This document shows positions 1 through 64,000 of a stretch of 64,000 nucleotides of DNA, piece by piece; position 1 is the first letter of the stretch; every line of letters begins with the position of its first letter. The DNA lies in assembly GCF_000003815.2 (NCBI RefSeq), contig NC_049991.1:17704580-17768579 (forward strand), written 5' to 3'. A program made the position numbers and the translations under genes. This DNA comes from Branchiostoma floridae. Taxonomy: Eukaryota > Chordata > Leptocardii > Amphioxiformes > Branchiostomatidae. The notes under the pieces are model-generated. The model did no database searches. It saw nothing but the letters and a program-made list of their open reading frames with translations, and was not told where the DNA came from.

Positions 1-1040
1 AAAACAGCCCCATTCGGGAACTTTTGTTGACCCTAGCGAAATAGAACAAAACAGCAAAGCCTCCCCCTTTTTGGCCAAAAGCTAGTCTTGAACAGTGATG
101 CACAAAATAAACTCTGTGTTTCTAAAAAGGCATATGGCCATGGCAACTTCTATATAGAAATAACAAGGCTATAGGCGTATAGTGAGGCTTTTTGCTCCTT
201 TTCCCCCCTGAATGTCAAACCTTGCACCATTGTTTTGCATACAAGTATGATTGACATACGCGTTTAACACCAATAGAAAACGTATTTACAAGCACAGGCC
301 AAGAACAGTGATGCATATGAAGACTATCGGGTATGTACATAGCCTTCATACCAGGCTGTTTAGGTCTTTTTTTCGTCTTTTTCTGCCTCATAATACACTT
401 TTGCTGCCCTCTTCTTTTTGTACTAGACCGGCAGTACAAGCGACCCAGTACAAAAGTACCAAAAGAAAGGACGGCAAAAGTGTACTATAAGATTAAAAAA
501 AAGATAAAAAAGGCCCAGAGAGCCTGCTATGGAGGCTAGCATGTACATCTGGTTAGGTATCACATTGATAAGTTAGATATACCTTTACTTTTTCTTTACG
601 TCTGGCTTTTTTTCAGTCCTTGCTGATTGAGCTAAGCTGGCTAAGACTCATCGAGAGAAGATGTGCGAACTCCACACTCTGCGAAACGATACAGAATTCC
701 TCGAGCACGAGTAGGTATCTCAGTTCCTAGCACTGGTCTTGTATTCCGTTTTGATATTTTCACCAGCAAGTAGACCTCCAAAAAACCTAAACCTAAAATC
801 ACAGAACCCATTAATCATTAAAGACGTGGGACTTTTCTTCAGCCACTGCCTCCAAAGAAGAAGTCAAACCTCTCAGTAAAGAATTTAGAGTCATGCATAT
901 AAATAGCTGTATAGAATTGACACGTGTTGCTTTTTACCGTTTGTGCCCTTGCAATTAGCCTACGGGCATGGATTTGCAAATAAAGAAATTAGAATTGAAA
1001 ATTAATTTAAATCGTGGCGTCGTGTGTGATGTAACTGTGG

Positions 1041-1540
1041 GACCGTGTAGCGCAGTGGCAGTTTCTTCGGCCCGTGACCGAGAGGTTGCGGGTTCGAATC
1101 CGCCTGCTGTGTTACCGATCTTGTGCCCTTGGGAAAGGCACTTTACACGACTTTCCTCACTTCACTCAAGTGAAAATGAGTACCCAGCTTCGGCTCGGGC
1201 CGTCCTTCGGATAGGACGTTAAATGGAAGCCCCGTGTTTGGGGAGAGCAACACCCCAAGCACGGTAAAGAACCCGCCACATGTGCGACATCCACCCGAGC
1301 GGATCAAACCATTCCGGCCAAATATAGGGGTAGGGAATCTCCCGAGCAGCCCTCGTAACCCCTGCTTCGCCTATTGGGTCAGTTAGTCCTCACTCATAGT
1401 GAGCAATTGGGCTGGTCTCAATCATGATGTTTCTGACCTAGCGAAGAGATTCTGTTAAAGTTCCAATCATGTAACCCGTAACCTTGAGTGGCTTTCATGG
1501 CCTTGTTACGTGGTGACCATTGAGTAAAAAAAAAAAAAAA
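1041..1540 (+). repeat. tRNA-derived SINE with poly-A tail
   Basis: The 5' part has tRNA-like promoter boxes (A-box-like TAGCGCAGTGGCA near 1047; B box GGTTCGAATCC near 1091). A non-tRNA body follows, including TTGTGCCCTTGGGAAAGGCA and GGATAGGACGTTAAATGG, and the element ends in a run of 15 A (1526-1540). The same body recurs at 1600, 17910 and 63070 and inverted at 55600 and 39300, so it is a dispersed family. It is not an intact tRNA gene because no matching acceptor stem closes the head. Confidence 0.8.
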
Positions 1541-1685
1541 CTGGTAGAGCGTTCGGCTCAGGAGTCAGAGGTCCCGAGTTCGATACCCCTCGTGGCTCCG
1601 ACGTTGTGCCTTTGGGAAAGGCACTTCACGCGGCCTTCCTCACTTCACTCAAGTATAAATGGGTACCTGACTTCGGTCGGGAAGG
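1541..1685 (+). repeat. second, truncated tRNA-derived SINE abutting the first
   Basis: It begins directly after the poly-A of the previous SINE, inside a tRNA-like head (CTGGTAGAGCGTTCGGCTC, B box GAGTTCGATACCC). It continues into the shared body (GGGAAAGGCACTTCACGC) and breaks off near 1685. The arrangement suggests one SINE inserted into the tail of another. Confidence 0.65.
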
Positions 1686-2025
1686 TAAAAGAAAAAGACT
1701 TTACCTTCTGTCAGCACGTAGTACTGTGTAAGATAACAAATCACTTCACCAATATGATACAGTCTGAAATTGGGCAACTCCTATTATGTAAATATGGAGT
1801 TTCTTTTATGATTTGCTTTAATTGCAACATACCAAGACGAAATAAATGTAGCAAAGAGTGTTACTATGGTAAAATAAACTGCGTATGACAGAGATATAAT
1901 AAACAGGAAAAACATGTAGACAGGAAAGAGATCTTTTTATCAACTTTTACAGCTGAGGTACTGTAGATAAGAAAATGTAATGTTTCATGTTTAAATCCTT
2001 GTTTTGTTATTCTTGCCAATTGCAG

Positions 2026-2441
2026 CTGGCTCACAGTGTTGCGCACAGGATCTCTGCAACGACGGGTTGGTACCTACAACCCTTGCCCCAACCACTACAA
2101 CCAGGCCAACCACGGTTGTAACAACAATAACAACAACTGTACCAACACCGACACCAACCACCGTCACAACGACCACAACAAACCCAACAACAAACGCTCC
2201 GACAGACGACAGATATGTTATTTACATCGTGGTGATAGGCGTCCTGGCTGGCCTTCTTGTCATCGTGACGATCGTCGCTGTTTGCTTCTGTGTGAAGTAC
2301 AGGAAAACTGTCAACAAACCAAACCCTGTAATACAGGTGCGGGAGTACGAACCGGCTAATAACAACCAAAATATTGACACGAGCTTCTCAGACATCAAGA
2401 GCACGAAGTTTGATTACGCATATCGTCCTTACATGCCGTAG
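2026..2441 (+). CDS. Ly6/uPAR-type three-finger protein, transmembrane form, last exon (partial gene)
   Basis: A canonical acceptor (CCAATTGCAG) precedes 2026 and the exon opens in phase 1. It encodes the end of a three-finger fold: the pattern CCAQDLCN fits the family hallmark CC-x2-D-x-C-N. Next come about 50 residues rich in Thr and Pro (a mucin-like, probably O-glycosylated stalk), a transmembrane helix (YVIYIVVIGVLAGLLVIV...), and a tail of roughly 55 residues with tyrosines (REYEP, FDYAYRPYMP). The stop is TAG at 2439-2441. Most family members are GPI-anchored; this one clearly has a membrane span and cytosolic tail. Signal peptide and the rest of the fold should lie upstream of this window. 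The ligand is unknown. The Ly6 call rests on the short cysteine motif only. Confidence 0.62.
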
Positions 2442-3216
2442 CTGAACGTGAGGAAATAGAACATTGGTTGGTAAAGTTATGTCCGATGAAAATAGATTAA
2501 ATCTAGAATACAACAACTCGCTACCTTAAGTTTGTACATAACAAAAAGCATTTTGAGATGACATCGTTGGTCAAAAATCTAATATAGCGAAAAAGAATAT
2601 ATTAATTAATGCATCAGAGAACATCATGAAAGAAATTAGACAAGTGGAGTGGACTACTGTAAGTCTGGGTAACCGGTCCAACGTCATGATCATGTAAACA
2701 GTTTCAAGACAGTCAAGTCAAAAGAGCACACAGTTCGCCTCTACCAGGCTCCATAGGTCGCTGGGAAAGTAGTAGAATTGGCTAAATAAGACAAAATGTC
2801 AGAAAACACGCCAGAGGAGCTAGATGGTTGAGGAGTACAGTTTGCGACCTGTGGAGGCTACACACTGTACTAGTGCGCTCACATTCACAGTTCTGGTTAT
2901 CTCGCATTTAGTTCGCCGTTGTTTTGTTATGCAAAGCTCAATGTAAATAATACATTCCTTTCTAAAAGGCATGGATGTGAGAAGACTAAATTTTATGGAG
3001 GACATCGTTATTACATGCTTGCTGTGCACATATGAGTATTACCGACCAAGGCCTTGATGTGGAATTCTGTCGTAATTGGGTTATTTCCCATGTACAAACT
3101 TATTTTGTTTAACTGTATGTAGCTGACATGCGTTGTGGTATTGTTATATAAAGTATCCTCTCATACAGCCTGAGTTCTGTTTTAAGGCACTTTACCACTT
3201 CCTATAAGTGTAACTA
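2442..3216. other. 3' UTR / intergenic, nothing recognised
   Basis: AT-rich sequence downstream of the Ly6-like stop. It has no ORF with domain character and no RNA gene that I can see. Confidence 0.5.
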
Positions 3217-3390
3217 CAGCAGAAGCCAGTTAATTGCACAACGGATTATCGCATACTTCTGTTAATTGCACGGAATCCCCAAATACCCTGATGGTGCGGT
3301 GCAGCTGGATAACTTCGCTTTGTTGCACCACGCGGATAATTTCACGGCTTATGCTGGCAAATGGGGTGTGCAATTAAACGGCTACTACTG
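3217..3390. mobile_element. 174-bp pogo/Tigger-like MITE
   Basis: The ends form imperfect terminal inverted repeats: the left end reads CAGCAGAAGCCAGTTAATTG and the right end, read inverted, CAGTAGTAGCCGTTTAATTG. TA lies immediately outside both ends (3215-3216 and 3391-3392), the target duplication used by Tc1/mariner/pogo elements. There is no transposase ORF, so this is a non-autonomous copy. Confidence 0.75.
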
Positions 3391-6300
3391 TATAAGCATA
3401 TCTGAATACATTAATGTATATCTTTAGATATGACAACTCTCACAATACAAAAATATGTAAAATTAAAAGATATAAGATTAGAAGCTTGACCTCTGACCTC
3501 CACTCCATCTTTGACGTTTTCGGTTTGACCTTGGAACGTTGTTTACGACTTTGAAATTAAGGAGATTTTATCTGATGAAAGCTCCTTGGTGAAATGGACA
3601 CTGATTTTGGTTTGACGCCTAGGTTTTCATGTGATCTACTGTATGTTGTCCACTGGTGTCTGACTGAATGTAACACATTGTCTGTATTGTCTACCCACCC
3701 GTTTTGAGATGAATAAATAGATATATGAATAAATAAATCTCAATCTTCCATTTGCTAAACAGCTATGGCTCCGACTAAATGTACACGAAGAAAAGAAGGT
3801 CAAACACAAATTCAGGTCCACAACATATGATTTATTTTCATCTTTTTAGTCGTGAAATCAGTTCATTGAGCCTATACATAGTAGAAATGATCTAATACAT
3901 AACATGAATATTCCATTGCCCTTATGATACATGTTTATCTCGAGTCGGTCAGCAATAAGGCTTTTTTTTTACAAAACATACATGCAGAAACACAGTGTTC
4001 AAGTGGGTTGAGCTTATATAACCAGCAATACTGGACAGAATGTACAACACAAGGTAGAATATGCGCAAAACTAGTATAATGTTACATCCAAGAATGGATT
4101 CAGTCAATCAAGCTACTGCTGATATTGTTCATGTGTTTAAAATGTAAACTATGGTAAAATTTATATGATACTACTAAAGACATAAAACTCTTATTATGGA
4201 AAACAATTAAATCGTTAAAGTCAATAAATAAATAGATGAATTATGAAAAAACTATAGCACAATAAGATCAATCTGAGTTATCTTTTTTTGCAAATACTTA
4301 TCGTATATATCTTTCTATATTTCTCATGCATTTTGATAAACTGACTATAACTGAACCCTAACAATCCTACATTTTCTTCATAACCAAGAAGCGAGAAGAA
4401 GGACAGTACATCCTGAGGAGCTCAATAAGTATATACACAATGTCTTGCAGTGCATTAAGTATTTCAAACTCCAAACACGAGTCACCAGTTCAATGGGGGT
4501 TTGCTCTTAGCTTGCGAATTATGTTCATATGTCAACCAAAAGGAGGATTGCTAAATCTGCCTGTGGTCAGAAGACCATGAACTGTGATATGTCAGAGCCT
4601 CAGTATAACAAGAATAAATCTCCTGTGGACAAATGTAGACTAAAGTACGCCAGCTGGTCTTGTAGGCGAACGTTCGAATTTCCTGCTACCGTCTTCTGAC
4701 AAGTTTTAAATCGCGAATGTCAGCAGATAGACAACAGATCTTCACAAGTTCAATGACGTAGCCACGACCTAAGCCTGGCCTACTAGTATATGTCGTGGTA
4801 TCAAGCAGTCTTTAATGATGCCATGTTTAGTCCCCTTGTGTCCACTCTTGACAGAAGTACCAAATATATAGTGCAAACTGGTCATCAGTTGAGAAATATG
4901 ACTCATCCCAACCGCAGGTGCCAGATGCAGCGAAATCTGACAATGTCATGAGCACATATGGTGTATTCACTGGTTATGTCAACCGTCGTTTTCTTGTATG
5001 TTTGCATAGTACATTGAAAATGTTTTAACTGGAAAGTTTGGAGCTGGTAGGTTTTCTGTGTCGCAGACCAAGGCACACACGTCACTGTCTTCCACAAGTG
5101 TGTTAATGGCTTTAAGGGGTGTGGTCGCTTTGGATTATATTTCCAGACCAGATTTTCCGGAGGCGATTTTGTTATTCACAATAGATCAGCTCACACCAGT
5201 GATTATTGAGCGCCCCGGGTCGGACGAAAGTTAAACTGCACATTTGATATCACCATAAGCGTCTGTACTGCTGTGGTTTGCCCTCAATATGACGTCATTT
5301 TACCCTTTTCTCTCCGACAGTTCGAGGCCTAACAGTCAAGATCTTTTTGAAGATCTTTACTAACATCGCTCAACGAATGTAAGTTTGTTCCCCATTGAAC
5401 TGGCCACTGCATGCCAATCTACTACTTTTACTTTTACCAAGCAATAGAATTTGATTAGAAATTCTAAACATTAGAACGCGGGTGCGTGTCCATAAAAGTT
5501 ACAAACAACATTTGACGCAACAACATAAGATAAAACTTAGTTCAAATTCATTAAAACTCTTTTGTGACTTGTGTCATACTTCGTTTTTTAATGTAGTTTC
5601 TAGTTCTTGCACAAGCTCTGAGCATGGTAAGCCCATCAGACCAACAGTCTATAATCGCTACCCCCATAAATAAAGTACACTTGCAGACACTAAAATATTG
5701 CTGAAAGACTATCCCATTTTACCCCACATGTCTGATACCCAATCCAGCCCACCCTCCCTCCAGAGAAAATAAAAACAGATTCTTCAAGTAAAATTAGATA
5801 CTGTCGCATTTTGCCCAGCTTGTCCGTTACTCAACCCATCCAATCTCCCCTCCAGAAGAAGAAAAACAAAATTGTTCCGATGAAATGAACGTTTTTCTTC
5901 CTTCAGGAGGGTCAAATAAGGCTACTCAAGCCTTCAGGAGGGTCAAATAGTCCAGTGACCATTGGAAGATCTGACCCGCGAGTGGGCACGAGCACGTGTG
6001 GTTAATAAAGAAATATAACGTTAGCCTCAGTTCGTAATTGAATGAGGTGGCAGGAAAGCAGGGCAATGCTGCCGGACTGTTTAAATTTGAAAAAGCCACA
6101 CCGGTCGCTTCATAGTGCATTGAGTTTTCTACACTATGTTTTTCATCCTGGCAGCCAGCCAGCTAGTACACCACTGCGGTACCAAATGTCTTATTGCAAT
6201 AGGACAGAATATATATGATATACTTCAACTTTTTAGTTGCAGCAGTAAACAATGTTGCAAAATATCTGTACCAAAATTTCTGTTACCAATTCCTGTTAGA

Positions 6301-6926
6301 ACGAAATGGAGCTGTAATTTCTGTCGGCAACTTTTAATTAGTAAGAATAGAATGCAGTATTTTAGAAATCAGAGGTCCACGACCTCATACCTTTGCCAAA
6401 TGAGGGCGTATTTATAAGACGTATCATTGATAAATGTACATACAATCATCATTTGCATAAATGCATTAGTTAATGATCTACTCAAATAACACTGGTTTTT
6501 CGGATCATGAAAGCTGTATTGTAGCAAAAGGAGGATGCTTATTGTAGCATTTTAATCACTTATGCAAATGAGGATCTTTGCATGATTCAAAGTCCAAAGA
6601 GCTTCACCTTTATTTTAATCAACGATCACTTAAATTAATTGACGTTAAAGAACGTACCTTTCGTTGGTAAAACAAATGGCACATGATGCAAATAAGCTTC
6701 TGATTATTTAGCATGTATAGTTTTCCCTCACATTTATGAGGATCTGTCAAACCCTTTTTGGATTATTCTCTTTCAAAGTCGCAAGCAAAACAAGCAAAAT
6801 TGGCTCCAGCAGTTTAAAAAAAAAAGTTCTAACGTTAAGTGTAGGTAAAACAGTAATTTCTGTACCCTGAAATGGAAAAGTAAATGGTTAGAGAATTCAG
6901 GTGATAGGAAGCATGGTGGTGGGTTG
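3391..6926. other. intergenic, mostly unremarkable AT-rich DNA
   Basis: A degenerate retroelement-like tail rich in ATGAATAAA units lies near 3700-3750. A 19-bp direct repeat (CCTTCAGGAGGGTCAAATA) occurs at 5900-5918 and 5931-5949. A reverse AATAAA (TTTATT) at 6609-6614 could be the poly-A signal of the LRR gene. Otherwise I see no gene. Confidence 0.45.
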
Positions 6927-6944
6927 CTACGGTTTGTCGCCGGT

Positions 6945-8375
6945 TCCCTCTCCTGAAGAGATCTCCCATGGCCAGTAGGTGTTAGGTATTGTGAGGGGGA
7001 AAGACTCACCCTGTGGTGTATTACTGGGTCACTCACCAGGGATCGCCCATGGCCAGTAGGTGTTAGGTAGTGTGAGGGGGAAAGACTCACCCTGTGGTGT
7101 ATTACTGGGTCCCTCACCAGGGACCGCCCATGGCCAGTAGGTGTTTGGTAGTGTGAGGGGGAAAGACTCACCCTGTGGTGTATTACTGGGTCCCTCACCA
7201 GGGATCGCCCATGGCCAGTAGGTGTTAGGTAGTGTGAGTGGGAAAGACTCACCTTGTGGTGTATTACTGGGTCCCTCCCCAATCTCCCATGGCCAGTAGG
7301 TGTTAGGCAGTGTGGAAAGGGACGAGCGCCATGGTGTGTTACTAGGTCCCTCCCCAATCTCCCATGGCCAGTAGGTGTTAGGTGGTGTGACCAGGGGGAG
7401 GGACGCACGCCGTGGTGTGTTACGGGTTCCCTCCCCTGCAGATATCTCCCATGGCCAGTAGGTGTTAGGCAATGTGAGGGGGAGAGAGACACGTCGTGGT
7501 GTGTTACGAGCTCTCTCTCCTGTAGAGATCTCCCATGGCCAGTAGGTGTTAGGCAGTGTGGAAAGGGAGGAGCGCCGTGGTGTGTTACGCGCACCCTGCC
7601 CTGTCACCTCCCATGGCCAGTAGGTGTTAGGCAGTGTGGAAAGGGACGAGCGCCGTGGTGTGTTACTGGGTCCGTCCCCAATCTCCCATGGCCAGTAGGT
7701 GTTAGGCAGTGTGGCAAGGGACGAGCGCCGTGGTGTGTTACGGGTTCCCTCCCCTGCAGAGATCTCCCATGGCCAGTAGGTGTTAGGCAGTGTGGAAAGG
7801 GACGAGCGCCGTGGTGTGTTACTAGGTCCATCCCCAATCTCCCATGGCCAGTAGGTGTTAGGTGGTGTGACCAGGGGGAGGGACGCACGTCGTGGTGTGT
7901 TACGAGTTCTCTCTCCTGTAGAGATCTCCCATGGCCAGTAGGTGTTAGGCAGTGTGGAAAGGGACGAGCGCCGTGGTGTGTTTCTAGGTCCCTCCCCAAT
8001 CTCCCATGGCCAGTAGGTGTCAGGTGGTGTGACCAGGGGGAGAGAGACACGTCGTGGTGTGTTACGAGTTCTCTCTCCTGTAGAGATCTCCCATGGCCAG
8101 TAGGTGTTAGGCAGTGTGGAAAGGGACGAGCGCCGTGGTGTGTTACTGGGTCCGTCTCCAATCTCCCATGGCCAGTAAGTGTTAGGCAGTTTGGCAAGGG
8201 ACGAGCGCCGTGGTATGTTACGCGCACCCTGCCCTGTCATCTCCCATGGCCAGTACGTGTTGGGCAGTGTGACGAGGGGGAGGGACGCACGCCGTGGAGT
8301 GATACGGGTTCCATCTCCGGAGATCTCCCAAGGCCAGTAAGTGTTAGGCAGTGTGGCAAGGGACGAGCGCCGTGG
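6945..8375 (-). repeat. coding minisatellite, ~75-81-bp units (about 18 copies)
   Basis: The unit core on the + strand is CCCATGGCCAGTAGGTGTTAG, spaced by about 66-81 bp. All spacings are multiples of three, so the array is in frame inside the LRR gene and also leaves long artificial ORFs in other frames and on the other strand. Units alternate between a GGAAAGGGACGAGCGCC version and a GACCAGGGGGAGGGACGCA version, a higher-order pattern that indicates unequal exchange. The last four units (about 6960-7260) form a separate sub-family ending GGGGGAAAGACTCACC. Confidence 0.9.
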
Positions 8376-10580
8376 TATGTGATGCTCTGCAGCATCAGCA
8401 TAGAAAGGCATGGGCCCGCTCTCGTCATCCGGGATCTCGCTGTAGGTATGCCGAGGGGCCGACAGAGGGCGCTGTGCAGCGGTGTTGCGATCTGCAGTCT
8501 CCCAGGATATGCGCGGGAGAGCAGGCAGGGGGCGCTGTGCAGCTGCTATGCGATCTGGGATCAGACTGTAAGTGGGTTCAATGGACATGAGAACAGCCGG
8601 CAATGACCTGCAGGATGTCGCATCGTCTGGTGCGCCCTTGCGTGTGCATGATACTGCAGGGAGAGACGAAGACCGCACCAAGTCGGAGATGTCGTCATCT
8701 GGAATCTCCCAGTATGTGTGGGGCAGACCAGGCAAAGGCCTGTGGGCAGCAGCTATATCATCTGGGATCCCGCTGTAAGCAGGTTCGATGGAATGCAGAA
8801 CAGCGGGCAATGACCTACAGGAGGCTGCGTCATCCGACGCCATCTTGCTTGAGCATGCAGGGAGGGAAGCCGACCTCAGCAAGCCGGGGAAGGCAACGCC
8901 AGGTGGGATGGTCCAGACGTGCGCATCGTCGCTCTCATCCTCGGTGTTTAGCCCTGGTGAGCTTGACATCCATGCCAACACAGCAAGGGACGAAACGACC
9001 AGACTGAGCACAGCCGAGACGACGACTGGGATGACAACATGATCTGTTGCTGGAGGCATCTCTGATCCAGTTGTGGTACTCATCCGCAGTGTGGAGTTGT
9101 CTCCCGGTTCTGAGGATGTGTAATGTGTCAGTCTGCTGGACTCAGTATCTGTTCTGTAAGGGGTTGGTGTTGTGTGTGTGTGCCCCTGGACCTGTGGAGC
9201 GGTGAAGAACAACTCAGTGTGTTCATCTTTGGTGAGCAGAATGCAGGTGATGTTTTGTGTATTGTCGCGGAAGGTGTTTGTGGGGGTGGCATGCCTTTGG
9301 TTGTATCCAGGTTCATAAGTGGTGAGTGTGGTCGTGTCTTTTGTCTGAGAAAATGACATGGCAACACCTTCAAAGCTTGCATTGCCTTCGGTCATTGAAG
9401 CCAGTCGGAAGATTGAGCTTCCCACCGGACCCACTGTAATGCCGCTAGCGTATTCCCAAACCTCCATGCATTGCTCAAGTGTGTTGGGGACCAGTTTGTC
9501 AGCCTGAGAGCCGTCAGTAGCCAAGACAACTACGGGAGCCTGGATAGAAATCATTCTAAGAGATCTATCGAAAACTCCGCATGAATTGCCAGGGGTGACT
9601 CCCACCATGTTTAAAGGCACGTTATTTGATGAAGCAAACATCCACCCAAACGAGAAGCCATAAGCATTGTGCCTGACACAGAAGATGAGCTTGGGCACCC
9701 AAACGACCATTGTTACTGACCCTCTGTAAACATTGGTTACCTGATATAGGCTCCACATCATTCCATGAGGCCTGGCATCATGGACAGATGACAACACGTC
9801 ACTGCTGATGCTAAGCCTTGCCAGTGAACTCTGCCCCAGAAGCACCTCTCCATCCAAACATGACAGACCAGTACTGGTCAGGTCTAACAGGGTCAGCTGC
9901 AGGTGTTTGAATGACCCTGGAGATATGCTGTTGATTGCATTGGACCCCAGGAATAAGATCTTTATACCTTTCAGCCGAAAGAGCCAGGCAGGATCCACAA
10001 CTTGCAGCAGGTTGTTTTCCAGATCCAAGAGATACAGATGTGTCAGGCGCACGAATGCACCTGGCTCTATCTGCTTGATGTTGTTGTTGGACAATACCAG
10101 CTGAAAGAGCTTCTCCAAGCCAGTGGACCAGGCACGCTTCACGCTTGTCAATCTGTTAGAATCTAAGGACAGCTTGAAGAGAATGGAAAACCCAGCGAAG
10201 GTGTTGTTCTCCACATCGGTGATCTCTGCATCTATCAAAGCCAAACTGCGGACCACGGAGTGCTCGAGCGGTGCCAGGCTCTCAGCCGACAGGACATGGA
10301 ATGGGTATCCTCTTACTGCAACACCTTCCGCCTTGGCAAGAAAAGGGAAAGGCCCCCCTGAGGCGACACTCTCATTCTGGACCTTACACATGGCACATGC
10401 GTATTTCCAAGACACTGTAGTGGCCATCATTCCCGAATGTGCTTTGACAGGCACACACTCTTGCCATCCACCTGCCTTACAAGAAGGAAAACCCGGGCCA
10501 CTGGAAGCTGCACAGGCAGCTGGCAAGAGAATCAAGCACAACATGGCTGCGATCGGCTTCACACCACCGCTCACATACAT
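7029..10580 (-). CDS. leucine-rich-repeat receptor, single-pass, with tandem-repeat cytoplasmic tail (1183 aa, intronless)
   Basis: The ATG at 10578-10580 gives a signal peptide (hydrophobic core MLCLILLPAACA, aa 13-24; Met13 is an alternative start). A Cys-containing N-cap follows at aa 34-65, then about six LRRs at aa 105-260 (LFLGSNAINSI, LVLSNNNIKQI), a Cys-poor ectodomain to aa 450, a Thr-rich stalk, and a TM helix at aa 514-538. The 645-aa tail has RPLPxLP SH3-ligand motifs at aa 614 and 683, then 17 repeats of about 26 aa, each centred on P-N-T-Y-W-P-W. Thirteen repeats carry RR(S/A/V)SL, a basophilic (PKA-type) kinase consensus. The TGA at 7029-7031 lies inside a repeat; one more repeat stays open beyond it to a TAG at 6927-6929. 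The reading frame is uninterrupted and no intron is needed. It is probably a surface receptor or adhesion protein; ligand and pathway are not evident. The gene class is clear, orthology is not. Confidence 0.82.
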   Translation of the reverse strand: MYVSGGVKPIAAMLCLILLPAACAASSGPGFPSCKAGGWQECVPVKAHSGMMATTVSWKYACAMCKVQNESVASGGPFPFLAKAEGVAVRGYPFHVLSAESLAPLEHSVVRSLALIDAEITDVENNTFAGFSILFKLSLDSNRLTSVKRAWSTGLEKLFQLVLSNNNIKQIEPGAFVRLTHLYLLDLENNLLQVVDPAWLFRLKGIKILFLGSNAINSISPGSFKHLQLTLLDLTSTGLSCLDGEVLLGQSSLARLSISSDVLSSVHDARPHGMMWSLYQVTNVYRGSVTMVVWVPKLIFCVRHNAYGFSFGWMFASSNNVPLNMVGVTPGNSCGVFDRSLRMISIQAPVVVLATDGSQADKLVPNTLEQCMEVWEYASGITVGPVGSSIFRLASMTEGNASFEGVAMSFSQTKDTTTLTTYEPGYNQRHATPTNTFRDNTQNITCILLTKDEHTELFFTAPQVQGHTHTTPTPYRTDTESSRLTHYTSSEPGDNSTLRMSTTTGSEMPPATDHVVIPVVVSAVLSLVVSSLAVLAWMSSSPGLNTEDESDDAHVWTIPPGVAFPGLLRSASLPACSSKMASDDAASCRSLPAVLHSIEPAYSGIPDDIAAAHRPLPGLPHTYWEIPDDDISDLVRSSSLPAVSCTRKGAPDDATSCRSLPAVLMSIEPTYSLIPDRIAAAQRPLPALPRISWETADRNTAAQRPLSAPRHTYSEIPDDESGPMPFYADAAEHHIPRRSSLATLPNTYWPWEISGDGTRITPRRASLPLVTLPNTYWPWEMTGQGARNIPRRSSLAKLPNTYWPWEIGDGPSNTPRRSSLSTLPNTYWPWEISTGERTRNTPRRVSLPLVTPPDTYWPWEIGEGPRNTPRRSSLSTLPNTYWPWEISTGERTRNTPRRASLPLVTPPNTYWPWEIGDGPSNTPRRSSLSTLPNTYWPWEISAGEGTRNTPRRSSLATLPNTYWPWEIGDGPSNTPRRSSLSTLPNTYWPWEVTGQGARNTPRRSSLSTLPNTYWPWEISTGERARNTPRRVSLPLTLPNTYWPWEISAGEGTRNTPRRASLPLVTPPNTYWPWEIGEGPSNTPWRSSLSTLPNTYWPWEIGEGPSNTPQGESFPLTLPNTYWPWAIPGEGPSNTPQGESFPLTLPNTYWPWAVPGEGPSNTPQGESFPLTLPNTYWPWAIPGE

Positions 10581-12285
10581 TCCGTCTATCCGTATCGAAA
10601 CCTTTCAGCCCAAAAACTATTCGTCACTTACCTGCCGTTTATCTGCTTAGTCAGCAAATCTGCCAGCATCAGTGACGAGCTATCGATCAGACGAGCGCTT
10701 CTTTCCTGCGTTTTTACGATGATTCTCGGTACTAAACAGGCTTTTTCCACCGCCGGCTGCGGTGCGTCCGTACGTACACTATCTATTTCCCAGACTAATA
10801 AAATCTTATCCAGACTAATAAAATTTTATTATTACTATGTTTTATGCATATATAGTACTAGGAAGGATGCGATTGGCGTATTAGGGGTTGTTATTGAGTT
10901 GCGCAGAACCATGCTCCTTGCTGTACTTCATTAAATGTTATGTTTATTTTTTATGCATTTACGTCATTGGGAGGGAATTCGGAATACGATTGACGTATTA
11001 AGGGTTGTTCTTTAAGACGAGTTGCGCAGAATCATGCCTTCCGATATTCAGACTAATCTCTTGATGTAGCTTATGACTAGTCAAGTAAGAACTGTCCTTG
11101 AAATGTGTCCTTGATGGAACCATACGATTGTTACAGTACGTTTGTCTTTGTTTTGAGATTTAGGGTATATTTTCGGGAAGCGACAGGTTAATTTTTATAG
11201 ATGCAATAATTTTTGTTTAAATGTGATTTACGTTTTTTAAACATATGGGCTGACATATTCCTGACTATGAATGGTTGTCACATCAATGCTAATATGACAT
11301 TCGTTTAAATCTGTCATACAGTGCGGGAAAATTCAAACCCTGAGTAGCCGTCATTGATACTTCTTATGATAGATCACATTGCTTTATTATTGGGGATGAG
11401 TTTCACTTTAGAATGGAATGATCTAGATACGCTATTTTGCGTGATGAGCTATTCACGTTTCTAGAATCCAGTACAGCAGATTTCACGAAATTCGATGCTA
11501 CAGACAGATTTGTATATATCTTTAGGTGCCACAACTCCCATAATATAAAGATAGGCAAATATATAAAAGACTGATTAGTTATTAGAAAGAATACCGAAAC
11601 TCATGGTTAGCCTTACTCGATTTTTTTCAACGCTATATCAAAGACTTGTTTTAGCCCTTATTGTCATGTTGTTTAGGATGTTAAGTTTTCTTGTATACAT
11701 CTATTTTGTACTTTGTGTGATAGTCGTTGCCATACGTTGTACCATCTACAATAATTTGTCGTGCAATAAAGTTCTTTCTTTCTATATCTTGTTAAATGGC
11801 CATCACCTAGCTCGGTGCCTCACTAGACGAGTGAGGAAGCGGCGATCCTGATATGTCTCGTTGTCTGACATGTAACACGCAGAAATATTAATAATTCTAT
11901 TTACCGAACAATATATTTCAACAATATATATACATACGTAGTCTCATTGCAAGCATCGAAACCCTTCTTGTAGCGATTGCATTTTTTATTGAAAATCTCT
12001 CAAAATGTATGTTAAATCGTTTATAATCCATTTACATAGTAAATTGGCAATCGTAACGCTGGCAGTAAAGCTGGCAACTTATGATAACTTCATAACAAGA
12101 AATAATATGTACAATTCAGTTTTTAAAGCGGACTCAAAAATAACATTTCCGAATCTTATCATATTGATTTTTTACAACAAAAATGTCTGTCATGAACTGT
12201 CATGAGATATGTGCATTTGTTGAAGAAAGTAACTTTAGTTTGTCACTGATGACACGAGTCAAATCTATTGTGTGACTTCTTGCAA
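10581..12285. other. intergenic between LRR receptor and first TNF gene
   Basis: AT-rich. A LINE-3'-end-like stretch at about 11640-11780 ends in GTGCAATAAAGTT. Sequence around 11510-11560 resembles 3418-3470 (TATATCTTTAG then ACAACTC), a possible dispersed repeat. No gene is seen. Confidence 0.4.
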
Positions 12286-12286
12286 A

Positions 12287-12292
12287 TTTATT
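12287..12292 (-). terminator. possible polyadenylation signal of TNF gene A
   Basis: On the - strand AATAAA starts at the base right after the TGA, so the 3' UTR would be only a few tens of bases if this signal is used. It may instead be fortuitous. Confidence 0.4.
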
Positions 12293-14846
12293 TCATATCA
12301 TGAAAGCACCAAAGAAACTTGAAGATTCCTCAAAAGAAATCATTTGCGCGTTAGAGACCGAAATCGAAACCTTGTCCCCCTTCTCTAGCCTGAAGACCCC
12401 GCCCTGAAACGACGTGTAAAGTCCAAACTCAGTTCTCTTAGACCAACACGTGCTTCTTGAACTTTTCATTATAAGCTGTGGTTCCGGATAAGAAGATTGT
12501 TTGAATGTGTAATGAATGAGCTGAAAAATGTTAGCATCCTTGTCTGAATGTTCTTCCGGGTTTTCATTTAGGAACCTGTAGGACAGTTGTGAGTAGATGT
12601 AGTACAGTCCATCGACGGGAATTATGAGGTTTCCTCCTCTGTACTTCATTCCGTTAGCCAGGGTGGCCAGGCCCTGTTCGCTCTCCCAGGACCGCAGTTT
12701 CACTTCTCCGTGGTGTTCTGTTTTGAAAAGAAAAGAAAAGAAAAGAAAAGAGAAGTTAGTGTAAGAAAAAAAACAGAAGAACAAGTGGCTTTCAAAATCG
12801 CTGTTGATCTTGTACAGGCCAAGCACCTTAAGGTTGCTGCTCCGATTGACAAGAAACAGTTAAAAAACGGTACAGCTTTATATAACTACTTTCTTAGCAG
12901 TTTTGCTATCTGGGAATGCCTATCCTGCTACGGTATAACATCAGTCATTTTTTGCCTATACAATATTTTCAATTGCACTGTTTGCTTTGAGCAAACATGT
13001 ACTACAGTAATCGTTCCTTAACAGTCATGCAATCGACCACCGTGATTATTTCAACGTTTCATACTTTGATGTTTCTTATGATACCTAACCTGCAGTAACA
13101 TTTGTCTTATACATACAATATTGTCAATTGCTCCATGTTCTTTAAGCAAGGATGCACTGAACTAATATTTCAGTCACTCTCCAAGCAGAGGTTCGGCTCC
13201 GGCTATTTTGAGTGTTTAGGCGTTTTCGCCGGACTTTCTATATTGTGCCGTTTTCTTCATGTCTGCCGGGCAATGAGCCAAACCTCAGCTTAGAGGGTAG
13301 AACAACACAACACGTGGGTCTTACTCCGCAAGTTCTGTCGCGGGTTTCCCGTCAGATGTGCCATGGGTTTCCTGGAGCCGGGGGACCAGCCGGTCTGGAT
13401 GGGCGGTCCGACCTGGGTGTGGTCGGCTGCGGCTTTCTGGTCTTCTTCTTGCTCCAAAAGCATTCTCACGGCCTGTAAGATGGAGGTGTTGGTTGATTTG
13501 CAATGATCACTCAAAGGCGATGATTACTTTTTCAGATCTCTTTCTAATCCTTGTAATTCAACTATAAGAGTGAAAATATCAATTTCTTATCATGAATGTC
13601 ATACATTTGCCTCAAGATCATTGAAGATTCACCGACTCAAATCAGTTAAAACTTTTTTTTACTCTTTTATTATAACACCCTGTGCATCTCACTTTTGTGA
13701 CAACTCGTTTCACAATTCAGTTGAATACTTTTGATTCTTCATTCAAATGTTCTTTCAACATCAACTAAGACATGGTAATCAAAAAGATTAAAGATTTTGT
13801 GAATTTTGTCAAACTGCCTATCAAACTGTTTGGAGACTGCGCTATGTTTGAGTGCCATAAACTCAACACAAGGCTTACGTAAGCGGACTTTGCTCTCCGT
13901 GAAAAAACAACTTGTCGACCGTTGCACCATCACATGACATTAGTGGGCAATAACCATTGTTTATCAACAGACTTAAAACATCAACTGAATTCTTCTGCAG
14001 AAATGAGTCACATTTTCCCTTTTGGATTGCTGACTGTATAATGTCCTTTCAAACCGTTGATTTCGTCTCGAATTCTGACAAGCAAACGTAGTACGTAGAC
14101 ATGAAATTATGAACTTTTGACCTTTGTGAAAGTGAAAGAGTTTTAAACTTGTTTTCGTGAAGATTTGACGCTTTATTTGTGACTAATTAAAAGATTTGAT
14201 GATTTCCATTTTCACCAAGACGAAAAGAACTGTAAATGCCACCCTACTCTTTATCTTGCTCACCTTGTAAACAAAACAGATCTAGACCAAGACTTTATTT
14301 ACAAATTGACCGGTACTTCCCGGCTCGTGAAAACAACTTTAAATTTTCCTCCCTACCAGACTCTACCGTATACCAGACTGACTACGCTGGCTAGTAGTAT
14401 TACAGGGAGAATAATTTGCCAGGGGAGTTTTGCTACCAGAGAAGTTGGCCGATCTCTTGAGGGGAAACATGAACCTTAGCGTAGACTGACTCCCCTGGCC
14501 AATTTCCCGACTTTTCCCCGGAATTCTACGATCCCCGCATCCCCATAGGAAGGTCAGATGGAGGCTACCCTACCTCATCCACAGTAGCAGTGATGTTCCA
14601 GCGGTCACTGCCGTGTCCTGGGAGGTCCAGCTTCTCGTAGGCGCTCCTTAGCTGGTCAATCTGCTGGCCGAAGTAGACCCACATCGTGGCCAGTCCGGCA
14701 AGCAGGCCCGCGCAGAAAAACGCCAAGACTGAGCACAACACCACGAGCGTACAGTGGCTGTTACAGGCTTTTCGCTCGTAGATGTCATCGGCTAAAGGAG
14801 CGGTGGAACACTCGCTGTCTTGACGCTTAGAACTGCGTGCTGCCAT
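12293..14846 (-). CDS. TNF-superfamily ligand A (TRAIL/RANKL-like), 3 exons, 281 aa
   Basis: Exons: 14846-14574 (phase 0), 13472-13325 (phase 1), 12717-12293. Donors are GTAGGG and GTAAGA; acceptors are TTACAG and AAACAG. This is a type II membrane protein: a short cytosolic N-terminus containing RQDSECSTAPL, a TM helix at about aa 30-58, a stalk, then a TNF homology domain starting at AHLTGNP. Landmarks include GLYYIYSQLSYR, CWSKRTEFGLY, FQGGVF and the terminal SSFFGAF. CWSK matches the TRAIL loop whose Cys binds zinc at the trimer axis. A second TNF gene lies head-to-tail upstream at 15731-19079 with the same N-terminal motif and the same predicted length, so this is a tandem duplicate. Gene A has no intron after SQLSYR, where gene B has one. 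The AATAAA at 12292-12287 directly follows the stop. A role as a trimeric cytokine acting on TNF receptors is inferred from the family. Confidence 0.85.
12721..12755 (-). repeat. (CTTTT)n microsatellite forming the acceptor polypyrimidine tract of TNF gene A
   Basis: Five to six AAAAG units on the + strand read as CTTTT repeats on the - strand and end 3-4 bases before the AAACAG acceptor of the last exon of gene A. Repeat-length changes here would alter the splice-site tract. Confidence 0.7.
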
Positions 14847-15730
14847 TTTTGCCTTCCTGTCCGTTTTCCGGGGGAGAAATAGGGACCTGCCGGGAGTGAG
14901 TACTACCTGTGCCTACGCCTGATGCAATCTGAAGTGTCAGCTTTGTGGGGTGTTGAGCAAATAGAAACTTAGCTACGAGGTTGGCACAGGCAAACTTTGG
15001 CCTACCAATCACGCTTGTGACGTGTTTTCGTTGCATAGTGCAATAATGACAACACTGTCAGCAATCGTACCCACAGTTTGACTCCTAAGGTATGAAAAAA
15101 GAACAATGGGCATACAAATCAATCACATATAGACCTGTAAGAGCATGTTCGACATGTATGTGTTTAATTTGTCAAAGACTAGTTTATGGTCTGGAACAGA
15201 AGATCAACAAAGTGACGTTCGGTAAGCCCTTTAATGACCTTTAAGTAATTCGATACACAGCTAACTTTGTATGGGGTACATTAACAACACGTTCACAAGA
15301 ATACACAGTTTGTGACATTACAGCTAGTGACAAAGTGAACTTAAAAAAAGAGCTTATTTGCCAAAATCTAACATCTAAGCTGTTTGCAGCCTTCGAAGAT
15401 TACAAGCGCATGACAAGTCAATGTTACAGCGTCATTCTCTTCGGGTAGACGTTGAGGCAGTTTGAAAAGGTTTTTTGTTCGACAAAATATTTAAAAAATG
15501 ACAGTTTTCCCTCGAAAAGTGTATGAAAAGCATTAGATGTAGCAATGCACTTAACATGTCAATAATTCATGCCCTTGGCTTATTAAACGATCGTTTTGCC
15601 CATAACTCATAATAGTTTACCCTTTACTTTATACTATATACTTTTATTTTTCTTACGCAGTCAATACATACTTAACATATAACAGGTTACCTGACAACAT
15701 TATTCTAGTAGTTACAACAGGTGACTCTCA
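14847..15730. other. spacer between the two TNF genes
   Basis: About 0.9 kb separates the start codon of gene A from the stop of gene B. It must hold the promoter and 5' UTR of gene A. I recognise no specific promoter element or gene. Confidence 0.4.
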
Positions 15731-18700
15731 TCAATACAACATAAATGCACCGAAGAAGCTCGACGTTTCGTCAAAGCAGATGAGAGGGGCGTTCGACACT
15801 GAGACCCAGATCTTGTCCCCCTTCTGCAGCTGAAACACCCCGCCTTGAAACGACGTGTACAGCCCGAACTCCACTCTCTTGGACCAGCACGTGCTCTTCG
15901 CCGTCTTCATGATCTGCTTGGGTTCAGGGTAAGAGTTCCTCCTGTACGTGTAGTGGATGATCTGGAAGACTCTCTCTTCCTTGCCCGAATCTTCCGGTAG
16001 GTCGTTCCTAAACCTGTAGTAGGGGAGGGAGATATTGAAAGTTTACTGGTATTTGCAAGTTCATGACCTGTTTGGGTTTCAAGCAAGAGTTCCTTCTGTA
16101 CGTGTAGTGGATGATCTGGAAGACTCTCTCCTCCTTGCCCGAATCTTCCGGCAGGTCGTTCCTGAACCTGTAGTAGGGGAGGGAGATATTGAAAGTTTAT
16201 TTGCAAGTTCATTACATGGTTGGGTTCTGGGTAAGAGTTTCTCCTGTACGTGTAGTGGATGATCTGGAAGACTATCTCCTCCTTGCCCGAATCTTCAGGT
16301 AGGTCGTTCCTGAACCTGTAGTGGGAGGGGGTATCATTTACAACTTTTTGATTTATTTATTTGATCTATTTAACTTTTAAAACTTTTAAGAATAAGGATT
16401 CTACAATATGGAAAAGGTATATCTAAGCACAAAAATCACAAACGTAGGGCAATCATTGAACATGCATGACAGCATGTGAAACTTTGGAGACGTTTGAAAA
16501 GTCAATTTTTTGCTTTTAATTAGTTGATTTTTGATTTGTCCATCTTTGCAAAGGGAATTCTTTGAGAGGCTCTGGTAATCATTCTGCCTTCTTCTGACCT
16601 TAAATATTTTGCCCAGGGATGTCAGAGTACCGACTGTAGGGCATTTAATCCCCCCCCCCCTACCCCCACATACACACCTGTAGGGCAGATTGTAGGAGAC
16701 TAACAACAGAAATCACGCACAGGAGGCTGAAATGGCTTGGCCATGTCATGAGAATGGTTGACGACAGAATTAAAAGAAAAAATTGCCCTAGCTAACTTGC
16801 AGACTTGACGGTAAAAGAAAAAGGGAAGACCAAAAACCACATGGAGGAGAACAGTGTCAGATGACCCGGCGTCTATGTGTCTCTCCTGACAGTCAGTACA
16901 GTCTGAAGAACAGGACAGACCCAGATGGAAGAAAAGTGGCATTGCCTTATGTCTCACCAGGGACGAAGAGGATAAGTAAGTACCTGTAAGACAGCTGTGA
17001 GTAGACGTAGTACAGTCCGTCTGCAGGGATGACCAGGTTCCCCCGGTTGTACTCCATGCCGTTTGCTAAAGTCGCCAGGCCGTGCTCCGTCTCCCAGGTT
17101 TTGATCTTCATAACCTCGTTTTCTTCTCCTGTGGGACAGAAAATTGTGAAAAATGTTAGTGTGTGCTTTCATACGCCAGTATCAATGTGGGAAGAACCTT
17201 GATTCGTATACAAAGTCGAAACATATACATATACATGTACATGTACAATCTTTTGTATCTGTATCTGTATCGTCGTCGCCGTCTCTCTCTCTCACCCTCT
17301 CTCTATATATATATTGGCTTAAGTATCTATCTATCTATCTATATATGTAGAAACATTGGCTTAGTTATCTATATATCTATCTCTTGTGTCACCGGAAGGA
17401 TGACCTGAACTGAACTGAACTATCTCTACATGTTATATATGAATTAACCGATGTGAGCAACCTTTCATTTGACATCAAACAATTCGTCATACCTAAACTT
17501 TGTTTAAAACTTTTTGTTATAAGGTAGATCCGATAGATATCTATTTGAACTGTTTTCTACTGATCTTCTGGAATATGAAGATGCCGCTTCAGTTAATTGA
17601 CAATACTAATGATATGCACGTACGATTTGGATAGTGGTTGGGTTCGGGGTTCCCTGTAAGGTGAGCCATGGGCCTGTCCCGTCCTCTGGCCCAGGCGCTC
17701 GGCAAGGGCGGCCCGACCTCGACATGGTCCCGCTCAGCTAGGTACTTCTGTAGCGCCTGAGGAAGGATATGTTTAAAATAAGGAATTCAATGGTGATAAA
17801 TGCCAGGTAAGTGACCAGTGTGGCGTTTAATACTGTGGCGTAACTGGTAGAGCGTTCGGCTCGGAATCGAAAGGTGCCGAGTTCGATACCCACTATGCCC
17901 CGACGTTTTGCCCTTGGGAAAGGCACTTTACACGACTGACCCTAATTGTGCGCCAAAAATACACTACGGATTTGGTGCAGCCTTAACCAACTCAGCAGTC
18001 CGATGTGCAATGGTTCAGTGTGACAGGTCTTTTAATGTAATATAACCAGCTACTGCAGCGCCGCGTGCCGAAGGGCAATCTTACCGACTACTAAAAGTAT
18101 ATGGATAACATGCATTTTCTAATCCAAACTTTCGTGTAGTAACAAGTGTTGCGTTAACTTTGTTTTGGTGAACTTTCTTCAGTCTTATGTGAAAATTACA
18201 TTTTATATCACTCTTATTTCTTAAGCTGTTTTTGTAGAATCATGACGTTTCATGCCAATACATAACTTCACTTTAAACCAACTGCGCACGCCCAACTTTA
18301 ATTTGCACTATGTTGTGTCGAACAGTACTGCGTCATTGATGACAAAGAAAATTCCCCGCCAAAAGCAACCTTTGAAACGAACAAGTCTATCTTGTTATAA
18401 GTCCGTACGCAGCCTAAACACATATTTTGGGCTGACAAAAATAACAATGATCACTTTAACCTCCTTTTACTTCAAGAAACAAAACACATCTTCATACCAA
18501 CAAGAGATTTGTCTGGCTTGACCGATAAACTCAGAATTCAAGTAGGGTTCTATCAAAGCCGAAAAGCACCCAATTGTCATCAATGACGGAACTGCCGTGA
18601 TTTCGCTTGACAGCGCAAATAGAAATTGACTAAAATTCCAAAAGAACTTGTAGTTCAACGACGTTATCAAAATATTCCGTTCACAGCCTCCCTCGTGACC

Positions 18701-19079
18701 TAAGAAATACAAGACACGTAAATAAACATATCTCCTTCAAAAATTGTATCATAAAATCATTAGGAAACATTCTGCTATGATACTGTACTCTTACCTCATC
18801 AACGAGTGCCGAAATATTCTCATTGTTCCTCTCCCATCCTTGCAATTCGTCAACTTTCTCGTAGTCGCGTTTCAGTTTTGCAATTTTCTGACTGAAGGAT
18901 AACCACGTACAAACTAACCCCACGGCGGCGGCAAGCGAACACACCAGCAACACGACACAGAAGACGGACATACAGACGCTGCTAAGGGCACGAGTCGGCT
19001 CCCTGTAGTCGGTTTTGGACATGTCCGGATCTAGCGGGGCGGTGGAACACTCACTGTCCTGGCGGCCCATGCGAGGCAT
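15731..19079 (-). CDS. TNF-superfamily ligand B (TRAIL/RANKL-like), 4 exons, 281 aa
   Basis: Exons: 19079-18795 (phase 0), 17756-17624 (phase 1), 17128-16984 (phase 2), 16013-15731. Donors GTAAGA, GTACGT and GTACTT and acceptors CCTCAG, CCACAG and CTACAG all fit the reading frame. The N-terminus has RQDSECSTAPL, shared with gene A, then a TM helix at about aa 33-60. The TNF homology domain starts at AHLTGNP and contains GLYYVYSQLSYR, CWSKRVEFGLY, FQGGVF and SSFFGAF. The CWSK Cys (TGC at 15889-15887) is the family's zinc-ligand position. Total coding length is 846 nt, identical to gene A, but the domain is split after SQLSYR. The intron before exon 4 holds two extra partial copies of that exon and a LINE fragment. 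Orthology with one vertebrate ligand is uncertain; membership of the superfamily is secure. Confidence 0.87.
16014..16325 (-). repeat. two tandem partial copies of TNF-B exon 4 with acceptor sites
   Basis: Exon 4's first ~105 bp plus its upstream intron sequence (CCTCCCC..TACAG acceptor) recurs at about 16060-16162 and 16205-16316, a period of about 145-149 bp. Both copies keep the opening FRNDLPEDSGKEE and the acceptor but lose the 3' half of the exon. Reading on from either copy runs into intron sequence and stops. They are therefore decoy or cryptic exon starts, not whole exons. Confidence 0.85.
16715..16980 (+). mobile_element. non-LTR retrotransposon fragment (C-terminal end of RT ORF, decayed)
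   Basis: On the + strand, antisense to TNF gene B, a degenerate translation gives RRLKWLGHVMRM near 16721 and KRKRGRPKTTWRR near 16812. This is the signature C-terminal region of LINE reverse-transcriptase ORFs (WLGHV.RM ... GRP...W). In-frame stops and gaps show that it is dead. It lies in the last intron of gene B. Confidence 0.75.
17215..17375. repeat. low-complexity microsatellites in TNF-B intron 2
   Basis: Runs of TACATATACATG, TGTATC, CTCTCT and TATCTATCTA follow one another within about 150 bp. Confidence 0.7.
17826..18090 (+). repeat. tRNA-derived SINE in TNF-B intron 1
   Basis: A tRNA-like head (GGCGTAACTGGTAGAGCGTT, B box GAGTTCGATACCC near 17880) and the shared GGGAAAGGCACTTTACACGA body are followed by GTGACAGGTC..CCAGCTACTGCAGCGCCGCGTG. 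That last block recurs at 23120-23215 and inverted at 29440-29490, so it is a repeat module of its own. Confidence 0.65.
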
Positions 19080-20252
19080 GGTGGCAAGAAACTGTAAACT
19101 TTACCAGAACGATAAAGAACAGGGACAACGGTTCTATTGGAACGTGGTTTGAACAACACTGCGTTATAGGAGCATGTTATACATTGTACCATTACGTCAC
19201 ACTTACAGCAATTTCCGGACACGTGACACAGTAAATGTTTGATGGGGAAAAATCAGGTGCTTGTTTGATCAATGTGAGTCACGTGATACTTGCGTGTTTG
19301 ACCGCAAAATGGGCAAAGTAGACTGTTGTTTCATTGTTGACGAGTCTGGGCTTGAGAGAGAAGATATAAATGATCTACATTATTATATTGGGCACTGAAA
19401 TATAGTGGCAATCTTTGTGCAACAGTTTATCCTTACCGATTTATTGGTGTTACCGCAGACTACATTAGTTTTCGTGAGATGTCATAATTGACTTCTACTT
19501 CAACCTCTAGCTCAATGTAAAGAAAATATTCAGAAACCTGCTAATTGGATCTGAGCTTTATATACTTTTTTTCTTGAGATGTTTTTGACGTTATAGTTTA
19601 CAGTTTACAAATGGCACACTTTTCAGACAATCTACCGGTAAAACTACTGAATGACAAACTTTTGTATCAACTTGTAAAGGCAAAGTTTTCATATGGAAAT
19701 GTTTTTTTACATTACATGGGGGTTTGAAAGACTGCAGCTACATTGTCCAATCTCTACATCACACCATTAGTTATGCCTTATCTAATGAAGAAAAGAAAAT
19801 GCTGTGATACAGTATCATTTATTCTGAATGCAGAAAGATGTACTGTACAAAACCTCTCCCCAGTTGGGTTCTGATACACAACACAACACAGTTTCTCTTT
19901 TGCAATGAGGAAGAGTTCAGTCATTTCTGTCATAGATCCATATAGATGTACTGTACATGTCAAAACCTTCCCCCAGTTGTTTCTGATACACAACACAAAG
20001 AGTTTCTCTTTTGCAATGAGGACGAGTTCAGTCATTTCTGTTCTAGATCCATATACTAAACCTGTTAATAATCTTAACAGTTTCAGTTTATACTGTCTAT
20101 CCACATTAGATCCCACTTGCACAAGGAAGGTCTATCAAGAGCCAAAAAATGCTGAAAGTTATGCTGTAGGACATACAGTAATGAAACAAAACATAACTAA
20201 TACAACAAAAATACATTCAAGTAATGATTGCTTAAGGTTTCATCAAAAAGTA
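19080..20252. other. intergenic between TNF gene B and DDX47, with a local tandem duplication
   Basis: A unit of about 110 bp is duplicated at about 19836-19944 and 19945-20055. Both copies contain GATACACAACACAA, TTTCTCTTTTGCAATGAGGA and AGATCCATATA. No gene is seen. Confidence 0.6.
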
Positions 20253-23200
20253 TCAATGTTTCTTTTTGGTTTTCTGGAACTTTTTAACTTTCTTCCTGAT
20301 GCCTGTGGCCTCCATTGTATCATCATCATCATCGGCTGCTGCTGACCGCTTCCCCCCCTTCTTCCCTCCCTGTTCCTTCATTTCCTGTAAGGAAAGAAGA
20401 TTCATCAGTACATTACATATATTATACATCAGTTTGAAAATGTTGACAAGCAAAATTATATGGCCATCCAATGACACTAGCTGTCTAGTCCTTCCATGAG
20501 ATAAAGAACGAAACTACCCCCAGACCGGTAATGGGTAAAAAACGGAAACTACATGCAAAGTTGGATACTGAATTGATAGTGGGTCTAGAAGGTCTTTATC
20601 ACATATAGCACTTGGGATTTTGAGATCAATTGAATATGAATCTGTATCATGCACAGTATAAGGTCCTAATATTCTTAAACTGACTATATACAAAGAAATG
20701 TACAATATTTCTGTGATTTTGTCATTTTTGTGGATAGATGCCTCCAGCAATACTGTCTGAGTTTGTCTATGTGATATTACTGCTGACAATCTAAATGATA
20801 TGAACAGAAATGAGATTATATGAAAAAAAAAAACTGTAGTTGCTGACCATCCTGGCGTATCTCTGCGCCTCCATCACTCTCTCGTTCATCACCATCACTT
20901 CTTCCTCTTCTGTCTTGTACAGAGGCAGCTTCTTACCGATCAGGTGTTCAATCCTCTGGTACAGCTCTACATCATATCTGCAGGTAACAGGAAAATAATA
21001 GAATAAAGATTAGTTTTTCTGAATCAAACTTCATCCTCTTCTGTTTTGTACAGAGGCAGCTTCTTCCCGATCAGGTGTTCAATCCTCTGGTACAGCTCTA
21101 CATCATATCTGCAGGTAACAGGAAAATAATAGAATAAAGATTAGTTTTTCTGAATCAAACTTCATCCTCTTCTGTTTTGTACAGAGGCAGCTTCTTCCCG
21201 ATCAGGTGTTCAATCCTCTGGTACAGCTCTACATCATATCTGCAGGTAACAGGGAAACAATAGAACATAGTTCAGTTTTGCTGAATCACAATTCTTTTTT
21301 CTCCTGTTTTGGATTGCAGCAGCTTCTTCCTGATCAGGTATTTAATCCTGTGGTACAGTTCTACATCATACCTACACATAGCAGGAAAACAACAGAACAA
21401 ATTTCAGTTTTGCTGAATCACAATTCTTCTTCTTCTGTTTTCTGTTGCAGCAACTTCTTCCTGATCAGGTGTTCAATCCTCTGGTACATCATAGCTCTAC
21501 ATCATACCTACAGAGACAACAGACAGGTTCTATTAGATTTGTGTTGACTTGTCATCAAATAATACTATGCCCTTTTTAACAAGGACCTTTGTCCTATCAT
21601 GATACGTCTTTGTGGGTTTATGGGAGCTGATATGACTGAATTGAATTACTGACCCCAAATGTCAGTCAGTGAATCTCAAGAAAAAAGAGCTTTATGATCC
21701 CATAAGACAAGTATAGGCAACTATCAGAGCCAGTTTAACTAAGCCTGGTGGCACCCAGGCTATAACAATTACAGTAGCATGGCAATGTACAGTAGTTATG
21801 GAAGTGAAAAGCATTTCTTACTGTGTGACAAAGGTGATGGCCTTCCCAGACCTCCCTGCTCTGGCTGTACGGCCCACTCTGTGGATGTAGTCCTGGAGGA
21901 AACAAAGTGTCACTAAGTTGATGAAGGTCAGACATCCAGAAAATTAATGCCCTGATCAAATACTGTAAATGCGTTTAAGTTTGCGTGGATTTAATTTTGA
22001 GGTAGAGGGAAAAAGGACTGTTCGCAGTGGTTTTAATTTCATGGTTGCACCATGCACTGTATGTCTCTGGCTGTGATGGAAATAAAACCACCGCGAACAG
22101 TCCTTTTCTGCATTTACAGTAGCAGTTACACGAGCAGATATGATTTTGGAGCACACTACAGAGTGTTAGTAGTACATTTACTACACTGAACAGATTGTCA
22201 CTACAAAGTGTTATTACACACCAAGAACTTAAGGTGTACATCTCTGTGTTGCCCAGAGACCATGCTGTTAAACTATTTAGTGGCATAGATTTAAACTCCA
22301 AGCAGATCCTACAATGGCATAAGATAATACCAAACTGGCCAAGGAGTGTAGTCAGCCTAGAGGTGTACATTTGCCATGTGGTAGCAAAACACACTCCCAG
22401 GCCAGCTACAGTCCTCTACTAGCTTTTGATACTATCTTATGCTACTGTAGGATCTGCTTGGAGATTAGCATAGATTCCCCAAAGTGACCATTATTTCATA
22501 GACTTCCATGAGGAATCTAAAACTATTGATACCTTTGAGTGAGTACTGAAATCGTGTGTAGCTTATTGCTCAGTGCGTAGCTTATTGTCAATTGATCAGC
22601 ATTTTCTCTATAGAGGCCACCTGTCTATAGTGGCCACATTTCTCCAGTCCCTTGAGTGGCAGCTTTGGACAGGTTTGACTGTACTAGTGTTAGCTATACA
22701 TGTTATGGTACCCTAAAGGATGTCATTACAGTGGTTACCTTGAATTTCAGAGGATTAAATTCTCCAAATCGACTATTATTCCAGAAAAATCTTAAACCGT
22801 TCATACCTTAGAGTGTGTAGGAATGTCAAAGTTGATGACCACGTCCACATGCGGGATGTCCAGCCCCCGACTGGCCACGTCCGTAGCGATCAGGATGGAC
22901 CTGCTCTTGGCCTTAAACTTGTGCAGGGCGCCGAGGCGGGAGTTCTGGAGAGTGGTGAAGATACAGATCAGCATCTAATACCAGCTCAAAAAAGACCAAG
23001 GAATAGCCATTCCTTCAAGTACCAAAGTTGTATTTTCCCAGAACTATTGTAGAGTGGAATATGTTATCAACCATTTTCTATGGATAGTTTTTAAAGAACT
23101 CTTGCAGATAGAGGTGCTAAGGTTAGGTTGACAGGTCGTTCAGTGTAATGTAACCAGCTGCTGCCACGCCGCGTGCCTACGAAGCTGGTGTGTTACACCG

Positions 23201-26200
23201 AAGGGCAATTATACTTGTCTGGCTTTATAGATACAGATACAGGCATTTAAGGACTGAAAATCTTATCAGGGCAATGATGTGATAGTAAACTGCAGGGGTG
23301 CCGGAAGCATACTGAAGTCCATAGTTTGCATTATCTGGTCATTATTACAATATAGTCTTTCAGAACAGAGGTTAACATTCAAAGTTTTCAAATGAATAAA
23401 TCACGTATCGTAAGAGAAGGAATGGTTTATTTGGGCAGGTAAAAAAAATACATCGCAGCCACAGGTTGAACTGCATACTTTTTACTGATTAATTCTAAAG
23501 AAATACTGATTTCAAAGCGGATTACAACAAAGCATTTATAATAACCATCTTGACAATACATCTCAAAACATTAAAGGTTTAGAATGACATGAGACAACTG
23601 ACCTGACTTAGCTGGCCATGCAGTGGAATGGCATTGAAGCCCAGGTTCCTGAGCAGGAAGGCCGTACGCTGGGTGTTGTTACACGTGCTGCAGAACACCA
23701 TGAAGGAGTTACCCGCAAGCTCGTTCAGGATGGACACCAGGTAGACATCCTGCAAAAACAGAATTATGCATATGGTAAGAACATTATCAACATAGTAGTC
23801 ACTTGTTATGTCAATCATTTCACAAAGGCGGTAAAACTAGATAAACAACAAAAGAGCCATTAGAGAAAATAGACAGACTGTACATTGGGTGTATGAAGGA
23901 GTTACCCTTATTATGCTCATTTAGGAGCGAACAACAACATTATTGACAACAACAAAAGTACATGGTAAATCTATTCCAAAAACACACTGTAAACTGTCTT
24001 TAAACAAGCAGGAGACAACAATGTATTATCTTTAAAAATGATCAGAAAAACAATGTTTAAACAACAATAACTTCCAAGGGAATAACATTGACTGTTTGAA
24101 AGGGTGAAATATTTTAGACAATGTAGGAAAAGTATAGTAAGCACAGCAAGTATATAACTTGGTAACACTTGTTGATGACTGTTGTTCATACCTTGTATTT
24201 GCTGGGTATAAAGAGGTAGGACTGCTGCAAGGTGTCCACTGTTTTGTACTTGGAGTTCACTTCCACTTTTACAGGGTTGGATAGGGAAGCTCGCTGTAAC
24301 TTTGCCACCTGGACGTTAAGAGGTGTAAATATTAGAATCAAGGTTCTGGCATCAATTCAGGGCAAAAGTATACACTATCAAGAGTGGATTTAAGAACATT
24401 GATTGTCAATAGTCAATTTTTGTTTACATTGCTTTAATTCTCTCAGTGTAGAGGCTGACTATGCGTTATATGAAAAGGTCAAGATGATGAGATGCTTAAC
24501 CAATCTGAAGGCTGCACTTCTACTGCTAACCGATAGGTGTCCTTCCTGTGTAAGATTGATTCCTCTCACCATGCAGGCATACTTACCTCAAAGGTAATAT
24601 GAATAAATCAAGGATCCTACTTTGAAAGGACCAATTTCTAAATATGCATATATGCCACTGTTTACGTGCGTTGATCTATGGTAGACTACAAAAACTGATT
24701 ATAGTGCACTGTACCTCATAGTGCATACATGTAACTCGAGTTTTGTATTTACCTTTTTGGTCATGGTTGCAGAGAACAGATAGGTATGTCTCTCTCTGGG
24801 GATAACCTTAAGAATCTTGTCTACCTGCAAGAGGAACATCCAGAACAGCGGCATTGGTGATTTCTGCTTCAGCAACACCCTGGACATTGCATCTTATACA
24901 GTCATGTACTATCTACCAAATTGAATGCAGATCTTAATAGAAAAGGTTATTGCAAATTCTTGCACGTGGGCTAATTGCAGGCAACATGAGAAATTCAGAC
25001 AAAGTAAAAACAACATCAAAGGTGTCTACTCTAGTCTAAAACTAGTAAAAGCTAACTCTACATCCTGGGTTATTTGGTTCGACTTTCTAAGACAGTGGAA
25101 GACAAAAGATCCCACCTTTTCTATTATGTGTGGGTTTTGTGAAGTTAGAAGGAGAATTGTTTTCTTTTTGTCGGTGAATGTTAAGAAGTTTGGATGGAAT
25201 TTGGTAGCCTCTTCAAATAGCTCTTTAATATCATTATGGTAAAAGTTACTAAAACACTTTGGCAACACACATTCTGATATTGTACAAAACATCTGACTTG
25301 CCTCAGCCTCGAAATCCATGTTGAGTATCCTGTCAGCTTCATCCAGCACCTATATGGACACAAACAGTTTAGATCAACACTTTACTAGTACTTCCGAAAA
25401 TTGTTTCATCAGGTTGGTAGAATATAGGATGAAGAAAACAGCGCTTTCTCACTGCAAAAGTGCCACCTACATCGGCTACATATGGCGGTGAGAAGCAGAA
25501 CTCCAGTTAGAAGCTCTGACGAAGGTGTCTGAGAGACATCGAGACATAAGCAATGTAAGTACCTACAGGTTGTGTAATAAGAATTCTCCTTCATCCTACT
25601 TTACTAGTACATTTGTACTGATACTCCCAAGCAGAGGTTGGTGGGGACGGCTGATAGAGAAAGATGGCATACAAGGAAAAGGTCAAGATTTTCCCCATCA
25701 ACCTCTGCTTGAAGAGTACATTACTGCTGTCTTTGTACCTCAGTCCTGGCACGGAAATTTGCTTGTTGTAATGATGGGATCCTGTTCGTCTGAGATATCT
25801 GAATTTCATGACATGAAACTAATGAAAATGTAGCCTGACTGGTAGTTTACTGGGGCTCCCATACTTACCCTCATCCATTAGAGTACATTCCAAGACACCA
25901 TGAGGGTTTTTAGGCGATATTTATAATTAGTCTGAATTATTTTGAATAAAAGAATATCTGAGCCACAATAATTAAATTATTTTTAAAAAAATTGACTAAG
26001 AAAATACTCATTTATTTGAATTTCTTTGAATATTTTAGAAACATTTTGAAAGTAACTGTACAAAAATATCTTTATTTAGAATAATTGTGAAACCTCTCTG
26101 TGATTATTTCACATTTACAAATATTTACAAAAAATGGTAAACCTGGCCAAATGGTAAAATTAGTTTATTGCCCCGTAAAAGTAAGCCCTATTGTTGCATC

Positions 26201-29200
26201 TGTATATTTTTAGATTTCACTGCTGGGCACTGGTGGATCCTTTGTGGTGGGCCATTGTTGCATGGCACCCAACCATACTTTGCAAGGATGTGTGAATTGC
26301 TATCTTCCTAGCCCACCGAACCATTTACAAAAAATGGTAGAAAATTGTAAATAATGGTAGAATGCTGTTATCATTATTTAGAAACCATTAGAAGTATCCA
26401 ATTCCACACCATGAATATTTCCAAAGTTTTACAGGACCAGGGAAATATTTATAAAGTTGAAACAGTGTTAGAAATATTTCTGAAGTATCAAATGTCCTAG
26501 ACATATAATTACAAAACTTTAAAATCAATTCTAAACACTGGCAACAAACATCCGCATGGTGTCTTGGAATGGACTCTAATGCATGGGGAGAGAATGGGAG
26601 ACCTGGTAAACTAACCAGGCAATACTCAGGCTAATGAAAACAAATTTTTGTAAGCTTAGAATTACAGATTTGACAGCAAAAATGAACAATATGAGCTAAG
26701 TAAACAATATGTGGGACAGAGAAAGATTGGAAGCAGGAGACAGGCCTGGTATATCTACATCTACAGACAGCAATCTTACCTTTCTACCTAGCTTTTGGTA
26801 CTAAATCGTATCAGCTAAATGTTTATGACAGCAGGGGGAAGGTGATGAGGACTCTCTTCAAGTTCCAACATAAACATCAAATTGAGCCTCTTCCTTACCA
26901 ACTTCGACCATAAACGTCAAAATGAACCTTTTTGCTGTACCGGAAGTTAGAAAATAAACATCAAATAGAGCCTTTTTCTGACCAAGTTTGACCATAAAAA
27001 GCCTATTTCTCTACTAAGGTTGACCATAAACATCAAATTAAACCTTTTTCCTGACCAAGTTTGACCATAAACAGCCAATTTCCCAACAAAGTCTGACCAT
27101 AAAAACCAAATTGAACCTTTTTCCTAACCAAGTTGGAAAATAAACGTCAAATTGAACCTTTCTGCTGCCCTGGAAGTTAGAAAATAAACATCAAATAGAG
27201 CCTTTTTCTGACCAAGTTTGACCATAAAAAGCCTATTTTCCAACCAAGTTTGGCCATAAACATCAAATTGAACCTTTTTCCTGACCTAATAGAGCCATTT
27301 TGTTGACCAAGGTCCACCATAGACATCAAACAGCGCCCATTTTTCCTAACCAAGTTTAACCATTACCATTCAAATAGAACATATTTCATAACCCCTTTGC
27401 CTCACTACATTGACCATACACATCAAATAGTCTTTTCCCAAACGAGTGTGACCACAAAAATTGAATAGAATCTTCTCCCTAACCCCTTCTATTCCAACCT
27501 ATATATACAAATGTATGTGTATTGTGTACATGTATGTGTGTTCATGTGTGTGTGAGTTTGTGTGTGTGAGTGTATGTATGCTTGTGTGTGTGTGTGTGTG
27601 TGAGTGAGTGTGTGTGTGAGTGTGTGTGTTGACAGTAGCTCTTCAACAACATGTCTTTTCTTCATAACATCGTTTCCAAACGTACCATTATAGTAAATGT
27701 AACTTTGCCAAGTTCCCCCTCACATATAATGAAAATGAAGACCTGACACTCCAAAGCCCTGAGGTCAACCAAAAGCTAACAAGTTTGCACCAGTTTCTAA
27801 ATGTGTCCACAGACGGCAGGTGTTGCGGAAAGATAAGATTGGACCTGCTGCCCTGGACGACACACAGGTCAGCAGGCCGCACACAGCGTTAACCTGTTAT
27901 AAATGACCAGCTGTTTTTGCTCATATGAATCTTTCACAACAGTAAATGGAGACAGATGCTTTGGGTCAGTTTGTAGCTAGCGATGCATGTATCCCTGGTC
28001 CAGAAAAAAATGAGTTTGGTTTGGACTTATAAATATTTTAGAGGGTGGAAATACATGTATGCTGATTAATGTCCTGTGCATTTCCTAGGTTGCATCACAT
28101 AACTCACAGCAACAACAAGGGGCAGCCTGGGTTAATTGAACCTTCATGCTAGGAATGATGATAGATTTTGCATGCAGTGTAAAGGTGCTGGCATGTGGAT
28201 TTCAGTTTAAAATTGACCATACGTCCTACTTTATTGTGAACAAAGCCTTGCTGGCACAGTCAATGTTGCGATTCACACTAACATACCTGACCTAGTTATC
28301 ATCAAAAAGAAGAAAAAAACTTTTGGAAAAAGAAAAATCAATTCACAAAATAAGCTTTTTTTCGGTGGGTCATTCCTGACACCAATATACTCCAACAGAA
28401 GCATGATTCTGTATATAAGGAAGAGGGTTCAAGTAATGTTCTTTGAGCCAAGGAGTTTCAAGAAATGTTACAGCTATCTTACTAAAGCTTAAAATCTTGC
28501 CACCATCTTACCAGGTACTTGAGTGCTCTGAGGTTGAAGCCTTTGGTGTTCTCAAGATGGTCTACCAGTCTGCCAGGGGTGGCTGGAATGGAAAAGGCAC
28601 AAAAACTGAGAAAATCTCCCCAATGTAAAATTTCTTCCATTTTCTGAGTGTCGATCTAATGGTTCCAACATTCACCAATGAAAAATGAAGTAACAAGAAA
28701 TAACTTACCAATGATGACGTGAGGCTTCTTGGCGAGTTGCAGGGCCTGAGTGACCATGTCGATTCCTCCAACTACCACAACTGGCAAGAAAAAAAAAGTC
28801 CTTTTATTATACAGATTAGATCTTCTATACTGTACATGTGAAAAATTTGCTTACATGTACATCTATACACAGCATGGATGACAAACATATGTTAATTCAA
28901 AACAGGAATGAAAGTCTAGGATACAATGTCTGATGTTAGCAGACAATCTATATGTCATAGGAATATGACTGCAGAGGATCTTTTAAAAAGCTACTCTTTA
29001 TGCCATGATATTGTAAAGCAAACTCTATCCGTATATAAATCTGTATCTACAGGGTTGAACAAGTTTTCTAAAATCCACTTGTCCTATCGGGCAAGCACAT
29101 AAAAAATGTACTTGCCCGAACCAATTTTTCACTTGCCCAAAATTCAAATGTCACTGTTACTAGTATATGCATTTTCACTTCCAGCAATGGAATTCTCTGT

Positions 29201-31086
29201 AGACAATTGCTTGATGTCATGACTGTAAAAAGTAACAAGTATATCAAAATTGCACTAAAATCAATGGAAAAATCTTACTTGCCCAATCGGACAAGTGGGG
29301 TAGGACATACACTTGCCCGAACAGCACTTTCACTTGCCCTGGACAATAGGGCTAGTGGACTTGTTTATCCCTGATCTATGTAGGCAGTATGACCACCCTT
29401 TGGCATAACACACCAGTTTAAAAAACTAAAAAGGCATGTCAGCAGGCGGTTCAATTACACTGAACGACCTGTCACACCTAAGCATTGCACATCTATCTGT
29501 AAGTATACTTTACAACTGTCCAGTGAATACGCCCCTACTCAGTACTGTGCTTAGTGATAACAAATTCCACTCAACGATGATAAGGTCTGGGTAAATACGA
29601 ACTTCAGTGTCAGTTCATATATATATGAATAAGTCCCAAACTACCATAAATATTGCATGCCTTACCACATTTGATGCCTATGGAGGATCCCAGTGCCTCG
29701 AACTGCTCGGAGATCTGGAAGGCGAGTTCTCTGGTCGGGGTGAGGACCAGAGCAAACAGCCTCTGTGGTTTCTCCAGCAGACTCTGCAGGATGGGCAGGG
29801 CAAAGGTTCCCGTCTTCCCTGAACCTGTCTCTGCAAGGCCGATCACATCCTTACCTACAAGAGGGGCAGGGATATTAGGGTAAGATTTTAATGCTTGGTG
29901 AAAACACGATAGCCCTAAGCCCAATTTGGTCACAACATACAAATACATTTAGCAAACAAACAAATAAATCCCATCTATACCTTTTGGATTACAATGTATA
30001 TTTTGGGCAAATACAATAGGTGGATCATGTAGCCCAGTCCACCTTAGTCAAGACATGTACATAAAAAATATGAAATGTACAATGTGACGAACATGCAGCT
30101 ATTTTCTTATTCGTTGGTCAGACTTTTAGCAGGTAATATTCATAGCAAGGAGATATGTCCAAATATCAGCAATTACTGCATGCAATAGAATGGATTTGAA
30201 ATAAGTACATATTTTTAGTATACAAGCCTGGTATCCAACAGTATCATAGCCCCAAAATCTCTTCTGTCCTCTATGCAAGGATAGGCTAATATACTTATAG
30301 TAAATGGCAACTTTTCATTATCATACAGTTGAAAAATCTGGATGCCACACCGACCTTCCAATGCCAGTGGTATGGCCTCGGTCTGGATCTTGGTAGGCGT
30401 CGTCCACTTCAGGTGTTCACACGCCTCACATAGTACATCCACAACACCCTGTTGATGATGGGAAAATCAAATATCATAATTCATTGGTATGAATCAAAAT
30501 ATTATTTAATGTAACAATTGAGTAAGGATGTGAAGGGACATAAAAGTGGTGGAAGAATTTTTCTTAGACTATACTAGGAAAACACACATCTATGCAAGCA
30601 ACCTCCTTGGTGCAACTTATATGATACGAAGATTGATTTGTGCTTGAGTCTGAATTCCAGTCACTAACATGTAGAAGTGAAGGGTGGGAGGGGGGCACAC
30701 AAAGTTTATGTTAAGTCAAAAGAAATTACGTATAAATTTACCTTAGACGTTCTTGTCCTATAATCTATCGATTTACGTTACCATTTGAACCAACGTGCAA
30801 TTGTCATTTGCCATGGAATCATTTTCTAGTAGAGTAAAAACGACGGTAGCGGCAAATTTTCCGTCTGCTACCGTACCAGCATGTGTGGACACAGAAACAG
30901 CAGGTTAGATAGCGTTATAAAACGACTATTTCTGTAAGCTAAGTGGTCATTCATGGTGTACACGACAATTAAGTATTCCTTAAATATACATGTATTCAAC
31001 AGCCTTACCAAATCCTTGAAAGTGGTCTTCTTTTCTTCTGTTTCTTGCGACATTTCTGACGAACTCTCATCACTGGAGGAAGCCAT
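20253..31086 (-). CDS. DDX47: DEAD-box RNA helicase DDX47 (Rrp3 orthologue), 13 exons, 452 aa
   Basis: Exons: 31086-31009, 30448-30355, 29854-29666, 28780-28709, 28582-28512, 25349-25302, 24824-24753, 24308-24192, 23749-23603, 22944-22807, 21892-21822, 20977-20848, 20384-20253. Phases agree throughout, totalling 1359 nt; vertebrate DDX47 is about 455 aa. Motifs in order: Q motif ([10 protein letters not shown]), I (AETGSGKT), Ia (PTRELA), Ib (TPGR), II (DEAD), III (SAT), V ([12 protein letters not shown]), VI ([11 protein letters not shown]). The tail is Asp-rich then Lys-rich ([13 protein letters not shown]), a likely nucleolar signal. By family it acts in nucleolar pre-rRNA processing of the small subunit as an ATP-dependent helicase. 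Intron 6 starts with GC instead of GT. Exon 12 has extra partial copies upstream. The gene is head-to-head with the EF-hand gene at 31970. Confidence 0.95.
20978..21515 (-). repeat. four tandem partial copies of DDX47 exon 12 plus acceptor (131-bp unit)
   Basis: The first ~80 bp of exon 12 (encoding [18 protein letters not shown]) plus about 50 bp of upstream intron is repeated. Units start at 21031, 21162, about 21293 and about 21424. Units at 21031 and 21162 are almost identical to each other and to the functional exon; the two distal ones have diverged. In the near-identical copies the acceptor (CCTGCAG) is intact but the exon frame ends at a stop (GAAGTTTGA). Confidence 0.9.
21963..22119. 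mobile_element. 157-bp palindromic MITE with TA flanks (DDX47 intron 10)
   Basis: Ends CTGTAAATGC and GCATTTACAG are inverted, with TA on both sides. Internal arms AAGGACTGTTCGCAGTGGTTTT and its inverse (AAAACCACCGCGAACAGTCCTT) give a long hairpin. There is no ORF. Confidence 0.75.
22585..22684. mobile_element. pogo/Tc1-like repeat fragment
   Basis: The sequence ends in GGACAGGTTTGACTGTA (inverse CAGTCAAACCTGTCC), with internal TATAGAGGCCACC and TATAGTGGCCAC units. It looks like one end of a Tc1/pogo-type element; the opposite end is not clear. Confidence 0.4.
23118..23215. repeat. dispersed repeat module in DDX47 intron 9
   Basis: GACAGGTCGTTCAGTGTAAT..CACGCCGCGTGCC is shared with 18015-18085 and inverted at 29440-29490. 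The family is unnamed. Confidence 0.55.
25829..26630. mobile_element. ~0.8-kb AT-rich element with ~75-bp terminal inverted repeats (DDX47 intron 5)
   Basis: The left arm (about 25831-25905) and the inverse of the right arm (about 26555-26636) align over about 75 bp: both contain AGCCTGA, GGTAGTTTAC/GTTAGTTTAC and ATTCCAAGACACCATG. The 10-mer CTAATGAAAA flanks both sides (25819-25828 and 26631-26640), consistent with an 8-10 bp target duplication. The interior is very AT-rich with no ORF. Confidence 0.75.
26850..27480. repeat. ~35-45-bp minisatellite in DDX47 intron 5
   Basis: The degenerate unit is ACCATAAACATCAAATTGAA followed by CCTTTTTCCTGACCAAGTTTG, in about 15 imperfect copies. Confidence 0.8.
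27505..27632. repeat. (TG)n microsatellite
   Basis: A TG/TGAG-rich run lies immediately beside the minisatellite. Confidence 0.9.
29050..29373. mobile_element. 324-bp non-autonomous hAT-like element (DDX47 intron 3)
   Basis: The ends are CAGGGTTGAACAAGT and, inverted, CAGGGATAAACAAGT. ATCTA abuts both ends (29045-29049 and 29374-29378). The interior has repeated ACTTGCCC / GGACAAGTG units in both orientations. CAGGG ends and small size fit a hAT MITE. Confidence 0.65.
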
Positions 31087-31969
31087 CTTGTTGCTCAATG
31101 TCCGGAAATGGACGAGTCCAATGTTCTGATGGGGCCTTATTCAAATAAAGGCATTTCAAAGAAAACATTAAAAAGTATAAAGCACACAATTATACAATAA
31201 AACAACAAAATAATAAAGTGTTTTAAAAGAAATACAATTTTAAGACTAAGGATGGCTAGTTATAACATTGTTCATAGCACTACGAAGATATTGTGTACCT
31301 ATGATCAAAGTGGTAGATTTAAACCCCTATATAGTGTCTGATTGGCTTCTCGTGTTGTAACAACTTTCCGATCCTGCACGCTGATTGGTCATACCGGATT
31401 TGTTACTGATGATTGGGTAGATTTCAACATGGCCGCTGCATATCACATCAGTGTCTCTTTTCACCCGATCTTCTCTGTTTTCCACATTTGTCAACGGGCC
31501 TGCCGTCACACACTCAGCAGCAGGAAGTAGGGGAACTCGCCAACTGTCTGTCCGTGCTTCCCGTTTGTGTCGATCCCTCCCTCTGTGGAATTTTTGGCGA
31601 GTCTCCCGGCGTAGTATTGCTTCCGGACGGGGTTTGACAACAACACAGCAGCGAGTTTTGATGTTTTGGAAGTGAAGTTGAAGATTTGGAGTTTGCCCTC
31701 TCGCCGCACCGTGCCTGGGGGGTGCGAACGCCACAAGTGGCCCGGAGGCCTTCTCTACGATTTTCCGAGTAGTTATCCTTCCTCTACGGTAGTTTAGACA
31801 GCCGTATACGGTCACAGATGTTGTACAGGATGTCTAAAAGTAGCGGCTAGCTAGCGGTCCACACGCCGGGCGTTGTTGTATACAAACCTTAGAATAATTT
31901 TAAGAGTACCGCTACTTTTAGGGCTACAACTATCGTCAACCCGGCAGCTTGGCTGTCCACATAGACTTC
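31087..31969. promoter_or_regulatory. shared intergenic promoter region between DDX47 (-) and EF-hand gene (+)
   Basis: 883 bp separates two divergent start codons. The part near 31340-31870 is richer in CpG than the flanking DNA, as expected for the 5' UTRs and core promoter of housekeeping-type genes. I see no TATA box at a convincing position. Bidirectional control is an inference from spacing only. Confidence 0.5.
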
Positions 31970-32203
31970 ATGCTGGGAGAGAGTACGTTCCAAGATGTTT
32001 CTTCCGCCACGACAAGAACTAGTAGTACAGAGCATCTACAAGACGCCCGGGAGCTGGGAAGAAGAGGAGTTATGATGAGTTCTCCGGAGTCGGATTTTCG
32101 GGAGCAGATGATCCAGGTGTTCCAGGTGTGTGATAAGGATGGCAGGGGGTCCATCAGCGTGGAGCATCTCCAGGCACTCATCCTGGAGCACTCCGGAGAA
32201 CAG
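31970..32203 (+). CDS. EF-hand protein, first coding exon (Rab11-FIP3/4-like), partial
   Basis: The ATG at 31970 is the first in frame after a TAG at 31919-31921. The exon ends at 32203 before a perfect donor (CAG|GTAAGG) in phase 0 and encodes 78 residues. After about 45 low-complexity residues comes MIQVFQVCDKDGRGSISVEH, an EF-hand with helix and loop. Loop position 12 is His and the acidic residue sits at 11. The V-F-x-V-C-x2-D-x2-G-x3-V-E spacing matches my recollection of the N-terminal EF-hand of Rab11-FIP3/4 endosomal recycling effectors; ninein-like proteins are an alternative. I could not find the following exons in the next 14 kb. Confidence 0.55.
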
Positions 32204-35200
32204 GTAAGGATGGAGGAATTATAAAATAACACAAACTTCTCTAAAATCATTTGCAGAACCTGTAGTCGTGTAGAGAATGCGCTGAAAAACTCATAACAAA
32301 AAAGATCAACATTATAAATTATTTGATTCTAAAGAAATATCTTGCAAGGTTTGTCTTTAACTATGACTAGTATAAGCAAGGGGGATTAGGAATATAGTAG
32401 ATTATGTTGCTAGAGGTTTAAATAAAATGATACTTTTTTTCACAGTTTTAAAGAAATCATAAAGAAAACAAAACATAAAGAAAACAGTACAAAATAGAAA
32501 GCCTGAAAAAACGACTGAAAAGATGTCTGCTTGGAGAGTGTCATCTAGCCTCCTTCTTAGACTTCTACTTAAGTTCTAGCTGCACTGGCATTTCCTAGAA
32601 ATATTTAGGAGAGGGTTGATTTGCAATTTTCATGGTCTAACTCTAAGGTTATCTAACATCGATGAGCTCTGCTCTGTCATGCTGGGCATGGCTTTGTGGA
32701 AATCGTGTTGTCACCTCTGAACAGAAGATGAACTGAACTGAACTGATGCCGGAAGAAGGAATGTCTGTGCATCAGAGAATCTTAGCCTATGCTAAAAATC
32801 ACGAATAATAATAATAATCGGAATTACTGTACTGGGCCCCCTCCCAAAAAAAGGCAATGCCGCTGTAAATCTGCGAATGAGGCTACCAGTCCACTGTGTA
32901 AATGGTCGCGGTAATGCTGGAATTTGGACCCCAGACTTGGTAATGGTGGCGGGATGTTGTTAATGTGAGGACTGGAGTCACCAGACCATTTTAGAAGATT
33001 TACTGTCGTTGTTAAACGTGCATCAAGACCTCCCTAGCACCGCCGCGCTTCTTCCTTCAATTTATCAACAGGTTCCGTACACTTGAGGTGCTAGCAACTA
33101 GAGGTATAACTCGAAATTATGTAACATTTTAGGATGGAAAACCTAAAATACGCCATCTCTGGGGTATCATCAACTCCATAATTTCTGGATTCTTCCTAAA
33201 ATCCTGAATTTGTATTCTCGAACCTCTATTTCTACTGAAAAGTCTATAGAACATGTAATGAAATGAATGTACGAATGCCTAGTACAAGTATGATCATACA
33301 TATATATGAGGGATATTGAAAACCAAAATCCTGATACATTGTGTGTGACAGTGTGCGTTGATATTGGTGAGCACAGCCTTGAATGCGATAGCATCGGCAG
33401 ACACGGTCGGACATGAGATATGGATTTTCCACCAATTTATTGCATTCTGTGTCCATTATGTGGACATTAACTGCAGCACTAAGTGCTTTGAGTGGTCTAT
33501 GTAGGAAATAGTGTTGGGGGCACTGTAAAAGATATCGAGGTCTCTTCCTTACAAAATTATTTTGTTTATTTGGATGCAAGTTAGTACCAGTTACTGTCAT
33601 TTTTTTAAAAGTCAAAGAATGGTATACAAACAAGGAAAGTGTTGGTTCACACTATTACTATTAGAAAAGCTTGAATTATAGAATTTTAGCAATAATAATC
33701 ACAGCATGTTTTATTTTCCTTTGTCACCTGTTCTGCAAAGATGATTTGTTAATATGCAGATTACATTTTTTTGTTTAAAAGCATCATTTCATTTTAAAGG
33801 CAACAGGGTGATTTAAGTTCAGAGGCACAACCAAAAGCTTTTTGTCTAGAATTGAGTTTGAACTTCTGCGACTGTATAAGGCATGTCATTGCTATGAAAG
33901 ACTTCCATTGATTGTGAATGGCAATGCAGCGTGCCTGTAAGTCTGTCCATTTTTGTAGAAAGATACCCGTTAATTCCAATGTCTGGCATTGATCTGCCCA
34001 CAAAATCTACTTCATTTATCAGATTTTCCTCTGTATCATCAGATAGAAATACAAACTTAGTGCATATTATAATCTGATTTTCCATTGATGGTAAGACATG
34101 TATTATATATACCTCCTTCATTCAGAAATTGCAAAACAGCACAGTTCCTGCCTTCTGGGTATGCAGCATCATATCATATCTGTGGGTATGATCTGTTTCT
34201 CATGCCGCGGTTTGAATTTATGGAGCAGCCATAGGGCACTCCTACAGCAATGCAGACTCCCAATTTCTGGGAGTAAATGCAGTATATTTTCTTGGCTTGA
34301 ATTGAAAAAGCCCAGTAGACAATAGATGTACCGGGGTATTTTTTACTTAGTAATGTTTGAAAGGTTCCTAGAATACAAGAAAACACTGGTGTTTTTTTTA
34401 ACTCTGCTGCTTGGACCCACTGTCAATTATTGACCACATTTGAGGTCAGTTCTTAGTAGGGGACTGAACGGTAATTTGTCATGCCATGGGGTCATATTAG
34501 GAAGGACAATGATGCCAGGGCAAAGGGGAAAACCACAATCATCATGAATTCTGTTTTTAATGGTAATCCAGCCATGTCAGTACAAAGCTTCTAGAGCATG
34601 AATATTTCAATGTCTTGTTGATTTTTCTTTCATGTACATTTTTATGGGGATATACAGAAGACTTAGACAGGCTGTATTTTAATGCAGGCCATGTATCAAC
34701 ATCGGCCATACTAATAGAAGTGTTGATATGCATCGTGATATGTATGCTAGCTCGGCTTCCATCCCCTTGGGGGAACTGTTGCTTGAGATGCCCATCTCTG
34801 ATCTAGTAGAGGGAAGGGAGTGATGTGGAATAAATAATAAATGAGGCATTGGCTGAAGGGTGTGAATAATAGAGACACATATGTATGTGATGGTATATCT
34901 TCATTTATTTTCTTTGTTGGGGACAACCTATTGTTTTTGCTTGTGTGTTCTTTTTTTCCTCTTCTTTTTAATAGGAGCCGATCAAAGCTTAGAACAGCAT
35001 TAGGCTATGAGCTACATATATTGTAAATATCAAGGAGCTTTAAAAAAAAAAAATTCACCATTACATGAATATGGACAGTCTTTTTTTATTCATACACAAT
35101 ACTATAGTATAAGGCAAGTCTGATGGTGTAGTAAATGTGTGTGAGTACCTTGACAAAAGGCTAAAAGGAGAAACATTGTGCATTTTCGTGAAAATACTGC

Positions 35201-37197
35201 CTTTCTAGTTGTTTATATGTTTTATGATTTTCTAGGCTTGCCACCCTTAAGAGTATACATACTTATATCTCCAACACAGTTAACAACTAGATATATGTCT
35301 GTGTGTAATTAAGTCCCAGCCCTGCGACACGAGGGTGTTGCCAGCCCATTAACTGTAAGCCTCTTCATATCCATCAGCAAATTTTTGACCTCATAAAGCT
35401 TTAGTAAAAGAACATCAACACTCCATTTGGGTACTTCCAGGCAACGTTACAACTTTTACAATGTGATTTTCACATGCAAATAAATGCAAAGTTTTCCCAC
35501 CGGTATACTGTTAGGATACTAGGGATGCCAGATGGGGATGCCACTTTTCCTTAACTAGCTGTAGAGTTTCCTATCTCAGGGCTCGAAATACCACCTGCAT
35601 ATGCAGGTTAGTGCAGGTAAAATTGGACCTGTGCAGGTATTTCTGGTGTCTACCTGCACTTAACCTGCACTGGTCCATGTACTGGGTTTTATACATAAAT
35701 GTCATAATATGATGTAGGTGTATATGGATTGTTATTATAATATTAGCTGCACTGACTGTTACCACCTATAAAGTATAAAAGAAAAAATAGCAATGGTTCC
35801 CGAACAATTTTGATATGATCCATACTAGTACTTTCTACATTCAGAGTGGTGCAGGTAAAATTTGTCTGGTGCAGGTAATTTTCATTGTGCCAGTGCAGGT
35901 ATGCAGAAAAAAGTATTTCGAGCCCTGCTATCTATTACCAAGCAACTTTACGAAAATCTCAGAGCAGTACTCTTTGTACTGTAGACAGTGTAGTCCTTTT
36001 TATTTTGTATCTCTTATGATTTCCTAACGACTAAGGTACAATTAATGGCTCCAACATGCAATTATAGGTACATTGGTGTGTTTACTTTTGAGAAAAGATG
36101 AGGGATGCCAATAGACGAAAGCTCACACTGGGATATTTAATAGCTGAACACATGAACATCAAAAAGCGCAGTGTATTCCCATATGCCTCTTTTTGAACTG
36201 GAAGATATGCAGCCGTCTCCATATGCATAGATTGTTATCTGCATGTTTCCTAGATGTAAGTGTATTCACTAGAGTAGAGCTTATGTATCAAAGCGAAAGG
36301 CTCTCCCTCGAGATGTCATTTGTAAGTGCTAAATATATCAACGATTTATCTTCCTACATAGATACCCATCTCTTTATGCAAAGGTATTGTACTCGTATGT
36401 GAATGTGTGTTCAAGAATGGCAGTCAAGCTTGTAGTTGAATGTAGCTTCTGAGCTTTAAGATACGTTACAGACTTGACTTGAGGTCCAAAATACTTGTAA
36501 TACTCATAAATGTTTTTTTTTATTGGCTATAATAAGGTTTATGAAAATCTCAATGAACCTGTTATCGTAAGGGTACATCTGTCAGTTCAAAGGCAGGTGG
36601 GAGGTTTTTGGCCCATAGAGAGTGTCAAGATTTATGTCAGGATTTGTACATTAATGTTTTTAAAGTTCGGAGCTGCCAGTATATATATATATATATGTAT
36701 ATATTACTAGAATATATTTAGTAACACTAGCTCACCTTTATCTGTGGGGTAACCTGTATCCTTTGTTTTTTTCAAAACGGTATTTAGACACATTGAGTGA
36801 CAGTTGGTAGTTTTAAACTGCAATATGCTGAAAATATTGCAATTTGAAACCCGAATGTTTATCTACGTGATATCCTCAATTCTGTTTTTAAAAGCAAAGT
36901 ACGGACATAGGTTATCCCACGGAGAAGAATGAAACTTGAGTGAACCTAACCTAGGCCTTGACATTTTGTGTTCTATGTGTACAAATGTGCCTGTGTAGGT
37001 TGCAGTGACACAGTACCTTATGTAACTGTTTGTAGTTGCTACCCATGATATTGCTTGTGTGGCGGAAGGTAAACAGTTGTAGTACGTGACAAGGGGGAGG
37101 TGTCTGGACTTAATGTGTGTGTGGAGGGGAGGGTTCGCAACCTTGAAATGGACAATCATAAATAATTGCCTATGCTTGGAGTTTGCACTTGATTTGA
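32204..37197. other. intron/intergenic DNA, one hAT element, no exon recognised
   Basis: AT-rich with short simple repeats. A LINE-like 3' tail with repeated TGAAC units (TGAACTGAACTGAACTGATG) ends near 32748, and a similar tail lies at 17405. A TA run lies near 36680-36700. No domain-bearing ORF is seen on either strand. Confidence 0.45.
35577..35927. mobile_element. 351-bp non-autonomous hAT element
   Basis: The left end CAGGGCTCGAAATAC and the inverse of the right end are the same 15-mer, a classic hAT-type terminus. CTATCT lies directly outside both ends (35571-35576 and 35928-35933). The interior carries many GTGCAGGTA units in both orientations. Confidence 0.8.
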
Positions 37198-37297
37198 NNN
37201 NNNNNNNNNNNNNNNNNNNNNNNNNNNNNNNNNNNNNNNNNNNNNNNNNNNNNNNNNNNNNNNNNNNNNNNNNNNNNNNNNNNNNNNNNNNNNNNNN
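37198..37297. other. assembly gap (100 N)
   Basis: The length of exactly 100 N suggests a gap of unknown size. It borders the satellite array. Confidence 0.98.
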
Positions 37298-38510
37298 AGT
37301 TCTCCTGAGGTAAATATGTACCACGCCCGTCCAGTAGTGTTGCGTTTGCCGTAGCCCGTCTCGATAGCTGTTTTACCACATAACCACACCTCACCACATC
37401 GGACCACTAGCTACCACGCCCCGTACAGGAGTGTTGCGTTTGCCGTAGCCCGTCTCAGTACTGTTTTACAGCAGAACCACACCTTACCACCGCGGACCAC
37501 TAGCTACCACGCCCCGCACAGGAGTGTTGCGTTTGCCGTGGCCCACCTCAGTCCTGTTTTACAGCAGAACCACACCTTACCACCGCGGACCACTAGCCCC
37601 CACGCCCCGCACAGGAGTGTTGCGTTTGCCGTAGCCCGTCTCGGTCTTGTTTTACGAACAACCACACCTTACACAGCGGACACTAGCTACCAGCCCCGTA
37701 GAGGAGTGTTGCGTTTGCCGTAGCCCGTCTCAATCCTGTCTTACCGTATAACCACACCTTACCACAGCGGACCACTAGCTACCACGCCCGTCCAGGAGTG
37801 TTGCATTTGGCGTAGCCCGTCTCGATCCTGTTTTACCACATAACCACACCTTACCACATCGGACCACTAGCTACCGCGCCCCGTACAGGAGTGTTGCGTT
37901 TGCCGTAGCCCGTCTCAGTACTGTTTTACAGCAGAACCACACCTTACCACCGCGGACCACTAGCCCCCACGCCCCGTAAGAAGTGTTGCGTTTGCCGTAG
38001 CCCGTCTCAGTACTGTTTTACCGAACAACCACACTTTACCACCGCGGACCACTAGCCCCCACGCCCCGCACAGGAGTGTTGCGTTTGCCGTAGCCCGTCT
38101 CGGTCTTGTTTTACCGAACAACCACACCTTACCACAGCGGACCACTAGCTACCACGCCCCGTACAGGAGTGTTGCGTTTGCCGTAGCCCGTCTCAGTACT
38201 GTTTTACAGCAGAACCACACCTTACCACCGCGGACCACTAGCCCCCACGCCCCGCACAGGAGTGTTGCGTTTGCCGTAGCCCGTCTCGGTCTTGTTTTAC
38301 CGAACAACCACACCTTACCACAGCGGACCACTAGCTACCATGCCCCGTAGAGGAGTGTTGCATTTGCCGTAGCCCGTCTCGGTCTTGTTTTACCGAACAA
38401 CCACGCCTTACCACAGAGGACCACTAGTTATCACGCCCCGTAGAGGAGTGATGCGTTTGCCCTAGCTCGTCTCAATCCTGTTTCACGGCAGAATCACACC
38501 TTACTACGTC
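37298..38510. repeat. 93-94-bp tandem satellite, about 13 units
   Basis: The core GTGTTGCGTTTGCCGTAGCC recurs at 37337, 37431, 37524 and onward to about 38448. It alternates with a variable half (TTTTACAGCAGAACCACACC versus TTTTACCGAACAACCACACC), indicating two unit types. Its left edge is the gap, so the true array is probably longer. Confidence 0.93.
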
Positions 38511-38666
38511 ATGCAGGCGTGGGTCACTTGATACGCCGCGCGCCTGTCCGCGTCTCCCGGCGATTTCATGACTGCCTTACAAGTTTTAACGCGCTATTTG
38601 CCATCAATTTCGTGATGTTACGGCTATGACGAGGATAGCGCGTTCGGGCATAGGGCCCGAAGTTTT

Positions 38667-38732
38667 CCCGCAGCCCTGGCTGCATTTGCCCGCACCCCTG
38701 GCTGCATTTGCCCGCACCCCTGGCTGCATTTG
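38667..38732. repeat. three 22-bp tandem units
   Basis: CCCGCACCCCTGGCTGCATTTG repeats three times (the first with one substitution), GC-rich, just before the duplicated block. Confidence 0.9.
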
Positions 38733-39263
38733 CCGGCGATTTCGTGATGGCTTACATGAACGCTTCGCCAGATTGTTGGACAGCCATATTTAGCTTATTT
38801 TTAATCACAACCTCCAAGATGATAGCATCTTTCTCGCACCTCTATGTTATAGATACTATTAGTAAGTGCTATTTATGATGCTTCTTTCGATGAAATTCAT
38901 CTTGGATTTCCATCGTTCCTCGATGACAAGACGTAAATGACATCAGTGACTGTGATCAAACATATAGAAAAGGAAGGTCTATAACAAGAAACATATGTAC
39001 GACCTTGCTATGGCATAGTTTCGTTTGTTACACATTGATAGTATTGATGATCCGTGAAGATTGGATATAAGATCTATTGTAATCTTTTATCGAAGTTTGC
39101 CACACAGCAGACGAATGTAGTGAGAGAACAGGTGTAATCACCTTTACTGACCTCGCCCCCTTTGTTTATTTGTTTATCAAGCGATCACCACAAAGCAGGT
39201 TTCTTCTTTTTTAAGCTAACAACTTAAACACGCTGAAGATTCTGAAGACTATATACCGACTTA

Positions 39264-39391
39264 AAGGTTTGCACCATCGCATACGGGGTATGCTCCTACA
39301 CTTTTTCGAAAGGTGTGGTGGGTTTTTAACGTGCGTGGGGTGTGTCTCTCCTCAAACAAGGGGCCTCCATTCAAAGTCCTATCCGAGGGAT
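39264..39391 (-). repeat. SINE body fragment, inverted (in copy 1)
   Basis: On the - strand it reads CGGATAGGACTTTGAATGGAGGCCCC and continues with GGAGAGACACACCCCACGCA. This is the body of the tRNA-SINE family seen at 1041. The same fragment is at 57710-57836 in copy 2, so it predates the duplication. Confidence 0.65.
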
Positions 39392-42300
39392 AAAATAGGT
39401 TCTAGATCTGTGAGGATGTAGCATTACAGTTTGATACATGGCGTCTATTAATGATATGAATCTTATGTTATTCCAATCGCAAAATTAGAAACGGAATTAT
39501 AAAGTAGACAATGTTGTTCCAATGATTCATTTCTAGCTTCGACTTATTGTTGCTGCAAGGGAATGATGCTGTAACTGTCTCTATACTCTAAGCTGATTAT
39601 CTGTTATATCATATGTTGGTTACACGCCCTTTCATTACTATAGTCAGGGGAGGTGTTTTATAAAATGGCGATGTAAAAAAAAATAGCAGGCTTATAGGAA
39701 TGGAAGAAACTTTAAAGGAACAAGCGTAGGTGAGTCTAGATGTCTTATACATCGACTCACAAGCCAGAGTGATAAAGAAATATTGAATAAAACTAGTCAG
39801 CCAATTCTGTTTGCAATAGATGTTGATGTAATCTTACATTTGACGTACATTTCTATGGAATTGTTTATCAACAAAACATCAGAAGGATAATGTTGCTTCA
39901 ATGACTCGATGAGAGTGTAGCATTGGTCCATAGTTGGTGTAGGGAAGAAAAATGATACATGTATACAGTGACTGTTTCGTTTCACTCTGAAATGATTGGC
40001 TAGCTCATATGTTGGTAAACAATTGATTTACTTACAAGACGATGATGTCGAGGAAAAGCCTACAGAGATTGTAGAAACCGAGATGTTTAAAGAAACAAGC
40101 GTAGGCGAGCATGCATATTTAGTGCATCCGGCAAAAACGTTTAAAACGTGAAGTGGACAACTTTGCTCCGATGACTTGCTTTATTGTTGCAGTGTGATAA
40201 GAAATAATATTGTGTATGTAGCTTATATTCTCACTTTCAACTTAAGCTGACATTTGCCACTCCCTTACATGGCTCTAGTCAGGAAAGGTGTACATGGATC
40301 TGAGATGGTGATGTAGAAAAAGATCAGAGCAGAAAATTCTATCAATATGCATAAACAAGCGTGGGTGGCGAATACATGTTTACTACATCAGCTTAGAAGC
40401 AGGAATGATGAAGAAGACTTCATTTAAACCTGCAGCCATATAATACTCGTTTACAAGAGATGATAATGAAATAGTACTAAATACATTTCAATATATGCAT
40501 GCTTGTTGCATGCTTGTTTACAAACAATACGTTGCTATAATGATTTGATGTGTAGTTTCCTTTCTACTATTGCAGTATGGAAAGAAATGATATAGATTTT
40601 TGCTCTCAACTAATTGATTCTGTTAAGATGCATTTTTTGTTACACTTCTTTTCTATTCAGCATGTTTGGCTTATGATTTGTATGTAATTCATACGTGTTA
40701 AGAGTAATTCAGAGAGCACTGTCGTCCCAATTATTTGATGTGAATTTGTCTTATTTTGGCTAGGTGGTAAAAAGGAATGAAGCAGCATCTTTCCTCAAAA
40801 CCCATTGAATCTGTAGCACTCCAAGTGTTACATCCCCTTATAGTGCTTATTATAAGTAAGGGGCGGTGTCTGAAGCACTTGGTGAAGACATGTTGATGTG
40901 AAAGATGTAGCAAGTTTACTAAGAGGGATGCATTTAAAGAAACATGGGTGCATGCGAATACATGTCTAATTCATAGGCTCACAAGCAAGAATAATGGAGA
41001 ACTTTTACCAAACATGCAGTCGAATTAAAATTGTCTATACGAGATGAAGATAGAACTATTTCTGGATTTTGATCAACGTTAATGCTATTTGGAATTGCTT
41101 ATTAAGAGAAAGATGTTGCTCCGACAATTTGATGTGTAGATTTGCTTTATTGTTGCTATGTGGAAATAAAGGATGATAAGCAACTGCCATTTCATTGTCA
41201 TCTTATTGGCTGTGTTATGTGATGGCAACTTCAGGCTCTCAACTTGAGAGTTCATAGCAGATTTTACTAATGTGGAGATAAAGCTTGTTCTATACAACCG
41301 TAGTGATGCTAAATTTAGCCATCGTGCCTTAGACTAGAGTTAAAGGGTGTTAAATACGGTTGCACTGTATGTAGTGGTTGGGCAATGTGAGTAGTGGCTA
41401 ATGATACTATAGCGTAATGAGATGCAAATATATGCACAGATTTTAGTTAATGAAAGTAATTACTAGTTTTGATTGTATGCATAACTAAGAATTAAGACTT
41501 AATTTTATGCACAACTAAGAACCAATTTATGCATACCTGAGGTCGACGACCTCTGGCCGAGCCCCATGACATATGGCCAATACTATGGTAGAGGTAGAAA
41601 TGATTTTTATGGTCTTGATGTCTACTTTTTACCCCGTGGACTCAACATCTGCTATGATCCATTTACCTAATGGTGTCAACACCTGGCCCATGAGAAACGC
41701 GTGTCTAAACGATTTTATTATCCTATGGTCTACACTTACCACATACCATCAACACATGGCACTGTGTGTGTGTGTGTGTGTACCTGTATGTGTGCGTGCA
41801 TGTCTAATGCCCTAAGGTCACTTATTTTCTCATAAACCTCAGCATCCATTTAAGTCTTCATTTTCTGCACCATTGCACTCGTAAATTACAGAGGGGTTGC
41901 TATTCGGAAACCCCAGTACTGTTCAAAATTGTTGTTGTTGACTACAAGCGGGAATGTATCACGGGTTAAAACAGTCCTTTGGATATTCTGTAGCCCCCAT
42001 CAAGAAAAAGGAACACCTACTCATGAATATTTACATTATAAATGCACTACCGGACTTAAGCGGAATAGGATAGTTTTTTCCACTGTGACACAGACTGATT
42101 TTACGAAAAAAAAATGCTGCCATTTTATTTGACAACTTATCAAGTATATTACAAATACCCGGTCTCCCTGCCGAAATTCTCATTCTGCCGAGCTTCGAGA
42201 CACTGAAAGCTGCGCCCGTTCCATGCTGCCGACACACATTCTGTGCGCACCACGTGTCCTGGCAGTGGGCACCTTTGTAAATGCATGAAGTAAAGGTATA

Positions 42301-42394
42301 GTCTCCTTTTTAAATTCCTTTTGTAGAGAGTTCAAAGTTATGTTTCTGCTGTTACTTGGCCTGTCTGTGCCTGTGTGTAAATAATATGTCTGGG

Positions 42395-43043
42395 NNNNNN
42401 NNNNNNNNNNNNNNNNNNNNNNNNNNNNNNNNNNNNNNNNNNNNNNNNNNNNNNNNNNNNNNNNNNNNNNNNNNNNNNNNNNNNNNNNNNNNNNNNNNNN
42501 NNNNNNNNNNNNNNNNNNNNNNNNNNNNNNNNNNNNNNNNNNNNNNNNNNNNNNNNNNNNNNNNNNNNNNNNNNNNNNNNNNNNNNNNNNNNNNNNNNNN
42601 NNNNNNNNNNNNNNNNNNNNNNNNNNNNNNNNNNNNNNNNNNNNNNNNNNNNNNNNNNNNNNNNNNNNNNNNNNNNNNNNNNNNNNNNNNNNNNNNNNNN
42701 NNNNNNNNNNNNNNNNNNNNNNNNNNNNNNNNNNNNNNNNNNNNNNNNNNNNNNNNNNNNNNNNNNNNNNNNNNNNNNNNNNNNNNNNNNNNNNNNNNNN
42801 NNNNNNNNNNNNNNNNNNNNNNNNNNNNNNNNNNNNNNNNNNNNNNNNNNNNNNNNNNNNNNNNNNNNNNNNNNNNNNNNNNNNNNNNNNNNNNNNNNNN
42901 NNNNNNNNNNNNNNNNNNNNNNNNNNNNNNNNNNNNNNNNNNNNNNNNNNNNNNNNNNNNNNNNNNNNNNNNNNNNNNNNNNNNNNNNNNNNNNNNNNNN
43001 NNNNNNNNNNNNNNNNNNNNNNNNNNNNNNNNNNNNNNNNNNN
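42395..43043. other. assembly gap (649 N) inside duplication copy 1
   Basis: The flanking sequence matches copy 2 at 60773 and 61254, so the homologous filler there is 480 bp. Confidence 0.97.
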
Positions 43044-44149
43044 TGAAATACAGATACTAATTGGATATTTAGAACAAAAATAATCAGAAAAACTTCACAA
43101 AACACATGTCTAAGTATATTAAACATTGCCCATTTTTGGTGAACAGTGATAAGGGCCCTCATTAATTTCTATGTTATTTTATGTGTTTGCTGCTAGATAC
43201 ATTACTGTAGGTTGCCGTTTATGCATATAATGTTTTTCTTTTAATCTATCTATTCTGGAACACGAATAAAAGAGGGGTTAGGAAATGCAGAAAAATATAC
43301 AGAAATGGAAACCAAGTACCACATAGTTTATGTTCATGAAGTATGTACATCTGTTTGACGCCATTTTAGGTGTAACGCCATCACACTTTGAATCTCCTAA
43401 TTAGTCTAGAAGTTGTTTTTACCGCCACAAACCTTCTGTGTGGCTCTGATACAAGAAGACTCTGCTGATCACAAATTTATTCATAAGCTCTCTCTACTTT
43501 CCCTAGTATATCCAAATAAACTAGAATTAGGTATTTTGCTCTGCTGGTGACATACCGTTTACAAAAACACTCTACTCTACTAAACCCACATTTAAGATGC
43601 TTTTCTGCAAAATGAAAACCTGTTTCAGTGAAAACTTGCACCAAGAGCTTGTTTTAGATGAACAGTTATTTTTCATCATTGGTCGCTAGCATAACTTAAT
43701 GTTTGCATGATGAAGTCTGTGACGAGAGCCAGACGAGGCACTGCAAGTGCAAGCGACAGGTAGGACACATAGAATTGAGAAGATGGCTGATAAATAAACA
43801 GTCTCCAGTTACTAAAATGTGACAATTGTCTTAGTTGAATCAGCCATTGATTAGATCACACTGACTTATAGCATAACTCTGCGGATGACATCCTCTGGAG
43901 ACCCCAAATTTGCGTGAGGGTGTCAAAAAAATCCAGCAAGACATTATTTGTAGGCATAGCGAACCGCACCAGTTTCGCATTGGAACGCGAGGCCGCGCGG
44001 TGCAGAAATTTTCTTTCAAACGTATCCTACACGTAACCGCTGGAAAAATGTCGCCAAAATTGTGCTGGCAATAATCTATGGAATATTTGCTATCAATCTG
44101 TGGTATTTGTTTTCCAAAATGCGTAATAACAAGTGTGCTAAAAATCGGT

Positions 44150-44400
44150 AAAGTCGGAGATACGGTCGAAAAAACCCTACGTTCCGCCGCCGAAAACGCG
44201 GCACCGGCCCGCGCGCGGCGCGGTTGAAAATGCCTCTTTTCAACTAAAAACCGGCGGACTTCCTGTTCGACTATATAAACTTCTGGGAATTATATCATGT
44301 AAAAAGGGAAAGATCAAGGTTCACGACGGTGATTGTGCAATTTTCATAGCTTGCGGCACACTGAAATGGCGGGCCAGTGAAAAAATTTGTCAAAAGTAAG
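44150..44400 (+). promoter_or_regulatory. CpG-rich promoter-like module with a donor site (copy 1)
   Basis: An isolated GC-rich patch (CGGCACCGGCCCGCGCGCGG near 44199) sits in AT-rich DNA. About 130-170 bp later comes CTGAAATGGCGGGCCAG, then a consensus donor (AAAAGTAAGTGCG, near 44392). Copy 2 preserves all of this at about 62380-62615. It could be the 5' end of a gene or of a mobile element; no function can be assigned. Confidence 0.35.
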
Positions 44401-44903
44401 TGCGATATTTTACTATTTATATAAATGTTGACAACAATGCACAAACACAGTAATAAACCTGGGTGCCTTGTGATTGTTTATGTTTGGTTTTTGTTTTTAT
44501 TATACGCGAGTTTAGGGTGCCGGGTTTAGCGATACATTTGAGCGGATTTTTGGGACGTGCGGAAATGGCCCGCCGTAAGGCGGGTGGGAGGGGGGCGTTA
44601 CGAGCGCACGCCTGAACGCGCTGTTATTTCATCGTATTATGGGATATTCTCCTACTAATTAGTTCTAGGGGCGGTGTTTTATTATGTGAAAACTGTACCT
44701 TACTTTTAGAGTATATTAGACAGATTATTCTGGGCAATTCTACAACGCCAGTTTGCAAATAATTTGTCAAGTAATGTTAGTATCATATTTCATCCCTTTC
44801 AGTCGGGAGTGGCAGTGCAGTGGTTATAACTATAGGAAAATATCCCTTTGCATGTATACACACAGAAAGTGGATGCTAATTACTATGTTTTGGTGTTATT
44901 TAG

Positions 44904-45154
44904 TAAACGAAGAGGACAGCCGGAAGACATTCGCTGGGACATTGTTTACAGGCTGGATTAAAGTTTTAAACAAGAACTATCATGTGGCTACAGATGTTTT
45001 ACTGAGGGATGACTGCAGTGTTGAAGAATTTTATAAGCTTAGATTAAGAAATGAATCTGCTCTTCATTCTTGTCAAATCTGGAAACAGGAAGAATTACAA
45101 TATTATCATTCAGTGTACTTTATGACATATATCAGTTCCTGTCACTTGTCATAG
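44904..45154 (+). CDS. unrecognised exon-like ORF, ~83 aa (copy 1)
   Basis: A possible acceptor (TGTTATTTAG) precedes an open stretch beginning NEEDSRKTFAGTLFTGW and ending at TAG 45152-45154. The composition looks coding (charged, Trp/Cys-containing: RNESALHSCQIWKQEEL). The region is more conserved between the two copies than its surroundings, but copy 2 has an in-frame stop. I do not recognise the family. It could be a terminal exon or a remnant of a mobile-element gene. Confidence 0.3.
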
Positions 45155-45415
45155 ACTTAACACCGTGACATATGTTGTGTAATGTGATGCTTTTAGTCTA
45201 GCCAGTTAATTAGCATATCTTATTACTAATTAGTAGACATAGTTGAATATCACTGTTAATTAATTTGTATCTAATTGCTGCATGCTGTTTGAATTCTAGA
45301 AAAAAAATATTGTTTCTTGTAGCCACACATAAATGGTTTAATATTTTAAAGACATCTAATTAGCTTGTTTGTCAATTAAAATCAGGTAGTTTAATCAATG
45401 TATGTATATGCAGGT

Positions 45416-46806
45416 AATAAACTAAACATTAAAAAGCAAAAGTTATCCTTGCTTGAATACAAATATATATTAGTTATATACATATCATTTGTCATATCAG
45501 CCATGATATCCAAATGTTTATTTTGCAAAGATGCAGTTTACTGGATACAACTAATCAGCAGTTTTAATTAGCCTTTTTTACATAAACAATTATTTTTGCA
45601 GTTCACTTTATTTTTGAGATCTGTTTTCATGTAAATTTAAGATGTGAGACAGCCTTTCACAGCAAATATCACACGAGGTCAAGTAATGTAACCTCAGACA
45701 CGTGTATGCATTTACATATTCCAGTCATGAAGCTCATTTGCATATTTCATCAATTAAAATCCAAAACATGCCTTCTATACCTACCTACCTACCTACCTAG
45801 TCCCTTGACCTCCAGGTCGTTGGGGGGACAAGGTAGACATGAAATCGAGAGTTGCCTCCAGGTTCGTCTATCCCTAGCCAGGGTTATCCTTCTATACTTG
45901 ATGACAAAAATCAAAAGTGATTCAAGTCTTAGGTTTGCCTTGTCAGCTAGGAGTATTTCTATACACCTTGCAGTGTGGAAAGAGACCTTTTTTTTAATCA
46001 TTTCATGAGATATTACCTAATAAGGCCTAATTAGCATATAATGCAAATAATTTTCTATAAAATTTCTGTGTCTGGGTAGCCCCTTGCCTGATTTCAAGCT
46101 CTTGAAAATTTGGAGACTGTAGCATCAAAAGTGAGAGAGTTTTAGTCAAAAATATGTGAATAATTGTGGATTTCTGGCTATTTATGGTCAACTTAAAAAA
46201 AAATCTATGAAATCTCAACTTTGTCGTATTGTAAAACGGAAAAAAGTATGATGACTGGAAGAATTTGATCTATGAGACTGAACTATTTTCGATGAATTTC
46301 AGCTTATGCAAAAAATTGGTGTGCTGTGCCTATAGATGCTTCTAACCTACAGAACTACACATCCAGCCCATTCTTTCACAGGATTGGTTTGTCTTATGTA
46401 CGTGACAATAGTCACCATTTCAATAATGTGTTATTGTCATTCTTGAGAGGAAATATTCAGAGGGGAACAAGGTCCCTGTGGTCACATGTTCTGACCAGTC
46501 AAATGTATGAGTTTGTCCAATTTATTGTGTTGGAAATTGCACTTCAACTTTATTCAAAATGACTTCTACCAACACAGATTAAATTTGAAGTTATGATAAT
46601 TTTGTATTTACATAGATTTTATTTTAGAGGTTCCAATGAAGTCTGTCACTACGACTGAAAACCTTGAATTAATTGATGTTTATCAAATTTACATAGTTTT
46701 GAATCATTCGACAGACGCAATAAATATACAGCAGGTGGCCAACCTTACACATGCAGCAAGCGATGGAAATCAAACAATTCGACATTTTAATGATAAAACG
46801 AATTAA
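45416..46806. other. intergenic upstream of the EGF-lectin gene, with an unrecognised ORF
   Basis: It holds a TACC microsatellite (about 45779-45799) and a SINE-like GGTCGTTGGGGGGACAAGGT segment near 45813. An ORF follows a possible acceptor (GAATTTCAG, 46302) and ends at 46562, containing SPFFHRIGLSYVRDNSHHF. No family is recognised. The promoter of the EGF-lectin gene should lie here. Confidence 0.35.
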
Positions 46807-49800
46807 ATGTCCAGGGCAAACAACCCAAACTCCAGAAAAGGCTCTTTAAATATTCCACTTGATACAATGCTATGTGATATACGTGAAGAGCCAGCGTTTC
46901 GCTTTGATACAGGTGAGCCAGACATGAATACAGGACAAGAATCCGAGGTTAAGGCACAAACAACAACTTTAAACGCCCAGACCAACGACACCACTGATGC
47001 ATGTGAACAGCGTACTCAAGATGACAACAGCCATTTTTACGTATTTGACGACGTTGAACCGTACTCTGTCACATACGCGTATGAGAATGAAGCATATCAT
47101 GTAGGATCCTCTTCAGAAGCATCTTCAAAACCGCTTCGAAGTACAACAACTGATACAAGCGATATAAAAGGATCTGACGAACATTTGGCCGAGTCACCAG
47201 GTAGTACCTCTGCCGAAAATCATCCATCAGAAGACACCAGGGATGTCTCCGATGACAATGGTCCCCGGATTCCCCAAAACAAACGTAAGAGCAACGCTGA
47301 TGTACAGAAGCCGCAGAAGGACGCAGACGGTCTTCGTGCAAATCCGATGTACGCTGCAAGCGGTCGCCAACAGGCAACAAATGGTACGACAACCCTAATT
47401 ATCATATGTAGTGTCTGTTGTTGTGCTATCACCATTTAGATCTTGATTGTTGTAACTATGAAGCTCTCATATGACACGCAAAATAGTTCAATAAGTAGGT
47501 CTCCTTTTCTCTTGAGGGTGAGTTTGTGCATTGTCTTATGGAATTGTCTCTCTAACTACCCGCTCGAACAACTGTGATACATGGTCTAAGATATCTATTG
47601 ATTTGAGATTTGGAAGAGGTCCCTGTTTGTGCTGTAGGATATATATGGTGGAAAATGGCAGAGGTATAGGTCTGCAATGCTCTTTGTACCTTTCTTTTTA
47701 CTATGTATGTGTTGTTGCAATTTGGCCCTTCACATTTGATTACATTCTCACTGAATTCAATTGTGTTGTATTTCGCAGACTCTTGTTCTATCAAGCGGTG
47801 TTTCTGCCTCATCACCACTGTTATCCTGGTAGGACTGATGACTGGTGCGGGATTTCTCGCAGGGATGTACCACAACACGCAGGAGCAGGGCATGCAAATG
47901 GTAAACTGTGAAACCATGCATCATTTAGTAGTCATGTTCTTTTATCACAGAGTAAATCTCATACTGTTCGGATGATTTCATCTGCATTTCATGCTGGCAA
48001 ACCATTTATGAACAGACTCCTTTAAAATCTTGTATTTTTATCTCCATTCGAACGCATATGTATATCTATATATACATATATATATATATATATGTGTATA
48101 CGTTTATATGTATATGTATGTATATGTCCATATATGTTTGTAAGTATATATATAATTAAATATATATACTTGTTGGACCACCTTATCCTACCGCTGTACA
48201 TTATTTTATTTCATCCCGCATTGTTTTGTCCTTTGTCTATTTTATTTTCAAATGTCCCAGTGGTAATGTTGATATTAGCTTTGCCAGAGTACATCACCAC
48301 TGTGTCTTGTTCACTGATATGTAAACCAATAAAAAAAAACAGAGATATGAGGTATAGACTCATTCACATTTGGGACCAAGTTCTTCCGGATACTTCACGC
48401 TAGACAATTACGTTTTTCTTCAGCCCGAACATATCCAAGGCGCCAGAAACCACACCGCGTTGATGGTTACCATGCCGGTTGCCATCGTCGACTCTGCCAG
48501 TACACCTCGCTCAATTCTCCTCAGCACTGACGGTATGTTTGTCTATTTGTCTTGATATTTAGCATGTGTATACTGTTAAAACATTATTGATATATGTACA
48601 AAGTTAAAGAACTTACCGTTCCAAACCATCTCCGCCAGCATGTAAGTATATCTATTTGTCACTATTTGAAATGCATATAGTGACATATGTAACTATAGTT
48701 AATATACTGTAATACATGCAAAACCTATACGACATGTACATTGAAATGGTGTTACATTCAACGTGAATGTCATCTTATATCGTGGGTAATCTCTGATTTC
48801 TCATACAAAATACACACTAAACAGTTACATTCAATGTTATAGGACCTCTACCTGATGTTCTTGCCAGCTCGGCCAGAACCAGTTCTGATGGCAAGTATAA
48901 TTATCTTGATTTGTAGTATGGAAATTTCTTTCTCTTTCTCTCTCAAACACACAAACGTTAACCTTAAAAGGGTGTCCACTTACCAAAAGCGCTGTCATCT
49001 CCAGAGAGAGAGAGAGAGAAACCGAGAAACACACACGGACACACAAAGACAAACAAACACACACCCAAACACACAATGTACATGTACCTTTAAAATGGAG
49101 CGCTTGTGTTGTTACAGAACTTGATGTTACAAGCTCCATAATCACCAAACCCCCCACTCTCGGCAGCACTGCAGGTAAATATATTTGTCTTTAGATATAG
49201 GAGAGTGAGTCAAAACTACGGTACCATAATGCACAGNNNNNNNNNNNNNNNNNNNNNNNNNNNNNNNNNNNNNNNNNNNNNNNNNNNNNNNNNNNNNNNN
49301 NNNNNNNNNNNNNNNNNNNNNNNNNNNNNNNNNNNNCAGTGATTTGCTCGTTTTCTGTCAAAGAGGTTTCTTTTAAGTCTTCTCCATTTGTATGGAAACA
49401 TATTGAAACTAATTGTATGTCCATAGGCTGTCCAACTGTCGTGATTAGGTCAACTGTACTAGTTACCTAATGAAGGGTATTTGCTGCCTTGATTTATGAC
49501 TTCACATAGACATAAATGAGAATGAAACAAGCGAAATAAAATTTGGAAAAAAAGTATAGCTGCTTTTGGAGAACCTCATATAAGTTTCAATGTAACTTTC
49601 TTTTTCAAATTAAGCCATGAACTTAATCTATACCACCATCATCTATAATCACCGCAGGCTAATTAATAAACCTTTCCCTTACTCAATATGTTCACTTTCT
49701 CAATCTCTTTGCTTGTTAGCTTCACTACAACGGAACATGATACCCAGAATATAAAAAAAAACGTGTTCCTCCTAAACTTAAGCTAAACTACAAAGAAATC

Positions 49801-52800
49801 GTGAAGAGGTAACACATGCTTAAAACTTCTTTTTTTCTTCTTCTTTTGTCACTTAGACACAAATGAATGTGCCAGTAAACCATGCCAACATGGACAATGT
49901 GTGAACCAAGATGGCGGATACAAATGTACCTGCTCACCTGGATGGACTGGACAGAACTGTCAGCAAGGTCAGTTTTCTTTGAAAGGTCTACGAGTTTAAG
50001 CTTTATATAGCTTAAGCTTTACATTCCAGCACCACGTCTTCAAACTTTCTCATCGCATCGCATCGTATACTTCAATAAGGTTTATTCATTGACAATACAT
50101 ACTTCTTTTTCATCCAGACATCAATGAATGCATGGAAAAGACATGCGGACATGGAGACTGCGTGAACAACGATGGCGGATACAAATGCACCTGCTCACCT
50201 GGATGGACTGGACAGAAATGTCTGCAAGGTGAGCCTTTGTTTTCCGAAGTATTGATCAATGAAGTCTTCAAACTTTCCTTTTAATCAGCTTTGGTTAGGA
50301 TGACTTAGTGACAGTCAGTTTGTATCCGCCATCTTGGCTCACACAATGTCCATGTTGGCATGGGCTTCCAATGCATTCATTGATGACTGTTTCCATGATC
50401 GCACAGACATCAATAAATGCATTGAACAACCATGTGGGCAAGAAAAAAGAGCTGTTTTGAAAAACGTTTTTGAACATATTCTTCTTAGTTTTTTCCACTG
50501 TTTCTAGTCTTTAAACATCCCATATTAGTCATGCTATTTAGTAACAATATGTTTTCCTTGATTAACAGACAAGGATGAATGCATTGGAAATCCATGTGGA
50601 CATGGAAGTTGTGTGAACCAAGATGGCGGATATAAATGCATATGCTCACCTGGATGGACGGGAAAGAACTGTCAGCAAGGTGAGTTCTTTTTGTGAAGTC
50701 TTTAGAGCTATTTGAACGTGTTCTTCTTAGTTTGTTTCCATTCTTTCATTCTTTTTTCCAGTCTTCGATCATTCTTTATTAATCATATTTTTGTGATTAA
50801 TTTTTTACACGTTTTCATGAATACACAGACATCAATGAATGCATTGGAAATCCATGCCAACATGGACGCTGTGTGAATCAAGATGGTGGATACAAATGTA
50901 ACTGCTCACCTAGATAGACTGGACAGAACTGCCAAGAAGGTGGCATCTTTTCCAAGTCTTTGAACGGAAGTTTTTGAATGTGTCCTTTTTAATTCTTTTC
51001 AGTCTTTTGTACCCAGTCTTCAAACATTCTTTATTAATCATGCTTTGGTTAGGTTAATTTGGTGACAGTGCATGTTTTTATGAACGCACAGACATCAATG
51101 AATGCATTGGAACCCCATGCCAACATGGACGATGTGTGAACCAAGATGGCGGATACAAATGTACCTGCTCGCCTGGATGGACTGGACAGAACTGTCAGCA
51201 AGGTGTGTTCTATGTTTGAACGTCAATAAATTCTTTTATGTTTTAGCAGTTGTCTAGTTAGCTCACAATTCGAACTCCCCTTCTTCCAATCATGCTTTAA
51301 TTTAGCTTGATTTAGTGACAAGATGTTTTTATCTTTATCACACAGACATCAATGAATGCACCGAAAAGCCTTGCCGACATGGTCGCTGTGTGAACCAAGA
51401 TGGCGGATACAAATGTATCTGCTCGCCTGGATGGATTGGACAAAAATGTCAGCAAGGTACGTTCTATTTTGAAAGTTCTGCTCGAACTGTCGCTCCCGGT
51501 TACAATCGGTAATTAAGATTTCCTGCTTTCTTAAACCAACTTCATTTGGTACAATATACATTGTTTTACTACATCAAACAGACATAAATGAATGCATCAA
51601 AACACCATGCCAACATGGACGCTGTGAGAACAAGGATGGCGGTTACAAATGTACCTGCTCACCTGAATGGACTGGAAAGAACTGCCAGCAAGGTGTGTTC
51701 TGTTTTTGGAAGTTTTTGATATTTCAATAGTTGTTTTAATCTTGTTCTACTCAGTTTTATTTTAGTGACAATACATGTCTTAATTCATCACACAGAAGTA
51801 AATGAATGCATTGAAAAGCCATGCCAAAATGGACAATGTGTGAACCAAGATGGCGGATACAAATGTACCTGCTCACCTGGATGGACTGGAAAGAACTGTC
51901 AGCAAGGTGACTTCTTTTCGATGTCTTTAGAGCTCTTCGAATGGAATTTTTTCAATGTGTTATTTTTAGTTTTTTTCCAGTCTTTTTTCCCGGTCTTCAA
52001 ACATTCTTTATCAATCATGCTTTGGTTAGTTTAATTTGTTGACAGTACATGTTTTTATGAACGCACAGACATCAATGAATGCATTGGAAACCCATGCCAA
52101 CATGGAAGATGTGTGAACCAAGATGGCGGTTACAAATGTACCTGCTCAAGTGGATGGACTGGACAGAACTGTCAGCAAGGTGTGTTCTATTTGTCGAAGT
52201 TTTGAATATTTTTGAAGTTGTGTTTTTCTGCTCACACTTTAACGATGATAATATTTTCTTCTTTCAGTCAGACTTTAATTAGCTTGATTTCGTGACAAGA
52301 TGTTTTTATCTTTCTCACATAGACATCAATGAATGCACCACTAGAAGCCCATGCCGACATGGACGCTGTGTGAACCAAGGTGGCGGATACAAATGTACCT
52401 GCTCACTTGGATGGACTGGAAAGAACTGTCAACAAGGTTTGTCTTAATTTTGAAAGTGCCTAAGTTATTTCCAGATTTTAGCAGTTGTCTTGTTCTGCTC
52501 AGACTTCCAACTTCCTTTCTTACAATCATTAGTGACAATATTTTTCTTATTCACAAAGACATCAATGAATGCACTGGAAAGCGATGTCTACATGGACGCT
52601 GTGAGAACCAAGATGGCGGATACAAATGTACCTGCTCACCTGGATGGACTGGAAAGAACTGTCAGCAAGGTGACTTCTTTTCGATGTCTTTAAAGCTCTT
52701 CGAACGGAATTTTTTCAATGTGTTCTTTTTAGTTTTTTTCAGTCTTTTTCCCCAGTCTTCAGACATCTTTATCAATCATGCTTTGGTTAGGTTAATTTGT

Positions 52801-55800
52801 TGACAGTACATGTTTTTATGAACGCACAGACATTAATGAATGCATTGGAAATCCATGCCAACATGGACTATGCGCGAACCAAGATGGTGGCTACAAATGT
52901 TGTCAGCTAAATGTGGATCTCAATAAAGTCAAAGTCAAAGTCAACGTCAAATGTACCTGCTCGAGTGGATGGACTGGACAAAACTGTCAGCAAGGTGTAT
53001 TCTATGTTTGAACGTCACTAAGTTCTTTTATATGTTTAAGCAGTTGCCTAGTTCTGTTCACACTTCGAACTCCTCTTCTTCCAATCATGCTTTAATTTAG
53101 CTTGATTTCGTGACAAGATGTTTTTATCTTTATCACACAGACATCAATGAATGCTTTGGAAGGCCATGTCTACATGGACGATGTGTGAACCAAGATGGCG
53201 GATACAAATGTATCTGCGACTCTGGATGGACTGGAAAGAACTGTCAGCAAGGTGAGTTTTTTTCTGTAAGGTGACTTAAAGTTAGGAATTTTCACATGTG
53301 ACGTCGTCAATGATAAAACATGAACTGTCAGCAAGGTGAGTTCTGAGCTGGTTGAATGGAAGTTTTTGAACATCTTCTTTTTAGTTTTTCCATCCTCTTT
53401 TTCCGGTCTTTAAACATTCTTTATCAGTCATGTGTTGGTTAAGGTAATTTGATGACAGTACATGTTGCCATGAGCGCACAGACATCAATAAATGGATTGA
53501 TAATCCATGTCTACATGGACGCTGTGAGAACAAAGATGGTGGTTGTAAATGTACCTGCTCACCTGGATCGACTAGACAATACTGTTGGAAAATGTGTTTT
53601 ATTTCTTATGGTAACAAAAATTCTTATGTAAATATACCTCTTGCATATCTTCTTTTGGAGTGATCATGATATCTTCTTTCATAACGTACTGCGATCAGGA
53701 TAGAAACTATATCCCATTCTATTACCTAACAGGCATGCCTAAATGATGTTACTGGATAAAACGTTGAAAGGAATTATCAAAACTGCCGATATGTATATCC
53801 TGGTGAAATAGACATAGTAAAAATGTGTTACTTTGCCACGTTAGATCGGATATGTCTGCTTCCAGGAGTCAAGTTTCGGAAAAAATGAGGTCTTTTATAT
53901 TCACTGTATCATCGCCTCTTTCAGAGTTAGCCCGACAATGTCAGACTGGATGGAACGAATACAACAACCACTGCTACAAGCTGATGACGGAAAGTGTCAG
54001 CGGGGATTCAGCGAACCAAAAGTGCCGAGGAATGGGTGCAAATCTTGCTTCTGTCAGGGACAGCCAGGAGAACACATTCATCGCAAATACCATAAAAGGT
54101 AAATAAAGTCCTAGGCCTGTAGCCTTAAGAGTGAGGACATACTGGTAGTGGGTTGTTATCCACTGTGCATATAGGGCACGGTATAGGAAGGCGAAACCAT
54201 CCTTCTTTTAACACTTTCTTCTTTCCTCCCCAACAAAAGTCAAGTAACAATTTCACACCTGAAGAAATATGAGAATAATGCATCACTGTTATTTCATTTC
54301 CACAGAATGGTGACCATTTGGCAACTAATTTGACAAACAAATCATTGAAAAAATCATTGAACACCACAATCATTTAGAAATTATTCCTTATATAGATCAT
54401 TAAAAGATGACTAAAATACATTGAGGGTCTTGAGCTCTGAGGGCTGAGATATGTCAAAAGTTTTGTGCCCTGCACGTTTTTTTCGTAGGTCCTCAGTCTC
54501 AGTAGGCAGTAGTTTTGTAAAGTTATGTAAATAAAGGCGATTGAAGTTTACATCAGTGTATTTTTGGTTTTGGTCTGGCCTTAAAATTTTAAGTGTGGAC
54601 TATCCGGAGTCTTTTTGCCTAGTTTACTTTTTAATATCAGTATTATTTCCATACTTTCTTGCAGAATGATTATCATTATTTTAATTTTATCATTATTTTA
54701 ATAAACTCGTACTTACCTTCCACCTACTCCAATCTTTTAGGTATGTTATATATGGTATAGATCAATTTCTTCCATATCTGTAGTGGCATGACATAATTTT
54801 ATAGTTATTTATTAGTTTTATTGTATCATATTGTAATGTTTCTTGTGATGAATTCTTTGTATGTTCGTCCGCATTTTTGTAGGCTCTGCCGCTACCAGCT
54901 CAAAGCTGTCCAGGCAGACCCATATAATGACTTGTCAATAAAGTCAAAGTCAATCCCTAAAGCCTGCCAACAATGAGCGTACAGAAGTTTGTTGACTTAT
55001 GATTGAAAGTTTGGGCGTTCAAATCTTATGCTTTTTGGCGAGAACCTTTTACCACTGATTACAAAAGTGGTGCTTTACTCCTTAAAAGGCCAGTTACTGG
55101 GTATGCAAACAAACATTAAGCATGTGATTATGACTTGCAGGTGCAGAAGGCGACATGGTCTGGATTGGACTGAAACGCAAAAAGAAAGGATTCGAGTGGA
55201 CGGATGGATCACAATTTTCTTACACTAACTGGGCAGAGGGTCAGCCGGATAACGGCAACGGCGGCTGGAATCGCAGGGAAGGATGCGTCATCATGTACAA
55301 TAAGGTGTGAATCCTTGTTTCCTTTTTGTTGCATTTAAAATGTATGTTTTAGTTGCAGTTTCTATCTCTGTGTCTCTGCCTTGTGAATCTGCATAACTTT
55401 TACTTAAACTTAGACTTAGACTTAGACTTAGACTTAGACTTAGACTTAGACTTAGACTTAGACTTAGACTTAGACTTAGACTTAGGTTTCTGGAAGCAGC
55501 ATAACTTCGAGCCAATTGTTTTACTTTCACTGTCCTGTGCTAACTCAGGTGACCTTAATACGACAGGTGATTCCATAAGACGGTAATATTGCTAGCCACT
55601 CACACCGGGAAGGGCTCCTACTCCTTTCAATAAGTGTGGTGGGTCCCTTCACGTGTTTAAGGTGTGGCTATTCTCATACACTCAATTCATCTCCAGCTGA
55701 GTGAAGTGAGGAAAGTTCTGTTATTGCCTTTCCTAATAGCACACGACCGGTTGCATAGCAACGAAGTCGAACCCAGAACCTGTCATTTTGGGCCCAACAG

Positions 55801-56518
55801 TCTACCGTAAAGCCACAGGGCCCCACCAGAAATTGAAAGAGAATGAAATGACGAAAGTGGCAAGGAAGGTATTGAGATTTAACAAAAAATATATCAAGAC
55901 GCACTAGGACATAGAACTGATTACTAGTAATATTCGTATCAAGAGTTTATAACACGCTAACTTACATTTGGCAACCTGACATTTGCCACCTGTGTCGAAG
56001 CGAAAGCGTTGTTCATTTTTTGTTATATTACCCTACCTATAAACATAAAAATAATCTTCTCGGCAACATTTAGAACTTAGTAGGAAACACTCTTGATTTC
56101 AACGGTCTTCCTGAATCAGCCTTTTTTTCATATGATACAAACTTAAACTTAACCCCAACTTCTATTGTACATACTGAACGCTTTGAAACCACATACTAAA
56201 CCCTTTAATCTACAACTTGTTACGCTGTATCTTGGACTACGTAAAGTATTTTCTAACTTGCTGTGAATGTATTGCTTGTTATTGTAATTGTTATTTCATT
56301 TGTCTTTGTTAGTTGTAATCTTTTTGGAGAGGCGGTGTAAATATTAGCATGTTGCACCTCTCTGTATTCTGTTCATCAATAAGAAAAAATCCTGGTGTTT
56401 TCGATAGGCCGGAAAGGATCATTGGTGGCCTGGCGCCGTCAAACGCAGGACAGCGGGACAATGGAATGACATCTACTGCATCAAGGAGAAGCCCTACATT
56501 TGCGAGAAACCAAAGTGA
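46807..56518 (+). CDS. type II membrane protein: tyrosine-motif tail, TM, EGF array, C-type lectin domain (~903 aa)
   Basis: Exons: 46807-47383 (cytosolic tail, 192 aa, contains NPMY), 47779-47900 ([22 protein letters not shown]), 48424-48532, 48843-48890 and 49118-49174 (stalk). EGF exons, all phase 1-1: 49857-49967, 50118-50228, 50569-50679, 51092-51202, 51346-51456, 51582-51692, 51796-51906, 52069-52179, 52323-52436, 52559-52669, 52830-52994, 53141-53251. Lectin exons: 53925-54098, 55141-55306, 56449-56518. EGF exons open D-I-N-E-C, the calcium-binding form. The lectin domain has QPD (family rule: galactose-type) and WND, a calcium-site motif. The model omits one nonsense EGF exon (50829-50939) and one decayed exon (53482). 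The 48890 donor is GC (GATG|GCAAGT). It is likely a surface lectin; its ligand is unknown. The 5' UTR is not identified. Confidence 0.82.
48055..48175. repeat. AT-rich (TATG/TA)n microsatellite
   Basis: Alternating TATATA and TATGTATATG runs occur in the intron after the TM exon. Confidence 0.85.
48990..49080. repeat. (GA)n/(CA)n microsatellite in stalk intron
   Basis: GAGAGAGAGAGAGA is followed by ACACACGGACACACAAAG and similar CA-rich sequence. Confidence 0.85.
49237..49336. other. assembly gap (100 N) in intron before the first EGF exon
   Basis: A run of 100 N of unknown true size. Additional EGF exons could be hidden here. Confidence 0.97.
50316..50382 (-). pseudogene. inverted EGF exon fragment
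   Basis: On the - strand this reads as the first two thirds of an EGF exon ([14 protein letters not shown], then QDGGYK), opposite to the array, with no acceptor and no C-terminal third. Directly after it, at about 50405-50440 on the + strand, lies another truncated exon start (GACATCAATAAATGCATTG..CCATGTGGGCAAG). Confidence 0.85.
50829..50939 (+). pseudogene. EGF exon with in-frame stop
   Basis: A full-length 111-bp EGF exon with intact acceptor (ACACAG) and a GT donor. Where the others read Pro-Gly-Trp-Thr, this one reads Pro-Arg-stop-Thr (TAG at 50915-50917), from two G-to-A changes. Being phase 1-1 it can be skipped without shifting the frame. Confidence 0.9.
52830..52994 (+). other. EGF exon enlarged in frame by a retroelement tail
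   Basis: This exon is 165 bp instead of 111. Between two copies of CAAATGT (52894-52900 and 52948-52954) sits AGCTAAATGTGG..CTCAATAAAGTCAAAGTCAA, the same AATAAAGTCAAAGTCAA tail seen at 54939. The 54-bp gain keeps frame and has no stop, adding 18 residues (including two Cys) inside the EGF fold. Confidence 0.88.
53482..53600 (+). pseudogene. decayed last EGF exon
   Basis: It begins like other EGF exons after GCGCACAG but has lost a structural Cys (ATAAATGGATT, giving K-W). It reads GGTTGTAAATG instead of GGATACAAATG, has GGATCGACTAG instead of GGATGGACTGG, and lacks the AAG|GTGAG donor. Confidence 0.7.
54830..54957 (+). mobile_element. LINE 3' end fragment in lectin intron
   Basis: A non-coding stretch ends in GACTTGTCAATAAAGTCAAAGTCAA, a retroelement-type 3' terminus with short repeats. 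It is related to the insertion in the EGF exon at 52901. Confidence 0.55.
55405..55486. repeat. (CTTAGA)n hexanucleotide repeat
   Basis: About 12 perfect hexamers lie in the last intron of the EGF-lectin gene. Confidence 0.95.
55592..55828 (-). repeat. tRNA-derived SINE, inverted
   Basis: Read on the - strand: a tRNA-like head near 55828-55760 and the body with GGAAAGGCAATAACAGAACT..CCTCACTTCACTCAG, the family seen at 1041. It lies in the last intron of the EGF-lectin gene. Confidence 0.75.
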
Positions 56519-57177
56519 TGATGACAATACCTCAAAATCAAGTACACAAACCCAATATTGCACTGAAGAGATAATGAACTGACATGGTTGGACAATACGC
56601 CGATCGAATTTATACTTCATCGGACGACATTTGGAAAGTCTCGGCGTACTTCTTGTAACAGCGTAACAACGCATCATTTTCGCATCCAGTAGCAAGTGAG
56701 TAGTACTAGTAAGATGATTGAGCGAAAGTTCTGTATACTCTTAAAGTACTGGTAATGCGTATTTTATTTATGTATTCTAGACAGTTTTGACAGTTTGATG
56801 AAGACATTTGTGCTAGTAATATTCCTTTGACTTTTTTGTTTTAACTCTTGCTCTTTTTAACCATAAATCTCTAATAAGAGACTCTTAAAGTAACGGGAAC
56901 GGCCAAATGAACGGACTTGAGTCATGTAGCAGTTTCTATCATGTATTCTGTATGTATGTAAATGTAAATGGTGTATATAGACGTATAGAACTTATAAGGA
57001 CTCAAAACGATGTAACTTTATCTCTGTTGTATACTTTGTCTGACCCTTGCCTCTTCCCTCATGACCTCAATGAAAAGCGGCCTGCAGGCCGATTTGAGCT
57101 TTCATGAATAAATAAAGGTTCAAACAAACAAATAAACAAATCTATAACTTAAAAAATATCAATGTACTATAGAGGTA
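56519..57177. other. 3' UTR and spacer before duplication copy 2
   Basis: It includes ATGAATAAATAAAGG at 57104-57118, a possible poly-A signal or a retroelement-type tail, followed by AAACAAATAAACAAAT. No other gene is seen. Confidence 0.5.
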
Positions 57178-57709
57178 AGATTGTTGGACAGCCATATTTA
57201 GCTTATTTTTAATCACAACCTCCAAGATGATAGCATCTTTCTCGCACCTCAGCGGCACTGAGATCATAATTGTACAAATAAATAATGATATGTTGTAGAT
57301 ACTATTAGTAAGTGCTATTTATGATGCTTCTTTCGATGAAATTCATCTTGGATTTCCATCGTTCCTCGATGACAAGATGTAAATGATATCAGTGTCTGTG
57401 ATCAAACATATCGAAAAGGAAGGTCTATAACAAGAAACATATTTACGACCTGGCTATGGCATAGTTTCGTTTGTTACACATTGATAGTATTGATGATCCG
57501 TGAAGATTGGATATAAGATCTATTGTAATCTTTTATCGAAGTTTGCCACACAGCAGACGAATGTAGTGAGAGAACAGGTGTAATCACCTTTACTGACCTC
57601 GTCCCTTTGTTTATTTGTTTATCAAGCGATCACCACAAAGCAGGTTTCTTCTTTTTTAAGCTAACAACTTAAACACGCTGAAGATTCTGAAGACTATATA
57701 CCGACTTAA

Positions 57710-57836
57710 AGGTTTGCACCATCGCATACGGGGTATGCTCCTACACTTTTTCGAAAGGTGTGGTGGGTTTTTAACGTGCGTGGGGTGTGTCTCTCCTCAA
57801 ACAAGGGGCCTCCATTTAAAGTCCTATCCGAGGGAT
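57710..57836 (-). repeat. SINE body fragment, inverted (in copy 2)
   Basis: Counterpart of 39264-39391, nearly identical. Confidence 0.65.
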
Positions 57837-60800
57837 AAAATAGGTTCTAGATCTGTGAGGATGTAGCATTACAGTTTGATACATGGCGTCTATTAATGAT
57901 ATGAATCTTATGTTATTCCAATCGCAAAATTAGAAACGGAATTATAAAGTAGACAATGTTGTTCCAATGATTCATTTCTAGCTTCGACTTATTGTTGCTG
58001 CATGGGAATGATGCTGTAACTGTCTCTATACTCTAAGCTGATTATCTGTTATATCATATGTTGGTTACACGCCCTTTCATTACTATAGTCAGGGGAGGTG
58101 TTTTATAAAATGGCGATGTAAAAAAAAATAGCAGGCTTATAAGAATGGAAGAAACTTTAAAGAAACAAGCGTAGGCGAGTCTAGATGTCTTATACTTCGA
58201 CTCACAAGCCAGAGTGATAAAGAAATATTGAATAAAACTAGTCAGCCAATTTTGTTTGCAATAGATGTTGATGTAATCTTACATTTGACGTACATTTCTA
58301 TGGAATTGTTTATCAACAAAACATCAGAAGGATAATGTTGCTTCAATGACTCGATGAGAGTGTAGCATTGGTCCATAGTTGCTGTAGGGAAGAAAAATGA
58401 TACATGTATACAGTGACTGTTTCGTTTCACTCTGAAATGATTGGCTAGGTCAAATGTTGTTGAACAATTGATTTACTTACAAGACGATGATGTCGAGGAA
58501 AAACCTACAGAGATTATAGAAAACGAGATGTCTAAAGAAATAAGCGTAGGCGAGCGTGCATATTTAGTGCATCCGGCTCTCAAGCAGGAATAAGAAAAAA
58601 ATGCTTGTAGAAAAATGCAATCAAATCAAACTCGTCTGTGAGATATGATGATGTAATAGTATTCCCACATTTTGATGTATATGTAACTGTATGCTAAAAA
58701 AAAATTAGGAGGACGACTTTGCTACAATGACTTGGTATATAATTTTGATTTATTGTTGCTGTATGATAAGAACTGTACATGTAGCTTGTATTCGTACTAT
58801 CAACTGAAGCTGAATACCATCCACTTATATCGCTCTAGTCAGGAAAGGTGTACATAGAACTTAAATGGTGAAGTGGAAAAACACACATTTCTGCATATGC
58901 ATATATGCGTGCTTGTTTATAAAACAATGAAAAGGTCAACGTTGCTCTAGTGATTTGATGTGTAGTTTCCTTTCTATTATTTCAGTATGGGAAGAAATGA
59001 TATAGTAACAATATTTTTGCTCTCAACTAATTTACTCTGTTAAGGTGCATTTTTTTTGTTATACTCCTTTTCTATTCAGCATGTTTGGCTTATGATTTGT
59101 ATGTAATTCATACGTGTAAAGAGCAATTCATAGGACACTGTCGTTCCAATTATTTGATGTGGATTTTTGCTCTATTGTTGCTATGTGGTAAAAAGGAGTG
59201 AAGCAGTATCTTTCATCAAAACCCATTGAACTGTAGCACTCTTAGTGTCACAACTTCTTATAGTGCTTAAGTAAGGGGCGGTGTCTGAAGCACTTAGACA
59301 TGATCATGTGAAAGATGTAGCAAGTTTACTAAGAGGAATGCATTCAAAGAAACATGGGTGCATGCGAATGCATATCTAATGCATCGGCTCACAAGCAAGA
59401 ATAATGGAGAACTTTTACCAAAAATGTAGTCGAATTATGAGATAAAGATGAAACCATTTCTGGGTTTTGATCAACGTTAATGCTATATAGAAGTGCTTAT
59501 TAAGGGCAAGATGTTGCTCCGACAATTTGATGTGCAGCTTTGCTTTATTATTGCTGTATGGAAATAAAAGATGTGAAGCAACTGCCATTTCATTGTCATC
59601 TTATTGGCTGTGTTATGTGATGGCAACTTCAGGCTCTCAACTTGAGAGTTCATAGCAGATTTTACTAATGTGGAGATAAAGAAAGCTTGTTCTATACAAC
59701 CTTAGTGATGCTAAATTTAGTCATCGTGCCTTAGACTAGAGTTAAAGGGTGTTAAATACGGTGGCACTGTATGTAGTGGTTGGGGCATGTGAGTAGTGGC
59801 TAATGACTCTATATCGTAATGAGATGCAAATATATGCACAGATTTTAGTTATTGAAACTAATTACTGGTTTTGATTTTATGCATAACTAAAAATTAAGAC
59901 TTAATCTTATGCACAACTAAGAACTTATTTATGCATACCTGAGGTCGACGACCTCTGGCCGAGCCCCATGACATATGGCCAATACTATGGTAGAGGTAGA
60001 AATGATTTTTATGATCTTGATGTCTACTTTTACCCCATGGTCTGAACATCTGTCATGATCCATTTACCTCATGGTGTCAACACCTGGCCCATGAGAAACG
60101 CGTGTCTATACGATTTTATCATCCTATGGTCTACACTTACCACATACCATCAACACATGGCACTGTGTGTGTGTGTGTATGTATGTGAATGGTCACTTAT
60201 TTCCCCATAAACCTCAGCATCCAGTTAAGCCTTCATTTTCTGCACCATTGCACTCGTAAGTTACAGAGGGGTTGCTATTCGGAAACCCCGGTACTGTTCA
60301 AAATTGTTGTTGCTGACTACAAGCGGGAATATATCACGGGTTAAAACAGTCCTTTGGATATTCTGTAGCCCCCATCAAGAAAAAGCAACACCTACTCGAC
60401 ATGAATATTTACATTATAAATGCACTACCGGACTTAAGCGGAATAGGATAGTTTTTCCCACTGTGACACAGACTGATTTTACGAAAAAAAATGCTGCCAT
60501 TTTATTTGACAACTTATCAAGAATATTACAAATATCCGGTCCCGCTGCCGAAATTCTCATTCTGCCGAGCTTCTAGACACTGAGAGCAGCGCCCGTGTCA
60601 TGCTGCAGACACACATTGTGTGCACGCCACGTGTCCTGGCAGTGAGCCCCTTTGTAAATGCATAAAAGAAAGGTATAGTCTCCTTTTTAAAATTCTTTTT
60701 GTAGAGAGTTCAAAGCTGTGCTTCTGCTGTTACGTGGCCTGTCTGTGCCTGTGTGTGAATAACTAAGTCTGGGAGTAAATTTATTTGAACAAATGAAACG

Positions 60801-61004
60801 AATGCACACAATCTTATCTTCAGTTGCTTAATCTTCTTAAATAAGAATAATATGCAATCTTGAAAACGACGATCATGATGACCTTATAATTACCTAAGAT
60901 TCGAGGTCCTATTTTGCACAGTGCACGTACTATGACTCAATAACATTTTGATTATGCATTGTATATGCAAATAATTCCCTACAGCCTCAGCACTTTTGTG
61001 CACT

Positions 61005-61200
61005 CTGGGAGACGGGATTTTTTGCAGATATTTCTAGGAGCGAAGCAAGTCTTTGGTCTACTTCGGGTGTGGCTCTCCTTCGACAAGCGGGGATCGAGCG
61101 TCGTTGACTGTCCAGCGAGTCCCTGATGAGAGACCTCGAGCTCAGAGCGGCAAGATCAGGATTCAAACCTTGACATCGTGATCCACTGCCACTGGACATC
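61005..61200 (-). repeat. SINE-like tRNA-derived fragment, inverted, opposite copy 1's gap
   Basis: On the - strand it reads a tRNA-like head with GGTTTGAATCCTGATC as B box and a SINE-like tail ending in GGAGAGCCACACCCGAAGTA. The corresponding region in copy 1 is unsequenced. Confidence 0.5.
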
Positions 61201-62986
61201 ATATCCACTACACGTCATAAAGTAAGACATTGACTCTTTTTGATGATTCATAATGAAATACAGATACTAATTGGATATTTAGAACAAAAATAATCAGAAA
61301 AACTTCAAATGTCTAAGTAAATAAAACATTGCCCATTTTTGGTGAACAGTGATAAGGGCTCTCATTAATTTCTATGTTAATCCTGATTTTATGTGTTTGC
61401 TGCTAGATACATTACTGTAGGTTGTCGTTTATGCAATTATGTTTTTCTTTTAATCTACAAAGTATCTATTCTGGAACTTGAATAAAAGAGGGGTTGGGAA
61501 ATGCTGAAAAATATACAGAAATGGAAACCAAGTACCATATAGTTTATGTTCATAAAGCATGTACATCTGTTGACGCCTTTTTAGGTGTAACGCCATCACA
61601 CTTTAATCTCCTAATTAGTCTACAAGTTGTTTTTACCGCCACAAACCTTCTGTGTGGCTCTGATACAAGAAGACTCTGCTGATCACAAATTTATTCATAA
61701 ACTCTCTCTACTTTCCCTAGTATATCAAAATAAACTAGAATTAGGTATTTTGCTCTGCTGGTGACATACCGTTTACAAAAACACTCTACTCTGCTAAACC
61801 CCCAGTAAAAATGCTTTTCTGCAAAATGAAAACCTGTTTCAGTGAAAACGTGCACCAAGAGCTTGTTTTAGATGAACAGTTATTTTTCATTATTGGTCGC
61901 TAGCATAACTTGTCTAATTCCTGTGACGAGAGCCAGACGAGGCACTGCAAGCGACAGGTTGGACACATAAAATTGAGAAGATGGCTGATAAGCAAACTTC
62001 TATAAACAGTCTCCAGTTACTAAAATGTGACAATTGTCTTAGTTCAATCAGCCATTGATTAGATCACACTGACTTATAGCATAATCCTGCGGATGACATC
62101 CTCTGGAGACCCCAAATTTGCGTGAGGGTGTCAAAAAAATCCAGCACGACATTATATGTAGGCATAGTGAACTGCACCAGTTTCGCATTGGAACGTGAGG
62201 CTGCGCGGTGCAGAAATTTTCTTTCAAACGTATCCTACACGTAACCGCTGGGAAAATGCCGACGAAATTGTGCTGGCAATAATCTATGGAAAATTTGCTA
62301 TCAATCTGTGGTCCGTATTTGTTTTCCAAAATGCGTAATAATAAGTGAGCTAAAAATCGGTAAAGTCGGAGATACGGTCGAAAAAACCCTACGTTCCGTC
62401 GCCGAAAACGCGGCACCGGCCCGCGCGCGGCGCGGTTGGAAATGCCTCTTTTCAACTCAAAAGCCGGCGGACTTCCCGTTCGACTATATAAACTTCTGGG
62501 AATTATATCATGTGAAAGGGGAAAGATCAAGGTTCACGACGGTGATTGTGCAATTTTCATAGCTTGTGGCACACTGAAATGGCGGGCCAGTGAAAAAAGT
62601 CGTCCAAAGTAAGTGCGATATTTTACTATTTATATAAATGTTGACAACAATGCACAAACACAGTAACAAATCTGGGTGCCTTGTGATTGTTTATGTTTGG
62701 TTTTTGTTTGATTATACGCGAGTTTAGGGTGCCGGGTTTAGTGATACATTTGAGCGGATTTTTGGGGCGTGCGGAAATGGCCCGCCGTAAGGCGGGGTGG
62801 GAGGGGGGAATTACGAGAGCACGCCTGCACGCGTCGCTATTTCATCGTATTATGGGATATTCTCCTACTAATTAGTTCTAGGGGCGGTATTTTATTATGT
62901 GAAAACCGTACCTTACTTTTAGAGTATATTAGACAGATTATTTTGGGCAATTCTACAACGCCAGTTTGCAAATAATTTGTCAAGTT

Positions 62987-63393
62987 TGGCATCGCGTGGC
63001 ACGATCGGGAGCGCGTTGGTCTCAGGCCCGAGAGGTCCCGGGTTCAAATCCGCTTGCCGTGTCACCGATCTTGTGCCCTTGGGTAAGGCACTTTACACGA
63101 CTTTCCTCACCTAACTCAGGTGTAAATGAGTACATAGCTGCGGCTAGTGGCAGTGACAGGCCTTTGTTGTGGTGACAGGCCATAGGGGCATGTTCGGGCA
63201 TGACGCACCCGCCATGACACACGAGTCAGGGGTAGGAGGAACCCCTTGCATCCTTGGTCGGAAGTCCTCCTAGGAGATGGAAACTCCGAACAACAAAGCC
63301 AACGGTATGGTGGCTTTGAAAAGGCGTCTTTGACACCTGTTTCGCCATACCCTCCATATGTATATGGAGAATCTCAATAAAAAATAATAAAAA
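62987..63393 (+). repeat. full-length tRNA-derived SINE, absent from the other block copy
   Basis: A tRNA head (B box GGGTTCAAATCCG at about 63040), shared body (TTGTGCCCTTGGGTAAGGCA), a distinct 3' region and an AATAAAAAATAATAAAAAAA tail. AAGTT occurs at both edges (62982-62986 and 63394-63398). Copy 1 has an empty site at about 44768-44775. Confidence 0.88.
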
Positions 63394-63487
63394 AAGTTAT
63401 GTTATCATATTTCATCCCTTTCAGCCGGGAGTGGCAGTGCAGTGGTTATAACTATAGGAATGTTTTTTAGTTTTGATGTTTTTTAGT

Positions 63488-63736
63488 GGATGAAGAGGAC
63501 AGCCAGAAGAAATTCGCTGGGACATTGTTTACAGGCTGGATTAAAGTTTTAAACAAGAACTATCATGTGGCTACAGATGTTTTACTGAGGGATGACTGCA
63601 GTGTTGAAGAATTTTGTTAGCTTAGATTAAGAAATGAATCTGCTCTTCATTCTTGTCAAATCTGGAAACAGGAAGAATTACAATATTATCATTCAGTGCA
63701 CTTTATGACATATATCAGTTCCTGTCACTTGTCATA
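63488..63736 (+). pseudogene. copy-2 counterpart of the unrecognised exon-like ORF
   Basis: Homologous to 44904-45154 and almost identical, but TTTTATAAG is TTTTGTTAG here, giving an in-frame TAG at 63618-63620. If the copy-1 ORF is a gene, this copy is truncated. Confidence 0.4.
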
Positions 63737-64000
63737 GACTTAACACCGAGACATATGTTGTGTAATGTGATGCTTTTAGTCTAGCCAGATAATTAGCATA
63801 TCTTATTACTAATTAGTAGACATAGTTGAATCTCACTGTTAATTAATTTGTATCTAATTGCTGCATGCTGTTTGAATTCTAGAGAAAAAAAATATTGTTA
63901 CTTGTAGCCACACATGAAGGGTTTAATACTTTAAAGATATCTAATTAGCTTGTTTGTTAATTAAAATCAGGTAGTTTAATTAATGTATGTATATGCAGGT

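Follow-up and report, generated by a model that had tools for sequence, protein, structure and literature searches.

The window, by which we mean the whole 64-kb stretch of lancelet DNA analysed here, carries on its minus strand a receptor-like gene laid out as a single open frame (7026–10580), with the first ATG at 10580 and a TGA stop at 7026–7028; the frame itself is open for 1191 codons (7029–10604). The predicted protein begins with a probable signal peptide (MYVSGGVKPIAAMLCLILLPAACAASS; 10500–10580, minus strand), recognized from hydropathy and with an estimated end point, and continues into leucine-rich repeats (9786–10250, minus strand) that match Pfam LRR_8 at E 1.4e-28. The best solved-structure match of the repeats is PDB 7wrq, the acid labile subunit (E 1.2e-27, residues 112–266). 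A transmembrane helix is placed at 8967–9041 (minus strand), where the 19-residue hydropathy profile has its highest peak in the protein (2.54). The LRR receptor named in the preliminary description is thus supported, with the repeats assigned by Pfam and PDB and the helix and leader by hydropathy only; repeats and helix recur in paralogues. Behind the helix extends a tail of 645 aa with a net charge of −6, containing 98 Pro, 71 Ser, 67 Thr, 38 Trp and 22 Tyr. The leader together with the single helix suggests a cytoplasmic location of this tail, and its composition suggests disorder. The gene resembles one for an LRR membrane protein of type I whose tail is a Ser/Tyr repeat. An AATAAA poly(A)-signal-like site lies about 410 bp past the stop (6609–6614, minus strand); sites of this type occur about once per kb in the window. 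Upstream, a perfect splice donor (CAGGTAAGT) is found at window position 10632 (minus strand), about 50 bp before the receptor ATG. No clear intron fits there, and the site perhaps reflects an intron in the 5′ UTR or chance.

The tail shows two tiers. The proximal tier is a roughly 64-residue block present in two copies, following the pattern RSxSLP, CRSLPAVLxSIEPxYSxIPD, RPLPxLP. Block 1 (8691–8882, minus strand) reads RSASLP ... CRSLPAVL ... YSGIPD ... RPLPGLPHTYWEIPDD, and block 2 (8487–8681, minus strand) is identical to it in 44 of 63 aligned residues, with a pN/pS of 0.36; RSxSLP accordingly occurs twice in the tail. A third element, comprising RPLSAPRHTYSEIPDD and PMPFYAD within approximate limits (8400–8486, minus strand), repeats the RPL element with HTYSEIPDD and adjoins the array. 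The RPLPxLP motif resembles class I SH3 ligands. The YxEI motif resembles the YEEI SH2 ligand described as a tool of Src-kinase work in the consulted part of PMC4140816. Judged by sequence only, the tail therefore combines RxxPxxP with a nearby YxEI-type tyrosine, as in SH3/SH2 docking tails. Among 12 tails that could be parsed (the window's included; six further tails did not fit the parsing pattern), RPLPxxP is present in 10 and Y.EI in 11, and RPLP..P followed by a nearby Y..(I/F/V) in eight. The ITIM form (I/V/L)xYxx(L/V), as printed in the consulted part of PMC8211107, was not found in the translated window tail, where P, H, N or D stands two positions before every tyrosine and the array reads YWPW.

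The distal tier is the array (7047–8378, minus strand). Parsing on TYWPW resolves it into 17 in-frame units on the one minus-strand open frame, each ending in an exact TYWPW, and 13 of them carry RRxSL; the preliminary description had given the same number of units, the same block in every unit and the same 13 RR(S/A/V)SL sites. Unit 1 is partial (17 aa) and units 2–17 measure 25–29 aa. The 13 sites (8 RRSSL, 3 RRASL and 2 RRVSL) occupy units 1–13 and span 7398–8372 (minus strand), their lower ends lying at 8358, 8280, 8196, 8121, 8040, 7959 and 7878 for sites 1–7 and at 7797, 7716, 7641, 7563, 7482 and 7398 for sites 8–13. Unit 14 has WRSSL in the same place and units 15–17 have QGESF; the extended form RRxSLP is found in five of the 17. 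The position earlier assigned to the array stands, but its lower limit of 7029 is too high, for the repeat DNA extends about 63–87 bp further. An 18th unit (6966–7046, minus strand) continues in frame and is broken by the stop codon, which is a single base away from its counterpart in unit 17. Tandem Repeats Finder delimits the array at 6942–8380, in rows with periods of 81, 162, 237 and 480 bp, and a 15-bp core (≤2 mismatches) occurs 18 times as against 0.07 expected from shuffles. Variants in units 1–17 are distributed 16:8:27 over the three codon positions of 26 codons (permutation P 0.0017; P 0.004 for the same test on variable columns), and the pN/pS of the array is 0.37 in the reading frame, the other five frames giving higher values of 0.47 to 2.76. 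Within units 1–13 each of the R, R, S and L codons shows silent variation (CGG/CGA, CGC/CGT, TCC/TCT, CTT/CTC) with zero replacements, whereas the x position holds S, A or V. The array peptides had no match among viral contigs. Whether the proximal RPLP/TYxEI block gave rise to the array units was also considered; the evidence is suggestive only and is kept out of the main claim. Local alignments of array against block gave shuffle P values of 0.001–0.004 in four of nine pairs and 0.118–0.466 in the other five, and at the DNA level there were only 11-base matches (E 0.44).

The search for further proteins with repeated RRxSL plus TYWPW, proposed at the outset, was made in the window's own genome assembly (513 Mb, 431 contigs) and was productive. 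An 80-aa piece of the array used as query returned 234 matches (150 of 411 candidates scored), which group into at least 55 array loci, the window's included, spread over 16 contigs; 39 of these loci have an open frame of at least 800 aa, some of the 39 frames containing a stop. A query built from the proximal block (CRSLPAVL, TYSEIPD, RPLPxLP) returned 164 matches (150 of 192 candidates scored) at 89 loci or more. Both locus counts are minimum figures, and broken copies are among the loci counted. A proximal block lies within 3 kb and on the same strand at 53 of the 55 array loci, and among the matches listed there are 36 block loci without an array. Sixteen distinct paralogue frames of at least 800 aa, obtained after overlapping copies had been removed by hand, have RSxSLP in 13 cases, RPLPxxP in 15 and the YxEIPD-type motif Y..I(P/S/Q)(D/E) in all 16. 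The ectodomains of 15 paralogues are 34–65% identical to the window's. Two of the block matches fall in frames of 5559 aa (C262:33664) and 2296 aa (C12:12155300), which are either fusions or N runs read as open. A stretch of linker some 110 aa long, marked by an RTAL pattern, lies between the PMPFY element or proximal block and the array in eight of the 22 frames examined, some of which are overlapping copies (L014, L017, L019, L021, L022, L024, L025 and L026); it was looked for in the window gene and not found.

Twenty genomic stretches, representing 20 genes, supplied 159 complete paralogue units besides those of the window, counted in any frame and including a few beyond the receptor's stop. 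Each paralogue has between 4 and 14 complete units. The family unit of about 28 aa has the consensus EIPGEGTRNTPRRASLPLVTLPNTYWPW, taken from the per-gene consensus rows, in which RRASL is the commonest form. Units are slightly more alike within a gene (0.75) than between genes (0.67) and hence not fully independent. RRxS is present in 105 of the 159 units, RRxS followed by a hydrophobic residue in 104, the looser RxxS-hydrophobic in 125 and RRxSxP in 87. TYWPW is exact in 139 of 159, a proportion that overstates its conservation because the units were detected through TYWPW (≤1 mismatch). Anchoring in the reverse direction, on 125 distinct RRxS-hydrophobic paralogue sites, recovered TYWPW with up to two mismatches in 115 and exactly in 99; of the other 10 sites, seven are truncated where the frame ends and three have no TYWPW. 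Relatives that lose RRxSL yet keep the rest of the repeat, which the preliminary description had considered as evidence against its proposal, do exist: 54 of the 159 units are without RRxS, and three genes (L020, L024, L026) together have 11 RGESL units, with RGESLP standing among RRxSLP units. This objection applies in part. Because RRxS is kept in only 105 of the 159 units, many of the serine sites are dispensable. All 11 RGES copies share identical codons, which suggests a recent sub-array. The array is out of one frame with the receptor in six of the 20 paralogues, and several arrays continue past a stop; either the distal units are dispensable or some family members are decaying. A blastn comparison of the 3′ flank of the window array with the 20 paralogue stretches found nothing at E 0.001.

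Constraint was measured on 175 units from 21 genes, namely the 159 units of the 20 paralogues and 16 of the window. The R, R, S and L positions have a pN/pS of 0.28 (gene bootstrap 0.21–0.38), a value free of the TYWPW-detection bias, compared with 1.22 (0.73–3.09) for the x of RRxSL and 1.24 (1.02–1.55) for the linker; the linker and x both stayed above the RRSL value in all 1000 gene bootstraps. Leaving the window out changes little (RRSL 0.29, linker 1.30). The P after RRxSL has 0.50 and LP 0.28. In the second motif, T, Y and P of TYWPW have 0.07, which detection biases low, and the I that follows has 0.12, and the three intervening columns have 0.69. Two motifs of the unit, RRxSL(P) and LPNTYWPWEI, are thus maintained by selection, whereas x and the linker drift. 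Such a pattern is the one expected of docking or modification motifs, and it lends support to the earlier suggestion of a functional polyvalent RRxSL array. That suggestion needs amending in that TYWPWEI looks like the stronger element of the two. It also dealt with a single gene and made no mention of the proximal RPLPxLP, TYxEIPD and RSxSLP blocks.

Based on this evidence, we put at about an even chance the reading of the tail as a disordered polyvalent docking strip, in which every unit would offer a kinase site and a second patch and the number of units would tune avidity. The window gene is one member of a large lancelet LRR receptor family, encoded in a single long open frame and equipped with a two-tier tail of a proximal block (SH3-ligand-like RPLPxLP, SH2-ligand-like TY(S/W)EIPD) followed by the tandem array. 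Upon engagement of the LRR ectodomain, the proximal block could recruit Src-family or Grb2-like proteins. Each array unit would present a putative serine site for a basophilic, PKA-type kinase; the sequence form RRx(S/T)-hydrophobic occurs in 13 of the 17 window units and 104 of the 159 paralogue units. Once phosphorylated, RRxSL might recruit readers of the 14-3-3 type, while the Trp/Tyr/Pro patch TYWPWEI may bind a second, constant partner. With P at +2, RRxSL approaches the 14-3-3 mode I form R-S/aromatic-x-pS-x-P (RSxSLP twice and RRxSLP in five of 17 units in the window; RRxSxP in 87 of the 159 paralogue units), although the basic residue before pS, which belongs to the definition printed in the consulted part of PMC9523730, is absent here. 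Minisatellite slippage would alter the number of units and hence the avidity, and the conserved RRxSL could serve something other than a kinase. A bolder extension, tentative and on balance doubtful, is that lancelets evolved a private family-wide code: scores of dispersed receptors with divergent ectodomains, all carrying the same polyvalent strip at their ends, would share one dedicated reader of LPNTYWPWEI, gated by phosphorylation of the adjacent RRxSL, and the number of units would act as a gain control open to evolution.

The alternative that fares best takes TYWPWEI for the sole working element and RRxSL for a mere helper, such as part of a basic-aromatic strip at the inner membrane, with no kinase involved. 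TYWPW is indeed the most constrained motif and outlives RRxSL in window units 14–17 and in the RGESL units elsewhere, and Arg together with Trp/Tyr is a plausible composition for membrane contact. But the conservation of TYWPW is inflated by detection and the net charge of the tail is negative, which sits poorly with a basic strip. Moreover, analysed per column and with two neighbouring C15 genes taken as one, the serine and leucine of RRxSL are as constrained as the arginines, with x free; a kinase-type site therefore fits better than mere charge, and we regard the helper reading as unlikely, though worth keeping in mind.

Quite unlikely, in our judgement, is a second alternative that concerns the end of the gene and holds the last units to be non-coding. 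Seven 5′ splice-donor-like sites lie in units 15–18 (7009–7253, minus strand), and the best of them, AAG|GTGAGT at 7253 in unit 15, is a candidate exon end; joined to an exon at 6866, it would yield 14 whole units and a short different end of 10 new residues, for a protein of 1119 aa in total. The donor is one of nine minus-strand sites so strong in the 64 kb, a strong acceptor is found at 6867 (with a chance of about 0.05 over that stretch) with the AATAAA at 6609 beyond it, none of the 159 paralogue units contains GGTGAGT, and a splice here would explain the loss of RR in units 15–18. Against this, codon shuffles produce a donor as strong as that at 7253 0.125 times by chance, and the perfect donor before the ATG has no clear intron to go with it. 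In five paralogues, donor-like sites scoring at least 10 (three of them 12.4) lie in the last 350 residues of array frames in which coding continues, which shows that such sites arise inside arrays. As the frames of paralogues, too, frequently terminate at stop codons inside the array or shortly beyond it, the TGA is retained as the likelier gene end. The array end had at first been read as intronic from the loss of RR in units 15–18 and the strong donors, a reading that the paralogues weakened. The 13 RRxSL sites are unaffected by either reading of the gene end. Finally, that a coding minisatellite was spread and homogenised by slippage and conversion with little function, its constraint being a relic of recent ancestry, is improbable: the 4 to 14 units per paralogue, the higher-order periods, the arrays past stops in several genes and the six of 20 arrays off the receptor frame agree with it, but ancestry alone leaves a low RRSL value beside a free x and linker in the same units unexplained, the four RRSL codons of window units 1–13 vary silently and never by replacement, and neutral spread does not easily account for such a pattern.

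The docking strip that we favour has partial counterparts among known systems, multisite disordered tails and coding VNTRs being already known kinds. Kemptide-type PKA substrates have the RRASL core in a single synthetic site; the lancelet array shares RRASL and adds to it the P at +2 and the TYWPWEI patch. The CFTR R domain, which is the best working analogy for the mechanism, gates a channel and is not known to be a tandem repeat or to contain TYWPW. It is similar in that a membrane protein here, too, has a disordered segment on the cytoplasmic side in which PKA consensus sites are numerous, and according to the consulted part of PMC8240754 some of its phosphosites bind 14-3-3, which aids forward trafficking and surface delivery. 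For copy-number variation, an analogy may be drawn to the exon 3 VNTR of the dopamine D4 receptor, likewise a coding minisatellite of variable copy number in an intracellular receptor part, with an SH3 partner of the receptor reported in the consulted part of PMC10454781; that repeat is a proline-rich one of 16 aa in one GPCR gene, in contrast to a Ser/Trp motif at 55 or more lancelet loci. The nearest lancelet protein we found in print is BbLcLRR of Branchiostoma belcheri, a transmembrane LRR receptor whose tail tyrosines in HDYSEV and DDYATV are phosphorylated by Lck, which was found with an Lck homologue and for which gut expression is reported (PMC8211107, consulted in part). LRR ectodomain, single TM and cytoplasmic tyrosines are common to both proteins, and HDYSEV resembles the HTYSEIPDD of the window. 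BbLcLRR differs in its length of 699 aa, its predicted WSC domain and its three tyrosine sites called ITIM or ITIM-like, and the parts of PMC8211107 consulted describe no repeat array. TYWPW and the overlapping strings YWPWE, TYWPWE and PNTYW were not found in the literature searched, and the titles and abstract openings of the papers listed for amphioxus LRRs and minisatellites mention no such family. As far as these searches show, no family has been described before in which at least 55 receptor loci have one selected two-motif array in common.

The importance of such a family lies in many receptors with different outsides having one selected, repeated motif inside, which predicts a common intracellular reader and with it a signalling route in a basal chordate. 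The differences in unit number between paralogues make a role of multivalency directly testable. The case is also an example of how a minisatellite in coding sequence can turn into a docking array under selection.

Several further features of the window may be recorded. Two TNF-superfamily domains lie on the minus strand at 12296–12859 and 15731–16042 (Pfam TNF, E 2.6e-34 and 1.4e-18); positions 15906–16329 hold a tandem duplication of 154 bp. A small plus-strand open frame (1995–2438), for which no Pfam match above cut-off was obtained, has a Cys-rich start, a Thr-rich stalk, a hydrophobic stretch and a short multi-tyrosine tail. Three other repeat arrays are present: a 131-bp tandem repeat at 20897–21488 (4.5 copies, 90% matches), a 93-bp tandem repeat at 37319–38504 (12.8 copies) that is partly open on the plus strand and adjoins an N run, and an almost perfect ACTTAG hexamer array of 14 copies at 55402–55485.
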